From: Beggiatoa alba B18LD
GTDB lineage: Bacteria; Pseudomonadota; Gammaproteobacteria; Beggiatoales; Beggiatoaceae
Direction: 5' to 3'
Assembly (NCBI RefSeq): GCF_000245015.1
Contig: NZ_JH600070.1
Location: 1,227,284 to 1,291,283 of the forward strand
DNA: 64,000 bases
Shown here one piece after another: positions 1 through 64,000 of the stretch. The position numbers and the translations under genes were made by a program. Numbering within the stretch: position 1 is the stretch's first letter; each line of letters opens with the position of its first letter. The notes under the pieces are model-generated. The model was not told where the DNA came from. It saw nothing but the letters and a program-made list of their open reading frames with translations, and made no database searches.

Positions 1-1
1 C

Positions 2-2278
2 CGCTTACCAAAGCCGGGAAAATTAACCATTACCCCCACTAAACCGCTTGCAACACAACGGGACTTAGCCCTTGCTTACTCCCCTGGTGTTGCCTTTGCC
101 TGCGAAGAAATCGTCAAAGATGCAAATACCGCCGCACTCTATACAGGGCGTGCAAACCTTGTGGGTGTCATTACCAACGGCACAGCCGTTTTAGGCTTAG
201 GCGCGATAGGTAGTCTTGCCTCAAAACCTGTGATGGAAGGTAAAGCCGTTTTATTCAAAAAGTTTGCCGATATTGATGTGTTCGACATAGAAATCGATGA
301 ACGCGACCCACAAGCCCTGATTGATACCGTTGCCCGTTTAGAACCCACATTCGGCGGTATTAACCTAGAAGATATTAAAGCTCCTGAATGCTTTATCATT
401 GAAAAAGCCCTACGGGAACGCATGAAAATCCCCGTTTTCCACGATGATCAACACGGCACCGCGATTGTTGTCGCCGCTGCCATCATCAGCGGTTTAAAAG
501 TCGTTAAAAAAGACATTAAAGAAGTCAAACTCGTGACCGCAGGCGCAGGCTCTGCCGCACTTGCCTGCTTAAATTTACTCGTCACCTTAGGGCTACCCAT
601 CGAAAATATTTTCGTCACCGACTTAGCGGGCGTTGTCTATGAAGGGCGTAGCAGTGAAATGGACCCATACAAAGCCCGTTATGCCCAAAAAACCGAAGCC
701 CGTACTTTAGACGATGCCATTACAGGCGCGGATATTTTCTTAGGACTGTCAGCAGGCGGCGTATTAAAACCTGAAATGGTTAAAAAAATGGCATATAGCC
801 CATTAATTTTAGCCCTTGCAAATCCAACCCCCGAAATTATGCCCGAAGAGGTAAAAGCTGTTCGTCCTGACGCAATCATTGCAACAGGACGTTCAGACTA
901 CCCCAACCAAGTGAACAACGTGCTCTGCTTCCCCTTCATGTTCCGTGGTGCGTTAGATGTCGGGGCGACTGAAATTAACGAAGAAATGAAACGCGCTTGC
1001 GTAAATGCCATTGCAGAATTAGCCATGGCAGAACCTTCCGACGTTGTCCGTGCTGCTTATGGTGATCAAATTCTAGATTTTGGCGCAGAATACTTAATTC
1101 CTAAACCCTTCGACCCGCGTTTAATCGTCAAAATTGCCCCCGCAGTGGCAAAAGCGGCAATGGACAGCGGTGTTGCAACCCGTCCGATTACCGACTTTGA
1201 AGCCTATAAAGATAAATTAAATCAATTTGTTTTCCGCTCAGGTCTTATCATGAAACCCGTTTTCGAACGGGCGCGGAAATCCTCACAACGAGTTGTTTAT
1301 GCAGAAGGCGAAGAAGAACGTGTCTTACAAGCTGTGCAAGAAGTCATTCACGAAGGCTTAGCCCGTCCTGTCCTACTCGGTCGTCCCGAAGTCGTAGAAA
1401 TGCGCTTGAAAAAACTCGGCTTAAAAATGCGTCCTGAACGTGATTTCGACCTCGTCAATATTCACAGCGACGCACGTTTTAACCAATATTGGAAAGCCTA
1501 CCACAGCATTACAGAACGCTTAGGGGTATCTCCTAGCGAAGCCCGCACCGTCTTACGTTCAGACAGCACCGCCATTGCCGCGATGATGCTCAAATTAGGC
1601 GATGTCGACTCCATGATTTGTGGAACTGTTGGACGTTTTCACCAACACCTACAACATATTAATGAAATTATTGGAAAAGCTCCTGATATTCAAGATTTAT
1701 CGACCATGAATATCTTAATTATGCCTGCGGGAACTTTCTTTATTTCTGATACCCAAGTCTCATTCGACCCCAGTGCAGAAACCATTGCCGAAACAACGAT
1801 TTTATGCGCTGATGAAGTTCGTCGTTTTGGGATAGTGCCAAAAGTTGCATTATTATCACATTCCAACTTTGGAACACGCCGTGATACCCCCACCGCAACC
1901 AAAATGCGCCGAGCCTTACAAATTCTCAATGAACGTGCGCCGACTTTAGAAGTTGAAGGGGAGATGCACGCCGATGCTGCGTTATCAGAAGAAATTCGGC
2001 TAGAACGCTTTCCCAACTCTCGCTTAACGGGACAAGCCAATTTATTGATTATGCCAACTTTAGACGCGGCAAATATCACCTTTAATATGTTTAAAGTCTT
2101 AGGGGGGGGAGTCTCTATTGGTCCTATTTTGATTGGTGCAGATTTACCCGCGCATGTGGTCACGCCATCCATTACGGTACGCGGTTTAATCAACATGACT
2201 GCCGTTGCTGTTGCACGGGCTAAACCACGGATTGAAGTGCCAGAACAACCCGTTATAGCAACTAATATGCCCAGTTAG
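2..2278 (+). CDS. maeB: NADP-dependent malic enzyme with phosphotransacetylase-like C-terminal domain (5' partial)
   Basis: Oxidatively decarboxylates malate to pyruvate with NADP in the cytoplasm. The reading frame is open from base 2, so the start lies upstream of the window; 758 residues are visible, close to the full length of E. coli MaeB (known length about 759). The visible N-terminus already reads as the malic enzyme core ([12 protein letters not shown], then [13 protein letters not shown]), followed by the NAD(P)-binding domain with [13 protein letters not shown]. From roughly residue 430 a phosphate acetyl/butyryl-transferase-like domain follows ([14 protein letters not shown] onward); in this family it is regulatory rather than catalytic. 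The stop codon is followed within a few bases by an element A repeat whose hairpin can act as its terminator. In an organism with malyl-CoA lyase and aconitase nearby this is an anaplerotic/cataplerotic node. Identification is secure. Confidence 0.95.
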
Positions 2279-2280
2279 TC

Positions 2281-2485
2281 ATAAAAACAGAAACCTGCTA
2301 GATTTTGAAAACCTAGCAGGTTTTTTTGTCTGAATCAGAATTCACAGAATTTTCAGAATTAGCAGCATTAAAAAACGTGATTCACCTTAAATTTTTGGTT
2401 TAAAGGTTTTAAATCCTGTTAATCCTGAAAATCCTGATTCAGACAAGCTGTTGTCTTTTTTAAAAGAAACTCGCTGAACTCAGGT
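2281..2485 (+). repeat. Element A copy 1 (hairpin at left end, left terminus lost)
   Basis: Starts just after the maeB stop. It contains the ACCTGCTAG...CTAGCAGGT hairpin followed by a T-run, then long inverted arms beginning GTCTGAATCAGAATT and ending AATCCTGATTCAGAC. The right terminus is CTCGCTGAACTCAGGT. The left terminal repeat is missing, so this copy is 5' truncated. The hairpin plus T-run is a plausible rho-independent terminator for maeB. The rest of the maeB-prlC gap (to 2531) shows nothing else. Confidence 0.8.
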
Positions 2486-2531
2486 TAATTAACCCCGTTA
2501 AACTTTAAAATTTACTCGACGTATCCAAGTT

Positions 2532-4571
2532 TTAAGCCGCTAATAATCCTACTCGTTTGAGTAACGGCTCAATTTTTGGCTGTCTGCCACGGAATTCGAC
2601 AAACAGGGTCATCGCATCTTGTGAGCCACCGCGTTCTAAAATACTGTGTAAAAAAGCCTCGCCTGTTTGACGGTCAAAAATGCCGTTTTCTTCAAATTTA
2701 GCAAAGACATCCGCTGATAAAACTTCCGCCCATTTGTAGCTGTAGTAACCTGCCGCATAACCACCTGAAAAAACATGAGTAAAGCTGTTTTGAAAGCGGT
2801 TAAACGCTGGGGGAATTAAGACGGCAATGTCTTTGCGAACTGCGTCTAAAGTCGCTTGTACGTCTAAATTCGGCACATAGTCGGTATGTACACGTAAGTC
2901 GAATAACGCAAATTCTAATTGGCGTAGCATAAATAAACCCGCTTGGAAGTTTTTCGCGGCGAGCATTTTTTCCAGTAAGTCATTAGGCAATTTTTCCCCT
3001 GTTTGATAATGGACTGCAAATAAATCAAGGGCTTCTCGTTCCCAACACCAGTTTTCTAATAATTGGCTGGGTAATTCCACTGCATCCCATGATACGCCGT
3101 TAATGCCTGAAACAGGGGCGTAATCAACTTTAGTCAGCATGTGGTGTAAGCCGTGCCCGAATTCGTGGAATAGGGTTAATACGTCGTTGTGAGTTAATAA
3201 TGAAGGATTATCGCCAACAGGGGGCGGGAAGTTGCAAACAAGATGCGCAACGGGGGTTTGTACGCCTGTTTTTAAGCGTTTGCGGGCAATACATTCATCC
3301 ATCCACGCGCCTCCGCGTTTGCCTTGGCGGGCGTAGGGGTCTAAGTAAAATTGTCCGCGTAGTTCGTTTTTGCTGTCAAAAATTTCAAAAAATTGGACGC
3401 TTGGATGCCATATATCAACGCCATTGAGGGCTTGAATGCGTAGCCCGAAGAGGCGTTCGAAAACTTGGAATAAGCCTTTTAATACTTGAGGTAAGGGGAA
3501 ATAAGGGCGTAAGGTTTCTTGAGAAAGTTCATAGCGTAAATGACGCAACTTTTCAGAATAGTAGGGAATATCCCACATTTCCAAGTGTGGCATGTTGTAT
3601 TGTGTTGCGGCAAAACTGCGTAATTCCGCTAATTCGCCTTCGGCTAAGGGGCGGGAGCGTTGGGCTAAGTCGTGAATGAAGTCGATAACTTGTTTTGGGG
3701 TTTTTGCCATGCGGTTGTTGAACAGGGATTGTTCGGTGTAGTTATGGAAACCGAGCAATTGGGCGAGTTCATGGCGTAAAGCGAGAATGTTGTTAATCAG
3801 TCCGCTGTTATCAAATTGGGCAGAATTTGTACTTTCCGCAGAGGCGCGGGTGACATAGGCAACATACATTTCATGCCGTAATTCGCGGTTATCAGCGTAG
3901 TTCATCACGGGCATGTAGCAGGGTAAATCGAGGGTTAGTAGCCAGCCGTCTAAGTTGGCTTGTTCCGCATTTTGGCGGGCAAGTCCTTTTAAAGAGTCGG
4001 GAAGCCCTGCTAATAGGCTTTCATTGGTGATGTGTTTTTTCCACGCATGAGTGGCATCAAGTAAATTTTGGGAAAATTTGGCGGTTAATTGGGAAAGCTG
4101 TTGGCGAATTTCTTTACAACGGGCTTGTTTTTCAGGGGATAAATGTATTCCTGAGAGGTGAAAATCGCGCAATTCGTTGGTAATAATTTTTTGTTGTGCG
4201 GGTTCTAATTGTGCAAATTCGGGGCTGTCAGCAATGGATTTGTAGGCTTCGTATAACGCCTTATTTTGTCCAATTTCGGTGCTATATAAGGATAGTTTTG
4301 GCAAGCAGGTATTGTAAACGTCGCGTAGGGCTTCGGAGTCTAAAACGCTGTTTAAATGTCCAACAGGGGCCCATGTTTTATTTAAACGGTCATTTAACTC
4401 GTTTAAGGGGTTAATTAAGCTGTCCCATGTGTAGGGTTTTGCGGTTTCTAATAAACGGTGTATTTCTGCTAAGTTGCTTTCTAAAATTTTGGTTAAAGCA
4501 GGGTCGACATGTTCAGGTTTGATTTGGGAAAATTGTGGCAATGTATCGTGATTTAACAAGGGGTTATTCAT
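2532..4571 (-). CDS. prlC: Oligopeptidase A (M3 family metallopeptidase)
   Basis: Cytoplasmic zinc endopeptidase that degrades oligopeptides, including cleaved signal peptides. The 679-residue product matches the family length (about 680). The M3 zinc signature HEFGHGLHHM lies about residue 470, with the downstream glutamate-bearing helix expected for the third ligand. The start ATG at 4571 has a GGAGA ribosome-binding site on the minus strand. It is monocistronic-looking; the next minus-strand gene upstream is about 90 bases away. Family assignment is firm; prlC rather than a generic M3 peptidase is inferred from length and overall similarity. Confidence 0.92.
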   Translation of the reverse strand: MNNPLLNHDTLPQFSQIKPEHVDPALTKILESNLAEIHRLLETAKPYTWDSLINPLNELNDRLNKTWAPVGHLNSVLDSEALRDVYNTCLPKLSLYSTEIGQNKALYEAYKSIADSPEFAQLEPAQQKIITNELRDFHLSGIHLSPEKQARCKEIRQQLSQLTAKFSQNLLDATHAWKKHITNESLLAGLPDSLKGLARQNAEQANLDGWLLTLDLPCYMPVMNYADNRELRHEMYVAYVTRASAESTNSAQFDNSGLINNILALRHELAQLLGFHNYTEQSLFNNRMAKTPKQVIDFIHDLAQRSRPLAEGELAELRSFAATQYNMPHLEMWDIPYYSEKLRHLRYELSQETLRPYFPLPQVLKGLFQVFERLFGLRIQALNGVDIWHPSVQFFEIFDSKNELRGQFYLDPYARQGKRGGAWMDECIARKRLKTGVQTPVAHLVCNFPPPVGDNPSLLTHNDVLTLFHEFGHGLHHMLTKVDYAPVSGINGVSWDAVELPSQLLENWCWEREALDLFAVHYQTGEKLPNDLLEKMLAAKNFQAGLFMLRQLEFALFDLRVHTDYVPNLDVQATLDAVRKDIAVLIPPAFNRFQNSFTHVFSGGYAAGYYSYKWAEVLSADVFAKFEENGIFDRQTGEAFLHSILERGGSQDAMTLFVEFRGRQPKIEPLLKRVGLLAA

Positions 4572-4664
4572 ACAGTCTCCAACATTTATTTATGTGTTTT
4601 TATCGCAGACAACACGCAAGTGTTTTATTTGATATGGGCGCGATAGGGGTAAATATCCATCGTT

Positions 4665-5267
4665 TTACCCTTCAATCAGGGTTAATTGTTCAGCTTGTAG
4701 GCGTGCTTGTAAAGCTGGTAATACGGTATCGGCAAACCATGGATGTTGTTTAAACCAGCCAAGGTTACGCGGAGAAGGATGCGGAAGTGGAAAGTATAAG
4801 GGGGCATAATCGGCAAAAGATTGTACGGTTTGTGCGAGTGTTGCCTTGCAGGCTTTGCCTAAATGGTAGCGTTGTGCATAACGACCAATTAATAAAATTA
4901 GTTTTAAATCAGTTAATTGTTCAATCACTTTCGCGTGCCAAAGGGGCGCACATTCAGGACGCGGGGGCAAATCGCCATGCGTACCTGTTCCAGAGTAGCA
5001 TAAGCCCATGGGCATAATAGCAATGCGTGGGTCGTTATAAAATTGTTCTCGTTGCATGTTTAGCCAAGTACGCAAGCGTTCGCCGCTGGCATCATTCCAC
5101 GGCATACCTGTATTTTGCACTTTTAAGCTGGGGGCTTGTCCAATAATAAGTAAACGCGCTTGAGCGGAATGGATGTGAATAATGGGCTTGGGTGGATAAG
5201 GCAAATGGGCAGCACAAACTTGGCAATCTCGAATATTATTTAATACTTTATTTAAATGATGGTTCAT
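4665..5267 (-). CDS. Uracil-DNA-glycosylase-family protein
   Basis: A 200-residue protein of the uracil-DNA glycosylase superfamily (COG1573-like). The fold's two landmark loops are visible: GQAPS at 43-47 and HPSPRN at 163-168. A CQVC pair lies at 15-18 near the N-terminus, but I do not see a clear four-cysteine iron-sulfur set as in classical family 4 enzymes. Members excise uracil or other deaminated bases from DNA, but many of this small subgroup have no tested activity. It stands alone between prlC and yjbQ on the same strand. Superfamily is confident; substrate is not. Confidence 0.75.
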   Translation of the reverse strand: MNHHLNKVLNNIRDCQVCAAHLPYPPKPIIHIHSAQARLLIIGQAPSLKVQNTGMPWNDASGERLRTWLNMQREQFYNDPRIAIMPMGLCYSGTGTHGDLPPRPECAPLWHAKVIEQLTDLKLILLIGRYAQRYHLGKACKATLAQTVQSFADYAPLYFPLPHPSPRNLGWFKQHPWFADTVLPALQARLQAEQLTLIEG

Positions 5268-5320
5268 TACAACTCACAATGTTTAACCCGCAAATTTAAT
5301 TCAAAAAAATTTGTCTGAAA

Positions 5321-5731
5321 TTATAAACCAATATGTATAACTAATTTTCGCAAACTGCCTTGATGGCGATGTTCCCATAAATAAATCCCTTGCCAAGTGC
5401 CTAATGCAAGGCTTTGGTTTAAAATCGGAATACCTAAAGATGTCGCGGTCAGTGCTGATTTAATATGCGCGGGCATATCGTCTGCTCCTTCTAAAGTATG
5501 CGTATAAAGCGCGTCGCCTTCGGGAATCAAACGATTGAGCCAATTGTTTAAATCTTGGCAAACATCAGGGTCAGCATTTTCTTGAATCAGTAAACTTGCG
5601 GATGTGTGTTGAATAAAAACCGTGCATAACCCATCAACGATGGCACTTTCTCGCACAGCCTGCGCGACTTGTGCCGTAATATTATAAAGCCCTTGTTGAT
5701 GGGTACGAATCGTTAATTGTTTAATTGACAT
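5321..5731 (-). CDS. yjbQ: YjbQ/UPF0047 family protein
   Basis: Small single-domain protein of the YjbQ family (secondary thiamine-phosphate synthase-like beta fold), 136 residues from the ATG at 5731. Family landmarks include FIQHTSASLLIQENADP, DMPAHIKSALTATS and LGTWQGIYLWEHR. A TTG start 15 bases upstream is possible, but the ATG is preferred because it begins directly at the conserved first strand (MSIKQLTI). In E. coli the homologue weakly suppresses thiamine-phosphate synthase loss; the true role is unsettled. Divergent from the following TPR gene, with about 65 bases between the two starts. Confidence 0.88.
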   Translation of the reverse strand: MSIKQLTIRTHQQGLYNITAQVAQAVRESAIVDGLCTVFIQHTSASLLIQENADPDVCQDLNNWLNRLIPEGDALYTHTLEGADDMPAHIKSALTATSLGIPILNQSLALGTWQGIYLWEHRHQGSLRKLVIHIGL

Positions 5732-5796
5732 GTTATTGACACTCAATATTTTATCTGAATCCTAAATTTATCCTTAAAACTCTGGACTTTATTTCT

Positions 5797-8046
5797 ATGC
5801 GTTACATTTATCTACTGATTGCCAGTTTATGCTATAGCCCTTTTTGCGGGGCATCGTTTGACATTTCTTGTGAAGATAATGGGGGAAAATTAACCCCAGA
5901 AATACAACAGATTGAATCTGATGGTTGTAGCGAAGGTTTGTCGGGTAATTACTTTTTAAACCCTTATAACGACACGCGGATTAATCTACTGTTATTACTA
6001 GAAGATTTAAAAATTTCTTCACTCGATATATTACCCGCAAAAACAGATGATATTCACATCACCGCGTATGAAATCCCTTTCTATTACACCCAAATATTTG
6101 ACGCGAAAAACCCACCACCGCCAACGATTCCAACAGAAGCAGAAATTTCAGGTGAAGCCCCAACTATCACTAACTCGCCTGAAAATACCTCATTCACAAA
6201 TCTAGCTAAACAACTGGGGATTAGTGATGAAACACTCAATACAACTGCTTATTCTTTACAGGGTTATAAAGAGGCTCATTGCATCTCCAATAATATAAAT
6301 GCCGTTGCACAATTCTTTACTGTCTTAAACGCAACGACTATTCCCGCTGAAGAAAAACACCTTTTAGCCGAAGCCCGCTTAAGTTTAGCCAATCTCTGCC
6401 AACTCAGTCCATCCACGGTAACCATTTTAAATATCAATGTCATCAATCCACTTGCTCAAGCAATGGCAATCTACTTACAAGGTGTGAATGCGTTCTACAG
6501 TAGCGATTTTACAAGCGCAGAAACTGAATTTAATAAACTGATTAATCAAGAAAATACATGGTTAAAAGAAACCGCACTATACATGCTCGGCAGAGTTGCA
6601 TTAAATCAACTTGATGAAACTAAAACCGAAGAACGCTTTAATGCTTATCTTAAACAATATCCAGAAGGTATTTATGCCGAATCAGCACAAGGTTTATTCC
6701 GACGGTTGTATAAACTGACCAAAAATCAAAACAAATTGACCCAAGCATTAACCCAAATAGCTCAATCACAACAAACTACGAGCACTGAGCAACTTATCAA
6801 TCTGATTGACGAAGTAGAACACAACCTCTTTTTTCCCTACAGTGAAGAAATTCCAACCGACACAAGCTACTTAGCTAATATGCGTGATGTTATAAAATGG
6901 AATCCTTCTATTTTCACAGCGGTTGCGATTCTCACACGGATGCGCACAATGGAAGGCGAATCAGCGCAATCAATACCCGCTACAGAATTACAAACCCTAC
7001 AAGCTACTTTTGCGCAAGCTAATTTAACCGATTTGTACACTTATCTACTGCTTGCAGACAGCTATTTTATTCAAAAAAATTACGCGGATGTTATCAGCAA
7101 AACAAACACACTCACGCTTAAAAACCCCATTAATAACTTAACGTTTAGCACGTTCATCTTACGCGCCTTAGCCTTTGAAAAACTACAACAACTCGATAAA
7201 GCCGTCACAATTTACTTAGACCTGTTTAAACACACAGAACACCCAATCCAAAAACGCCAATTACAACTTGCCTTAGCTTATCACTATGAATATAGAGGAA
7301 AAATAAAAGCTGTTTTTGCATCTGATAGCCTTGTCACCGATAAACACCTGCGCCATCTTCTGATTCAACGAGTCGCTTCTGCGTCACTGTTAGAAGAATT
7401 ACTAAATGCTTCCCATATCGAAGCCCAAAGTAAAAGCGTTGCTTTAAAAACATTATTATTCAAATTATTGCAACATAATCAATACAATGAATTTTTACGC
7501 ATTTATCAACAATATCCCATTGATAACTATCCTAGTTTCCCTGAATTAGCCCATTTTCAATGGACTGGCGAAACGCCAAAAAATGCGGAAATAGAAGACA
7601 GTGACATACCCTACACCTGCCCAAGTCTGCAAAAAGCAGTGCAAACATTGGCGAAAAATAACACGGATGCACACGCTTTAAACTGTGTCGGTGAATTTTT
7701 CCGACTTTTCTTCTATTATGATTTTGCAGATATTTTTCCGTTCTACAATGTCACTCATTCCGCCTCCAACAAGCCACCGCGCTATCTTGGGGAAACAAGC
7801 GATAATTTCACAGGTAAAGCCTACAGCCGTTTGGATTACTCGCTAGCAGTTATTGATAACCCTAAAGCCCCCAAAGATGCAAAAGCCTACGCGCTTTATC
7901 GCGCCATTAACTGCTTTGCAACCAGTGGCGAAAACCATTGTGGACAACAAAAAATTGCTAAAGAACAGCGGGCAAATTGGTTTAGAACTTTGAAGGGGAA
8001 ATATAAAGAGAGCATTTGGGCAGAACGACAAAAATATTACTGGTGA
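5797..8046 (+). CDS. Secreted TPR-like protein of unknown function
   Basis: A 749-residue protein with an N-terminal signal peptide (hydrophobic YLLIASLCYSPFCGA, cleavage likely near residue 19), so probably periplasmic. The body is mostly helical with degenerate tetratricopeptide-type repeats, clearest at about residues 220-300 (AETEFNKLI, ALYMLGRVALNQL, ERFNAYLKQYPEG, YAESAQGLFRRL). No catalytic motif was recognised. Its stop overlaps the start of the next gene (TGATG), so the two are translationally coupled and likely act together. A short proline/threonine-rich stretch near residue 105 separates the N-terminal part from the repeats. I do not recognise a specific family beyond TPR-like. 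Confidence 0.7.
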   Translation: MRYIYLLIASLCYSPFCGASFDISCEDNGGKLTPEIQQIESDGCSEGLSGNYFLNPYNDTRINLLLLLEDLKISSLDILPAKTDDIHITAYEIPFYYTQIFDAKNPPPPTIPTEAEISGEAPTITNSPENTSFTNLAKQLGISDETLNTTAYSLQGYKEAHCISNNINAVAQFFTVLNATTIPAEEKHLLAEARLSLANLCQLSPSTVTILNINVINPLAQAMAIYLQGVNAFYSSDFTSAETEFNKLINQENTWLKETALYMLGRVALNQLDETKTEERFNAYLKQYPEGIYAESAQGLFRRLYKLTKNQNKLTQALTQIAQSQQTTSTEQLINLIDEVEHNLFFPYSEEIPTDTSYLANMRDVIKWNPSIFTAVAILTRMRTMEGESAQSIPATELQTLQATFAQANLTDLYTYLLLADSYFIQKNYADVISKTNTLTLKNPINNLTFSTFILRALAFEKLQQLDKAVTIYLDLFKHTEHPIQKRQLQLALAYHYEYRGKIKAVFASDSLVTDKHLRHLLIQRVASASLLEELLNASHIEAQSKSVALKTLLFKLLQHNQYNEFLRIYQQYPIDNYPSFPELAHFQWTGETPKNAEIEDSDIPYTCPSLQKAVQTLAKNNTDAHALNCVGEFFRLFFYYDFADIFPFYNVTHSASNKPPRYLGETSDNFTGKAYSRLDYSLAVIDNPKAPKDAKAYALYRAINCFATSGENHCGQQKIAKEQRANWFRTLKGKYKESIWAERQKYYW

Positions 8047-8765
8047 TGCCTGTACTTCGTCTGTTTTGGCTGAGTCTTAGCCTATTGATTGCAGGCTCAA
8101 CGCATCAAGTCTATTTTGTACAAGTACAAGACTATCAAGCGTTTTGGGTTTGGGGGGGGATTAAACCCGCACAAATTCCACTCACTGCACAACGCCTGTA
8201 TATTCTGCAAGGCAGTATTCAAGCGGATAGACAAAAAAACGTCCGTTTTCAACGACAAGGCATTTTAGTACGACCATTGCCCGCCCCTATATTTTTAGTC
8301 TATCGTTTTGAGGTTTTAGCGTGGAATCCTGTGATACGACAAAGTTTATTTAATCAAATCGCTTATTGGGAAAGTTATCAACAAACAGTGCTGGGCATTC
8401 AAATCGATTTTGATGCCCACACTCAGCGTTTAGACCAATATGACGTTTTTCTGCGTCAAGTGCGTGCCGAATTACCAGAAAAATATCAATTAAGTATCAC
8501 AGGCTTATTAGATTGGACACAAAACGCATCGCCAACCGTTTTACAAGCTTTAGCGGATACCTTAGACGAGGTAATTTTTCAAACTTATCAAGGAAAACGT
8601 ACAATTCCACGCTATCAGGCTTATTTGCGTGCTTTTGCGCAATTACAAGTTCCGTTTAAAGTAGGCATCGTAGCGGGTGGGGTATGGGATAAACAGCGGG
8701 AGCAATGGTTACAGGGCTTGACTTATTATCGCGGGATGGTGGTATTTTTATTGCCTGAAGGATAA
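8046..8765 (+). CDS. DUF3142-like secreted protein
   Basis: A 239-residue protein coupled to the upstream TPR gene. I chose the ATG at 8046, which overlaps the upstream TGA by one base and begins directly with a signal peptide (MPVLRLFWLSLSLLIAG). A TTG at 8016 in the same frame would put charged residues before it. Features include FWVWGGIKPAQI near the mature N-terminus and a barrel-like pattern with GIQIDFDAHT and SITGLLDW, followed by EVIFQTYQGK. These resemble DUF3142 proteins, which have a TIM-barrel-like, glycosidase-type pattern; that assignment is from memory of the family. Function unknown. The pair with the TPR gene suggests an extracytoplasmic complex. Confidence 0.6.
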   Translation: MPVLRLFWLSLSLLIAGSTHQVYFVQVQDYQAFWVWGGIKPAQIPLTAQRLYILQGSIQADRQKNVRFQRQGILVRPLPAPIFLVYRFEVLAWNPVIRQSLFNQIAYWESYQQTVLGIQIDFDAHTQRLDQYDVFLRQVRAELPEKYQLSITGLLDWTQNASPTVLQALADTLDEVIFQTYQGKRTIPRYQAYLRAFAQLQVPFKVGIVAGGVWDKQREQWLQGLTYYRGMVVFLLPEG

Positions 8766-8791
8766 GAATTCACCAGACCAGATTAAAACCT

Positions 8792-8927
8792 TGTCTGAAT
8801 CAGGATTTTCAGAATTAACAGAATTTAAAACCCTTAAACCAAAAATATAAGGTGAATCATGCTTTTTAATTCTACTAATTCTGAAAATTCTGTGAATTCT
8901 GATTCAGACAAGCTGTTGTCTTTTTAA
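8792..8927 (+). repeat. Element A fragment, copy 2 (inner arms only)
   Basis: Contains the inverted inner arms, from TTGTCTGAATCAGGATT to TTCTGATTCAGACAAGC, but lacks the hairpin and the left terminus. It abuts copy 3. Between 8766 and 9158 there is no gene: the gap holds copies 2 and 3 only. Confidence 0.7.
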
Positions 8928-8929
8928 TA

Positions 8930-9127
8930 GCCCGAGTTCGGCGAGATTCCTTTAAAAAGACAAGGGATTGTCTGAATCAGAATTTTCAGAATTAACAGAA
9001 TTTAAACCCCTTAAACCAAGAAATTAACGCGAATCACGTTTTTTAATTCTGCTAATTCTGAAAATTCTGTGAATTCTGATTCAGACAAAAAAAGACCTGC
9101 TAGGTTTTAAAAACCTAGCAGGTTTTT
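8930..9127 (-). repeat. Element A copy 3 (hairpin at right end)
   Basis: Inverted orientation relative to copy 1. It begins CCCGAGTTCGGCGAGATT, runs through the inner inverted arms and ends in the ACCTGCTAGG/CCTAGCAGGT hairpin flanked by poly-A and poly-T. The right terminal repeat is absent. The hairpin stands about 30 bases downstream of the ispH stop and, read on the minus strand, is a plausible terminator for it. Confidence 0.75.
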
Positions 9128-9158
9128 TTAGCTTTTCTTGATGAGAAGTAAAATCATT

Positions 9159-10127
9159 TTATTTCACTGATAACGCCACGTCTCCCTGTTTCTGCTTAAT
9201 TTTTTCCAGCAGGGTTAAAGGCAGTTTAAACGTGGTATTTTCTATTTCTCCGTTCATGACATTAACCGTTTTAACACCAAAAGTTTCTAAGCGTTTTAAA
9301 ACGCCCTGAATCAGGATTTCAGGTGCAGACGCGCCAGCAGTTACACCAATTTTCGGTTGTTGTTGAAACCATTCGGGCTTTAAATCATTTGCATCTTGAA
9401 TCAGATAGGAAGTAATGCCCGCTTGTTCTCCTGCTTCGCGTAAACGGTTGGAGTTAGAACTGTTACTTGCGCCAACAACGAGTAGTAAATCAACTTGTTT
9501 GGCTAATTCACGAACTGCATTTTGGCGGTTTTGTGTCGCGTAACAAATATCGCTGAGTTGTGGCCCTTGGATGTTGGGGAAACGTTGATTTAAAAAGGCA
9601 ATCACGTCTTTGGTATCGTCAACACTGAGGGTGGTTTGTGTCACATAAGCGAGTTTGCAAGGGTCATTGACTTGTAGGGCTTGTGCTTCTGGAACGGTTG
9701 ATAAAATGTGTACGATGCCGTCGATGCGTCCGCGTGTGCCTTCTACTTCGGGGTGTCCTGCATGACCAATAATAATAATTTCATAGCCTTGTTGGGCATA
9801 GCGTTGGGCTTGTTGGTGTACTTTGGTGACTAAAGGACAGGTTGCATCAATGATTTCTAGTTGACGATTTTCTGCTTTGTTCACAACCGCACGTGCAACG
9901 CCATGTGCACTGAAAATGCACACCGCGCCAAGGGGTACATCGTCCAGACTTTCGACAAAAACCGCTCCCTTTTGCCGTAAATCGTCCACGACGTAACGGT
10001 TGTGGACAATTTCGTGCAGAACATAGACAGGGTGCGGGTAAACCATCAGGGCTTGTTCAACTATTTCTACGGCACGAACAACGCCCGCGCAGAAGCCTCT
10101 TGGTTGGGCAAGCGTGACATTCATCAT
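9159..10127 (-). CDS. ispH: 4-hydroxy-3-methylbut-2-enyl diphosphate reductase
   Basis: Last enzyme of the MEP isoprenoid pathway, reducing HMBPP to IPP and DMAPP using a [4Fe-4S] cluster. The three conserved cluster cysteines are visible in GFCAGV (residue 13), DATCPLV (near 97) and SDICYATQNRQ (near 196). The catalytic HEIVHN and HGHPE-like (GHAGHPEVEGT) elements are also present. The 322-residue length is normal. The first ATG of the ATGATG start overlaps the upstream MORN gene's stop codon by one base, implying translational coupling. An essential housekeeping gene; certain. Confidence 0.97.
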   Translation of the reverse strand: MMNVTLAQPRGFCAGVVRAVEIVEQALMVYPHPVYVLHEIVHNRYVVDDLRQKGAVFVESLDDVPLGAVCIFSAHGVARAVVNKAENRQLEIIDATCPLVTKVHQQAQRYAQQGYEIIIIGHAGHPEVEGTRGRIDGIVHILSTVPEAQALQVNDPCKLAYVTQTTLSVDDTKDVIAFLNQRFPNIQGPQLSDICYATQNRQNAVRELAKQVDLLLVVGASNSSNSNRLREAGEQAGITSYLIQDANDLKPEWFQQQPKIGVTAGASAPEILIQGVLKRLETFGVKTVNVMNGEIENTTFKLPLTLLEKIKQKQGDVALSVK

Positions 10128-11275
10128 TATTTTTCAGCCTTTACATGGTCAATCAGAATACCATTTTTGTATTCTACTTCTTCTTCTACACCGTCCATGA
10201 TGAGTTTGCCTTTTCCGTGACGTTTGCCGTCCATAAAGTTGCCTTCGTAGCGGTCGCCTGTGGCGGTGGTGTAGATGCCTTTGCCTGTGCGTTTGCCTTT
10301 GGCAAATTCGCCTTCATAGCGGTCGCCATCTGACCATGTTAAAACGCCTTTTCCGTGGCGTGTGCCGTCGATAAAGTCGCCTTCGTAGCGGTCGCCATTT
10401 GTCCAGAGATAAACGCCTTTGCCTTCACGGCGGTTAGCAACGAAATCGCCTTCATAGCGGTCGCCGTTTTTCCATGTGTAAGTGCCTTTGCCTTCGCGAG
10501 TGCCTTTAATGAAATCTCCTTCGTAGCTATCGCCATTTTTCCATGTGTAGATGCCTTTGCCTGTGCGTTGTCCTTTTACAACTTCGCCTTCGTAGCTGTC
10601 GCCATTGGGCCAAATGAATTTGCCATGATTTTCGTCATTCATCGCGGACATTGTGGGCGGTGTTTGGGTTGGGGCTGGGGTTGGTTTGCTGGCAACTGTT
10701 GGGGTTTTGGCAGGCTCAGGAGTTTTTGCGGGTTGTTTTTGGGTATCTTTGATTTCAGGGTTGTCTTTTTCTGTGTTTGCTTGGCTAGCAGGGGCTGGCG
10801 TTGGGGTTGTTGTAGCAACAGGTGGGGGGGCTTTTTCTTCTGCGACTGGTTTTTTAACAGGGGGGACAGCGCCTTTTACGAGTTTACCATCACTGCGTTT
10901 GCCTTCGCTGAATTCGCCTTTAAATTGGTCGCCGTTTGCCCATGTGTAAGTGCCTTCGCCATCGCGTTTGTCTTCGGCATAACCGCCTTCGTAGCGGTCG
11001 CCATTTACCCATGTGTAAGTGCCTTCGCCGTCGCGTTTACCTTCGTAAAAGTCGCCTTCGTAGCGGTCGCCGTTTTTCCAGATGTAAACGCCGCGTCCGT
11101 TGCGTTGGTCGCCTTCATATTCGCCGTCGTAGTAGTCGCCATTTGTCCAGATAACGGCTTTTTTGACAATTTCGGGGTCGTCTGCTGCGTCGTCTTCGTC
11201 ATCGGCGGCATATAGTGGCATGGATAGTGGGAGGAGTAATATCATCCATAAAGCCCAATATCTTTTTTTATTCAT
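10127..11275 (-). CDS. MORN-repeat secreted protein
   Basis: A 382-residue protein starting at the ATG at 11275, which has a GAGGAG ribosome-binding site and is followed by a signal peptide (YWALWMILLLPLSMPLYA). It carries ten MORN units of 23 residues (consensus DRYEGDFxxGKRxGKGxYTWxNG). Four lie at about residues 45-135 and six at about 225-365. Between them is a linker of roughly 90 residues rich in Pro, Thr, Ala and Lys. MORN arrays form beta-sheet scaffolds that bind proteins or lipids; here the signal peptide places it in the periplasm or envelope. Its stop overlaps the ispH start. The repeat codons are so regular that long spurious frames open on both strands. Confidence 0.88.
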   Translation of the reverse strand: MNKKRYWALWMILLLPLSMPLYAADDEDDAADDPEIVKKAVIWTNGDYYDGEYEGDQRNGRGVYIWKNGDRYEGDFYEGKRDGEGTYTWVNGDRYEGGYAEDKRDGEGTYTWANGDQFKGEFSEGKRSDGKLVKGAVPPVKKPVAEEKAPPPVATTTPTPAPASQANTEKDNPEIKDTQKQPAKTPEPAKTPTVASKPTPAPTQTPPTMSAMNDENHGKFIWPNGDSYEGEVVKGQRTGKGIYTWKNGDSYEGDFIKGTREGKGTYTWKNGDRYEGDFVANRREGKGVYLWTNGDRYEGDFIDGTRHGKGVLTWSDGDRYEGEFAKGKRTGKGIYTTATGDRYEGNFMDGKRHGKGKLIMDGVEEEVEYKNGILIDHVKAEK

Positions 11276-11385
11276 GCAGATACTCCTCAATGTTAAGTGT
11301 TTAATGTTGGTGTGCGGTGGTTAAAACGTTGAGAAAAATCATTGTTAATTTAAGTCTAAGGGGTGAAGCGTGGGATGTCATCCTT

Positions 11386-12006
11386 TTAGAGATAGCGGAG
11401 GAGTTCCCGTAAATCTTTTTGGTCAATGATAATATTTGCTTGTTGTTTTAGCACGGCTTTAGCGCAAAAAGCGACTTTTTTGTCGGCATAGGGAAACATG
11501 GATGCATCGTTTGCACCGTCACCGACAACGATGGTGTTGGTTTTTTCTGCACCGAGGAGTTTTTGTAGGCGGGCGAGCATGTCGCCTTTGGAGGTGCTTT
11601 GCATCATTTCTCCGCCGACTTTGCCTGTTAATATGCCGTCTTTGTGGTGTAGAAAGTTGGCAAATTCGCCATCAACGCCTAGTTTTTGCCCTAGATAGGT
11701 GGTTGCTTCGTGAAATCCGCCTGAGAGTATCACGACTTTGTAGCCGTGTTTTTTCAATTCTTGTACGGTTTCTATCGCACCTGTCATGAGGGGAAGATTT
11801 TGGCAAACGTTGATAACTTTCGTGTAGGGTGTGCCTGCTAGCATGGCAACCCGTTGGGTGAGTGCTTCAAAAAAGTCGAGTTTGCCTTGCATGGCTTGTT
11901 CGGTAATGTGGGAAACTTCGTTTTTTTTGCCACAGGCGGCGGCTATTTCGTCTATGGTTTCCCCGTCCATGAGGGTTGAATCAAAATCAAAAACGCACAA
12001 TTTCAT
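11386..12006 (-). CDS. serB: Phosphoserine phosphatase (short form)
   Basis: HAD-superfamily phosphatase completing serine synthesis. The nucleophile motif DFDST sits at residues 7-11, motif II at VILSGGF and motif III/IV at GDGANDASM. The product is 206 residues, lacking the N-terminal regulatory domain of E. coli SerB (about 320 residues), so it is the compact form seen in many bacteria. It lies between the MORN gene and the ttcA-like gene on the same strand with gaps near 100 bases, so it is not evidently operonic. A related HAD phosphatase with another substrate cannot be excluded, but the SerB match is good along its whole length. Confidence 0.9.
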   Translation of the reverse strand: MKLCVFDFDSTLMDGETIDEIAAACGKKNEVSHITEQAMQGKLDFFEALTQRVAMLAGTPYTKVINVCQNLPLMTGAIETVQELKKHGYKVVILSGGFHEATTYLGQKLGVDGEFANFLHHKDGILTGKVGGEMMQSTSKGDMLARLQKLLGAEKTNTIVVGDGANDASMFPYADKKVAFCAKAVLKQQANIIIDQKDLRELLRYL

Positions 12007-12098
12007 GATTGTTCCTATATTAGGATTTTTGTTGTTGGTGTTTTTTGTTGGGTAAGTATGAGCTGTATTTTTTATCTATTATGCCATGCTTCACAGGT

Positions 12099-12875
12099 TT
12101 AGCAGGTTTCTGTTTCTTCGTCGGATGTGGTGTTTAATTCAGTGGTGGCTTGTCCTTGCATGAGGGGGCGCATGGCGTGCAGTAGATTTTTGAATAGGTG
12201 TTTGTGGGCTTGCTCTTCGTTAGCAAGCAGTTGTTTTACATGATAGCGTTGTGTGGGTTTGGTGAAGCAGGCGGGGCAGTTGTCGAGGATAATGGGGAGT
12301 TTGGCGGATTTGGCAAAATCAGCTGTTTGGCGTTCGCGGACGTAAATCAGGGGGCGAATGACGCGAATATCGCCTGCATCGTTGGTGTAATGGGCTTTCA
12401 TGGTTTGTAAGCGTCCGCCGTGAAAGGCTGACATCATAAAACTTTCTGCTAAGTCGTCTAAGTGTTGGGCGAGGGCTAGGACGTTGTAGCCTGCTTGGCG
12501 GGCGGTGCTGTACATGATGCCGCGTTTCATGCGTGAGCAGTAGGCGCAAAAGGAGTCGCCACGGATATGGCGCAGGGCTTCTTCCATAATGGCTTGTTGT
12601 TGGTAAAAATAGGGAATATTGAGATTTGCTAAGTAGTCTTTTAAGGGGGAGGGGTCAAAACCTGATATTAGGGGGTCAACGGTAATCACGCCTAAGTCGA
12701 AGTGTATGGGAGCGTGGCGTTTTAGGTGGATTAGGATATGTAGTAGGGATAGAGAGTCTTTTCCCCCTGAGAGTCCTAGTAGGACTTTGTCGTTAGCTTT
12801 AATCATGCCGTAGTCGCCAATTGCTCGCCCAACACAGCGGAGTAATGATTTAGGGGGTTTTACCAATGGATTCAT
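12099..12875 (-). CDS. ttcA: TtcA-family tRNA 2-thiocytidine synthetase-like protein
   Basis: PP-loop ATPase that in this family activates C32 of tRNA for thiolation with an iron-sulfur cluster. The PP-loop SGGKDS is at 36-41. CAYC followed by SRMKRGIMY, and CPAC later, supply the expected cysteines. ALAQHLDDLAESFMM and VIRPLIYVRERQ match family blocks. The start at 12875 (MNPLVKPP) is my choice because family members begin close to the RCVGRAI helix. An ATG at 12923 would add 16 residues, and neither has a strong ribosome-binding site. The product, about 258 residues, is shorter than E. coli TtcA (about 310), so it belongs to the compact TtcA-like group and the precise substrate is inferred. 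Confidence 0.75.
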   Translation of the reverse strand: MNPLVKPPKSLLRCVGRAIGDYGMIKANDKVLLGLSGGKDSLSLLHILIHLKRHAPIHFDLGVITVDPLISGFDPSPLKDYLANLNIPYFYQQQAIMEEALRHIRGDSFCAYCSRMKRGIMYSTARQAGYNVLALAQHLDDLAESFMMSAFHGGRLQTMKAHYTNDAGDIRVIRPLIYVRERQTADFAKSAKLPIILDNCPACFTKPTQRYHVKQLLANEEQAHKHLFKNLLHAMRPLMQGQATTELNTTSDEETETC

Positions 12876-13064
12876 ATTTTCATCACTGATTAAGATTAAA
12901 TTAATAAAAGTCGATTTGCACATTGAGTGTAATGTGTCAGCTTATCGGGGTTATGATGCCTTAATGGGGATTATGTTTTGAGCGCAGTAGGTTTGCATAG
13001 GGGTTATTGGTTCGTTGTGAACATTGGCTATTGTTATAGTCGCTTTTTTTAGGAGTATTTTGTC

Positions 13065-14030
13065 GTGCAGCAATTTTTGATATTTGCAATTTTATTTGTG
13101 GGACTTGCGGCAATTTTAATTTATATGGGGGTCAAATCTGTGCCTCAGGGCATGAATTGGACCGTTGAACGGTTTGGAAAATATACAAAAACGTTAGAGC
13201 CGGGTTTAAATTTTATCATTCCTTTCTTTGATAAAGTATCGAAAAAGTTGACCATGATGGAGCAAGTGATGGATGTACCATCACAAGATATTATTACCAA
13301 AGATAACGCGACAGTACGGGTGGATGGTGTTGCCTTCTTTCAGATTATCAATGCTCCAGAAGCCGCTTATCAGGTGCAAAATTTGACGGATGCCATTCTT
13401 AATCTAACAATGACGAATATTCGGACAGTCATGGGGTCTATGGACTTGGATGATTTATTATCTAAACGGGATGATATTAATCATCAACTTTTGCGGGTTG
13501 TGGATGAGGCAACAACGCCTTGGGGAATTAAAATTCTGCGGATTGAAATTAAGGATATTACACCACCAAAAGACTTAGTTGATTCTATGGCACGTCAGTT
13601 AAAAGCGGAGCGGGATAAACGGGCTTCTATTTTAGAGGCGGAAGGGGAACGACAAGCCGAAATTTTAAAAGCAGAGGGGGAAAAACAGGCAATTATTCTC
13701 GCCGCAGAAGGGCGTAAAGAGGCCGCTTTCCGTGATGCAGAAGCCCGCGAACGGGAAGCGGAAGCGGAAGCTAAGGCAACCATGATGCTTTCTCAGGCAA
13801 TTTCTAAAGGAAATGTGCAAGCGGTGAATTATTTTATTGCGCAGGAATATGTCAAAGCATTAGGACAACTCGCAAGTGCGGATAATCAGAAGGTGATTAT
13901 GATGCCTTTAGAAGCATCGTCCGTGATAGGCTCTATTGCAGGGTTAGGGGAGTTAGCAAAAGAGGCGTTAGACAAACGCCATACCCCCGCTGTGGCAACA
14001 CCCGTTCCACCCAGTGGAACAATTGTTTAA
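13065..14030 (+). CDS. qmcA: SPFH/band 7 (stomatin-like) membrane protein
   Basis: A 321-residue protein with one N-terminal transmembrane helix (about residues 3-22), an SPFH domain ([23 protein letters not shown]) and a long Ala/Glu-rich coiled coil ([17 protein letters not shown]). Starts at a GTG preceded by an AGGAG site. These proteins assemble into ring-like membrane scaffolds and, in E. coli, QmcA (YbbK) is paired with an NfeD protein exactly as here, where the nfeD gene starts 13 bases downstream. Proposed role is membrane microdomain organisation or protease partnership. The family is certain; symbol by analogy to the YbbK/YbbL pair. Confidence 0.88.
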
Positions 14031-14043
14031 TCATTTGATCGTT

Positions 14044-14502
14044 ATGATGAGTAATTTACAAATCACATTTTGGTATTGGTGGATATTTGCCATCGTGCTT
14101 GGCATTTTAGAAGTATTAGCCCCAACAGCTGTCTTTATTTGGTCAGCAATAGCGGCTGTTATGATGGGGATTGTTGTCTTATTTATTCCCTATATAGGCA
14201 TTGAAATACAACTGATTGCATTTTCAGTTTTATCCATATTAAGCGTTTGGCTGGGGCGTTCTTTTTTAGTGAAATATCCCACACAAACAGATAAGCCCTT
14301 GCTAAATCAGCGGGGGAGTGAATATGTCGGGCGTGTTTTTTCTGTGATAGAACCCATCAGCGATGGCGTTGGAAAAGTGCGAATTGGGGATAGTTACTGG
14401 CGTGTTGAAGGGGCGGACTGCCCTGTTGGAACTAAAGTAAAAGTCATCGGGATTGAAGGGGTTAAATTAAGAGTTGAACCGTTTGAACCTGACGAATCAT
14501 AA
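14044..14502 (+). CDS. NfeD family membrane protein
   Basis: A roughly 152-residue partner of the upstream SPFH protein. Three to four hydrophobic helices occupy residues 10-75 (WWIFAIVLGILEVLAPTAVFIW, split here by function as an in-membrane hairpin). A soluble OB-fold tail follows, with GSEYVGRVFSV and GKVRIGDSYWRVEG. Adjacent ATG codons at 14044 and 14047 are possible starts; a GTG at 14014 inside the upstream gene seems too early. NfeD proteins act with SPFH scaffolds at membrane microdomains. A 11-base-arm hairpin at 14523-14556 follows the stop. Confidence 0.85.
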   Translation: MMSNLQITFWYWWIFAIVLGILEVLAPTAVFIWSAIAAVMMGIVVLFIPYIGIEIQLIAFSVLSILSVWLGRSFLVKYPTQTDKPLLNQRGSEYVGRVFSVIEPISDGVGKVRIGDSYWRVEGADCPVGTKVKVIGIEGVKLRVEPFEPDES

Positions 14503-14522
14503 AGCAGTTATCTGGATAACTA

Positions 14523-14556
14523 ACAGATAATATGGAAAAAACACTATATTATCTGT
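14523..14556 (+). terminator. Stem-loop after nfeD
   Basis: Perfect 11-base arms, ACAGATAATAT and ATATTATCTGT, with a 12-base loop, 20 bases after the nfeD stop. Only a short T-stretch follows, so termination strength is uncertain. The remainder of the 14503-14817 gap is AT-rich leader for acnB. Confidence 0.5.
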
Positions 14557-14746
14557 TTCAACCTTCATGTTATCGCATCCAGTAAATCCATCAAAATCCC
14601 CAAAAACTGACTACACTTAAAAAGATTGTTGCAGATGCAATAAAACCAACAACAAGTTTTAACTATACTTTTCAGTTAATTAAACTTTCATGAAAGATTC
14701 ATGACGAAGATGTCACATAAATATATCTTATACTCAATATAAAGCG

Positions 14747-14752
14747 TATAAT
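14747..14752 (+). promoter_or_regulatory. Candidate -10 box for acnB
   Basis: A consensus TATAAT stands about 65 bases upstream of the acnB start in an AT-rich stretch. No convincing -35 hexamer was found at the usual spacing, so this is a weak prediction. Confidence 0.3.
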
Positions 14753-14817
14753 ATGACAGTTTTAGCGTCGTCGCTAAATCCGTACATTACTTGTTGATAG
14801 CAGTGAGGATAAATAAC

Positions 14818-17394
14818 GTGTTAGAAGCCTACAGACAACATGTCGCAGAACGTGCCAGCAAAGGTTTACCGCCTTTACCCCTAAATGCCGAGCAAGTAGC
14901 GGCACTGGTAGAACTGTTAAAAAATCCCCCTAAAGGTGAAGAAGAAACTTTAGTTGATTTATTAACCAACCGTGTTCCCCCTGGTGTTGACCAAGCCGCA
15001 TACGTAAAAGCAGGCTTTTTAGCTGATGTTGCCAAAGGTAATGCCAAAAGCCCCTTAATTTCCCGTGAACGTGCGACCGAATTATTAGGCACAATGTTAG
15101 GTGGCTACAACGTTCAACCCTTAATCAGCTTATTAGACGATGCCACGTTAGCTCCTCTCGCCGCTAAAGCCTTATCTCATACCCTGTTAATGTTTGATGC
15201 CTATCACGACGTGGTAGAAAAAGCCAAAACCAACACCCACGCTAAACAAGTCTTAACCGCTTGGGCAGAAGGTGAATGGTTCAAAGTCAAATCCGAATTA
15301 CCCAAAAGCTGGACAGTTACCGTTTTCAAAGTCCCTGGTGAAACCAACACCGATGACTTATCCCCCGCTGGTGCTGCATGGAGTCGCCCTGACATCCCAT
15401 TACACGCCACCGAAATGTTAAAAATCAAAATGCCCGATGCCTTTGATATCATTGCCGACTTAAAGAAAAAAGGGCATGACATCGCTTATGTGGGCGACGT
15501 GGTTGGTACAGGTTCATCCCGTAAATCCGCGATTAACTCCGTGTTATGGCACTTAGGCAAAGATATTCCTTTCGTTCCTAACAAACGTCAAGGCGGCGTG
15601 ATTTTAGGTGGCAAAATTGCCCCAATTTTCTTCAACACTGCCGAAGACTCAGGCGCGTTACCCATTGAGTGCGATGTCACCAAATTAGAAAATGGCGACG
15701 TTATCACCATCTATCCTTATGAAGGCAAAATTACCAACGAAAAAGGCGAAGTCGTCAGCACTTTCGACTTACGTCCTAGCAGTATGCCTGATGAAGTCCG
15801 CGCTGGTGGTCGTATTCCCTTAATTATCGGTCGTGGTTTAACCGACAACGCCCGTAAAACCTTAGGCTTAAGCGCGTCTGACTTATTCATTCGCCCTGTT
15901 GCTCCTAAAGATACAGGCAAAGGCTACTCTTTAGCCCAAAAAATGGTTGGTCAAGCCTGTGGCGTGACTGGTGTTCGCCCTGGTACTTACTGCGAACCCA
16001 AAATGACAACCGTCGGTTCTCAAGACACCACTGGCGGTATGACCCGTGATGAATTAAAAGAACTCGCTTGCTTAGGCTTCTCCGCTGACTTAGTCATGCA
16101 GAGCTTCTGCCATACAGCCGCCTATCCCAAACCCGTTGACGTAAAATTACAACACGAACTGCCAGATTTCATGCAAACCCGTGGCGGTGTTGCCTTACGT
16201 CCTGGTGATGGCATCATTCACTCATGGTTAAACCGCATGGTTATGCCTGACACCGTCGGCACAGGTGGCGACTCACACACCCGTTTCCCCATTGGTATCA
16301 GCTTCCCCGCAGGTTCTGGCTTAGTCGCTTTCGCTGCTGCAATGGGTGTGATGCCTTTAGAAATGCCTGAATCTGTTTTAGTGCGCTTCAAAGGTGAAAT
16401 GCAAGCAGGCATTACCTTACGCGACTTAGTCAACGCCATTCCTTACGCCGCGATTCAAAAAGGTTTATTAACCGTTGCGAAACAAGGCAAAAAGAACATA
16501 TTCTCTGGTCGTATCTTAGAAATTGAAGGCTTACCCAATCTGAAAGTTGAACAAGCTTTTGAATTAGCTGATGCCTCTGCCGAACGTTCTGCCAGTGCAT
16601 GTACAGTGCATTTAAACAAAGAACCCATTATCGAATATCTGACCTCTAACATCACCCTGTTACGTTGGATGATTGCCAATGGTTACGGCGACCCACGCAC
16701 CTTAGAACGTCGTATTAAGAGCATGGAAGGCTGGTTAGCCAATCCCACCTTATTACAACCTGATGCTGATGCCGAATATGCTGCCGTTATCGAAATCGAC
16801 TTAAACGACATCAAAGAACCTTTATTAGCCTGCCCCAATGACCCCGACGACGTGAAAGTATTATCCGCCGTTGCAGGTGCAAAAGTGGACGAAGTCTTTA
16901 TCGGTTCTTGCATGACAAATATCGGTCACTACCGTGCAGCGGGTAAAGTGTTTGAAGAAGCCAATGGACAAGTGCCTGTCCGCTTATGGATTTCTCCACC
17001 CACTCGGATGGATCAACACCAATTAACCGAAGAAGGCTACTATTCCATTTTCGGTAAAGCAGGTGCGCGGATGGAAATGCCTGGTTGCTCTCTGTGCATG
17101 GGAAATCAAGCCCGTGTCGGTGATAACACAACCGTTGTTTCTACCTCTACTCGTAACTTCCCTGACCGCTTAGGCAAAGGCGCAAATGTGTACTTAGCTT
17201 CTGCGGAATTAGCCGCTGTTGCAGCACGCTTAGGAAAATTACCCAGCGTAGAAGAGTACATGACTTATACGAATAAGATTAAACCCTTAGCTGATAATAT
17301 CTATCGTTACTTGAATTTCCATCAAATTGCGGAATATCAAGCAGCCGCTAACAACGTGATTGCAGGCAAAGTGATTCCTATTGCTGCCGCTTAA
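14818..17394 (+). CDS. acnB: Bifunctional aconitate hydratase 2 / 2-methylisocitrate dehydratase
   Basis: TCA-cycle enzyme interconverting citrate and isocitrate through a [4Fe-4S] cluster. I place the start at the GTG at 14818, which has GTGAGGA 8-14 bases upstream. Its product begins [15 protein letters not shown] like E. coli AcnB, giving 858 residues (E. coli 865). Domain order is the AcnB type: N-terminal HEAT-like domain, swivelling domain ([21 protein letters not shown]), then the cluster domains. Cluster cysteines are seen in GSCMTNIGH and in [12 protein letters not shown] clean terminator follows at 17416. Confidence 0.96.
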
Positions 17395-17415
17395 TCTGTT
17401 AGTATTTGATTAAAT

Positions 17416-17446
17416 AAAAAAGACGGTTGCGAAACCGTCTTTTTTT
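17416..17446 (+). terminator. Rho-independent terminator of acnB
   Basis: Arms AAAAAAGACGGTT and AACCGTCTTTTTT around a GCGA tetraloop, continuing into a T-run, 21 bases after the acnB stop. A textbook intrinsic terminator. Confidence 0.9.
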
Positions 17447-17468
17447 ATGCCCGCTTGTTTTAGAACTA

Positions 17469-17695
17469 ACCTGAGTTTTGCGAGTTTTATAAAATAAAAC
17501 AGAGACCTGCTAGGTTTTGAAAACCTAGCAGGTCTTTTTTTGTCTGAATCAGAATTCACAGAATTTTCAAAATTAGCAGGATTCGCATTAATTTCTTGGT
17601 TTTAAGGGGTTTAAATTCTGTTAATTCTGAAAATTCTGTGAATTCTGATTCAGACAAATACTTGTCTTTTTAAAAAAATCTCGCCGAACTCAGGT
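17469..17695 (+). mobile_element. Element A copy 4, complete, with target-site duplication
   Basis: The best-preserved copy, 227 bases. The left terminus is ACCTGAGTTTTGCGAG and the right terminus CTCGCCGAACTCAGGT, forming a terminal inverted repeat. Inside are the ACCTGCTAGG/CCTAGCAGGT hairpin and long inverted arms of 9-base CAGAATT units. The element is bracketed by the direct repeat TAGAACTA at 17461-17468 and 17696-17703, as expected from transposition. No coding capacity. It occupies most of the 17395-17748 gap. Confidence 0.85.
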
Positions 17696-17748
17696 TAGAA
17701 CTAGCAATCTTTTTTTAGCTGAATCAAGATTTTCAAAACGAAAAGCTT

Positions 17749-18702
17749 CTAATACAACAGACCATGCAACAACATTTTTAATACTGTTCCCACAATTGCC
17801 CCATAAGCGGCAGGCTTTAATACTGAAGCAACCCGCTGTCCTGCGGAAATCAAAATAGCCACACCCGCCACATCAAACGGACTAATTAATAAGCCTGCCA
17901 TTCGATTTAATTCTGTAACAGTAATCGCATTTTGATGCAGTGCGTCCACACTAACGCCCATCATCGCTGTACCACCTGCAATATATTTGGTAATGATTAA
18001 TAAAACCGAATTACTGGGATAATTAATCAGTGCAAAAACAGGTGCTAATAAGGTTTCTAATATGCCCATAACGCCGACCGTTTGCAAAATATTGACGAAT
18101 AACAAGGCAAGAATCAGCATCGGAATGGAGGCAACGGCAATTTCAAAGGCTTCGCGCCCTGCGCGATTAATCACTTGTAAAACGCCTTTAACATTTGCTG
18201 CTTGTGGATGGTTTAAATTCGGTTCTGGCGGTTCGATTTCGTTGGGTAAATGACGCGCGAATACATGATAAGTCATTGCCGCGCTGAATAATCCCGCTAA
18301 TAGTGAGATTAAAATCGTTGTGCCGACGTGTAAGCCAAATGTTGCCATAGGAAACGTGACGTTTGCCTGTGCCATCGTGAATACCATTGCAAGCGTTGCT
18401 GCGATATGACGGCGCGATGTGCCACTTCTATCCATCATTGTGAGCGTTGCAAGCGGTGCGGCAAAGCTCACAAATAAAGTTTGAATTAAGGCAAAAATCC
18501 CTAATCCAGGAATGCCTAGCGGATGCAAAATAGGGCTTATCCAGTTGACAATACGGTCTAAAATGTTTTCTGCCTCTAATAAGCGCATAATCGTCAACAT
18601 CACGACCATGACAGGCAATAAAACGAATAACGCTAACTCTACGCCAGCTTTACCCGATTTTAAAATTAACGCGGCAATTTCTTCCATAAGTTTGTGCAAC
18701 AA
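17749..18702 (-). CDS. Nucleoside-recognition (Gate) domain membrane protein
   Basis: A 317-residue integral membrane protein with about seven or eight hydrophobic segments. Two Gate/nucleoside-recognition-type repeats are suggested by GVELALFVLLPVMVVMLTI in the first half and ASIPMLILALLFVNIL in the second. Related proteins include SpmA/SpmB and uncharacterised transporters; the substrate is unknown. It stands alone between the acnB region and the kdp operon, divergent from neither. A perfect 20-base inverted repeat lies just upstream of its start. Confidence 0.75.
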   Translation of the reverse strand: MLHKLMEEIAALILKSGKAGVELALFVLLPVMVVMLTIMRLLEAENILDRIVNWISPILHPLGIPGLGIFALIQTLFVSFAAPLATLTMMDRSGTSRRHIAATLAMVFTMAQANVTFPMATFGLHVGTTILISLLAGLFSAAMTYHVFARHLPNEIEPPEPNLNHPQAANVKGVLQVINRAGREAFEIAVASIPMLILALLFVNILQTVGVMGILETLLAPVFALINYPSNSVLLIITKYIAGGTAMMGVSVDALHQNAITVTELNRMAGLLISPFDVAGVAILISAGQRVASVLKPAAYGAIVGTVLKMLLHGLLY

Positions 18703-18737
18703 GTTATCGGTAAAATGAAAAATCTTATTTTGGGCGT

Positions 18738-18783
18738 ACTAAATAAGTCAGGTTTTAAACAGGTAAAACCTGACTTATTTAGT
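18738..18783. repeat. Perfect 20-base-arm inverted repeat
   Basis: Arms ACTAAATAAGTCAGGTTTTA and its exact complement with a 6-base AACAGG loop. It lies between the membrane protein start and the end of the kdp operon. It could terminate kdp transcription on the minus strand or be an operator or attenuator in the membrane protein's leader. There is no T-run directly after it on the minus strand, so termination is not assured. Confidence 0.7.
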
Positions 18784-18833
18784 CTCCTAAATTTTACTCT
18801 CTCTTTAGCCCAATAGAAGATTTTTTAAAGCAC

Positions 18834-18911
18834 TATAGTAAACCGTACTATAAAGTGATTTGAATCTAGGACTGGTAGTCCTTCGCATCGTTTTATAGTG
18901 TGTTTACTATA
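18834..18911. mobile_element. Element B copy 1 (short centre)
   Basis: A 78-base copy with ends TATAGTAAACCGTACTATAA and its imperfect complement TTATAGTGTGTTTACTATA. The centre has a single AGGACTGGTAGTCCT palindrome rather than two. Begins 13 bases after the kdpE stop. Confidence 0.75.
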
Positions 18912-18924
18912 CATTCAGGTTTGC

Positions 18925-19602
18925 CTACATAATCAAGCGATAACCAACCCCTGTTTCTGTCACAATAAAACGCGGTTGAGCGGGGTCATCTTCTAATTTC
19001 TGGCGTAAATGACTCATATACACCCGTAAATAATGACTACTTTGCGTATGTGTCCCACCCCACACTTCACGCAATAATTGGCGATGGGTTAAAACCCGCC
19101 CTGCTTGGGTGATTAAACTGTTTAATAAACGGTACTCAATGGGGGTTAAATGCACATCTACGCCTTGTTTTTGTACAACTCGCGCCGCTAAATCCACTTT
19201 TATATCGCCAAACTGAAACACGGTTTCTTTATTGCTAATACCTTGACGACGGGCATTAGCGCGAATTCTGGCTAATAATTCTGCAATACCAAAAGGTTTA
19301 CTTAAGTAATCATCTGCCCCCGCATCTAATGCCGTTACTTTATCGAGTTCATGCACGCGGGCTGATAAGACAATAATCGGCTGTGCTGACCATTGGCGAA
19401 AAGCGCGAATAAAATCCATTCCGTCGCCATCAGGTAAGCCTAAATCTAAGATAATTAAGTCAGGTTGACGGGTTGTAGCTTCAATTAAGCCTTGTTTAGC
19501 GGAAGCCGTTTCATGAACTTGCCAGCCTTCGCCTTGAAGCGCGAGGCGTACAAAATGGCGAATTTGTGGCTCGTCTTCAATCAATAAAATCGTCAGGTTC
19601 AT
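18925..19602 (-). CDS. kdpE: Potassium-responsive response regulator KdpE
   Basis: OmpR-family response regulator, 225 residues from the ATG at 19602 (MNLTILLIEDEP). The acidic pocket is LIEDEP, the phospho-acceptor aspartate is in LIILDLGLPDGDG, and the conserved lysine is in DDYLSKPF. A C-terminal winged-helix DNA-binding domain follows (HLTPIEYRLLNSLI, SHYLRVYMSHLRQKL). The start lies inside the kdpD 3' end (26-base overlap), so the two-component pair is translationally coupled. It activates kdpFABC under potassium limitation or osmotic upshift in known systems. Confidence 0.95.
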   Translation of the reverse strand: MNLTILLIEDEPQIRHFVRLALQGEGWQVHETASAKQGLIEATTRQPDLIILDLGLPDGDGMDFIRAFRQWSAQPIIVLSARVHELDKVTALDAGADDYLSKPFGIAELLARIRANARRQGISNKETVFQFGDIKVDLAARVVQKQGVDVHLTPIEYRLLNSLITQAGRVLTHRQLLREVWGGTHTQSSHYLRVYMSHLRQKLEDDPAQPRFIVTETGVGYRLIM

Positions 19603-22309
19603 GGGGCATATCCAACGGGGTAAGCGGTAACGTGATACAAAACACCGCGCCATGGGGTTGGCGATTGTGCGCGGTAATCGTGCCATGATGTGCATTAATA
19701 ATAGCGCGACAGATACTTAAGCCTAAACCAATGCCACTTGTCGCAGATTCATTAAAGCCACGGGTAAATTTTTCGAATAAGGTTTCACTGTGTTCAGTGG
19801 GCAATCCTGTCCCATTGTCGGCTATTTCTATCTGCATTTGATGGTAATTTGCTTGGGCAGTGATGTCGATTTGTGCGGTTTCGGGGGTGTATTTCGCGGC
19901 ATTTTCTAGCAAGTTGATAAAAACACGCTCAATCAGTACAGCATCACAAGTTAGTAGTGGTAAATCAGATGGAAGACTGATACAAATGCGCCGTTTGTTG
20001 AGTAAAACCCGCACCGCCCGAATAGCACTACCGATAATTTCTTCTAATACTTGAGGTTCTCTTTGTAAAGTAATTCTGCCCGCTTCTATCCGCGCCATGT
20101 CGAGTAAATTATTAACCATATTCGTCATGCGCAAACTGGTTTGATGAATGGCAGCGACTAATTCTTGTTGGGTGTTTGTCAAATGTTCAGGGTGACGGGT
20201 GAGAGATTCTGCTAACCCCAATAAAGCCGTTAATGGCGTGCGTAAATCGTGTGAAAGGGCGGATAGTAAAGAATTGCGTAAGCGTTCAGATTCAATATGC
20301 ACGAGCATATCTTGAGCAACTTCAAGAAAATGTACACGTTCTAAAGCGATAGCAATCACGCTAGCACAGGTTTCTAATTGGCGTAATTGTTCGGGAATCA
20401 GCAACCAATGCGCTTGAGCGGGTTGAATGGCGAGAATGCCACGAATGCGCACGGGGGCACGCAGGGGTAAATAGCGGAAAGGATTAGCAGGAAGGGTATT
20501 CGTTGCAAAACCAGCCGTTTGATTGTGTTTAAATGCCCATTGAGCGATTCCAATATCTAAGCCCTGTATTTCAGTGGCTTCATTCGGCAAGATAAGTGTT
20601 TCATTGGGGTCGGGGAGTAATAACACGACTTGTCCGCCAAAGGTTTTTTTAAGAATAGCAAGACTGATGTCAATGATTTGCTCAGTTTTAAGTGCGCCTG
20701 ATAAATCGCGAGCGAGTTCGAAGAGAATATAAGCCCGTTTTTCGCGGTGGGCAGCAATACGGGCTTGAAAGCGTAAACCAGCCGTTAGTTCACTGATGAT
20801 AAGCCCAACTAAGAGCATAACGACAAAAGTAAGGAGAAATTGCACATCGCTCACCGCAAAAGAAAAGCGTGGCGATACAAGGAAAAAATCAAACGCGGCA
20901 ACATTGCATAGTGTGGCAATAATGGCGGGAATACGTCCTAATTTAGTTGCAACCAAGACAACCGCGAGTAAATGCAACATGACTAAATTAACGGCATCTA
21001 AATGAAAAAAGTTAAGTAAATTAACCGTGATAGCTGTCGTGAGTAATGAGATAAGTATCGCTAACAACACGGGTATTTTTTCTACCTTTACCTGTCTTGT
21101 TAGCGTTGCTGAAGCATGGACTGAATGCGGAGATTCTGGTACAGCGCGAATCGTTGTTGTTGCAAAACCAACATGTAATAAATCCAAATCGGGCGATAAC
21201 TGCGTGATTTGCGCGGACAAAGAAGGCTGCCAAAAGCGTTGCAATGTTTTAGGCAGGTGTCCCATTACAATGGTTGCTAAATTATGTTGATGGGCATATT
21301 CAACAATTTGTTGCGCCACGTTTTCGCTGGTTAAAATACTGGTTGTCGCGCCTAAGGCTTCAGCCAGTTTTAACGCAGTTAAAATGCGCTCACGTTTTAC
21401 GGTTGGCAATCGTTGTAAAACTGGCGTTTCTACATATAACACATGCCAGTTAATACTCATCTGTGTTGCCAAGCGGGCTGTACGGCGAATAACTTGTTCT
21501 GCAAGGGGTAAATTGTCGTTAATACAAGTTAAAATCGCGCCTTCTGTTTTCCAGACAGCATGAATTGCTTCATTTTGCTTGTAATGTTGTACATCTTTTT
21601 CAATACGGTCAGCCGTGCGACGCAATGCCAATTCACGCAAGGCGATTAAATTCCCTTTACGAAAAAAATGCTTCACAGCCCGCTGGGCTTGCTGTGGTAA
21701 ATAGACTTTGCCCGCTTGTAAGCGGTTTAATAACTCCTCAACAGGCACATCAACTAAAACAACCTCATCCGCTTGATAAAAAACCGTATCGGGTACAGTT
21801 TCTTGTACTTGAATCCCTGTAATTCCACTCACAACATCGTTAAGGCTTTCTAAATGTTGAACATTTAACGTCGTCCAGATATCAATCCCATTTGCCAGTA
21901 ATTCCTCAACATCCTGCCAGCGTTTCGGATGACGCGCCCCGCCAATATTAGTCGCTGCCAATTCATCCACCAAAAGTAAAGCGGGTTTACGGGCTAAGGC
22001 TTCATCTAAATCAAAAACGGCTATCTGTTTATTGTGATAACTGCATATTTTTCTGTCTAAAACAGGTAATTGCTGGACTAATGCCTCTGTTTCTCGCCGT
22101 CCATGTGTTTCAATCCAACCGACAAGCAATGCTCGCCCTGCCTGTTGTGCTTTGTGTGCGGCTTCTAACATCGCAAAAGTTTTACCGACCCCAGCCGATG
22201 AGCCAAAATAAATGCGAAGTTTACCACGTACATTTTTCTGTTCAGCCTGTTGAATTTGCGCGAGTAAAATATCAGGGTCAGGACGTTGTTCTATTGGCGT
22301 GGGTGACAT
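19577..22309 (-). CDS. kdpD: Potassium sensor histidine kinase KdpD
   Basis: A 910-residue membrane sensor kinase with the full KdpD architecture. The N-terminal KdpD/Walker domain (GSSAGVGKTF near residue 36, then LVDELAATN) is followed by a universal-stress-like domain and four transmembrane helices at about residues 400-500. Then come a GAF-like region and the HisKA motif LSHDLRTPLTALLG (near 670), and the HATPase_c has NLLENAAKYT, ADNGTG and GIGLGLSICRAI. It phosphorylates KdpE. About 100 bases separate it from kdpC; they carry a hairpin. Confidence 0.95.
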   Translation of the reverse strand: MSPTPIEQRPDPDILLAQIQQAEQKNVRGKLRIYFGSSAGVGKTFAMLEAAHKAQQAGRALLVGWIETHGRRETEALVQQLPVLDRKICSYHNKQIAVFDLDEALARKPALLLVDELAATNIGGARHPKRWQDVEELLANGIDIWTTLNVQHLESLNDVVSGITGIQVQETVPDTVFYQADEVVLVDVPVEELLNRLQAGKVYLPQQAQRAVKHFFRKGNLIALRELALRRTADRIEKDVQHYKQNEAIHAVWKTEGAILTCINDNLPLAEQVIRRTARLATQMSINWHVLYVETPVLQRLPTVKRERILTALKLAEALGATTSILTSENVAQQIVEYAHQHNLATIVMGHLPKTLQRFWQPSLSAQITQLSPDLDLLHVGFATTTIRAVPESPHSVHASATLTRQVKVEKIPVLLAILISLLTTAITVNLLNFFHLDAVNLVMLHLLAVVLVATKLGRIPAIIATLCNVAAFDFFLVSPRFSFAVSDVQFLLTFVVMLLVGLIISELTAGLRFQARIAAHREKRAYILFELARDLSGALKTEQIIDISLAILKKTFGGQVVLLLPDPNETLILPNEATEIQGLDIGIAQWAFKHNQTAGFATNTLPANPFRYLPLRAPVRIRGILAIQPAQAHWLLIPEQLRQLETCASVIAIALERVHFLEVAQDMLVHIESERLRNSLLSALSHDLRTPLTALLGLAESLTRHPEHLTNTQQELVAAIHQTSLRMTNMVNNLLDMARIEAGRITLQREPQVLEEIIGSAIRAVRVLLNKRRICISLPSDLPLLTCDAVLIERVFINLLENAAKYTPETAQIDITAQANYHQMQIEIADNGTGLPTEHSETLFEKFTRGFNESATSGIGLGLSICRAIINAHHGTITAHNRQPHGAVFCITLPLTPLDMPHEPDDFID

Positions 22310-22357
22310 GGGAATAACTGCCTGTTAAATCAGGGGTAGTGCTAAAGTTATGTTAGA

Positions 22358-22384
22358 CTTGCCAGTCCTCGAAGAACTGGCAAG
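22358..22384. repeat. Hairpin between kdpC and kdpD
   Basis: Arms CTTGCCAGT and ACTGGCAAG around CCTCGAAGA. The sequence resembles the GGACTGGCAGTCC core of element B and may be a remnant. It lies within the operon and could modulate kdpDE expression relative to kdpFABC. Confidence 0.5.
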
Positions 22385-22407
22385 CCTTTGGATGCTCATT
22401 AAAAAAA

Positions 22408-23004
22408 CTATTGAATTAGCTGCTTTTTCTCTGCATCTAACGCTAAATTTAACGCTAAAACATTAATTTGCGCTTCACCCAAAATTCCCAAAAAGGGTAA
22501 CTCTGTATAACGTTCAATCAGGGCTTGTACTTGTTCAACAGGTAATTGACGGGCTTTAGCGACTCGTGACAGTTGATATTGCGCGGCGGCAAGGCTGATA
22601 TGCGGGTCTAAACCACTCGCGGACGCGGTGACTAAATCGATAGGTATCGGCATTGTATTATTTGGGTCAACCGCTTTTAAGGCTGCAATGCGAGCTTTTA
22701 CCGCTTCTACTAAGGCAGGATTGCTCGGTGCGAAATTAGAGGCAGCGGAGGCACTGGCGTTATAAGGCGTGGGGAAAGTGGCAGAAGGGCGACCCCAAAA
22801 ATAATCTGCTCGATGAAAGGCTTGCCCAATCAATGTCGAGCCTATGGGCTGCTTGTCACGATACAGTAAACTGCCTGTCACTGATGCAGGAAACCATTGC
22901 GTGCCTAACCCTGTCAGGCTAATAGGATAAATTAAGCCTGTTATTATTGTAAAAACAAAGAGTAAAACAAGTGCGGGACGAATAACAGTTTGCATTTTTT
23001 TCAC
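22408..23004 (-). CDS. kdpC: Potassium-transporting ATPase subunit KdpC
   Basis: A 198-residue single-span subunit of the Kdp complex. The N-terminal transmembrane helix is followed by GLIYPISLTGLGTQWFP, and typical motifs include GSTLIGQAF, YFWGRPSAT and SASGLDPHIS. The start lies four bases after the kdpB stop. KdpC stabilises nucleotide binding by KdpB. Confidence 0.95.
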   Translation of the reverse strand: MKKMQTVIRPALVLLFVFTIITGLIYPISLTGLGTQWFPASVTGSLLYRDKQPIGSTLIGQAFHRADYFWGRPSATFPTPYNASASAASNFAPSNPALVEAVKARIAALKAVDPNNTMPIPIDLVTASASGLDPHISLAAAQYQLSRVAKARQLPVEQVQALIERYTELPFLGILGEAQINVLALNLALDAEKKQLIQ

Positions 23005-23008
23005 CTAT

Positions 23009-25087
23009 TTAACCTTGTACCGTAAAAAACGCGGCTAACAACATATCAATCAACTTAATCCCTACAAACGGTGTCATAATTCCGCCTAAACCGTATAGTA
23101 AAAGATGCCGTTGTAATAACGCGCCCGCATTTAAAGCGCGGTAATGAATGCCACGTAAGGCTAAGGGAATCAAGGTAATAATAATCAGCGCGTTAAAAAT
23201 AACTGCTGCTAAAATGGCATGTTCAGGACTGCTTAACCGCATCACATTTAAATACATTAAATTGGGATAAGTGCTTGCAAACGCAGCGGGAATAATTGCG
23301 AAATATTTGGCAACATCGTTGGCAATGGAAAAAGTGGTTAAAGCCCCGCGAGTCATTAGCATTTGCTTACCAATTTCAACAATTTCAATCAATTTAGTAG
23401 GATTTGAATCTAAATCGACCATATTGCCCGCTTCTTTCGCTGCTTGAGTGCCTGTATTCATCACGACGGCAACATCCGCTTGCGCGAGTGCAGGCGCGTC
23501 GTTTGTGCCATCGCCTGTCATTGCTACTAAATGCCCTGCTTGTTGATACTGACGAATTAATTTTAATTTGGTTTCGGGGGTTGCCTCTGCCAGAAAATCA
23601 TCAACACCCGCTTCAGCCGCAATAGCTGCCGCTGTTAAACGATTATCCCCTGTAATCATTACTGTTTTAATGCCCATTTGCCGTAATGCCGCAAAACGTT
23701 CTTTAATCCCGCCTTTCACCACATCTTTCAGCTCGACTACGCCTAACACTTGTTGATTATCCGCGACAACTAACGGTGTACTTCCTCGTTTTGCCACAAT
23801 TTCAATTTGCAAACGGACATCATTAGGCAAAGTCTCAACACTCATGCCTAACCATTGCGCAATCGCCTCGCCCGCCCCTTTGCGTATCATCCGCGTATCA
23901 GTTCCCTGCGCTAAATCAACGCCACTCATCCGCGTTTGTGCCGTAAAGGGAATAAAAGTCGCTTGTAAAGCATGTATCTCTCTTTGACGCAAATTAAAAC
24001 GTTGCTTGGCTAAAATCACAATGCTACGCCCTTCGGGGGTTTCATCGGCTAAAGAAGCCAGTTGGGCAGCATCGGCTAATTGTTGTTCAGTCACATTTTT
24101 TGCGGGAATAAATGTCGTTGCTTGACGATTGCCTAACGTAATCGTGCCTGTTTTATCCAATAGCAAAACATCTACATCACCCGCTGCTTCCACCGCTCGC
24201 CCTGAGTTTGCAATAACATTAGCTTGCATCATCCGACTCATGCCCGCGACACCAATAGCCGATAGTAAACCGCCTATTGTGGTTGGAATGAGACAAATTA
24301 ATAAAGCAATTAAAATTGATAATTCAACAATTTGCCCAGATTGATTTGCAGTAACGCTAAAGGCTGAAAAGGGTAACAAGCTGACTGTCACGCCTAAAAA
24401 AACCAAGGTCAAGGCAATTAATAAAATCGTCAACGCGATTTCATTCGGGGTTTTTTGCCGTTTTGCCCCTTCTACCATGGCAATCATGCGATCTAAAAAA
24501 GCTTCGCCCGCATTCACCGCGACACGAATCACTAACCAATCAGATAAAACCCGCGTGCCTCCCGTAACCGCAGAAAAATCTCCACCCGCTTCACGAATAA
24601 CAGGCGCGGATTCTCCTGTAATTGCCGACTCATCAACCGAGGCAACACCCTCAATCGCTTCTCCATCCACAGGGATAATATCCCCAGATTCAACAAGAAC
24701 CACGTCGCCTTTTTGCAACATCTGCCCTTGTACAACAGTCCATTGATGATGTTGCGCAGGATTTGCCAATTTTTTCGCCATTACGGTCTGCTTTAATCCC
24801 CGCAATGCGACGGCTTGCACCTTACTTCTTCCTTCGGCTAAGGCTTCGGCAAAATTGGCAAATAACAAGGTAAACCATAACCAAACAGCGATAGACCCAA
24901 TAAATCCGCTATTACTCGCATTGCTCAAGAAAGCCTGTAACCACAACACACTAATCAAGCAACAACACACATATAAAACAAACATCACAGGATTACGAAT
25001 TTGCACTCGAGGCGATAACTTTTGTACGCTATCCCAGAAAGCCGTGTGTAATAATGCCCATGACGAATAATTCACAAAATGACTCAT
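23009..25087 (-). CDS. kdpB: Potassium-transporting P-type ATPase subunit KdpB
   Basis: A 692-residue P-type ATPase. The phosphorylation motif [12 protein letters not shown] is near residue 310, the actuator motif is AITGESAPV, and the P-domain hinge is [17 protein letters not shown]. It drives ATP-dependent potassium uptake through KdpA. The start is about 10 bases from the kdpA stop, on the minus strand within kdpFABC. Confidence 0.97.
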
Positions 25088-25097
25088 GGTTTTGCTC

Positions 25098-26843
25098 CTA
25101 ATGGTTGATAACGGTCGAAAAAATTTGTAAATGTTCCGCCACAGGCCCTAAAACCAAAACGGGTAAATAAGTCAATGCACCCACTAACAACACCGTTGCC
25201 ATTAACAACACTACAAATAATCCGCCCTGTGTGGGTAGCGTGCCACTCGTTACAGGCAATTTCTTTTTCAACCCCAAAGAACCCGCTATTGCTAACACCG
25301 CCACAATAATTGCAAAGCGTCCAAACCACATAGCAACCCCAAGTAAAACATTATAAAACACTGTATTACTACTAAATCCCGCAAACGCACTGCCATTATT
25401 ATTCGCCGCCGACGTAAAGGCATATAACACTTGTGAAAAACCATGTGCACTGGGGTTGGAAATCCCCGCTTGTCCAACGGGCAACGAAACCGCTAATGCA
25501 GTCCCGCCTAAGACTAAAAATGGTGTGATAAGTAGAATCAACGCAACCATTTTCATCTCGAACCGCTCGATTTTTTTCCCTAAATATTCAGGCGTGCGCC
25601 CAACCATTAAGCCCGCTAAAAACACGGCTAATACAGCAAAAATCAACATGCCATATAAACCAGAACCAACCCCGCCGAAAACAATTTCCCCCAATTGCAT
25701 TAAGAATAAGGTGACAAATCCCCCTAATGGCATGAATGAGTCATGCATCGAGTTGACCGCACCGCAAGAAGCGGCAGTCGTGATGCTGGCAAACAAAGCA
25801 GAGGCTTGAATACCGAAACGGGTTTCTTTTCCCTCCAGATTACCGCCCGCTTGCAACACACTCGCCGCTTGGTCAATGTTTAAACCCGCGAATAAAGGAT
25901 TCGCACTTTGTTCAGCAGTCATCAATCCAAGGGCTAATGGGCTAAAAATTAAACACATCACGATTAAAATAACCCAGCCTTGCCGTCTCTCTTGCACCAA
26001 CTGCCCAAAACTAAAACATAACGCTGTAGGGATTAAAAAAATCGCTAACATCTGCAACCAATTTGTTAAAGCTGTCGGATTTTCAAAAGGATGAGCAGAG
26101 TTCACATTAAAAAAACCACCGCCATTCGTTCCCAACATCTTAATAGCCTCTTGCGAAGCAACTGCGCCCATTGCCAGAACTTGGGTACTTTGCCCCATTG
26201 CCTCAGGGTCTAAAACATTAACCGTTTGATAAGCTAAAAAATTTTGAATCACGCCTTGTTGCATTAACAGCAAACTAAATCCAAACGATAACGGCAGTAA
26301 TAAAAACAAGGTTAAGCGCGTGATATCCACCCAAAAATTGCCCAATTGCGCAGTACAATGCCCTGCTAATCCACGCATGAGCGCAAACGCCACGGCAATG
26401 CCTGTTGCCGCAGAGAGAAAATTTTGCACAGTCAAGCCGAGCATCTGCACAAAGTAGCTCATCGTGCTTTCACCCGCATACGCCTGCCAATTTGTATTTG
26501 TTGCAAAACTAACGGCTGTATTAAAAGCAGAATCGGGCGTTATCGCCCCAAATGCTTGCGGATTTAAAGGTAAATCGGCTTGTATGCGTTGCAAAACATA
26601 CAACACCAATACCCCTAATATATTGAAAACTAAAACAGCTAAGGCATAAGTTTGCCAAGACATACTTTGAGATGTATTAATCCCTGCTATGCGGTATAAA
26701 CCTTGTTCAAACCATTGCAAGGGCTTAAAAATAGGGTGAAATTGTCCATTTGCTAACGCTGTCAGCCAATGACTTAACAGCCATGCTAAAGGCAATAAAC
26801 AGAGAAAATACAAGCCTAATAAAAAGATATTGGCGGAAAACAT
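25098..26843 (-). CDS. kdpA: Potassium-transporting ATPase channel subunit KdpA
   Basis: A 581-residue polytopic membrane protein of the SKT superfamily forming the selectivity filter. Filter-type segments are visible, including [34 protein letters not shown] and [13 protein letters not shown]. The GGAGG ribosome-binding site lies inside kdpF, and its ATG directly follows the kdpF stop. Length matches the family (about 557-580). Confidence 0.97.
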
Positions 26844-26933
26844 TTAAAAATCCTCCGCATTAAATAAAGCGATAAGTAAATAAATACCTAATCCAATTGC
26901 ACAAACGGCACTGAGTAAATAAAGCCCACTCAT
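26844..26933 (-). CDS. kdpF: Small Kdp subunit KdpF
   Basis: A 29-residue single transmembrane peptide (MSGLYLLSAVCAIGLGIYL then LIALFNAEDF), the normal size and position for KdpF. The ATG at 26933 is preceded by a purine-rich AGGGGGTGG. A longer in-frame extension upstream is open but not KdpF-like and is rejected. KdpF stabilises the KdpABC complex. First gene of the operon. Confidence 0.85.
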   Translation of the reverse strand: MSGLYLLSAVCAIGLGIYLLIALFNAEDF

Positions 26934-26974
26934 ACCCCACCCCCTAAGCGTTGGCAGAGATAAATCAATCCATG

Positions 26975-26988
26975 TGTACTTAAGTACA
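26975..26988. promoter_or_regulatory. Palindrome upstream of kdpF
   Basis: The perfect 14-base palindrome TGTACTTAAGTACA lies about 42 bases upstream of the kdpF start and is flanked by CATG on both sides. Its position suits an operator in the kdp leader or promoter. It does not resemble the T-rich KdpE site known from E. coli, so the regulator is unknown. Confidence 0.35.
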
Positions 26989-27135
26989 ACATGCTGATTA
27001 AAAATAAAAAAATAATATCCATAACGCGCTCCATATCTTGCTTGGTTACATTGCAAGTACAGAAAAAGCGTAACAAGTGGGATATAAAAAGAGTGCTAAA
27101 AAAGCGGGGAGAGGTGTTAAAAAAGTATTAAAAAT

Positions 27136-27314
27136 ACCTGAGTTCGGCGAGTTTCTTTTAAAAAGACAACAGCTTGTCTGGTGAATTCCGATGAAAAACA
27201 AGAGAGTAATCTCTGCCAGTCCTCCAAACCGATTCGCGTGTTCCGACAGACCTGCTAGGTTTTCAAAACCTAGCAGGTCTCTGTTTTATTTTATAAAACT
27301 CGCCGAACTCAAGT
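27136..27314 (-). mobile_element. Element A copy 5 with direct flanking repeats
   Basis: Left terminus ACCTGAGTTCGGCGAG and right terminus CTCGCCGAACTCAAGT with the ACCTGCTAGG hairpin next to the right end. The inner inverted arms have been replaced by unrelated sequence (around 27180-27245). The element is bracketed by TAAAAAT on both sides, a likely target duplication. Confidence 0.8.
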
Positions 27315-27352
27315 TAAAAATGGAAGATGCCTAAATCAAATAAAAACGGATA

Positions 27353-27406
27353 TATAGTAAACGTACCACAAAGTGATTTAAATTTAGGACTGGCAGTCCT
27401 AAATTT
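27353..27406. repeat. Element B half-copy 2
   Basis: Begins TATAGTAAACGTACCACAAA and continues into a perfect palindrome centred on AAATTTAGGACTGGCAGTCC. The right half is missing; sequence passes directly into the next repeat. Confidence 0.65.
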
Positions 27407-27407
27407 A

Positions 27408-27611
27408 ACGCGAGTACGGCGAGATTCTTTTAAAAAGACAAGAGCTTGAGTGTTGTAGGGTGGAATAGCGTAGCGTATTCCACCTTGAAATTCTGCAAAA
27501 ACTGAGCAAAAAAAGATTATAAATCGTAGGGTGGAATACGCTTTGCTATTCCACCCTACATTTTTTAGTTGAAAAATTCTAAAAGGTTTTCGCCACTCGC
27601 CGAACTCGCGT
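27408..27611. mobile_element. Element A-like copy 6 carrying a different interior
   Basis: Ends ACGCGAGTACGGCGAG and CTCGCCGAACTCGCGT match the element A termini, but the interior differs. It holds two copies of a GTAGGGTGGAATA repeat: 27455-27486, imperfect, and 27526-27559, with perfect 13-base arms around an 8-base loop. A CTGGCAGTCC hairpin near 27632-27652 follows. With copies 5 and B-2 this fills the 27057-27687 gap; I see no gene there. Confidence 0.65.
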
Positions 27612-27687
27612 TATAAATAAAAAAACTGGCAGTCCTTCAAGGGCTACCAGTTCAATTTTAAAACAGCTCTTTTTCGCCAAACTCGGA

Positions 27688-29346
27688 TTAATCACGTCGC
27701 AATGGATGCGTCAATAACGCCCCGCGCCCATTGGCTAAAATTTCCTCATCTGAAACCTTAATATGTTCCATTGCAACCGTATGATAACGACTAAAATAGT
27801 CTTTTAACTCTGTTTCAATAGAACGGTCATACTCAGGACGGATAACATGTGTACCCCCTTGTACTAACTTCACGACCTTGCCTTGTTTAACAACTAACTC
27901 ACCATTTTTAAAGACAAAATCAGGCTTTTCGAACATCTTTTCTTTATCAACCTGTTCCGTATAAACCGTAATATCCGCTATAGCTCCCGCTCCCACATGT
28001 CCACGGTTATGTAAACCTAAGACTTTAGCCGCGCCCGCACGGGTCATAATAGCAATCTCATACAAACTATATTCACGGGTGATACTGCCTAAGGTACTCA
28101 TTGCTGCAGCCGTTGGATTAATCGTGGCTAACATATCATTGCGAAAACTTTTATCCATCAATAGCTTAATTAAATGCGGGTAACTGGTAAACGGTGCGCC
28201 GTTTGGATGGTCAGTGGTTAAAAAAATGCGCCAAGGGTCATCGACTAATAAAAAGGTTTCCAACCCAATAGCCCACTGCAACGCATTCACAAAATTCTTA
28301 TCCCGATAACGGAATGGCACAACCCCACAGCCCGCATCACATTCAATATCCATCACTACCCACTTTTTCGGATGCGCATGATGATGATTATGATACTGCA
28401 TCATCGTATCACCTGATGCAGTGACCGTTTGCCCAAACATAATCTGCCCAACATCCGCCGTGATGTTATGATGCTGATTAATCGCCTCTGCAATCCGCGC
28501 CGCACCCGAAGAAAAACGATGGTCGCCCTCAGTCCCATAACTATGGAATTGAATATGCGTCAAATGAATCGGTAAGCCTTCCATTCCGCGTATCGTATCC
28601 AGCGTGGTCTCCACATTACCAGGCACGCCCAAATTACTACCATGCACATGCAATGGATGCGGAACGCCCAACTGTTGCACCGCTGTTGCCAAACTATGCA
28701 ACACTTGACGCGGCGTAACAGGATAATAACAATTCTGCTCATCCAGCTCTAAACGACGCTGATTAAACTTAAAGGCACTAATCCCGCCCGCATTCACCAC
28801 CTTAATACCAATACACTGGCTCGCCTCTAAAATCCACGCCACATAATCATTAATCTTACGCTGGTCAGCCCCACGAGAAAGTAAACGCAAGAAATAATCA
28901 TCATTACCCAACATCGCATAACCGCCCTTATCAATCATCGGCGTATCCAACATTTCTAAATGCGCTTGGCGAGCATTAACGGGCAATAATGCAGGTTCAA
29001 AAACAGCGGTATAACCCATTTCCGCATAACTAATACCTGTCTGGCGTGTCGTCGGTGCAAGCATCTGATGCCACTCACCTTCCAACTGAAAACTTTCCTT
29101 TAAATAATCACGCGACTCAGGCAAAAGTTGGCGGGCAATATTCACTTTTCCCCCGCCAATATGACTATGAATATCAATAGCCCCAGCCATCACAACCTTA
29201 TGTTGCATATCATAATGCTGGTCAATTTTTACATCAGTGGCAGGTTTAGCAATAATGCGCCCATCCTGAATATAAATATCTTCAACAACCCCATTTTTTT
29301 GATGGACAGGGTCATACACTTTACAATTGCTAAGTTTTGTAAGCAT
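27688..29346 (-). CDS. fhcA: Formylmethanofuran dehydrogenase subunit A-like protein (FhcA)
   Basis: A 552-residue amidohydrolase-fold protein. In methylotrophic bacteria FhcA is the subunit of the formyltransferase/hydrolase complex that hydrolyses the formyl carrier to formate; in methanogens it is FwdA/FmdA. Metal-binding residues are seen in DIHSHIGGGKVN (H60, H62), HVHGSNLG, LTHIQFHSYG and TTDHPNGAPF. A lysine stands in GIKVVNAGG. Similarity runs the full length, including DVGQIMFGQT and ALQWAIGLETFLLV. No fhcB, fhcC or fhcD lies beside it in the window, so it is detached from its usual partners. Repeats surround it on the 3' side. Assignment is confident; its partners must be elsewhere. 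Confidence 0.88.
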   Translation of the reverse strand: MLTKLSNCKVYDPVHQKNGVVEDIYIQDGRIIAKPATDVKIDQHYDMQHKVVMAGAIDIHSHIGGGKVNIARQLLPESRDYLKESFQLEGEWHQMLAPTTRQTGISYAEMGYTAVFEPALLPVNARQAHLEMLDTPMIDKGGYAMLGNDDYFLRLLSRGADQRKINDYVAWILEASQCIGIKVVNAGGISAFKFNQRRLELDEQNCYYPVTPRQVLHSLATAVQQLGVPHPLHVHGSNLGVPGNVETTLDTIRGMEGLPIHLTHIQFHSYGTEGDHRFSSGAARIAEAINQHHNITADVGQIMFGQTVTASGDTMMQYHNHHHAHPKKWVVMDIECDAGCGVVPFRYRDKNFVNALQWAIGLETFLLVDDPWRIFLTTDHPNGAPFTSYPHLIKLLMDKSFRNDMLATINPTAAAMSTLGSITREYSLYEIAIMTRAGAAKVLGLHNRGHVGAGAIADITVYTEQVDKEKMFEKPDFVFKNGELVVKQGKVVKLVQGGTHVIRPEYDRSIETELKDYFSRYHTVAMEHIKVSDEEILANGRGALLTHPLRRD

Positions 29347-29558
29347 CGTTATTTTTATCGCCTTTGGTGGGTAAAATAGACAAGAGATAGCATGGTTTAA
29401 AACATCCCAAACCCACTACCATTATTTTTATATTCGATGACTAATAGTATTGTCTTTTTTATGACACGCAAGCGAAAAATTAATTTTTCTTATTCATGCT
29501 TTATTGATAAAGACTTACATCATACTGAATATAGCGACTTTATAATTAAGGAGAAAAT

Positions 29559-30116
29559 ATGAGTAACGACACAGTTTTAGCCCTTATGCGAGAAAAATTA
29601 GAAGCCTTAGAACGTGCCACTGTTTTAGAAAACGACCCCGCCCGTTTATTCAGCTTAAAACACCAAATTCAAGAACTAAAAGCCCAAATTGCAACAAGAC
29701 AATCTCCCAATAACACAACGACTACAACAGGCGATAACCGCTCAATCAATGCGCAAAATTCACAGATTGGCATTGCAGTGACAGGCGATAACGTAACCGT
29801 GAATTATCATAGTCCATCAGAAAAGAATACAAATTCACCCGCTTCAAGCAATTTATCAACGGCTAAAAACCCAACAACTTTACGTAAAACACTTTATGAC
29901 GTACTTCAACAATATTTCTCAGTAGAAGAAGTACAGAAAATTAAATTTTCCCTTGCTATCAACTTAGATAAACATTACGACTCAACAACAATGCTCATCA
30001 TGGCATTAATTGAATATTGCGAACGTCATCAAAAAATTGATGCGTTAATTTATGAAATTGTGCAGGAAAGACCCGATTTAAGAGGACAATTTTCGGTAGA
30101 GCTAAAGAAGCAGTGA
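29559..30116 (+). CDS. Effector-associated (death-like) domain adaptor protein
   Basis: A 185-residue protein with three parts. The first is an N-terminal coiled coil (residues 8-45, LREKLEALERA-type heptads). The second is a Thr/Asn-rich linker with two GDN-x beta-type motifs (TGDNRSINAQN and TGDNVTVNY, about 57-83), which in related proteins forms short beta repeats. The third, a C-terminal all-helical domain at about 108-175 (LYDVLQQYFSVEEVQKI, MALIEYCERHQKIDALI, ERPDLR), resembles bacterial effector-associated domains. Those helical adhesion domains link sensors to effectors in NTPase-based conflict systems. No enzymatic domain is present, so it looks like an adaptor or orphan. It has a strong AAGGAG site. 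It is followed by a dead IS1 element, suggesting that a larger module was disrupted here. Confidence 0.6.
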   Translation: MSNDTVLALMREKLEALERATVLENDPARLFSLKHQIQELKAQIATRQSPNNTTTTTGDNRSINAQNSQIGIAVTGDNVTVNYHSPSEKNTNSPASSNLSTAKNPTTLRKTLYDVLQQYFSVEEVQKIKFSLAINLDKHYDSTTMLIMALIEYCERHQKIDALIYEIVQERPDLRGQFSVELKKQ

Positions 30117-30158
30117 TATTAAAATAGTGAAACTGAAGAAATATAAAGAGCTCCTAAA

Positions 30159-30517
30159 ATGCTAACTTGCCCTAGCTGTAAAGCAACACACATCGTAAAA
30201 TATGGAAAAACCCGCGCAGGAACACAAAACTACATTAGAATGTGATGAGATGTGGTCATTGGTTGGGCAGCGTCACCAGAAAGTGTGGATATGGTTAGCA
30301 TTGGATAGAGACTCACGGGCAGTTATTGGAATTGTCTTTGGAAAGCGAGATGCATAGGGAGCGCAAGCACTCTGGGACTCACTCCCAACGGTGTATAGAC
30401 AATGTGCTGTCTGTTACACCGATTTCTGGGAAGCCTATCAGAAAGTTCTTCCGAGTGAACGGCATAAAGCGGTAGGGTAAGGAGACAGGACTGACCAATC
30501 ATATTGAGCGATTTTTA
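30159..30517 (+). pseudogene. Decayed IS1-family transposase
   Basis: The frame opens with MLTCPSCKATHIVKYGKTRA, the zinc-ribbon start of an IS1 InsA. It jumps, after an internal deletion and a change of frame, to the catalytic part (CDEMWSLVGQ, IWLALDRDSRAVIG, CYTDFWEAYQKVLPS). An in-frame stop interrupts it, and another frame change precedes ETGLTNHIERF. The deletion, stop and frameshift make it non-functional. No clear terminal inverted repeats were identified. Confidence 0.8.
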
Positions 30518-30871
30518 AGAGACCTACTGATTGATAAAGCTATTATTGAAAATATCAAAGAGACAACGGAAGGGAATAATTTAGAGCTAATTCAAGATAA
30601 ATTTGTTGTGATTAAATCTGATGTATTTGAGAATTGTGAAATTTTTTGGTTTAAAGGGAGTAAACATGAATGTAAAAGAGTCGATTTTATTTTTATTGAA
30701 ATGAAATCTAAAAAGGCTGAGCATATTAAGGAAAAATTTAAGGCTACACATCGTAGTAATAACGGATTATCTAACCAACATAATACCCCTGAAAAAGTAT
30801 TAAGAATTAAAAATGCTAACTTGATTTCGTATCCATACTTATTGTATGGAACGGGCAATAATTCTACTTAA
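30518..30871 (+). pseudogene. Gene fragment with nuclease-like motif
   Basis: An open frame continues from the IS1 remnant (same frame) and ends with a stop at 30871; it has no credible start of its own. The fragment contains RVDFIFIEMKSKK, an Asp followed by Glu-x-Lys as in PD-(D/E)xK nucleases, and then KFKATHRSNN. It is AT-rich. I read it as the 3' part of a restriction-type or other nuclease gene whose 5' part was lost when the IS1 element inserted. The original identity is unknown. Confidence 0.45.
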
Positions 30872-31006
30872 TGTAGTCGAGAATAGCATTTACTATTTAA
30901 ATTTATTAAATTTTAACCTTTTATTAGAAAGTTAGTTTCTCTTACTTTTATATTTGTTTTATTGACAAATCATATCCTTCTTCTTTCTCTATCTATCCTC
31001 ATTATC

Positions 31007-31939
31007 ATGTCTGACTATCCTGTCGTGGTTTGTGCCGAGCACTTAAGCAAGGTGTATGGGCAACAGGCTGTTGTTGATGCCATTTGTTTTAATGTTTATC
31101 AAGGGGAATGCTGTGGCATTTTGGGGCCTAATGGGGCGGGCAAAACGACTACTTTACGCATGTTAATTGGTAGCACACCGCCAACCAGTGGGAAATTAAC
31201 GGTTTTAGGCGCGAGTATTCCGCAACAGGCGCGGGAAATGCGGGCGCGAATTGGCGTTGTTCCGCAACAAGATAATCTCGACCCTGATTTTAGTGTTACG
31301 CGCAATTTAGCAATTTATGGGAGTTATTTCGGTTTGAGTGAGGCAACGCTACAAGCCAGAATTCCCGATATTTTAGAGTTTGCATCATTGCAACATAAAG
31401 GTGACGCGCTGATTAATGCACTGTCTGGCGGGATGCAACGGCGTTTGTCGTTAGCTCGCGCGTTAATTAATCAGCCTGAATTGTTGGTGTTAGATGAGCC
31501 AACAACAGGGTTAGACCCGCAAGCACGGCAGTTAATTTGGCAACGGTTGCGCCGTTTAAAAACAGAAGGTTATACGCTAATTTTAACCACGCATTATATG
31601 GAAGAGGCGGAACGGTTGTGTGACCGTTTGATTATTATGGATAACGGTAAAATTCTCGATCAAGGGTCGCCGCGTGATTTAATTGAGCGGTATATTGAGC
31701 CTCAGGTGATTGAGGTGCACGGTTTAGAGGTTCAAGCGTGGCATGAGCAGGTTGGTAAAACTGTTGCCTTACGGAATGAAAAAGTCGGGGATACGTGGTT
31801 TTATTATGGTAAAGGTGAGGCGATTATGCAGTTATTACAGGCATTAGAGCATCAAACGGCTTTGCGTTATTTACACCGTCCCGCGAGTTTAGAAGATGTA
31901 TTTTTAAAATTAACAGGTCGGGAATTGCGTGATGATTAG
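31007..31939 (+). CDS. NodI-type ABC transporter ATP-binding protein
   Basis: A roughly 310-residue ABC ATPase from the ATG at 31007 (MSDYPVVVCAEHL). Walker A is GPNGAGKTT, the Q-loop is VVPQQDNLDPD, the signature is LSGGMQRRL, Walker B is LLVLDEPTTGLD, and the switch histidine is in TTHYMEEAE. The C-terminal extension of about 80 residues is typical of the NodI/DrrA group. It overlaps the permease gene by 8 bases. Likely a two-component exporter of a small hydrophobic or lipid-linked molecule; the substrate is unknown. Confidence 0.88.
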   Translation: MSDYPVVVCAEHLSKVYGQQAVVDAICFNVYQGECCGILGPNGAGKTTTLRMLIGSTPPTSGKLTVLGASIPQQAREMRARIGVVPQQDNLDPDFSVTRNLAIYGSYFGLSEATLQARIPDILEFASLQHKGDALINALSGGMQRRLSLARALINQPELLVLDEPTTGLDPQARQLIWQRLRRLKTEGYTLILTTHYMEEAERLCDRLIIMDNGKILDQGSPRDLIERYIEPQVIEVHGLEVQAWHEQVGKTVALRNEKVGDTWFYYGKGEAIMQLLQALEHQTALRYLHRPASLEDVFLKLTGRELRDD

Positions 31940-32723
31940 AACGTTATTGTTATTAGTCTCTAGTTTGTGGCAAGGACGCTGGCAGGCGATTTGGTGGCGA
32001 CATGTTCGTGTCTGGTTAAAATTATTTTTTCCTGCTTTGCTCGCTAATTTTGGTGAACCTGTCTTTTATTTAGTTGCCTTAGGTTATGGACTGGGGCATT
32101 TTGTCGGCAATATTGGTGAGTTACCGTATATCGTTTTTTTAGCATCAGGCATGATTTGCAGTAGTGGTATGCAAACGGCAACATTTGAGGGGTTGTATTC
32201 TGCTTATACGCGCATGGCGGTACAGCGCACATGGGAGGGAATGTTAGCAACACCGTTGGATATTGAGGATATTATTTTAGGTGAAGCGTTTTGGGCCGCG
32301 ACAAAGGGCTTATTAGGTGTGAGTTCTATTTTATTAGTCGCAACCGCGCTTGGCATGGTGAGCAGTTGGCAAGCCTTATGGATTTTACCGCTGATGCTGT
32401 TGGTGGGGGTATGTTTTGGCGCGATGGCGTTAATTATTACAACGTTAGCAAATAGTTATGATTTTTTCTTTTTTTATGTCACTTTATTGCTTACACCGAT
32501 GACGTTATTAAGTGGTATTTTCTTTCCGTTTGAGAGTATTCCCGCATTGATACAAATGGGGGTTTATTGTTTTCCTTTGGTGCATGTTGTGGAATTAGTA
32601 CGCCCATTGATGACGGGTCAAGCGGTTTCTAATGTGTTGCTACATCTGAGTGTGGTTTTAGTTTATGGCATTAGTGCATTGTGGATAGCAAGTTATTTAC
32701 TGCGGAAACGCTTATACAGTTAA
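31932..32723 (+). CDS. NodJ-type ABC-2 transporter permease
   Basis: A roughly 263-residue membrane protein with six predicted spans. Landmarks include LFFPALLANFGEPVFYLVALG, FLASGMICSSGMQTATFEG, and the C-terminal ABC-2 block LLTPMTLLSGIFFPFESIP. It starts at the ATG at 31932 inside the ATPase gene's end. Forms an exporter with it. NodJ-like by sequence, but no nodulation genes are present, so a role in polysaccharide, lipid or other export is inferred. Confidence 0.87.
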   Translation: MIRTLLLLVSSLWQGRWQAIWWRHVRVWLKLFFPALLANFGEPVFYLVALGYGLGHFVGNIGELPYIVFLASGMICSSGMQTATFEGLYSAYTRMAVQRTWEGMLATPLDIEDIILGEAFWAATKGLLGVSSILLVATALGMVSSWQALWILPLMLLVGVCFGAMALIITTLANSYDFFFFYVTLLLTPMTLLSGIFFPFESIPALIQMGVYCFPLVHVVELVRPLMTGQAVSNVLLHLSVVLVYGISALWIASYLLRKRLYS

Positions 32724-32888
32724 TAATATTTAATTCATGGGAATTTAACTAGATTTGTGGTGTTATCAGTCGTTATAGGAAAAATACCCACAATTCAAGT
32801 TATGAAATCCATAGATAGCCATTGAAAAGCCTACTTTGCATAATTATTGATGTGAGATGACTCTCTGATTTTTCGGGTTTTTACACTT

Positions 32889-34328
32889 ATGTCTCGTACT
32901 GCTTTCCTGCTGTTTTTCAGTTATTTTGCGGTTGTACCTGCTTATGCTATCAATTTGCCTGATATTGGCGCATCTACGGATACTGCCTTGTCTCCCGCGC
33001 AAGAACAACGCTTAGGAGATACCGCAATGCGTCAATTACGACGCGAATTAGAAATTCTTGACGATGCAGAGGTTAATAGTTATATCAATAGCTTGGGTAA
33101 TAATTTAGCGTCGGTCAGTGATATGCCTGAGCAACGGTTTAATTTTTTTATCGTTAAATCGCCCCAAATCAACGCATTTGCCATTCCAGGGGGATATATT
33201 GGTGTTAACAGTGGCTTAATTCTGCATACACAAGATGAGGGGGAATTAGCTTCGGTCATTGGTCATGAAATTGCGCATGTGACTCAACGACATATTGCCC
33301 GCAGTTTAGAATCTGCTAGTGCGTTTTCTTTGCCTGCGATGGCGGCGATGATAGCGGGCATGGTGGTTGCTGCAAAAAATCCTGAAGTGGGACAGGCGGC
33401 TGTAGCAAGCATTGCTGCAAGCAATATTCAACGTCAAATTGATTTTACCCGCTTGCATGAGCAGGAAGCTGACCGTGTGGGGATGCAAATTTTATTTGCC
33501 GCAGGGTTTGACCCACGCAGTATGCCCGCTTTTTTTGAGCAATTACAAAATAATAGCCGTTATGCTGGCAGAGATGCCCCCGAGTTTTTAAGAACTCACC
33601 CCGTTACAACGTCTCGTGTTGCTGAATCGCGCGACCGTGCCGACCAATATCCTAAACACACCACACATGAAAATGCTTTGTATTATCTGATGCGTGCTCG
33701 CTTATTAGTGCTTACGGATAATAATTTGCGGGATTTAATCAAAACTTTGCAAACTAATCTTGCCGAAGGGCGTTTCCGTGATGCGCGGGCAGTGCATTAT
33801 GCGCTTGCACTCAGTTTATTAAAAAATGAACAAACTGAAGGGGTAAAAAATCATATTGATTGGTTAATAAAACATGATGCTGACCGTGTCACTTATCGTT
33901 TATTACAAGCTGACCTTGCACAATTGGAGAATAAACCCAGTCAAGTGTTACAAATTTATGAGCAGGCTTTAGCTATTTATCCTGCTGACCAATTATTGAG
34001 TATGCGTTATGCGGAAACCCTGTTGCGACAGGGACAGGCAGAACAAGCGAAAGCGTTATTGTTAAATATCAGTACGTTAAAAACGCCAACTTATTACCGT
34101 TTACTGGCACAAGCCTATCAAGAAACGGGTTTTCCTGCTGAATCAGGACTTGCATTAACAGAAAATCTCTATTTACAAGGGAAAACCGCGTTAGCCTTAG
34201 CACAACTTAAGCAATTAAGTCGCTTGCCTAATCTTTCTCCGTATTTAAATGCCCGTATTACTGAACGTTACAGTGATTTAGAAATTGAATTGCGTGAAGA
34301 GAAAGATGCAGAAAAAGAGATGCGCTAA
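32889..34328 (+). CDS. bepA: Periplasmic M48 metalloprotease / chaperone BepA
   Basis: A 479-residue protein with a signal peptide (LLFFSYFAVVPAYA). The zinc site HEIAH is at 126-130, with a downstream QEADRVG for the third ligand. A C-terminal TPR region occupies about residues 260-470. In E. coli BepA (YfgC) promotes LptD maturation and degrades misfolded BamA or LptD, acting in the periplasm. Domain order and length match. Stands alone. Confidence 0.92.
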   Translation: MSRTAFLLFFSYFAVVPAYAINLPDIGASTDTALSPAQEQRLGDTAMRQLRRELEILDDAEVNSYINSLGNNLASVSDMPEQRFNFFIVKSPQINAFAIPGGYIGVNSGLILHTQDEGELASVIGHEIAHVTQRHIARSLESASAFSLPAMAAMIAGMVVAAKNPEVGQAAVASIAASNIQRQIDFTRLHEQEADRVGMQILFAAGFDPRSMPAFFEQLQNNSRYAGRDAPEFLRTHPVTTSRVAESRDRADQYPKHTTHENALYYLMRARLLVLTDNNLRDLIKTLQTNLAEGRFRDARAVHYALALSLLKNEQTEGVKNHIDWLIKHDADRVTYRLLQADLAQLENKPSQVLQIYEQALAIYPADQLLSMRYAETLLRQGQAEQAKALLLNISTLKTPTYYRLLAQAYQETGFPAESGLALTENLYLQGKTALALAQLKQLSRLPNLSPYLNARITERYSDLEIELREEKDAEKEMR

Positions 34329-34464
34329 TTTTTATTTATCATAGGGTTATTTGAGTTAATAAGGTTTAGTTCTCTGTGCATTTCAAAATAACCACGCTAA
34401 CGATTTTTTATAGTATGATGTAAATTTAATATCGTTAGGACGCGCTATATGCTGGGGTGACTCA

Positions 34465-34977
34465 ATGGATAAGAATTATTATGAAATACTTGGTATTAAC
34501 CCTAATACTGAGCAGTCTCTCATAAAAGCAGCAGCACAAGCAAAAGCAAATGCAATTAACGAGGCTTTTCGCCAATTAAGCGATACAGAACGACAACAAG
34601 CGCAATCTAAGATTCAAATGCAAGTTAATGAGATTAATGAAGCGTTTCGAGTGCTTAATGATGTTGAACAACGGAAAATGTATGATGCGCAACGTGTGAA
34701 TCAGCAACAAGCCTCATCACGTGCAACCCCTAAACGTCAATTGCCCGTTGTGGATGCTGGTGCAATTACTGCACAGTCTTCTAATAAAGAAGGGAATAGT
34801 TTTGGTCGTTTATTGGAGCGTATGACGATTACGCCACCAACGTTGAAAGATATTATTATTTTTGTGCTGGCATTATTATTTTTTTTATATATGTTAAGTG
34901 GTTTATTTGTAGAACCTCAAGGGCCCAGTGAGCCTAGTAAATTGAGCTTAGGTGCAATGCAGAAAAAAGTCCCGTAA
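34465..34977 (+). CDS. J-domain-like membrane protein lacking HPD
   Basis: A 170-residue protein whose N-terminus starts exactly like a J domain (DKNYYEILGINPN) and whose second part ends like one (INEAFRVLNDVEQRKMYD, residues 57-74). The middle helix and the HPD tripeptide that activates DnaK are absent. In their place is a second copy of the helix III block (INEAFRQLSDTER, residues 31-43). A hydrophobic span occupies about 132-152 near the C-terminus (IIIFVLALLFFLYMLSG), anchoring the domain in the membrane. Canonical Hsp70 stimulation is therefore not expected. It has a GGGGTGA site before the ATG. Function unknown. Confidence 0.7.
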   Translation: MDKNYYEILGINPNTEQSLIKAAAQAKANAINEAFRQLSDTERQQAQSKIQMQVNEINEAFRVLNDVEQRKMYDAQRVNQQQASSRATPKRQLPVVDAGAITAQSSNKEGNSFGRLLERMTITPPTLKDIIIFVLALLFFLYMLSGLFVEPQGPSEPSKLSLGAMQKKVP

Positions 34978-35036
34978 TGTGCGGATTTTCGTAATTGCTG
35001 AATTTTCTTTTCTACTTGTAAGGAAACATTGTTGTT

Positions 35037-35456
35037 ATGCAAAACGCACGTTTAATTATGTACCATAAGCAATCAACCAGTGCAAAAACATTGTTTTTAA
35101 ACATAAATGGTACAGTATGTGCTTTTGAAGGATTACCACCATTAGCACAATTAATTGAAAATACGAAAGATATTCCGCAAGTATTAGTTCATCCCGCACA
35201 ATTGATTGTAGAAGCAGAAAAGCAGCTGGGTATGTCTGCGGGTAGTTTAGTCATCGATACTGAGTTTCAAGCCTATGTTGATGTTCCTAGTGCGCCTTTG
35301 AGTATTTTTCTTGCCCGTTTTACCGCTACAGATCCACCCCGCGCCGCTGTTGAACCTTATCATGCGAAGTTTATCAGTATTATGGAAGCGCGTGGCTTAC
35401 CACCGACGGAATTAGAATTATTAAGAAAAGCTTATTCAGCGATTATGGAAGGTTAG
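35037..35456 (+). CDS. Conserved-looking hypothetical protein
   Basis: A 139-residue soluble protein with no signal or membrane span. It has a good AAGGAA site 15 bases before the ATG. The N-terminal half alternates beta-type segments (ARLIMYHK, TLFLNINGTVCAF), and the C-terminal half is helical (AKFISIMEARGLPPTELELLRKAYSAIM). I recognise no family. It follows the J-like gene by about 60 bases on the same strand and may be cotranscribed. A strong terminator comes 30 bases after the stop. Confidence 0.6.
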   Translation: MQNARLIMYHKQSTSAKTLFLNINGTVCAFEGLPPLAQLIENTKDIPQVLVHPAQLIVEAEKQLGMSAGSLVIDTEFQAYVDVPSAPLSIFLARFTATDPPRAAVEPYHAKFISIMEARGLPPTELELLRKAYSAIMEG

Positions 35457-35486
35457 CCTTTAGCGTTGTTGGGTCGTTATTGAGAT

Positions 35487-35520
35487 AAAACCCCATTAGT
35501 TTTTAAATTAATGGGGTTTT
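35487..35520. terminator. Bidirectional rho-independent terminator
   Basis: Perfect 12-base arms AAAACCCCATTA and TAATGGGGTTTT with a 10-base loop, ending in a T-run on the plus strand and with a T-run also on the minus. It lies between converging genes (35456 plus-strand stop, 35549 minus-strand stop). Confidence 0.88.
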
Positions 35521-35548
35521 ATTTTTTAGAATGCGTTTGCGTTAATGT

Positions 35549-38500
35549 TTAAAACTCGATAATAAAGGGTTGTAGGTCATACACTAAAACTGATTTTCCT
35601 GTTGTAGGTTCAATGACATAATAGCCTGCATAAATCGCCAGTGAACCATCGCTAAACGCACTTAATGAACCTTGCCAGACAGGAAGCGTTAGCGTTGGAC
35701 TTAAGGTAATTGATTGTAAAGATTGTAGGCTAGTTAAGGCTTTATCCCACACTTGCCAACCTTCTGGGGTTAAATTAAAAAAATCGACTAAATAGCCTGA
35801 TTGCATATAGACACCAACAATGATTAATCCAACTTCTTGCCCAATATCTTGATTGTCAGGGGTTAAAGTCAGTTGAATTGTGCCTGTTTGGGGGTCAGTT
35901 CCATTAACCCATTGCCCTTGAACTTTTAAATCCTGTTGATTAATCACCTGAATTGTAAAGTCTTGGGTGATTGCGACACCATTACCTGTTTCCGCACTGA
36001 CAGTGAGGTGATGTTCTGTTGCTTGTTCATAATCAATCAGTTGTGTATTAGATACGATTAATAAATCTTGGATGATTTGAAAACGTCCTTGTGCATCGTC
36101 GATAAGCTGATATTGATAATCATCTGTTTTTTGTTGATTTATTATTAACCGTCCGATAATCGTACCGTTTAAACTATTTTCCATCACGCTATCGCGGGTT
36201 AATTGCAGGGTTAAAGGCAAGTTATTGTTTTCTACCACTTGCAAATTGAACTGACTATCAATGGTCGCGCCCGCAATATCAATTGCGCGAATATTGACAT
36301 GATAGTCATGATTATCATTTGCTTGCAGTAGAGAGCCATTTGCAACTTGTAATTGATTCCCCACCAGCATAAAACGCCCGTCGTCATTGTCTAACAACGC
36401 ATAGCGGAATTGTTCTTGTTTATCCGCATCGGTCGCGCTGACAGTGCCAATCGTTGTGCCACGTGTACTGTATTCACCGATTTGAATATTGCTTAATGCT
36501 AAGGCTGTCGGCGCATTATTTGTATTGACTGTTAAGTGTACAATTTCATTTTTAATTAAGGTATTACCGAAGCGATAGCCTAATGTCACATGAAATTCAC
36601 CTGTTAAAAAGTTTAAATGTCCTTTAAATAAGGTAATCGGGATTTCTTTCCCCAGCACAATATGTGATTGCAAGGTTAAGGGAATACTTAACGTATAGCG
36701 TTGGTCAGAAGATATCCAGTCATAAGTCACCATAATATCAGCAGATACACCGATATGTTGACTCGCAGGTTTAATGAGACCCGTCACTGTAATATGTTCA
36801 GGTGCGTCAATCGTGACCGTATCGCCTGATACGCCTAAATCCGTTTGAATCAACCCTGTAATTTCCGCGCCTGAAACGGTTAATAAAAACTGTTTTGTCA
36901 GTGACAACCCTTTATTATCAATGCTGGTGACGCTGATGGTATAACTACTATCAATGATTTCAAATATTTGATTCGTAATAAGCTGATTACCTAATAACGA
37001 AAAACGTCCATTGCTATCATTGGCTAATAAATACGTATGAGTATCGCCCGCATTAGGGTCCGTCGAGCTAAATGTCCCAACAACTGTACCGATAGCATCC
37101 TGTTTAAATAAGACGGTATTTGAAAGAAAAATATCTGTTGGGGGGAGATTTTCATCGATAGGTGTTGGATCGACAGGGATTGGATTCGTACCGATGCAGA
37201 CGAGGAAATAAGCCAGCGTTGGCTGACTGGGGTCATTACTGCTTAACGACAAGGTTGCTGTGCTTGTGCCTGCCATGCTAGGTAAGCAACGAACAAGAAT
37301 CGGGGCAGGGCTTCCGCCATCTGCAATCGTAAAACTGCCCGTTCCTGTGAGCAAACTAAAATCGCTACTACCTGTTAACGGCGCGACGGTTACAGTTAAA
37401 GCGGCGTTGCCTGTTTCTAAGACGGTAATGGTATTTGTGCTAGGCGTTCCTACTTCACTGATAAATGTCAATGTACTATTCGGTATCGGAATAGAACTAA
37501 AGCCTGCTTGTGGTGCGCTTGTGCCTATACAATTAATCGTATAGTCAACGGTGGGCAACAGCGGGTCATTCGTTTGTAAAACCAGCGTCGCACTTTCAGT
37601 GCCAATGATGCTTGGTGTACAACGGACAATAACCGTTTGCGGACTTCCCCCGTCAGGGATAACAAAACTACTTGCACTGATTAATGTAAAATCAGCGGGC
37701 TGGCTACTGGTTAATGACGCGATGACTACATTTAAATCAACACTACCAACTTCTGAAATAGTTATCGATGCCAATGTTGCTGAACCGACAACACCACTCA
37801 CATTAATACTTGCATTAGGCAGTGGATTAGACGCAAAGCCCGCTTGTGCTGCGGCTGTACCAGTACATTGAATCGTATAAACCGCCGTGGGGTGTGCAGG
37901 GTCATTAGTGCGTAAGGTCAACGTCGCGCTTTCAGTACCGACAGCACTCGGCGTACAAGAAACCACCATACTTTGCGGACTCCCCCCGTCAGGAATCACA
38001 AAACTGCTCGAACTGATTAAAGTAAAATCAGCAGGTTTAGTACTACTCAACGGGTCAGCAGTCACATTTAAATCACTATTACCCGTTTCAGAAATATCAA
38101 CCGTTGCAATTACAGACGACCCCACCACACTACTGAGGTTAATCGTAGAACCTGCAACAGGATTGGACGCAAAACCCGCAACACTAGCAACAACCCCATC
38201 ACAATCTAAGGGATAAGTAACCGAAAGAAAATTTGCATCATCACTGAGAATAGTTAAACCCGCTGTACGTGCGCCTGTCGCTGTTGGTGTACAAACCACA
38301 TCAATCTCTAAACTCTCCCCCCCTAATAAAACCTTATTGCCTACAAAAGACGTGCTAAAATCACCCGCATTTGCCCCAACAGGACTTTGCACCGTTAAAC
38401 TTAATGGTACGTTCCCATCTGCAACAATCTGTAACCGCACAGGCGAGCTACCGACCCCCACAGGACTACTAAACGTTAACGGTGTCGCAGGTAAGGGCAG

Positions 38501-39553
38501 ACTGGTATAAATGGGTTTACTTTCTTCAATAGTCAGTGAATATTCAGAAGTTTCTACGGTACTCAAATTGGTGGCAGTTGCTGAAATATAAGAATGTCCC
38601 ATGACAGGCGTATAAGGAAAGGTAAAATTTGCGACATTCCCCGACGTTGTCACCGTCATAGACCCTAAAAAACGAGTCCCTCCCCCATACCCTGAAGAAT
38701 GCACATTAGGAGCAGGGTTGGCGAAAAACTCCAATCTAAAACTAGTTGCATCCGTACTATTCAACTGCCCAACAACTTTATTGTTATACGCATAATCAAG
38801 TACAGGATAGTTTTGTAACCCATTTGCCCCTGTATCACTATCCCCCACATCATTAACTGTTACCCCATCATCATTTAAATCAATATTCACAGACCCATTG
38901 GCATAAATAGAATTTTCCTGTAACTCATTATTACTAGATGTTCCTATCATTGCGATGCCTGCCAATCCATTAGAAGCAATCAAATTACTCTCAATCAAAT
39001 TTAACGAAGAATCATCCAGCAAAATCCCATACCCTGCATTCGGACGAAATGGCAAACCATGCCCATCAGCCCCAATATAACAATTAGAAATAACATTCCC
39101 TGAGCCTGACGATAAAACAATCCCATTCTGCTGAAAGTTTTCTATAATTAACGCCTTAATCGTAGAAGCCCCCGCAGAAATGACTAAACCATTCGCCGTC
39201 AACCCCGCATTAATCCCGTCTAAACGCACAACAGGCACACCTTCCGTTATAAAATCAGGCTCACTAGTTCCATCAATAAAAACAAAATCCGTAATTTCAG
39301 GTAAAGGAGATAACAAACTAATTACATGCGGTAACGTTCCCCCTAAAATATTAAAACTAACCGTATCAATACCAGCATTTGCATTCGCATCAATAATCGC
39401 TTGTCGCAACGAACCTGTGCCACTATCAGCGGTATTTGTTACTAAAAAAGTCGTTGCCTGAGCAAGGTTTACCATACCAAGACTTAACAACACAACGCAC
39501 ACCCATCGATAAATAAAAAACCGATTAAAAAATGGAATTATTGGAATAATCAT
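35549..39553 (-). CDS. Large modular surface/secreted protein
   Basis: A 1,334-residue protein from the ATG at 39553, with a signal peptide (WVCVVLLSLGMVNLAQA). The N-terminal part begins TTFLVTNTADSGTGSLRQAI, the CSLREPA-type start of right-handed beta-helix proteins. Beta-helix-type segments follow to about residue 240 (IENFQQNGIVLSSGSGN). Then come four immunoglobulin-like repeats of roughly 110 residues (about 360-800; each with GSPQ and a LTNDP-type turn), like choice-of-anchor D modules. After these are three cadherin-like repeats (about 810-1200, each starting PTDIFLSN or NAPTALALSN with GTVSATDAD). The C-terminus has no LPxTG or clear sorting motif. Probably an adhesin or sheath-associated protein; the exact role is unknown. 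Confidence 0.75.
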   Translation of the reverse strand: MIIPIIPFFNRFFIYRWVCVVLLSLGMVNLAQATTFLVTNTADSGTGSLRQAIIDANANAGIDTVSFNILGGTLPHVISLLSPLPEITDFVFIDGTSEPDFITEGVPVVRLDGINAGLTANGLVISAGASTIKALIIENFQQNGIVLSSGSGNVISNCYIGADGHGLPFRPNAGYGILLDDSSLNLIESNLIASNGLAGIAMIGTSSNNELQENSIYANGSVNIDLNDDGVTVNDVGDSDTGANGLQNYPVLDYAYNNKVVGQLNSTDATSFRLEFFANPAPNVHSSGYGGGTRFLGSMTVTTSGNVANFTFPYTPVMGHSYISATATNLSTVETSEYSLTIEESKPIYTSLPLPATPLTFSSPVGVGSSPVRLQIVADGNVPLSLTVQSPVGANAGDFSTSFVGNKVLLGGESLEIDVVCTPTATGARTAGLTILSDDANFLSVTYPLDCDGVVASVAGFASNPVAGSTINLSSVVGSSVIATVDISETGNSDLNVTADPLSSTKPADFTLISSSSFVIPDGGSPQSMVVSCTPSAVGTESATLTLRTNDPAHPTAVYTIQCTGTAAAQAGFASNPLPNASINVSGVVGSATLASITISEVGSVDLNVVIASLTSSQPADFTLISASSFVIPDGGSPQTVIVRCTPSIIGTESATLVLQTNDPLLPTVDYTINCIGTSAPQAGFSSIPIPNSTLTFISEVGTPSTNTITVLETGNAALTVTVAPLTGSSDFSLLTGTGSFTIADGGSPAPILVRCLPSMAGTSTATLSLSSNDPSQPTLAYFLVCIGTNPIPVDPTPIDENLPPTDIFLSNTVLFKQDAIGTVVGTFSSTDPNAGDTHTYLLANDSNGRFSLLGNQLITNQIFEIIDSSYTISVTSIDNKGLSLTKQFLLTVSGAEITGLIQTDLGVSGDTVTIDAPEHITVTGLIKPASQHIGVSADIMVTYDWISSDQRYTLSIPLTLQSHIVLGKEIPITLFKGHLNFLTGEFHVTLGYRFGNTLIKNEIVHLTVNTNNAPTALALSNIQIGEYSTRGTTIGTVSATDADKQEQFRYALLDNDDGRFMLVGNQLQVANGSLLQANDNHDYHVNIRAIDIAGATIDSQFNLQVVENNNLPLTLQLTRDSVMENSLNGTIIGRLIINQQKTDDYQYQLIDDAQGRFQIIQDLLIVSNTQLIDYEQATEHHLTVSAETGNGVAITQDFTIQVINQQDLKVQGQWVNGTDPQTGTIQLTLTPDNQDIGQEVGLIIVGVYMQSGYLVDFFNLTPEGWQVWDKALTSLQSLQSITLSPTLTLPVWQGSLSAFSDGSLAIYAGYYVIEPTTGKSVLVYDLQPFIIEF

Positions 39554-39750
39554 TTGCTTGCCCCTTACCCTACACGCCAAGAATTTGAGTCTAAGTATAG
39601 AAAAGCCCTTACTAAAAAAGTATGGCTTTTATTACCTATAAACGCCCCTATTTTATGCAAAGATTGTGAAATTTTTGATAAATTATCATTTTGATAAACA
39701 AGCAGAAATCTAAAGAATCAGAAAAAATATTAATTTTCCACCGTATCCTT

Positions 39751-39843
39751 TATAGTAACCGTACCATAAAGTGATTTAAATCTAGGACTGGCAGTCCTGT
39801 GAGGACTGCCAGTCCTTCGCATCGTTTTATAGTGCGTTTACTA
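39751..39843. mobile_element. Element B copy 3, upstream of mcl
   Basis: About 93 bases, from TATAGTAACCGTACCATAAA to an end reading GTGCGTTTACTA. The core is two successive palindromes AGGACTGGCAGTCCT and AGGACTGCCAGTCCT separated by GTG. It ends 39 bases before the mcl start, so any mcl promoter may lie in or beside it. Confidence 0.8.
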
Positions 39844-39882
39844 ATATATACTCACTACTTTTTGACCAAAGGAAAACGCTAC

Positions 39883-40854
39883 ATGAGCGCAACAATTATT
39901 GAACAAGCCACCCCCCGCTTACAACGTTCAGAACTCGCCGTTCCCGGCTCAAATCCCGCCTTCTTTGAAAAAGCCGCCCAATCAGATGTCGACTGCATCT
40001 TCTTAGACCTAGAAGACTCGATTGCCCCCGACGAAAAAGAAAAAGCCCGTAGCAACGTCGTTGCAGCCCTTAACGACATTGACTGGGGCACAAAAACCAT
40101 GCTCGTGCGGATTAACGGCTTAGACACCCACTACATGTATAAAGACGTGATTGACGTAGTAGAAAACTGCCCGCGTTTAGACATGTTACTGATTCCAAAA
40201 GTGGGCGTTCCCGCCGATTTATACGCGCTAGACATGCTAGTCACACAAATCGAAATTGCCAAAAAACGCACTAAACGCTTAGGCTTTGAAATCCTGATTG
40301 AAACCGCATTAGGCATGGCAAATGTTGAAGCCATTGCCCAAGCCAGCAAACGCCTAGAAGCCATGAGCTTTGGTGTTGCCGACTATGCCGCCTCAACCCG
40401 CGCACGGACAACCGTTATCGGTGGTGCGCACCCCGAATATGGCGTATTAACCGATAAAAACAGCGAAGGTGGTCGTGATTTTCATTGGAATGACATGTGG
40501 CACTACGCACAAGCCCGCATGGTTGTTGCCTGTCGCGCCTATGGCTTACGCCCTATCGATGGTCCTTTCGGCGATTTCAGCGACCCCGATGGCTACACCG
40601 CCGCCGCTAAACGCGCCGCCATTCTCGGCTACGAAGGTAAATGGGCGATTCATCCCTCACAAGTTGCTTTAGCCAATGCCGTTTTCAGTCCTTCAGAAGC
40701 AGAAGTGACGAAAGCAAAACGGATTTTAGAAGCGATGGCACAAGCACAAAAAGAAGGAAAAGGTGCGGTTAGCTTAGATGGTCGTTTAATCGACGTTGCC
40801 AGTATCAAAATGGCAGAAAATTTAATTCAGAAAGCAAAGAGTATTGGAATGTAA
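39883..40854 (+). CDS. mcl: L-malyl-CoA/beta-methylmalyl-CoA lyase
   Basis: HpcH/HpaI-type aldolase of about 323 residues, from the ATG at 39883 (MSATIIEQATPRLQRSEL), with an AAGGAAA site. An earlier frame extension is part of element B and is rejected. Motifs include DCIFLDLEDSIAPDEKEKA, LVRINGLDT, LLIPKVGVPADLY, EILIETALGMAN and AMSFGVADYAASTRART, the block typical of malyl-CoA lyases. The enzyme cleaves malyl-CoA to acetyl-CoA and glyoxylate in the serine cycle, or works in related C2/C3 pathways. With fhcA in the same window this supports a C1-assimilating metabolism. Citrate lyase beta homologues are related but match less well. Confidence 0.88.
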   Translation: MSATIIEQATPRLQRSELAVPGSNPAFFEKAAQSDVDCIFLDLEDSIAPDEKEKARSNVVAALNDIDWGTKTMLVRINGLDTHYMYKDVIDVVENCPRLDMLLIPKVGVPADLYALDMLVTQIEIAKKRTKRLGFEILIETALGMANVEAIAQASKRLEAMSFGVADYAASTRARTTVIGGAHPEYGVLTDKNSEGGRDFHWNDMWHYAQARMVVACRAYGLRPIDGPFGDFSDPDGYTAAAKRAAILGYEGKWAIHPSQVALANAVFSPSEAEVTKAKRILEAMAQAQKEGKGAVSLDGRLIDVASIKMAENLIQKAKSIGM

Positions 40855-40877
40855 GCAGTTTTTATAAGGCAAAAATA

Positions 40878-40910
40878 AGAACTAACAATTTTAAAAAGAT
40901 TGTTAGTTCT
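40878..40910. terminator. Stem-loop between mcl and the Septu genes
   Basis: Perfect 12-base arms AGAACTAACAAT and ATTGTTAGTTCT with a 9-base loop. It lies 24 bases after the mcl stop and about 26 bases before ptuA. There is no T-run, so it could be a weak terminator or a structure in the ptuA leader. The whole gap is only 81 bases, too short for a retron RNA and reverse transcriptase. Confidence 0.55.
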
Positions 40911-40935
40911 ACACGAATTATCAAGGAATAAATCT

Positions 40936-42219
40936 ATGTCACTGTTACCCCCTTTTAAAATTAACATGTTGCAATTGCAAAACTTTAGAGGGATTAAATC
41001 ATTAAACATTGAATTTAATGAACAGGTAACTATCTTTGCAGGCAAAAATGGTGCAGGTAAATCTAGCATATTAGATGCACTTGCTATGTCTTTATCATGG
41101 ATAATTGCCCGTGTTCGCCACGCGGGAACATCTGGACGTTTGATTCAAGAAAATGACATTTATAATACAGAAGCATACGCACTGATTAAAGTAGAAGGAA
41201 AAACAGATTTACCAATCGTATGGCAATTGTTCAAGGGAAAAAAAGGTAAACCAAAATCAATAGAAAGCTCTGTATTACACGATGTTTCTAATTACGCAAA
41301 AAACCTACAAGTACAATTAACTGAGCACAATATCCTACCATTATTTGTCTATTATCCTGTCAATAGAGCAGTTTTAGATATTCCACTTAGAATTAGAAAA
41401 AAACATAAGTTTGAAATCTTAGAAGCCTATGAAGTTGCTTTAACCAGTGCGGCAGATTTTCGTCAATTTTTTGAATGGTTTCGCAATCGTGAAGATTTAG
41501 AAAATGAGGAAAAAGCTTTCTATCAACAAAAGCTTAATAAAGATGATGTTCAGTTAAGCGCAGTTAGAAAAGCATTAGAAATATTTTTGTCTGAATTAAC
41601 GCAATTTAGAGTTCGTCGCAATCCACTCTGTTTAACCGCAATCAAACAAGGGATTGAAATTCAAGTTAATCAACTGTCTGATGGTGAGAAATGCTTAATT
41701 GCATTAATTGGCGATTTGGCACGTCGTTTAGCCATAGCTAATCCATCTTTATTAAATCCTTTAGAAGGGGCTGGCATCGTTTTAATTGATGAACTTGAAT
41801 TGCATTTGCATCCTGCATGGCAACGCCAAATTATTCGCCAATTAACTCAGACCTTTCCAAACTGTCAGTTTGTATTAACCACTCATTCCCCACAAATTTT
41901 GGGAGAAGTAGAAGGTAAAAATATTCGCTTATTACATCGTGATAACGACACTAAAGAGATTGTTTGTTATACCCCAAAACAGGCTTTAGGCTTAGACTCG
42001 GCAGAAGTTACTAGCGAATTAATGCAGGCTGAAAAACGGGATATAGAAACCACAAACGCCTTAAAAACTATTTTTGATTTAATTGATAAAGAAGATTTTA
42101 GTCAGGCAAAGGTAGCAATTGATAACTTAAAACACCGTCTCAATGGGGATATTCCCGACATTGTACAGGCGGAGGCTTTAATCACGATGTTAGCAATGGA
42201 TAACGAACATCATGATTAA
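40936..42219 (+). CDS. ptuA: Septu-type defence ATPase PtuA
   Basis: A roughly 427-residue AAA15/RecF-like ATPase from the ATG at 40936 with an AAGGAA site. Walker A is GKNGAGKSS at 36-44, preceded by LQNFRGIKSLNIEF. The signature-like segment is LSDGEKCLIALIGDL, Walker B is GIVLIDELELHLHPAW, and the switch histidine is in LTTHSPQIL. The partner PtuB-type HNH gene overlaps its end by 8 bases. In known Septu systems PtuA senses nucleotide or phage status and controls the nuclease PtuB. No retron reverse transcriptase is adjacent, so the plain two-gene Septu form is inferred. Confidence 0.8.
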   Translation: MSLLPPFKINMLQLQNFRGIKSLNIEFNEQVTIFAGKNGAGKSSILDALAMSLSWIIARVRHAGTSGRLIQENDIYNTEAYALIKVEGKTDLPIVWQLFKGKKGKPKSIESSVLHDVSNYAKNLQVQLTEHNILPLFVYYPVNRAVLDIPLRIRKKHKFEILEAYEVALTSAADFRQFFEWFRNREDLENEEKAFYQQKLNKDDVQLSAVRKALEIFLSELTQFRVRRNPLCLTAIKQGIEIQVNQLSDGEKCLIALIGDLARRLAIANPSLLNPLEGAGIVLIDELELHLHPAWQRQIIRQLTQTFPNCQFVLTTHSPQILGEVEGKNIRLLHRDNDTKEIVCYTPKQALGLDSAEVTSELMQAEKRDIETTNALKTIFDLIDKEDFSQAKVAIDNLKHRLNGDIPDIVQAEALITMLAMDNEHHD

Positions 42220-42853
42220 AATTGTCAAACATATTGAGCCTAATTCGTTGATACAACATAGATGTCAAGACAATGCAACGTATAACGATTTATCAAAGGA
42301 AGCAAAAGATGAACTACGTCATCAATTGCTCATAGAGCAGGGGTATTTATGCGCCTACTGTATGCAACGAATTGAAAAAGAGAACTCGAAAATTGAGCAT
42401 TGGCATTGTCAAAGTCGTTATCCTAAAGAACAATTAGATTATAAAAATATGCTCGCTGTTTGTCAGGGAAACGAAGGACAAGATGAAAAACAACAACATT
42501 GTGATACAAAAAAAGGAAACACTGATATTACCTGTCATCCTGCTGACTCAGCATCTCAATATTTGCTGGAAACCCTAAAATATTTAGGTGATGGACGAAT
42601 TCAATCAACAGAATCTGAATTAAATAAACAAATAGAAACAATTTTAAATTTAAATATTAGTCGTTTGATGGATAATCGTAAAAATATTGTGATTGCAGTT
42701 AAAAAAGTGCTGAATAGCAAAAAAGGCTCACGCACACAATCAGAAATTCAACAATATTTAAATCGTTGGAAATCAAGAGATGTTGGCGGAAAATACCAAG
42801 CATATTGTGGTGTTGCTATTGACTATTTAGAAAAGAAATTAAAGCGTTTTTAG
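42212..42853 (+). CDS. ptuB: Septu-type HNH endonuclease PtuB
   Basis: A 213-residue HNH nuclease of the TIGR02646/PtuB family. The HNH core reads LCAYCMQRIEKENSKIEHW, then LDYKNMLAVCQGN. The zinc cysteines and the EH-N arrangement are intact, so it looks active. C-terminal helices with RKNIVIAVKKVLNSK complete it. Its start is inside ptuA (ATGATTAAAATTGTC), typical of tightly coupled toxin or effector genes. A bidirectional hairpin terminator follows. Confidence 0.82.
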   Translation: MIKIVKHIEPNSLIQHRCQDNATYNDLSKEAKDELRHQLLIEQGYLCAYCMQRIEKENSKIEHWHCQSRYPKEQLDYKNMLAVCQGNEGQDEKQQHCDTKKGNTDITCHPADSASQYLLETLKYLGDGRIQSTESELNKQIETILNLNISRLMDNRKNIVIAVKKVLNSKKGSRTQSEIQQYLNRWKSRDVGGKYQAYCGVAIDYLEKKLKRF

Positions 42854-42874
42854 TGATAAATGCGCGATTAAACC

Positions 42875-42912
42875 CCGCTAAAAAGACCTATTCACCCGCG
42901 TCTTTTTAGCGG
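42875..42912. terminator. Bidirectional terminator after ptuB
   Basis: Perfect 13-base arms CCGCTAAAAAGAC and GTCTTTTTAGCGG with a 12-base loop, between the ptuB stop and the converging cysB stop. Confidence 0.75.
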
Positions 42913-42948
42913 TTTAGTAATATTCAATAAAATTCCCTTCATGCCCCT

Positions 42949-43953
<1,005 letters not shown>

Positions 43954-44100
43954 TTAGCTGTCAACTATTCATTTAAAGAATAAGGTGATTTCGCTATAGT
44001 GTAAAGCATGGATGTGAAATTCTATCGTTCCATTGATGTTGTTCTGTGTGTTTTTAATGTTCTGCAACGTTATTTTTTATTTTACAAACAGTATCTTATT

Positions 44101-44997
44101 ATGACTCGTCAACTAACCCATTTAGAAGTTTTGGAGAGCGAATCGATTCACATCATCCGCGAGGTGGTCGCTGAATTTCGTAATCCTGTTATGTTGTATT
44201 CCATTGGTAAAGATTCCAGTGTGATGTTACGCCTTGCGCAAAAAGCGTTTTACCCTGCGCCTATTCCTTTCCCTTTAATGCACATTGATACGGGTTATAA
44301 GTTTAAGGAAATGATTACGTTCCGCGATGAATATACGCGGTCTATTGGGGCGCGTTTGATTGTTCATCGTAATGAAAAAGCCATTGCTGAAGGGGCACAT
44401 CCGCAAAAATTAGGGGTGGCACGTTGTTGTGGGGCATTAAAAACAGCAGCGTTGTTGGAGGGGTTAGAGAAACATGGGTTTGATGCCGCTTTTGGCGGGG
44501 CGCGACGTGATGAGGAGCGTTCACGGGCAAAAGAGCGTATTTTCTCGTTCCGTGATGAGTTTGGTCAGTGGGAACCTCGCAATCAACGCCCTGAGTTGTG
44601 GCATTTGTATAATGGGCGGATTCATGAGGGGGAATCTGTGCGGGTTTTTCCCTTATCGAATTGGACTGAGATGGATGTATGGGAGTATATCCTGCAAGAG
44701 GATATTCCGATTGTGCCTTTGTATTTCGCAAAAGAGCGGAAGATGGTGCAGCGGGGGACGGTGTTGATTCCTGCGGATGATGTGATTTTAGGGGAAAATG
44801 AGAAAGTTGAGGATGTGTTATGTCGTTTCCGTACATTAGGGTGTGCGCCATGTACGGGCGCGGTGCGTTCTTCGGCGGTGACGTTGGAGGAGATTGTTGA
44901 AGAATCTGCGGTTGCAACACGGAGCGAGCGGGAAACACGGATTATTGATCATGGTAATTCTTCAATGGAAGATAAGAAACGGGAAGGGTATTTTTAA
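44101..44997 (+). CDS. cysD: Sulfate adenylyltransferase subunit 2
   Basis: A 298-residue PAPS-reductase-like ATP sulfurylase small subunit. The start is the ATG at 44101 ([20 protein letters not shown]), matching the usual N-terminus; in-frame sequence from 44008 is non-homologous leader. The PP-loop is [18 protein letters not shown], with [12 protein letters not shown] and the C-terminal CPT-type loop [15 protein letters not shown]. With CysN it makes APS from sulfate and ATP using GTP hydrolysis. cysN starts immediately after the stop. Confidence 0.96.
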
Positions 44998-46278
44998 ATG
45001 AACGCATCAACAAGTCTCGTTTTAAATACGCATAGTGGTTTATTACGCTTTGCAACGTCGGGTAGTGTGGATGATGGTAAGTCGACGTTAATTGGTCGCC
45101 TGTTGGTTGATACAAAAGGGATTTATGAAGACCAGTTGCAGGCGGCGCAGAATTATCATGAGCGTAAGGGCGGTTCTGGGGTCGATTTAGCGTTATTAAC
45201 CGATGGTTTGCAAGCCGAGCGTGACCAAGGGATTACGATTGATGTGGCTTATCGGTATTTTGCGACACCGCGCCGTAAATTTATTATTGCAGATACACCC
45301 GGTCATGAGCAGTACACGCGGAATATGGTGACAGGGGCGAGTACGGCGGATTTAGCAATTGTGTTAATTGATGCGCGTAAGGGCATATTGCCTCAATCTC
45401 GTCGTCATGCGTGTATTTCGCATTTATTGGAAATTCCGCATTTAATTGTTGCTATTAATAAGATGGATTTGGTGGATTATTCGGAATCGGTTTATCAGAA
45501 TATCGTCGCGGATTTTCGTCTATTTGCAGAGAAATTAGGCTTGCATGATGTGCATTACATTCCGATTTCTGCGTTAAATGGGGATATGGTGGTTACTCGT
45601 GGCGATAATATGCCTTGGTATCAAGGCGAAACCTTGTTAGGGACGTTAGAAACGGTGTCTATTGCCCGTGATTTAACCGCGCATCCGTTCCGTTTTCCTG
45701 TACAAGTGGTTAATCGTCCACAGGGTGAGGAATTGCATGATTTCCGTGGCTATATGGGACGTGTAGAAACAGGGGTGATTCATGTTGGGGATGCGGTCAC
45801 GGTGTTGCCGAGTGGGATGACGAGCCATGTTAAGGCGATTTATACGCCACAGGGGGAAACTGATGAGGCTTTCGCGCCGCAATCGGTGACGCTGACGTTA
45901 ACGGATGAACGTGATATTTCTCGCGGGGATTTATTAGTTAAAACAGGTGATACACCACGCATCGAAAAGCAGTTTGAAGCAAAAATTTGTTGGTTAGATG
46001 GGACTGCTTTGGATTTTAGTAAAAAGTATTGGTTAAAGCACACAACGCAAACTGTACGCGCCGTTGTTAGCCAGTTGTATTACACCTTAGATATTCATTC
46101 TTTAGAACAAAAGAGTGATGTTGGGCATAACTTGCAAATGAATGAAATCGGCTTAGTGGCGATTAAGGTGTTAAAGCCGTTAGTAATTGATGCTTATACG
46201 GAAAATCGTGGCACAGGGAGTTTTATTCTGATTGATAGCGATACAAATAATACCGTTGCTGCGGGTATGATTGTGTAA
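44998..46278 (+). CDS. cysN: Sulfate adenylyltransferase subunit 1 (GTPase)
   Basis: A 426-residue translation-factor-like GTPase. The G1 motif is SVDDGKSTLIGRLL, G3 is DTPGHEQYTRNM and G4 is AINKMDLVD. Domains II and III follow with MGRVETGVIHVGDAV. It lacks a C-terminal APS kinase (CysC) domain and is somewhat shorter than E. coli CysN (about 475). Directly abuts cysD. A perfect CCCCCATA/TATGGGGG hairpin (46297-46329) follows. Confidence 0.95.
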   Translation: MNASTSLVLNTHSGLLRFATSGSVDDGKSTLIGRLLVDTKGIYEDQLQAAQNYHERKGGSGVDLALLTDGLQAERDQGITIDVAYRYFATPRRKFIIADTPGHEQYTRNMVTGASTADLAIVLIDARKGILPQSRRHACISHLLEIPHLIVAINKMDLVDYSESVYQNIVADFRLFAEKLGLHDVHYIPISALNGDMVVTRGDNMPWYQGETLLGTLETVSIARDLTAHPFRFPVQVVNRPQGEELHDFRGYMGRVETGVIHVGDAVTVLPSGMTSHVKAIYTPQGETDEAFAPQSVTLTLTDERDISRGDLLVKTGDTPRIEKQFEAKICWLDGTALDFSKKYWLKHTTQTVRAVVSQLYYTLDIHSLEQKSDVGHNLQMNEIGLVAIKVLKPLVIDAYTENRGTGSFILIDSDTNNTVAAGMIV

Positions 46279-46296
46279 TATCTAAGGTGTTAATAT

Positions 46297-46329
46297 CCCC
46301 CATAGCGTGTCAGTATGCCGTTATGGGGG
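46297..46329. terminator. Stem-loop between cysN and the TonB receptor gene
   Basis: Perfect arms CCCCCATA and TATGGGGG with a 17-base loop in the 63-base gap between converging stops. No T-run, so it is only a candidate terminator. Confidence 0.5.
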
Positions 46330-46341
46330 AGTGCTTGAGCG

Positions 46342-48456
46342 TTAGAAACTGACTTCTAGCCCTAATAGATAAGTGCGACCCCGATTTAAAATCCCTTCAT
46401 TAAAGTCTGTCAACTTTGAGGAGCTGTAGTAGTCTTCATCGAACAGATTTTCTACGGTGCTAATAGCGGTTATGTTTTTATTAACGCGGTAACGAATATT
46501 CATATTAGCCACCCAAAAGGCATCTAATGACACGTATTGACCTGCTTGAATTTCTTGTTCTACATCGTCATTAAAATATCCATTAAGGTTGAAATTCCAA
46601 TCTTTATATTCATAGTTCGCAATTGCGGAAAAGGTTTGCGTGGGAAAACGATGCGGATTTTCTTCGGTATTTAAGAGATAAGTGTAAGCTGCTCGTAAAG
46701 AAAAGCCTTGAAACGTATCGGTTGTGGCTTCCAATTCAAAACCGTCTGTTGTTAGCTTATCTTCTAAATTCATAAACTTTCGTTTTCCATCAACGAGAAT
46801 CGTATCAATCTTGTCTTGCGAGCGACTGTTAAAGTAAGTCAATGCCGTTTGAAACCCTGAATGTTGTTGTAACCATGCAAATTCTAAGGTTTTAATTTTC
46901 TCCGCTTCTAAATCAGGATTGCCTAGTTGTAGGTAGGTCAATTGACGAATAGAGGGAGCGCGGAAAGCCTCGCCATACATGGCTTTAAATTTAGTCGCTT
47001 GGCTAAACGAATAAATCGCGGCTAAACGAGGATTTACAGTGCTACCAAAATCGGAATAATGATCATAACGTGCGCCAATAATCAAATCTAAAGATTCCGT
47101 AGGTTTATATTTATGTTGAAAATACGCGCCTAAAATATCACGCCCATTATTGTCATTATAAACACTGGTTGGTTGAACAGTGCCGTAATAAGTGACATTT
47201 CCTGCTTGTGGATTTGCCTGTAATGCTGTGTTTAATTCAGCAAGATTGTAATTACTTAATAATTGATATTTATCAATAACAGGGGTGTACCACTGTACGC
47301 CAAAAGAAGACTCATGTACTTGATTCCACCGTTGACGACCATTAATACCAATATTCCAAGCATGTTCACGGGCATTTGCAACTTGTAAGACATTATCATT
47401 AGTTTCAGTTACCACTGTATCAGGAAGACTTTGCATATAAAGCATGTTGTACACCTGCTCCGACATGGTATAGTCCATATCAATATAGCTTGCTTCTAAT
47501 GACCAATGAGATTCCGAAGTGTTAATAAAATCATATTGAAATGCAAATACATTTCTATTGGACTCGTAACTTTCCCCTAAATGACTACTGACATAAAAGT
47601 CATCAAATTGCCGTGCACTATGTTGTAATTTAATTGTTAAATCCTTATAAGATAAGGAAATATTAGCAAGTTTACTTTGACGGGGGTCTTGCGTTGAGCC
47701 AGTTAATGAGCTGACTAAACTATCATAAGATTGTCCCGCATCTTCATAATAACGAGCAGATGCAGAGGCGTGCCAATCCTTACCTTTTTTAGAAGTATTA
47801 AAATAAATTTCCCTGCTGTCTAAATTACCAGCACCAATGAAAACCTCATTCGCATCTGTTTCTGTAATGATATTAACAACGCCTGAAAATGCACCCGTTC
47901 CATATAAAGCAGAACCTGGCCCCCGAATGACCTCAACTTGTTTAACGTTATATAACGAAATTAAGTGATTATAATCTAATGCACCGCCCCCTAAATCGCC
48001 ATTAAGACGCTGTCCATCCATCATAAAGAGGATGTTGTAAGAGGCTTGTGGTGTTGTACTGCCCCGTGCGCTGACACTATAACCTTGTCCAAATACCGTT
48101 TCACGAGTTGCAATAAAACCTGGTACAAAATGCAATAAATCCTCGACAGTTTTTACCCCCATCCGTTTTAATTGTTGGCGGGTAAACACGGTCACAGAAG
48201 AAGGTGCATCTTCTAACTTTTCTTCTGTTTTTGAAGCAACGGTAATTGGGATTACTAACAGGTCTTCAATAGGAACATCTAGTAAGTCATCAGCCGCTGC
48301 TTTTAACGCATAGCTAACGCTAAACAGTAGGGTACATAATGGTATGTATTTAAAAAGTTGCCAAACAATAGCGGAAAAGCGGACTTGTCTCTGTCGTGAC
48401 AGATAAGGGGAACGTAACGCGCTATCTTTTGCATGATTTACTATATCTTGTAACAT
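46342..48456 (-). CDS. TonB-dependent outer membrane receptor
   Basis: A 704-residue protein with an N-terminal extension and signal peptide (YIPLCTLLFSVSYALKAAA). A plug domain (EDAPSSVTVFTRQQLKRMGV, VEVIRGPGSALYG) is followed by a long beta-barrel ending in aromatic residues (LLGLEVSF). The plug opening IPITVASKTEEKL resembles cobalamin/iron-type receptors, but the substrate is not evident. No exbB/tonB or ABC genes adjoin it. In the 48457-48995 gap upstream I found an AT-rich leader, a GAGCAA/TTGCTC small hairpin (48635-48652), and no recognisable cobalamin riboswitch. Confidence 0.88.
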   Translation of the reverse strand: MLQDIVNHAKDSALRSPYLSRQRQVRFSAIVWQLFKYIPLCTLLFSVSYALKAAADDLLDVPIEDLLVIPITVASKTEEKLEDAPSSVTVFTRQQLKRMGVKTVEDLLHFVPGFIATRETVFGQGYSVSARGSTTPQASYNILFMMDGQRLNGDLGGGALDYNHLISLYNVKQVEVIRGPGSALYGTGAFSGVVNIITETDANEVFIGAGNLDSREIYFNTSKKGKDWHASASARYYEDAGQSYDSLVSSLTGSTQDPRQSKLANISLSYKDLTIKLQHSARQFDDFYVSSHLGESYESNRNVFAFQYDFINTSESHWSLEASYIDMDYTMSEQVYNMLYMQSLPDTVVTETNDNVLQVANAREHAWNIGINGRQRWNQVHESSFGVQWYTPVIDKYQLLSNYNLAELNTALQANPQAGNVTYYGTVQPTSVYNDNNGRDILGAYFQHKYKPTESLDLIIGARYDHYSDFGSTVNPRLAAIYSFSQATKFKAMYGEAFRAPSIRQLTYLQLGNPDLEAEKIKTLEFAWLQQHSGFQTALTYFNSRSQDKIDTILVDGKRKFMNLEDKLTTDGFELEATTDTFQGFSLRAAYTYLLNTEENPHRFPTQTFSAIANYEYKDWNFNLNGYFNDDVEQEIQAGQYVSLDAFWVANMNIRYRVNKNITAISTVENLFDEDYYSSSKLTDFNEGILNRGRTYLLGLEVSF

Positions 48457-48995
48457 TGATTAGTAATTCCTCATGTTGAGTCATTCAATAAAACACCTTA
48501 TAGGTATATAACAATAGTGCGATTTTTCTATTATTGTCGATGTCGCACTACCTCGCGATATTAACCGCAAGCATGATTTAGGATTGTCACGTTTTCCTAG
48601 TCAGCTTGTGTTAAATGATTAGCTTGGTTTAATGAGCAAATAAAATTGCTCCTACCTTAAGATGCCAACAAAACTCAACATCTGTTTAGATGGCGTTTTT
48701 TATAATTTTTTATCTATATACTTGCTGACGGCTTATTGTCATAAACTGAGCATAGATGCGATTCTATCAAATTATAAAAAATGAAGCATTATTATTAATA
48801 TTTATTTGATAAATATAAATTTTTATATAAATAAAATTTATTTTTATAGGGTATTTTCTTTAAATTAAAGGAAATTTAAAGAATTCACAGAAAATGTGAT
48901 TACCTGCATTTTTAAGACCACTATCTTTTATAATACATCGTTACTGAAGATAGTTACTTAAATATCATATTAATTTTACTTGGGAATATTCTTGC

Positions 48996-49901
48996 ATGGT
49001 ACATAACACGGTAGATTGGCAAGCAATTTCGACCCATATCAGTGATACCACAGGGCAATATTTTGAGGTACAAACACATTACCCCATTGCAGGTGGATGT
49101 ATTAACCACGTTTATCGAATTGAAGGCGCAGGACAAAATTATTTTGTCAAACTCAATGATGTGAATAAATTAGATATGTTTATTGCAGAAGCAATGGGTT
49201 TAGCTGAATTAGGACAACCTGCGGTGATTAAAGTCCCTGTCCCCATTTGCTGGGGAAAAACCTCAGAACATGCCTATCTTGTCTTAGAATACTTATTACT
49301 CCGTAGAGACAATTTACAATACAGTAGCGCAAAATTCGGGCAACAATTAGCCGTGATGCATCACGTTTCTTGCACACCCGTGCCTTTTGGTTGGTATCGT
49401 GATAACTATATCGGTACGAGTTTACAAACAAATACACTGACATTTGACTGGGTTGAATTCTGGCGACATCAACGACTGGGATATCAATTGCAATTAGCCG
49501 CAAAGAATGGCTATTACGGCGAGCTGCAAAACTTAGGGATGCAATTGATGGAAGAGTTGGATTTATTCTTTACCACCTATCAGCCATTTAATTCATTACT
49601 ACATGGCGATTTATGGTCAGGAAATTATGACGTTGATATTCATGGTGAACCCGTCATTTTTGACCCTGCAATGTATTACGGTGATAGAGAAGCTGATATT
49701 GCAATGACAGAATTATTCGGCGGTTTCCATTCCAGCTTTTATGATGCGTATCAAGCAACATGGAAACTAGATGAAGGCTATACGGTCAGAAAAAATTTAT
49801 ATAACCTATATCACATCTTAAATCATCTTAATCTCTTTGGCGGTGGCTACCTCGCACAAGCAGAACGCATGATGCGCCAACTACTCAGCGAATTGCATTA
49901 A
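48996..49901 (+). CDS. Fructosamine kinase family protein
   Basis: A 301-residue protein of the fructosamine/ketosamine-3-kinase family (E. coli YniA type). Motifs include AGGCINHVYRIEG, the catalytic LLHGDLWSGN, and the metal-binding IFDPAMYYGDREADIAMTEL. It phosphorylates ketosamine adducts for repair of glycated proteins in known members. Length matches the family (about 290). Confidence 0.9.
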   Translation: MVHNTVDWQAISTHISDTTGQYFEVQTHYPIAGGCINHVYRIEGAGQNYFVKLNDVNKLDMFIAEAMGLAELGQPAVIKVPVPICWGKTSEHAYLVLEYLLLRRDNLQYSSAKFGQQLAVMHHVSCTPVPFGWYRDNYIGTSLQTNTLTFDWVEFWRHQRLGYQLQLAAKNGYYGELQNLGMQLMEELDLFFTTYQPFNSLLHGDLWSGNYDVDIHGEPVIFDPAMYYGDREADIAMTELFGGFHSSFYDAYQATWKLDEGYTVRKNLYNLYHILNHLNLFGGGYLAQAERMMRQLLSELH

Positions 49902-50000
49902 CGCGCTATCACCGCATGATGAATATCATGGACTTCCTGTAGGAGAGGGAGAGTACAACAGCTTAAAATGCTTGTTTTTCTAAATGATGGGAACACTTAC

Positions 50001-51443
50001 ATGGATAAAAATTATTACAGCCTTTCCCTCTTAGCATTATTTGCCCTAATCGGATGTGAAGGAATTCCTTCCGTTAATGACAAACCCGTCCTTGCTTTAG
50101 TTCCTGCAAAAGCAAATAGCTATACTGCGGCAAGTGCAGGATTTTCTATCCAATCGGTCAATTCAACACGAACCCTAACAAGTGCGGTGAATTGGCAAGA
50201 AGAACAAACGGTTCAAGCACTATTTAAACGCAATGACATTGATGCACTGACCCGCTATTTAGAAAATAATATTAATAATCAAGACAAATATGCTTATGTA
50301 CAACGAGTGTGGACAGAACGTGATATTCGCTGTAAAAAAATCGCACAGGAATATTCAAACTCTCCCAAAAATGAGACCGTCTTAGAACAATTAAGCCGTC
50401 GCTATCAATACTCTTGTCCGCAAGTAGTTGCAGACTTTGAAGCAATGACGCGGACAGGCTTTGTCATGCAACCTGCAACCCCAGAAACAGCACAAACAAC
50501 ATTACCCTCACCTGTTACAGTCGCTACCGCGCCGCGCCCTGAAACTGTCCTATTTCCCCCACAAACACCTAGCCGAGTTACCCCATTACCTGCCCCGATG
50601 CCGACAAAGGCAATTGACATACAACCGCGTGTCGTCACACCCGCACAACCCGCAACCACAATACCTGTTACGCCCGTTGCTAACATTCCAACCAACACCG
50701 TTGCCAACAATACCCCAAATACCCCAGCGACAACGCCTAACACCACTTTAGAAGCAAAACCTGTGAGCCTTGTTGACCAAGCTCCAGAGTCAGCAAATAA
50801 CAGCAGTAACACACCAACCCCCAGCACAACGGCTGAACCCACAACAACGACGACCGCCAGCACAGCTGAAACCAGCACAAGCGCAACGACAGCAACAGAT
50901 AACACACAAACAAGCACTAAAACCGTTGCAACAAATACCGATAGCACAAGCACCGCGACCACTGAGAGTACAGCCAGTGCCTCAGCAGCCACAGATGCGA
51001 CAAAAACGCCAGCGGTAAGTAATGCAACGGCAAGTTCAACCCCTGATACAACACAAGAGACAGGCGATAAAACTGCAACTGCCTCATCATCAACATCCGC
51101 CAGTGAGACAAATCCTGCGACTGTTGCCAGTGTAGAACCTCCCGCCGAGCCACGCCCAGCCAGTGACAAAGTTAAAGCCGTTAAAGATGAGGCATTACCC
51201 AAGCATAAAATAACCACTGAACGTTTTCGTTCTGGTTGGAAAATTCAAATTGATGTCACTGATAAAAATATTAGTCGTGAACAATGCCTTGCATTGTTAG
51301 ATGCTTATCGGAATCAAGCAGGCTCTGAAGGACAGCTTGTTGTGCGTAAACCCAGCACATTATTTGGCGACCCTGTTCAACAACCTTGGTGTATCGATAT
51401 GTTAGACGGGCAAAATGTTGTGTTTAATGATTACTTCTTTTAA
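50001..51443 (+). CDS. Ser/Thr/Ala-rich lipoprotein of unknown function
   Basis: A 480-residue lipoprotein from the ATG at 50001 (MDKNYYSLSLLALFALIGC; lipobox LIGC, cysteine 19). A folded N-terminal part reaches about residue 155. The central region of about 230 residues is almost entirely Ala, Thr, Ser, Pro and Asn. A C-terminal segment of about 70 residues (ERFRSGWKIQIDVTDKN, EGQLVVRKPSTLF, NVVFNDYFF) looks folded and may be a binding domain. The low-complexity linker would extend the C-terminus away from the membrane. No family recognised. Large antisense frames here are artefacts of composition. Confidence 0.65.
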   Translation: MDKNYYSLSLLALFALIGCEGIPSVNDKPVLALVPAKANSYTAASAGFSIQSVNSTRTLTSAVNWQEEQTVQALFKRNDIDALTRYLENNINNQDKYAYVQRVWTERDIRCKKIAQEYSNSPKNETVLEQLSRRYQYSCPQVVADFEAMTRTGFVMQPATPETAQTTLPSPVTVATAPRPETVLFPPQTPSRVTPLPAPMPTKAIDIQPRVVTPAQPATTIPVTPVANIPTNTVANNTPNTPATTPNTTLEAKPVSLVDQAPESANNSSNTPTPSTTAEPTTTTTASTAETSTSATTATDNTQTSTKTVATNTDSTSTATTESTASASAATDATKTPAVSNATASSTPDTTQETGDKTATASSSTSASETNPATVASVEPPAEPRPASDKVKAVKDEALPKHKITTERFRSGWKIQIDVTDKNISREQCLALLDAYRNQAGSEGQLVVRKPSTLFGDPVQQPWCIDMLDGQNVVFNDYFF

Positions 51444-51464
51444 CCTGAGTTTGATAAATTAACG

Positions 51465-51681
51465 CTAGTTCGGCGAGTTTTATAAAACAAAACAGAGACC
51501 TGCTAGGTTTTCAAAACCTAGCAGGTCTTTTTTTGTCTGAATCAGAATTCACAGAATTTTCAGAATTAGCAGAATTAAAAACATAATTTTTTATTCTTTT
51601 AATTTTCTTGTCTTTTTAATTCTGAAAATTCTGATTCAGACAAGCTGTTGTCTTTTTAAAAGAATCTCGCAGAACTCAAGT
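51465..51681 (+). repeat. Element A copy 7
   Basis: Left end ACGCTAGTTCGGCGAG is partly diverged; the hairpin and inner CAGAATT arms are intact and the right end is CTCGCAGAACTCAAGT. No clear target duplication. Sequence between 51444 and 51465 resembles another AACCTGAG end. No gene in the 51444-51724 gap. Confidence 0.75.
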
Positions 51682-51724
51682 TATCACAAATCAAACCTTT
51701 ATTAACACAGACACGAGCGAGTTA

Positions 51725-52315
51725 TTATTTAAAAGGAAAAAACTGCATAGGGGTGGACATACGATTGATATTGTAGCCCATGAGATTTAATTGACGGTTC
51801 ACCAATAAGAATTGGTCGCTCATGGTTGTCATATTGGCATTAATAAATGTCATTGTTTGATCCATCTTGCCAATATTCGCACTCATCCCCGCAATATGCG
51901 CATTCATTTCGTCAATATCCACGCTCATTTTCTGCATTGCAGTATTCATCGAGTGCATGGATTCGCTCATACTTTGCATCAGGGCGATATTTTTATCCAT
52001 CATTTGCATGGTATTACGCATGGTATCCACACTCTTTACCATATTATTCATACTATCTGACATCACCCCCATGCGTTGGGTAATGTCGTTCATATTCGTT
52101 GTTAATGTATAAAGCAATGCTAACATTGCTAATGATAATAAACTCATCCCAATCATACTAAAACGGATAATCTGTGTCGTCCGTTTACCTATCCGAACGC
52201 TGAGTTGTTCACGCACCTGCATCGCCGTGCTAAATGCCTGCATAATTTCCTTCACTTCGCGTGAAGTATTTTCCATATACTCAGCTAATTGTCTCGTTTC
52301 ATTATCATTTGCCAT
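51725..52315 (-). CDS. Methionine-rich coiled-coil membrane protein
   Basis: A 196-residue protein from the ATG at 52315. An N-terminal soluble segment is followed by a transmembrane helix at about residues 55-75 (FSMIGMSLLSLAMLALLY) and a long coiled coil to the C-terminus. It contains about 31 methionines (near 16% of residues), many spaced 3, 4 or 7 apart in the coil (MNDITQRMGVMSDSM, MNTAMQKMSVDIDEM). This suggests a methionine-packed coil or a metal- or oxidant-sensitive surface. No known domain recognised. An element B copy lies just upstream. Confidence 0.7.
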   Translation of the reverse strand: MANDNETRQLAEYMENTSREVKEIMQAFSTAMQVREQLSVRIGKRTTQIIRFSMIGMSLLSLAMLALLYTLTTNMNDITQRMGVMSDSMNNMVKSVDTMRNTMQMMDKNIALMQSMSESMHSMNTAMQKMSVDIDEMNAHIAGMSANIGKMDQTMTFINANMTTMSDQFLLVNRQLNLMGYNINRMSTPMQFFPFK

Positions 52316-52360
52316 TATTCCACCCACTGTGTCTGTTGATAAGGACTGAATTCACCATCA

Positions 52361-52455
52361 TATAGCAAACGTATTATAAAACGACATGAAGGACTGGCAG
52401 TCCTCACAGGACTGCCAGTCCTAGATTTAAATCACTTTATGATACGGTTACTATA
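52361..52455. mobile_element. Element B copy 4, complete
   Basis: Ninety-five bases, TATAGCAAACGTATTATAAA to GGTTACTATA, with the double AGGACTG palindrome core. Forty-six bases upstream of the Met-rich gene start. The remainder of 52456-52576 is AT-rich with nothing recognised. Confidence 0.85.
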
Positions 52456-52576
52456 ACGCTGATGAATGAACTAAAGTACATTAGTATATTAATGAATAAT
52501 GAAATATATAAGTAGGCTTTAACTGATTTAATTAAATTAAATAATTCAACCCATTATCAGCTAAATATTTTTCAAC

Positions 52577-53278
52577 TTAACGCTGACGTAATTCTAAAAA
52601 ACTACCCTGATGTTCTAACTTCAATTTATTTAAGAAATTTGTACCCAGTAAAACATCGACAGGATATTTACCCTCTATCACACTCGCCTGTATATTTTCC
52701 ATGACAATTCCGCCAATCTGCACACGCTTCAAATCTATGGGATAAGAACGGACAACACCTGATGCTGTGGTTGCCGAATGGACAGGGATACTTGCATCAC
52801 GATACTCAATGCCTAACCGTTGCGCGAGGGCAGAATTTAACGCAATCGTATTTGCACCTGTATCCACTAAAAAATTCACACTGATGCCATTAATCTGCCC
52901 AATGGTTCGATACATTCCCTGACTATCTGGTGCAATCCGAATAACCTGCTCAGACTGCTCGACAGGTTGAACGACACTATACATATAACCGCCCACCCCA
53001 TAAACAGCCTGCCGTCCTAAAATCTCTAAAACAGCCTGTTCACTATCCGCACTGATTAACGTGACCCCCTCGGGGCTACTTTGTCCTGCTTTTAAAACCC
53101 GTTGTTGCCCTGCAATCATTAAAATTGCTTTATTCGGCATCAACCCAATTACGCTGATACTGATGCTAGGTGGTGCTTGTATAGATAACTCATCGGTTGT
53201 CTCAGCAATACTCACTGTGGAAATACTCCCACTTATCCCAATCAACAAACACAGCATAACAAGGTTGACTCTCATCAT
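52577..53278 (-). CDS. Retropepsin-like periplasmic aspartic protease
   Basis: A 233-residue protein with a signal peptide (LVMLCLLIGISGSISTVSIAE). The clan AA aspartic-protease motif is FLVDTGANTIALN, with the active aspartate at residue 139. The second flap and strand segment reads DVLLGTNFLNKLK. The N-terminal half (GQQRVLKAGQSSPEGVTL) may be a prodomain or separate binding module. Related TIGR02281-type proteins are predicted periplasmic proteases of unknown substrate. Confidence 0.8.
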   Translation of the reverse strand: MMRVNLVMLCLLIGISGSISTVSIAETTDELSIQAPPSISISVIGLMPNKAILMIAGQQRVLKAGQSSPEGVTLISADSEQAVLEILGRQAVYGVGGYMYSVVQPVEQSEQVIRIAPDSQGMYRTIGQINGISVNFLVDTGANTIALNSALAQRLGIEYRDASIPVHSATTASGVVRSYPIDLKRVQIGGIVMENIQASVIEGKYPVDVLLGTNFLNKLKLEHQGSFLELRQR

Positions 53279-53304
53279 TTATCCTCACTCATTTAGATGA
53301 TAAA

Positions 53305-54753
53305 TTAAAACCGCTCTAACTCAGGAAAAGGGAGTTGACCATGATGAACATGCAACTTGCCAAACTCCGCGCAACGGTGCAATGTCGGAATTGCTTTTTC
53401 AGGATTCAACAAGCCATCAGGGTCAAACGCACTTTTAACCGCATGGAATTGCATCAATTCTAACGAATTGAACTGCACACACATCTGATTTATTTTCTCT
53501 AATCCAACCCCATGCTCACCCGTAATTGTTCCCCCAACCGCAACGCATAACTCTAAAATTTCACCGCCTAACGCCTCAGCTTTCTCCAATTCACCCGCTT
53601 TATTCGCATCAAATAAAATCAATGGATGCAAATTGCCATCGCCCGCATGAAACACATTTGCGACAGCTAACCCATACTGCTGGCTTAAACGCTCAATTTT
53701 CCCCAAAACCGTCGCTAAATGCTTACGCGGGATAGTGCCATCCATACAATAATAATCAGGTGAAATCCGCCCGACGGCAGGAAACGCCGCTTTACGTCCT
53801 GCCCAAAACTGCAACCGCTGTTGCTCATCCACCGCCTGACGAATATCCACTGCCCCCGCTTGCGCTAAAATGGCATTCACCTGAACAATTTGGCGTTCTA
53901 CCTCATCCACATTACCATCCAACTCACACAATAAAATTGCTGAAGCCTCAACAGGATATCCAGCTTTTACAAAGTCCTCTGCCGCACGAATCGCCGCATT
54001 ATCCATCATCTCCAACCCAGCAGGAATAATGCCCTGAGCGATAATATCTGCAACTGCCTGCCCTGCCTTAATCACATCATCAAACGCCGCCATTAAAACC
54101 TGCGCCTGCTCAGGTTTTGGCAATAAACGCACCGTCACCTCAACCACCACCCCCAGCAAACCCTCAGAACCCGTGACTAATGCCAACAAATCATAACCTG
54201 CATTGTCATACGCTTGACTGCCGATTGTGAGCAACTCCCCATCCATCGTAAACATCTTAACCTCTAAGATATTATGTACAGTCAACCCATATTTTAAACA
54301 ATGCACACCGCCCGAATTTTCCGCCACATTTCCCCCAATCGTACAAGCCACCTGAGAAGAAGGGTCGGGCGCGTAATATAATCCCAAGGGTGCGACAGCT
54401 TGCGAAATCGCCAAATTTCTTACCCCAGTTTCCACCCGTGCAGTACGACTCTGTGGGTCTATCGCTAAAATACGTTTAAACTTCGCTAAACTCAACAAAA
54501 CTCCAGTTTTATGCGGTAATGCTCCGCCAGATAAACCCGTTCCAGCCCCTCGAGCAACGACAGGAATTTTATGACGATGACAAAACTTTAAAACCTGTTG
54601 TACCTCAGCCAACGTATTAGGCAACACCACCGCCGCAGGACGTTCACGATAAGCACTTAACCCATCACACTCATAAGGACGCACAGCCTCATCAGACAAC
54701 AAGACATCCTCTTTTGGCAAAAACTCAATTAATTGTTGCAATAAAGTTTTCAT
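53305..54753 (-). CDS. glcD: Glycolate/D-lactate-type FAD-linked oxidase (GlcD)
   Basis: A 482-residue FAD-binding oxidoreductase. FAD-binding blocks are PVVARGAGTGLSGGALP and PDPSSQVACTIGGNVAENSGG, and the C-terminal HAGDGNLHPLI and GTITGEHGVGLEK are typical of GlcD. It oxidises glycolate (or D-lactate) with partners GlcE and GlcF, which are not adjacent here, so the subunit appears separated. Start at the ATG at 54753. Confidence 0.87.
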   Translation of the reverse strand: MKTLLQQLIEFLPKEDVLLSDEAVRPYECDGLSAYRERPAAVVLPNTLAEVQQVLKFCHRHKIPVVARGAGTGLSGGALPHKTGVLLSLAKFKRILAIDPQSRTARVETGVRNLAISQAVAPLGLYYAPDPSSQVACTIGGNVAENSGGVHCLKYGLTVHNILEVKMFTMDGELLTIGSQAYDNAGYDLLALVTGSEGLLGVVVEVTVRLLPKPEQAQVLMAAFDDVIKAGQAVADIIAQGIIPAGLEMMDNAAIRAAEDFVKAGYPVEASAILLCELDGNVDEVERQIVQVNAILAQAGAVDIRQAVDEQQRLQFWAGRKAAFPAVGRISPDYYCMDGTIPRKHLATVLGKIERLSQQYGLAVANVFHAGDGNLHPLILFDANKAGELEKAEALGGEILELCVAVGGTITGEHGVGLEKINQMCVQFNSLELMQFHAVKSAFDPDGLLNPEKAIPTLHRCAEFGKLHVHHGQLPFPELERF

Positions 54754-54893
54754 AAACAATATTCACGTCTTAGTGGTGGAAAAAAGAAGGACTTTATACG
54801 GTCAAAGGGCTTACATTTTTATCAGAAAATCAGTATATCTACACTTAGATTTATCGCTAATATAATAAATACAGACAGCTAGGATGCAAACTG

Positions 54894-55625
54894 ATGTCAA
54901 AAACGACACATGCTATTAAATACAGAGAAGACCTTTCCCAATTTATCATTCACCTAACCCGCGATACGGGCAACAAATCAGCACGAGAAAACCTTATCTC
55001 TATTTTAGGAACTAAAACAATTTTAGCTTGCAATCCACATAGCATGTTTAGCCCACTGATAGATAGGCTTAACTATACAGAAAAACAACAGCTTAATGTT
55101 GCTTGTTTTACTGAAATCCCCCTACATCAACTACACCTTTTAGTCCGAGAGATACAAGGCAGGCAAATAAAATTAAAACCCTACGGCTTAGTCTTTAAGA
55201 AAGAATTTATTTTACAAAAAGGTGGGCATCCTGTTTTATACATCAATAGCTATTTTGGCAATCTCACCGTTAATGAAGCGATGAAACGGCTATTTCTGCC
55301 CTTTTTTAGAGAAAAATCCTACCGTTTTACGGAAGAAGTCCGTGCAATTATGCCATTTCTCAGCATCATGAATGAACAATATGATTTTTCTTGGGAACGA
55401 GAATGGCGGGTATTAGGCAATTTTGAATTTGAACACAAAGACATCGCCGCGCTCGTATTACCCAGCACAGGAGAGGAACATATAAAACAAGCAGCTTCAG
55501 AAGCAGGTGTTGCCGTTATTTCACCAGGATTAACCTACGAAGAAATCGTTTACCAACTTATCCTACAACAACGTGAAACCCGTTTTTTAACAGAAAAAAA
55601 CTTAAAACAATTCGCTGAACCGTAA
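54894..55625 (+). CDS. AbiGi-like abortive infection protein
   Basis: A 243-residue protein resembling the AbiGi family (putative abortive phage resistance). The family pattern is recalled as FIIHLTR near the start, then VACFTEIPLHQLHLLV, YGLVFKKEFIL and HPVLYINSYFG, and EWRVLGNFEF toward the end; it fits well, though not exactly. DUF2971-type proteins share part of this pattern and are the alternative. It stands alone with no obvious partner toxin. AT-rich like its surroundings. A 14-base-arm hairpin follows its stop. Confidence 0.5.
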   Translation: MSKTTHAIKYREDLSQFIIHLTRDTGNKSARENLISILGTKTILACNPHSMFSPLIDRLNYTEKQQLNVACFTEIPLHQLHLLVREIQGRQIKLKPYGLVFKKEFILQKGGHPVLYINSYFGNLTVNEAMKRLFLPFFREKSYRFTEEVRAIMPFLSIMNEQYDFSWEREWRVLGNFEFEHKDIAALVLPSTGEEHIKQAASEAGVAVISPGLTYEEIVYQLILQQRETRFLTEKNLKQFAEP

Positions 55626-55630
55626 GAAAT

Positions 55631-55691
55631 TTGGTAGTGCTAAAGAAGTCGGGTTTTAGTCGTTAATCTTAACTTGATTTAGCACTACCAA
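55631..55691. terminator. Stem-loop after the AbiGi-like gene
   Basis: Perfect 14-base arms TTGGTAGTGCTAAA and TTTAGCACTACCAA with a 33-base loop, followed after 3 bases by a T-run (GTTCTTTTT). A plausible terminator. Confidence 0.6.
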
Positions 55692-55774
55692 GTTCTTTTT
55701 CGCTGTACTGAGGTTAAACTAAAGAAAGTTACTCCTTCCTGCTCACTACATTGCAATACTGAAGAGATTGAATC

Positions 55775-56941
55775 ATGGCGTTAAATATTCCCCTCATCAC
55801 CAACACACTAAAAAATTGTTTACCCTCGCGGAATTTTATCGCCTTACATGAACCCCGTTTTGCAGGACATGAATGGGAATACGTTAAAGAATGCATAGAT
55901 ACGGGGTGGGTTTCTTCTGTCGGTAAATTTGTTGACCGTTTTGAACAGCAACTAGCTGAATTTACAAATATTAATCATGCGATTGCAACCGTTAACGGTA
56001 CAGCCGCGTTACATATTTGCCTGCTGCTTGCGGGTGTACAAACCGATGATGAAGTATTAACGCCTGCGCTGACCTTTATCGCTAGTACAAACGCAATTGC
56101 TTATTGTCGAGCAATTCCCCATTTTATTGACAGCACCGACCGCACGTTAGGGGTTGACCCTATCAGTCTGGCGGATTATCTCGCCGAAATTGTGCAGATA
56201 AAACAAGGCATCAGTTATAACCGACAGACACAACGCCCTATCCGTGCATTACTGGTGATGCACACCTTTGGACATCCTGTCGAATTAGACCCCTTGCTTG
56301 AACTCTGCCAACGTTATCACTTAATCTTGATTGAAGATGCTGCCGAAGGATTAGGCTCTTATTATCAAGGTCAACATGTCGGACATCATGGCAAACTCAG
56401 TGCCTTGAGTTTTAACGGTAATAAAGTGATTACGACAGGTGGAGGAGGTGCAATTCTCACCCAAGATGCAAGTCTTGCAAAGCAAGCGAAACATTTAACG
56501 ACCACCGCAAAACTGCCACACGCATGGCGATTTGACCATGACCAATTAGGCTATAACTATCGCTTACCCAACATTAACGCAGCACTTGGCTGTGCACAGT
56601 TAGAACAATTACCCACTTTTTTAGAAGCAAAACGCCAACTTGCCCAACGCTATCAACAAGCCTTTGCGACCATTTCAGGCGTGCGTGTCATACAAGAACC
56701 TATAGAAACTATTAGTAATTATTGGCTTAACGCGCTACTGTTAGAACCTGCTTATGCAGACCAACAAACGGCATTATTAACCGAGACTAATCAACAAGGT
56801 ATCATGACTCGCCCCTGTTGGACATTGCAGCACAAACTCCCCATGTATCAAGCCTGCCCTCGTATGCCTTTACCTGTTGCTGAAAGCCTTGAAGCTCGTT
56901 TAATTAATATTCCCAGTAGTCAAGGTTTAATGTTTGATTAA
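55775..56941 (+). CDS. legC: LegC-family aminotransferase (DegT/DnrJ/EryC1)
   Basis: A 388-residue PLP aminotransferase that puts a 4-amino group on a keto-dideoxy sugar nucleotide. Landmarks include GTAALHICLLLAG, LTPALTFIASTNAI, the PLP site LIEDAAEGLGS, and the lysine in LSFNGNKVITTGGGGAIL. Family fit is to the LegC type, and the presumed upstream dehydratase LegB lies about 1.4 kb away on the opposite strand. Its stop codon overlaps the first base of an element A copy. Confidence 0.78.
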   Translation: MALNIPLITNTLKNCLPSRNFIALHEPRFAGHEWEYVKECIDTGWVSSVGKFVDRFEQQLAEFTNINHAIATVNGTAALHICLLLAGVQTDDEVLTPALTFIASTNAIAYCRAIPHFIDSTDRTLGVDPISLADYLAEIVQIKQGISYNRQTQRPIRALLVMHTFGHPVELDPLLELCQRYHLILIEDAAEGLGSYYQGQHVGHHGKLSALSFNGNKVITTGGGGAILTQDASLAKQAKHLTTTAKLPHAWRFDHDQLGYNYRLPNINAALGCAQLEQLPTFLEAKRQLAQRYQQAFATISGVRVIQEPIETISNYWLNALLLEPAYADQQTALLTETNQQGIMTRPCWTLQHKLPMYQACPRMPLPVAESLEARLINIPSSQGLMFD

Positions 56942-57099
56942 GCTGAATTCTGCGAGTTTATGTTGAAAAGACAACAGCTTGTCTGAATCAGAATTCACAG
57001 AATTTTCAGAATTAGCAGAATTAAAAAGCATGATTCACCTGACTTTTTGGGTTTAAGGGTTTTAAATTCTGTTAATCCTGAAAATCCTGATTCAGACAG
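56941..57099. repeat. Element A copy 8 (partial)
   Basis: Begins AGCTGAATTCTGCGAG, overlapping the legC stop, and includes both inner inverted arms (to CCTGATTCAGACA). Lacks the hairpin and right end. The 56942-57513 gap holds only repeats. Confidence 0.65.
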
Positions 57100-57145
57100 T
57101 GTTTTAATCTTGCCGATTAAAGTAAGGTCAAACAGACCTACTATA

Positions 57146-57416
57146 ATCTGAGTTTGGTGAGTTTCTTTTAAAAAGACAAGAGCTTGTCTGAATCAGGATT
57201 AAAAGATTGTCTGAATCAGAATTTTCAGAATTAACAAAATTTTCAGAATTAAAAAGACAAGAAAATTAAAAGAATAAAAAATTATGTTTTTAATTGTTTT
57301 TAATTCTGCTAATTCTGAAAATTCTGTGAATTCTGATTCAGACAAAAAAAGACCTGCTAAGTTTTGAAAACCTAGCAGGTCTCTGTTTTGTTTTATAAAA
57401 CTCGCCGAACTCAAGT
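57146..57416 (-). mobile_element. Element A copy 9 inserted in element B
   Basis: Left end ATCTGAGTTTGGTGAG, right end CTCGCCGAACTCAAGT with the hairpin next to it; interior arms partly duplicated. Flanked on both sides by TACTATA (57139-57145 and 57417-57423). The right-hand copy runs into element B copy 5, so the A copy landed at the end of a pre-existing B. Confidence 0.8.
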
Positions 57417-57419
57417 TAC

Positions 57420-57475
57420 TATAGTAAACGCACTATAAAACGATGCGAAGGACTGCCAGTCCTAAATTTAACGCT
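57420..57475. repeat. Element B half-copy 5
   Basis: TATAGTAAACGCACTATAAA through AGGACTGCCAGTCCTAAATT, then diverges. Its end provided the target for element A copy 9. Confidence 0.7.
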
Positions 57476-57513
57476 ATGGTTCAATCTCTTAAATATTGCA
57501 ATACAGTGGTTGT

Positions 57514-58278
57514 TTAGCGATACGGAATTTGTTTTAAGAGTCGTGTTAGCCATGACGGTGAATGTAATGCTGTCATGGGCGGGTATTTTCTTTGTAACTC
57601 GCTTAATTGCTGAGTGTCAATTATTCCTTGTTCTTGCAAGCTAACCCATGATTGACGTACGCCTTGAATATTTAAATGGGTGAGAAAGTTTTCTTTTAAG
57701 GCTTTTAAACTTAAAACATTAATTCTTTTTTTATCAGTCTTTTGAAAAACTTGGTTAATTGCAAAAGGGCCTGTTGCCTCTAACACATTTTGATTGTAAT
57801 GCCCTGCGAGTAGATTATTTATGATGGTGAGTAAGCAGGCGTAAATAAATGGGGAGTGTGGCACTGCACCTAAAAAACCATTGTAAATATGTGCTGCGTG
57901 TGGGCAATCTTGATAACGAGGCATATCATCCCGTTTGACCAAATAAATTTGGCTATTTGTGTCTATCAAAGTCGTTAGTGGGCGATGCAATACAAAAGAC
58001 ATATCCAGATAAAACCCACCATATTCATAGAGTGTGATTAATCTTGCTATGTCTGAACGTGAAGCAGGAATCCGATTTGCGCGATAGAGTTCGAGCAGGC
58101 AGGGATGAAACTTTTTTTGCAATATTCTTTCTATCTCAGCATCGTCAAGGTAGTAAAACGTAAAGTCGGGATGCTTTTCTTGATTTTGTTGTCTTGCTTG
58201 TTGATATATAGCAGGAAATGTTTGCTTATCGTGCCAAAATTGCAGGATATTTTTTGGAATAATGTTCGTTCTCATCAT
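57514..58278 (-). CDS. GT32-type glycosyltransferase
   Basis: A 254-residue glycosyltransferase-like protein with the GT32/sugar-binding DXD region. PKNILQFWHDK starts it, and SRSDIARLITLYEYGGFYLD is the characteristic block. The next residues are MSF, so the usual DxD metal motif reads DMS; the second aspartate is missing and catalysis may be altered. Last gene of the minus-strand cluster gspM to this gene, 27 bases after legB. Likely adds sugar to a glycan or glycoprotein made with the LegB/LegC sugar; the acceptor is unknown. Confidence 0.65.
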   Translation of the reverse strand: MMRTNIIPKNILQFWHDKQTFPAIYQQARQQNQEKHPDFTFYYLDDAEIERILQKKFHPCLLELYRANRIPASRSDIARLITLYEYGGFYLDMSFVLHRPLTTLIDTNSQIYLVKRDDMPRYQDCPHAAHIYNGFLGAVPHSPFIYACLLTIINNLLAGHYNQNVLEATGPFAINQVFQKTDKKRINVLSLKALKENFLTHLNIQGVRQSWVSLQEQGIIDTQQLSELQRKYPPMTALHSPSWLTRLLKQIPYR

Positions 58279-58305
58279 GTCTTTTCTATCTGTGCAAAAA
58301 CGTGG

Positions 58306-59301
58306 CTATAAATTGTAAATATCCGCCTTATACCGTTTTAAATTATCGGGATTAGTAAACCATTCAATGGTTTCTTGTAATCCGCGTTTAAACCCTGTCA
58401 CGCCTGCATATTCGGGTTGCCAGTCTAATAAGTCGTGGGCTTTTTGATTATCTGCCCATAAGCGTTCAACTTCGCTTTTTTGGGGACGTAAGCGGGCGGA
58501 TTCTTCTTCAATATGGATTTCAGCGTGCATTAATTCTGCAATGTAGCGTACTGTGTCGCCAATGCTCACTTCATAATTACTACCGATATTAATGACTTCA
58601 CCTAAGCATTTATCTGTTTTAAGAAATGCCATGAAACCGCGAACGGTGTCACGAACATAGTTAAAATCACGGGTAGGATGCAATGCACCAAGCTTTAGTT
58701 GTCGTTTACCATTGGCAATTTGCGTGATAATGGTGGGAATAACTGCCCGCGCGGATTGGCGTGCGCCGTAGGTGTTAAAAGGGCGGATAATGGTTACAGG
58801 GGTGTTAAAGGCTTGGTAAAACGACATAGCAAGTTGGTCAGCACCGATTTTAGTCGCAGAATAAGGCGATTGTCCTTGTAACGGGTGTTGTTCTGTGATG
58901 GGAACAAAGCGGGCTGTGCCATAGACTTCGCTGGTTGATGTGTGGATAACTTTTTGTATGCCTAAATCACGGGCGGCTTGGACAATATTTAGTGTGCCGT
59001 TGATATTGGTTTCAACATAGGTCGCGGGCGAGTGGTAGGAGTAAGGTATCGCAATTAAAGCGGCTAAATGCATAACGACATCACAGCCTTGCATGGCTTG
59101 CTTTACGCCAAATGGGTCGCGGATATCTCCTGTAAAAACGTCTAATTGTTCACGGACGGTTTTATCAATATGGTCTAGCCATCCCCATGTATTGAATGAG
59201 TTATATAAAACAAAAGCGCGAACATCATAGCCTGCTTGAATTAGGGCTTCTGTTAAATGTGAGCCAATAAACCCATCGGCACCCGTTACCAAAATTTTCA
59301 T
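58306..59301 (-). CDS. legB: NAD-dependent 4,6-dehydratase LegB-type
   Basis: A 331-residue extended SDR. The nucleotide-binding motif is TGADGFIGSHL at the N-terminus. The catalytic STSEVYGT and YSATK (YxxxK) are intact, followed by IRPFNTYGARQSARAVIP. The match is to LegB-like UDP/GDP-GlcNAc 4,6-dehydratases; other dehydratases or epimerases of the family are alternatives. Its ATG overlaps the gspD stop by four bases (ATGA), an unusual coupling to the secretin. Confidence 0.78.
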   Translation of the reverse strand: MKILVTGADGFIGSHLTEALIQAGYDVRAFVLYNSFNTWGWLDHIDKTVREQLDVFTGDIRDPFGVKQAMQGCDVVMHLAALIAIPYSYHSPATYVETNINGTLNIVQAARDLGIQKVIHTSTSEVYGTARFVPITEQHPLQGQSPYSATKIGADQLAMSFYQAFNTPVTIIRPFNTYGARQSARAVIPTIITQIANGKRQLKLGALHPTRDFNYVRDTVRGFMAFLKTDKCLGEVINIGSNYEVSIGDTVRYIAELMHAEIHIEEESARLRPQKSEVERLWADNQKAHDLLDWQPEYAGVTGFKRGLQETIEWFTNPDNLKRYKADIYNL

Positions 59302-61472
59302 GGTTTAATTTCTTGTCTTAAGGGTTGAATGATATTAGGAACAACAGTGGTATTCGGCATAATTGGTGAGGAAACGTTTTGAGTTTCTACGGATAAGCGT
59401 TCGCGGAATGATTGGGTAATTTCTTGCGCTTCACTGTCGTTATTAATGACATAAGGGACAATAATTGCAATTAATTCAGTGCGTTCAACAGAGCTGCTTT
59501 CTGTTTTAAATAAACTGCCAACGATAGGAATGTCTTTTAAAACAGGTACACCGCTATTGCCTACGTTGTTATTGTTTGAAATCAATCCGCCTAATAATAC
59601 AGAGCCACCATCGTTTAAGGTTAATTTGGTTGTGATGCTGCGATTGAGAATTGAGGGGGAATCAATGCCGCTAAATTCGTTTGTTGTTGCGTTACTGACT
59701 TCTTGCTTGATGTCTAAGTCAATCCGATTGCCAGCATGGACAATGGGTTTTACTGTTAAGAGTACGCCTGTGGTTCGATATTGAATTTGTTGCAAAATCG
59801 TTGAGTCACTTTGTTGACTGGAATCGCTGGATTGACTGGTGACAATGGGCACTTCTGTTCCTACGTTTATCGTCGCACTTTCACCACTTTTCACCATCAC
59901 GCGGGGCGAGGATAGGATACTAATACGGCTATTACTGGCAAATGCACCGAGTAAAGCGCGTGTTTGTCCTGCATTATCAATGGTGTAAGTCAAGCCTGAT
60001 GTGGTGGGGCTTAGTGCCATTGTAGAAAGTGTTCCGCCTAAGCTACCGCCTAAGTCTAAGCCTTTTGCTAGCCATTCGATACCAAATTGCTCTTGGTCGT
60101 TCAGCGTTACTTCAGCCAAAGTCACCTCGATTAAAGTCAGTTTTGGCGGTTGATCCATTTGTTTCAAAATGGGTAATAAGTATGCCCACGATTCAGCAGT
60201 ACCTTGATATAGCAAAGCATTTCTATTGGTATCAACGACTAAACGGCGACTATTTGTTGTTGTGCTATTGGTGATATTTGGCACATTAGCAGGGTTAGCA
60301 CTTTTATTAGTTTGGTCGTTAGCGGTGGTACTTGCTGGAGATGTTTGTGACGTTGTGGAAGCAATGACACCATCTAATAATGGCGATAAGACTTTCGATA
60401 AGTTTTCAGCTTGAGTATTTTGTACGGGGTAAAAAAAGAGGCTATCTCCTTCTTTTTTATTCGCGTTACTATTTGGTGCGTCTAGGGTTTTTACCCATTG
60501 TTTAATATGTTCAATCACTGTTTCATCATTGGCAAAGGCAATTAAGGCGTTACTGGCTTTTAATGGGAACATGATAATGCTACCGCCTGCACTGGCTCCG
60601 CCTGTCACTGCAAACCCTTCAGAGGCTAACACATTGGTGAGTTGAATATTTAAGTCTTCGGCACTTAAAAAAACGGGTTCAATCCTGACGCTGTGACGAC
60701 TACGCATAAAGGGTTGGTCTAAAAATCCTATAATATTAACTGCATTGCGAATAAGTTCAGGTGTGCCCAGTAGGACGATAGCATTGCGTTCAGGGTCTTC
60801 CAGCATTTGTAATTTGGGGTTGTTGTAAATTTGTCGTAGCCAGTTCGCAATTTGGGTATTCCGTAGCACTTTTAAGGGGACAACTTGAAAGATAGGGCGG
60901 TGAGAAATGGGTACACTTGGTAATGTTGTTCCTGTCACTAAGAGCGGTGGAACGGGGTTGATATTGCTGGCAGCAGGGACAAAGCGTAATAAGTTGTCTT
61001 GTAAGGCAAGCCCAACGCCATAATTTTCTAGCACTTGATTGGCTAATTTATAGAGTTGCACGGGGGTTTGCGGTTCAACAACCCGTAAGGTCACTAAATC
61101 TTTTTTCGTTTGTAAACTTGCATCAATATCAAATGAAAGCCCCAGTAAATTGCCATACACTTCATTAATAAATGTGGGTAATGGTAAGGCTTCTACACTG
61201 ATTTGTGAGGGATTTGTATGTGGGAATACAGGTACATAATCTTTCACAACTTCGCCGTGACTGGATAGGGATAGGGCGTAGGTCGGCGTACTTTGAAAAC
61301 GGGCAGAGCCTAACTCTTGTTTTTTCTCCTCAGCAGGCGTTGCGCTTATTTCTCCTGTACGTCCCATATTTGGGGCGCGTAGTGGTGTGGGAATTTTAAC
61401 ATCGCTTGCGGGAGGAAGGACGCACGCCGTGAGTAATAACAGGTAACTAAAAAGCAGAATATGTTTAACCAT
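59298..61472 (-). CDS. gspD: Type II secretion system secretin GspD
   Basis: A 724-residue secretin lipoprotein. The signal peptide ends at a lipobox with cysteine 17 (LLLTACVLPP). The N0/N1-type domains are about 85-330. A Ser/Thr/Asn-rich insertion lies about 365-405. The secretin domain has VPIVTSQSSDSSQQ and the signature LLGGLISNNNNVG with VPVLKDIPIVGSLFK. It forms the outer-membrane pore of a type II secretion system, of the Xps-like kind. Preceded by gspC/N- and gspM-like genes. Confidence 0.9.
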   Translation of the reverse strand: MVKHILLFSYLLLLTACVLPPASDVKIPTPLRAPNMGRTGEISATPAEEKKQELGSARFQSTPTYALSLSSHGEVVKDYVPVFPHTNPSQISVEALPLPTFINEVYGNLLGLSFDIDASLQTKKDLVTLRVVEPQTPVQLYKLANQVLENYGVGLALQDNLLRFVPAASNINPVPPLLVTGTTLPSVPISHRPIFQVVPLKVLRNTQIANWLRQIYNNPKLQMLEDPERNAIVLLGTPELIRNAVNIIGFLDQPFMRSRHSVRIEPVFLSAEDLNIQLTNVLASEGFAVTGGASAGGSIIMFPLKASNALIAFANDETVIEHIKQWVKTLDAPNSNANKKEGDSLFFYPVQNTQAENLSKVLSPLLDGVIASTTSQTSPASTTANDQTNKSANPANVPNITNSTTTNSRRLVVDTNRNALLYQGTAESWAYLLPILKQMDQPPKLTLIEVTLAEVTLNDQEQFGIEWLAKGLDLGGSLGGTLSTMALSPTTSGLTYTIDNAGQTRALLGAFASNSRISILSSPRVMVKSGESATINVGTEVPIVTSQSSDSSQQSDSTILQQIQYRTTGVLLTVKPIVHAGNRIDLDIKQEVSNATTNEFSGIDSPSILNRSITTKLTLNDGGSVLLGGLISNNNNVGNSGVPVLKDIPIVGSLFKTESSSVERTELIAIIVPYVINNDSEAQEITQSFRERLSVETQNVSSPIMPNTTVVPNIIQPLRQEIKP

Positions 61473-61506
61473 AAGAGGGACTGTTAGGCAGGAATTAGGC
61501 TATGGG

Positions 61507-61989
61507 TTAGGGCATTTTAGGGGCGTAGAGCTTCAGAATTTCTTCGGTATCCACTTGTTTTAAAGTCACTGTATTTTCTTCAATGTCAATAATCAGTGAT
61601 TCATCTGGTAATTTGTCATTCACTCGATAACGGCTCACTTTTTGGCTTGCATCTGCCATCAGTGCATAACGGGTTTTACCTGTTGTCATAATTCCTAATA
61701 AACGTAAAGAGTTGGAATTAACCACAGTACCTGTTTTATTGGATGAAGTGGCTTTTTCATCTGTTTCCTTGCCCCAAGGTTGTAACTTATTGAGTTTATC
61801 AAACGCAATTTGTTCGTCTGCCGTGTTCATCGTGGGCATTTTCCATGTATTTTCTGGCTCGTTTTTTTCTGCTATGCCAAGTTTAGGCGTAGGGGCGGTG
61901 ATACTGATAAAACAGAGCGCGAAACTCACACCCGCAAGCAGTAATAACCAAATTGCAACCTGTTGATTGGTTGTCGGAATGAGTTTCAT
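61507..61989 (-). CDS. GspC/XpsN-like type II secretion protein
   Basis: A 160-residue protein with one N-terminal transmembrane helix (WLLLLAGVSFALCFISI) and a periplasmic domain (LRLLGIMTTGKTRYALM, NTVTLKQVDTEEIL). The domain resembles the GspC homology region. It is short and lacks a PDZ domain, matching XpsN-type proteins that link the inner-membrane platform to GspD. It overlaps gspM by four bases. Assigned by position and pattern. Confidence 0.65.
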   Translation of the reverse strand: MKLIPTTNQQVAIWLLLLAGVSFALCFISITAPTPKLGIAEKNEPENTWKMPTMNTADEQIAFDKLNKLQPWGKETDEKATSSNKTGTVVNSNSLRLLGIMTTGKTRYALMADASQKVSRYRVNDKLPDESLIIDIEENTVTLKQVDTEEILKLYAPKMP

Positions 61990-62546
61990 GAGTTTGCAGG
62001 TGGTTGAAAATAAGCTGTAACAATCAGGGTAAAGCGCAGGGGTTGTCCTTGGCGAATGTCAAAACGTTCAACAATTAGCCATTGTGGATTACTGGCAATG
62101 GCTAGTAATAATTTATGGGTATTACTGGCTATAAAAGGCGCGTCGACTTGGGTTGTTACTTGCCATAAGTTGATAGCGGTTGTGCTATCAATGGCGTTAT
62201 CAACTCTAATTTTTGCTTCTTTAATCCCTATTCCCTTCATTTGGTTATTAAACCATGCTTGAATATTTGCTTGTGCAAGTCCTTTAGTATTGGCTATCCA
62301 TAAGCGACTTTCTGTATCCAATAAAGCGGTTTGAATTTGTTCGCGTCGAGTTAGCCAGAAATTTTGTTGTGTAATTTGATGTAATTGTGCCAAGCGTTTT
62401 TCTGCCTCAGCATAATCCGCTTCCACTTTACGGCGATAGTCATCTAAGCGCAAAACACCATAGGCAAGGAGAATACCAAGTATCATCCATAATCCCAGCC
62501 GTAAGCGAGGATTTTCTTTTAATTCAGTGCTCAGTGAATTAGACAT
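61986..62546 (-). CDS. GspM-like type II secretion protein
   Basis: A 186-residue inner-membrane protein with one transmembrane helix at about residues 16-33 (RLGLWMILGILLAYGVL), a coiled coil (YAEAEKRLAQLHQITQQ) and a ferredoxin-like periplasmic end (LLLAIASNPQWLIVERFDI). Gene order M-(C/N)-D matches Xanthomonas xpsM-xpsN-xpsD. Assignment is by context plus architecture. An element B copy lies 78 bases upstream. Confidence 0.68.
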   Translation of the reverse strand: MSNSLSTELKENPRLRLGLWMILGILLAYGVLRLDDYRRKVEADYAEAEKRLAQLHQITQQNFWLTRREQIQTALLDTESRLWIANTKGLAQANIQAWFNNQMKGIGIKEAKIRVDNAIDSTTAINLWQVTTQVDAPFIASNTHKLLLAIASNPQWLIVERFDIRQGQPLRFTLIVTAYFQPPANS

Positions 62547-62623
62547 GCGTTAGAGAAATCCAGCCAGTTTATGAGGACAAATCTTATCAGTCTTCTGTGA
62601 AAAACCAATCATTAAAAATTCGA

Positions 62624-62718
62624 TATAGCAAACGTATTATAAAACGACATGGAGGACTGGCAGTCCTGTGAGGACTGCCAGTCCTAGATTTAAATCACTT
62701 TATGGTACGGTTACTATA
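62624..62718. mobile_element. Element B copy 6, complete
   Basis: Ninety-five bases, TATAGCAAACGTATTATAAA to GGTTACTATA, with the double AGGACTG palindrome. Almost identical to copy 4. It lies between gspM and trpA and fills most of the gap. Confidence 0.85.
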
Positions 62719-62746
62719 GCTCAGTTATGCGAGGGTATAAATAAAG

Positions 62747-62780
62747 CAGGACTGACAATTCAGTACATTGCCAGTCCTTT
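62747..62780. repeat. Hairpin downstream of trpA
   Basis: Arms AGGACTG and CAGTCCT, extendable to ACAAT/ATTG with a mismatch, around a loop. It lies about 50 bases past the trpA stop on the minus strand and may terminate trpBA; the core is shared with element B, so it may be a relic of that element. Confidence 0.45.
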
Positions 62781-62826
62781 TCTGTTTGTTTTTCCCTATT
62801 TTTCAATCGCTATCACAGCTGTTTTA

Positions 62827-63630
62827 TTAAGCGGGCTGTGTCATGGCATGGCTTAATGTTTGTAAAAAGGCGGGTAAAACGGTTAAGAGTTCCGCTTCTG
62901 GTGTGGTTTCTATTTGTTGCACTAGGGCACTGCCAACGATGACGGCATCGCTGATTTTTGCAATTTTGCCCGCCGTTTCAGCATCACGAATCCCAAAGCC
63001 AACCCCAATCGGTAATTGGGTATATTGGCGAATTTGTTGGATTTTCTCTTGTACTGCAACTGTATCTAGATTTGCGCTCCCCGTCACCCCTTTTAAGGAA
63101 ACGTAATATAAATATCCGCCTGCTTGTGTGCAAATCCGTTTAATACGTTCTTCAGTGCTCGTGGGCGCAAGTAAGAAGATTGGCAGTAAATGATGTGCTT
63201 TTAACGCTTGTCCTAATTCAGTGGATTCTTCTGGGGGTAAATCCACCGTGAGCACACCATCAACGCCTGCTTGTTCTGCTCGTTGGGCAAATTGATGATA
63301 ACCCATGATTTCAATGGGGTTTAAATAGCCCATGAGTACAACAGGGGTGCTGGTATTTTGTTGGCGAAAGTTTGCCACCATGTTTAAAACATCACTCAGG
63401 TGTGTTCCTGCGGCAATGGCTCTTTCACTGGCGCGTTGAATCACTGGCCCATCTGCCATTGGGTCTGAGAAAGGAATCCCTAACTCAATAATATCCGCCC
63501 CTGCCTCGACCAGTTTGTGCATGAGAGGCACTGTGATGCTGGGCTTTGGGTCTCCTGCGGTGATAAAAGGAATTAAAGCTGTCCGTCGTTGCGCTTTCAG
63601 ATTGGTAAAACAGGTTTGTAAGCGGTTCAT
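62827..63630 (-). CDS. trpA: Tryptophan synthase alpha chain
   Basis: A 267-residue TIM-barrel protein cleaving indole-3-glycerol phosphate. The catalytic glutamate is in [27 protein letters not shown] and [17 protein letters not shown] are family blocks. Two bases separate it from trpB, so they are cotranscribed. Confidence 0.96.
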
Positions 63631-63632
63631 AA

Positions 63633-64000
63633 CTAGATTTTAATCCCTTCCAAAGTAGCAATGGTATTGATGTCTTTGTCACCACGTCCTGACAGATTGA
63701 CTAAAATAATTTGGTCTTTATCCATGGTTGGGGCAAGTTTTGTGCAATAAGCCAATGCATGGCTGGATTCTAAGGCGGGAATAATCCCTTCTGTGCGGGT
63801 TAAATCGTGGAAGGCGGCAATGGCTTCTGCATCGGTAATTGTGACATATTGCGCCCGTCCTGTATCTTTTAACCAAGCATGTTCGGGCCCTACACCAGGG
63901 TAGTCTAAGCCTGCGGAGACGGAATGTGTTTCGATAACTAAGCCGTTTTCATCGCTCATTAAATAGGTGCGATTGCCGTGTAAAACCCCTGTTTTTCCAG
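63633..64000 (-). CDS. trpB: Tryptophan synthase beta chain (partial, 5' end beyond window)
   Basis: The frame is open through the right edge of the window. It reads [19 protein letters not shown] at its start here and continues with [19 protein letters not shown], the conserved C-terminal half of TrpB. The PLP lysine lies outside the window; the C-terminal serine-binding NLSGRGDKD is present. It condenses indole with serine to make tryptophan. Confidence 0.95.

Follow-up and report, generated by a model that had tools for sequence, protein, structure and literature searches.

Positions 17469-17695 of the window, the whole 64-kb stretch of DNA that was analysed, hold a complete 227-bp repeat element with two inverted ends, enclosed by an exact 8-bp duplication. 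Its parts are the following:

17461..17468, no strand assigned: left copy of the 8-bp target duplication TAGAACTA (read from the sequence)
17469..17695, no strand assigned: complete element, 227 bp, two inverted ends
17469..17484, plus strand: left terminal inverted repeat ACCTGAGTTTTGCGAG, two mismatches from the end motif
17504..17534, no strand assigned: P module, palindrome GACCTGCTAGGTTTTGAAAACCTAGCAGGTC followed by T7, terminator-like (sequence, module scan and fold)
17540..17657, no strand assigned: H module, a hairpin of CAGAATTNN microrepeats, TGTCTGAATCAGAATT...AATTCTGATTCAGACA, of GxxExxY type (module scan and fold)
17680..17695, minus strand: right terminal inverted repeat, exact ACCTGAGTTCGGCGAG (end-motif scan)
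17696..17703, no strand assigned: right copy of the target duplication TAGAACTA (read from the sequence)

The original prediction of a mobile element, here called family A, spanned 17461-17703, i.e., the element together with both of its 8-bp duplications. Folded as a single RNA strand, this copy reaches -113.7 kcal/mol, against -43.4 for shuffles (z = -15.06), and its H module matches the flanks of a GxxExxY gene elsewhere in the genome (locus L095). With up to three mismatches allowed, the end motif ACCTGAGTTCGGCGAG has 13 matches in the window (shuffle mean 0.20, none of 100 shuffles reaching 13). The copies, which sit between protein ORFs, are listed below; none was assigned a strand:

2281..2485: partial copy, right end only (end-motif scan)
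8792..8912: H hairpin that lacks a left end of IS982 type
8930..9130: partial copy in which the left end, H and P are present, right end not found
27136..27314: 179-bp copy that lacks the H hairpin and is flanked by the 7-bp duplication TAAAAAT
27408..27611: 204-bp copy whose ends are of the type found on the resident insertion sequence (IS), ACGCGAG, its core a GTAGGGTGGAATA repeat, exact duplication absent
51462..51681: 220-bp copy with P and H, exact duplication absent
56941..57117: copy with both ends degenerate
57146..57416: 271-bp copy, 7-bp duplication TACTATA

The predicted count of at least nine copies or partial copies is thus real, with both ends present at 17469, 27136, 27408, 51462 and 57146 and partial copies at 2281, 8792, 8930 and 56941. 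All three duplications that had been claimed, TAGAACTA (8 bp), TAAAAAT and TACTATA (7 bp each), proved exact and flush with the ends; the expectation of 7-8 base duplications at further copies did not extend to the two-ended copies at 27408 and 51462, neither of which has an exact one.

Ends and target duplications across the genome

The ends are numerous well beyond the window: with up to two mismatches, the end motif has 259 + 260 = 519 matches in the genome, against 1 + 1 for a reversed-pattern control. Complete elements were collected from a wider sample of 864 kb (the window and 40 other stretches, a 20% sample of the 4.27-Mb genome) as pairs of ends 60-700 bp apart, using a first filter stricter than that of the window scan, which missed at least the 51462 copy. 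By this definition, 100 of the 187 ends in the sample pair into 50 elements and 87 are unpaired. The paired elements listed are 123-467 bp long and contain no transposase gene.

Flush, exact duplications of 6-8 bp flank 13 of the 50 paired elements (6 bp in five, 7 bp in six and 8 bp in two), compared with means of 0.36, 0.18 and 0.08 and maxima of 3, 2 and 2 for these lengths in permuted controls, in which left and right flanks were re-paired at random. An exact duplication is absent from 36 of the 50, and one element has 5 bp only. With one mismatch allowed, the count at 7 bp stays at 6 (permuted mean 1.45, maximum 7), and simple ageing therefore does not explain the duplication-less copies, for which recombination between copies is our guess. 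The dinucleotide TA adjoins the left end of 34 and the right end of 41 of the 50 elements. Insertion with duplication of 6-8 bp is real for a minority of copies.

Intact sites were sought by comparing the joined flanks of the 50 elements with the sample, where many matches were due to tandem copies and a single case was retained. In this case, a free H hairpin encloses an element at C2:78200-78517 that is flanked on both sides by TAATTC, a 6-bp duplication, and the host arm minus one TAATTC aligns without gaps over 117 columns to another hairpin. An alignment keeping both copies of TAATTC scores slightly higher (168 versus 159), because one extra microrepeat unit also fits. The nested insertion supports insertion into a clean target. 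Empty-site comparison with a genome of the same genus (G001) is prevented by a break in collinearity, which ends at window position 17448.

These data also bear on whether the repeats are instead structural or regulatory palindromes, such as terminators or RNA-processing signals, spread by recombination rather than by transposition. The strong fold, the terminator-like P module and the 36 elements without a duplication would all suit that explanation. However, flush duplications far exceed the permuted controls, one element has inserted into another repeat (C2:78200), and the ends are common to transposase-encoding IS982 elements, which together make it very improbable; in their pure form, the regulatory-palindrome explanation and one by chance were rejected on the strength of the duplications and of the flank controls.

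IS982-family insertion sequences with similar ends

A 287-aa gene lies between two ends 1,067 bp apart (C2:4145665-4146731), and its product is a transposase that scores 250.6 bits against the IS982 model NF033520 (cut-off 130) and also matches PF13612. This protein has 26 matches in the genome, four of which cover residues 1-287 without a stop. None of the 26 falls inside the window coordinates, and the original statement that the window lacks the mobilising IS is correct for the IS982 family. A search of the named genome collection returned a single relative, on a cyanobacterial contig, with 50% identity.

The resident IS ends, ACGCGAGTACGGCGAA/G, share 13 of 16 bases with those of the short, transposase-free elements, a miniature inverted-repeat (MITE) architecture, and differ from them by three fixed differences among the 16 positions. 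One resident IS copy (L030) is flanked by a 7-bp duplication, TACTTTA, a length matched by the 6-8 bp of the MITEs. The outer 12 MITE bases, ACCTGAGTTCGG, are identical to the ends of two IS982 copies in the same-genus genome (L069 and L082), which end in TAACCTGAGTTCGG and whose protein is about half identical; the outer ends of the MITE are therefore of IS982 type. The predicted IS with matching ends is accordingly present in part, as a resident IS982 with 13 of 16 bases and a same-genus IS982 with the outer 12; an intact IS with the exact MITE ends was not found in the genome. Farther afield, IS982 ends read ATAACCTGAGTTCG in G027 (L068) and AACATGAGTACGG in a cyanobacterium (L055). A clear IS982-type end pair was recovered from 7 of 13 aligned IS loci; at L029 and L031 the end alignment picked neighbouring repeats, and L075, L076, L079 and L080 gave no pair. 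At one further locus (L027:5562-6731), the left end of an IS982 copy falls within a MITE, just after the P palindrome and half of the H hairpin of that MITE.

Which IS982 moved the elements is a separate matter. The resident IS, with its ACGCGAG ends, may not be the mover at all, a lost relative with ACCTGAG ends having made every copy, so that all are now fossils. The three fixed differences, the exact outer 12 bases on the same-genus copies, two fragments of a 45%-identical IS982 protein (C2:3959449 and C2:1185774) and the absence of a duplication at many copies are consistent with this. Against it, several copies combine perfect 16-base ends with intact duplications, which suggests some recent movement, and ACGCGAG-ended copies exist (27408), hence both end types mix. 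We consider a wholly extinct mover a credible alternative, although we lean against it. Whichever relative was involved, the prediction of a MITE with an unlinked transposase is supported by inverted ends, flush duplications above permuted controls, the lack of a transposase gene inside and similar-ended IS982 copies elsewhere, with the qualification that exact duplications are missing from most paired elements and that nearly half of the sampled ends are unpaired.

The hairpin core and the GxxExxY genes

A module scan of the 50 elements gives a recurrent order: end, S, H, sometimes V, P, end, in which S is a spacer (AAAGACAACAGCTTGTC), H is the hairpin (GTCTGAATCAGAATT...AATTCTGATTCAGAC) and P is the palindrome described above. 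H is present in 38 of the 50, and the 12 without it include 179-bp copies, built as S-V-P or S-P, and four whose core is GTAGGGTGGAATA. The latter, an inverted repeat that we take to be REP-like, replaces the usual core inside IS982-type ends at window 27408-27611 and in three other sample elements. The palindrome GGACTGCCAGTCC has 102 matches (up to one mismatch) in the 864-kb sample of the source genome (G000), and for 42 of these the nearest MITE end is over 300 bp away. Of 208 H matches in the sample, 85 are enclosed by paired ends, 94 have an unpaired end within 300 bp, and 29 are free.

Ends and hairpin have very different ranges. The MITE end (up to one mismatch) has 186 + 186 = 372 matches here, occurs once each in three of 56 other genomes, and has none in the same-genus genome. 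For H, by comparison, 24 of the 35 further genomes from the family have at least 10 matches, with a maximum of 286 (G019), and 21 genomes outside it have at most three each; in G008, G015 and G019 H takes the form of solitary hairpins of roughly 80-120 bp. Since the ends are nearly private and the hairpin is widespread in the family, H is the older and wider family of the two. Family A is a composite, whose core is a separate hairpin family, and this make-up is what the MITE reading, otherwise largely right, had missed. At two loci of G015 (L187 and L190), half H hairpins lie between GTAGGGCGGATAAGG inverted repeats, one repeat family again being inside another.

The source genome has two PF13366 genes, both of which NCBIfam assigns to GxxExxY, with scores of 127.4 and 137.9 bits (cut-off 35). 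One (L095) has a complete H hairpin on each side, to which the hairpin of the 271-bp copy (57200-57350) is 88.9% identical over 153 columns; the other (L094) has arms of a different sequence, CACGAAANN. The window hairpins also match GxxExxY flanks in other genera (L104, L107, L110 and L123); at E 1e-4 they do not match L094, L106 and L108, three GxxExxY loci whose arms are of different types. The description of the protein as PD-(D/E)XK nuclease-like is a Pfam assignment (PDDEXK_3); one solved-structure match was obtained, weak (E = 0.01), and was not credited.

We measured this association by comparing the best inverted match between the 150-bp flanks of an ORF (plus 60 bp inside it) with 200 dinucleotide shuffles. 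Weak or partial matches (L115-L122) were excluded beforehand, and seven loci with no usable ORF by motif (L109, L112-L114, L154, L160 and L175) were dropped. Significant inverted arms, defined by none of the 200 shuffles reaching the score, flank 34 of 54 GxxExxY genes, versus 2 of 75 neighbouring non-overlapping ORFs (0/11, 2/43 and 0/21; Fisher p = 8e-15) and 3 of 300 random ORFs of the source genome; for the other 20 GxxExxY genes, significant arms were not found. The 34 comprise 10 of 18 in a nearer set (16 from the own family and 2 from the class), 20 of 28 in a second set (27 from family f49 and 1 from the class) and 4 of 8 in a plasmid set. At p <= 0.05 the corresponding figures are 41/54, 12/75 and 19/300. 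Many f49 loci share one old site; when loci whose outer flanks can be aligned are merged, a rule that over-merges, 31 sites are left, and 18 have a significant member. An earlier test with 250-bp windows (score at least 25) had given 9 of 17 GxxExxY loci versus 3 of 621 source-genome ORFs; seven of the 49 further ORFs at those loci also scored, without having been separated from the GxxExxY gene, and the test is superseded by the 150-bp one. A scan of 1,693 sample ORFs of at least 60 aa for inverted arms gave three with a score of at least 25, all of them translated MITE sequence.

The plasmid GxxExxY genes come from five phyla, with significant arms in Gemmatimonadota, Bacteroidota (two) and Alphaproteobacteria, and those of Persicobacter, Fusobacteria, Treponema and Prevotella are microrepeat-flanked by eye only; GxxExxY genes within arms have statistical support in at least three phyla. 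On a Sphingomonas plasmid (L152:1955-2420), fabD and fabG enclose one such gene, which has CGCGAAG arms to either side. Of 35 arms, 13 have their best internal repeat lag at 9 and 11 at 10 (24/35).

Arms and proteins vary together. For 14 family loci whose outer flanks are unshared, arm similarity correlates with protein identity with a Spearman coefficient of 0.71 (0/2000 permutations), and for 39 loci, omitting 57 pairs with alignable flanks, with one of 0.55 (0/1000). Individual arm types can also be highly repeated: GTCTGAACTGTGATT occurs 250 times in G023 and 232 times in G008, the GxxExxY genes of both carrying that arm type, 36 times in G034 (same-genus), 10 times in G021, where three of the matches adjoin its own GxxExxY gene, and not at all in the source genome. 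In G001, with 4.3 Mb, there are two matches (exact or near), both just upstream of its GxxExxY gene. G009 and G017 point the other way, with 16 and 14 matches of the second arm type but a PF13366 match that is only weak or broken.

As an association, the link between GxxExxY genes and hairpins is well supported. This leaves the question of whether the two are neighbours by chance or through shared permissive intergenic sites, with GxxExxY playing no part in hairpin movement; it may be a hitch-hiking gene. A full-length PF13366 match is absent from G015 and G019, which have 143 and 286 H matches, as is an S23 match, and in these genomes the gene has either disappeared or is not what spreads the hairpins. 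Such H-rich genomes, together with the 20 GxxExxY genes without significant arms and the similar microrepeats, seen by eye, around genes of the unrelated S23 family, fit a neighbourhood of this kind. We nevertheless find it the less convincing account, if a plausible one: neighbouring and random ORFs so seldom have arms, arm similarity tracks protein identity across unrelated outer flanks, and the only two G001 matches of one arm type sit immediately upstream of the GxxExxY gene there.

S23 is known from intervening sequences of 23S rRNA. In relatives, S23 (PF05635) genes occur between short, mostly heptamer-like tandem repeats, by eye in 7 of 13 listed places (L213-L218 and L222), where the flanking repeats include CAGTTAT, AATTAAC and AATTATG. 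With their heptamer arms, S23 genes may form a parallel class, linked to those intervening sequences.

A composite element and its relation to known systems

Taken together, these observations make it highly probable that family A is a MITE of composite make-up whose ends are of the IS982 family, that a transposase of this family moved it, and that it took up the H hairpin as cargo. The transposase, from the resident IS or from a lost relative with ACCTGAGTTCGG ends, would have cut the element out and re-inserted it at TA-bounded, AT-rich sites. The usual body runs from one end through the S spacer, H hairpin and P palindrome to the other end; on this reading, H is not IS982 material but the solitary form of the hairpin that brackets GxxExxY genes elsewhere. 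An IS982 MITE would have captured such a solitary hairpin, and the hairpin would therefore here be carried mainly by IS982-type transposition, its own spread in the source genome having been overtaken by that of the MITE. As an IS982-type MITE, family A is confirmed as an already known kind of element, with the captured GxxExxY-type hairpin as a variant feature.

A wider and more tentative reading, to our minds falling just short of probable, takes the H core for a derivative, without the gene, of a seemingly undescribed mobile class, in which a GxxExxY gene sits in the loop of arms made of 9-10 nt microrepeats and moves with them as a unit. Gene and arms would reach unrelated sites jointly, the arm sequence being specific to each protein lineage, and solitary hairpins would multiply by the hundreds, presumably through action of the putative nuclease on cruciform or single-stranded hairpin DNA.

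As a MITE, family A is ordinary except for its scale (519 ends in 4.27 Mb), and its importance is the cargo that it exposed. Many genomes of a single family contain dispersed microrepeat hairpins, and in several phyla such hairpins adjoin members of a little-known gene family. That one mobile family can be carried by another can mislead repeat annotation.

In the open-licence PMC literature, where two papers name GxxExxY and one further paper PF13366, we found no published link between GxxExxY and hairpins; PMC8934634 mentions GxxExxY in passing. PMC4679880 describes TAACTGA direct repeats in marine Beggiatoaceae, hundreds of sets of which directly precede start codons as possible regulators and which resemble the arms in being short tandem units; its text mentions neither S23 nor GxxExxY. 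An IS982-derived MITE has been described in a Cardinium endosymbiont, in which it is proposed to stay mobile via intact parental IS982 copies (PMC9769881). Family A is alike in being non-coding, in its IS982-family ends and in its lineage-specific spread, and unlike it in that its ends are not exact to those of the resident IS and that it has an unrelated hairpin core and several exchangeable cores. In the Coxiella intervening sequence, tandem heptamers lie just upstream of the S23 start and the sequence is excised by RNase III (PMC4990558); the likeness to the GxxExxY loci is that a long inverted repeat carries a small gene in its loop. The GxxExxY genes and H hairpins differ from the 23S intervening sequences in being located among protein genes, in having units mostly of 9-10 nt and in involving a different protein family.

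The other parallel is with the REP/BIME palindromes and RAYT, in which many dispersed intergenic hairpins per genome have a single-gene partner in the same genome. The H hairpins are likewise dispersed and intergenic and have a single-gene candidate partner. Unlike REPs, H does not carry the GTAG head that we associate with them, a GTAGGG repeat being instead the alternative core at 27408, and its candidate partner is a PDDEXK_3 protein whereas that of REPs is a tyrosine transposase. REP palindromes became testable once their partner transposase was known, and with a cognate gene the spread of the H hairpins becomes testable in the same way.
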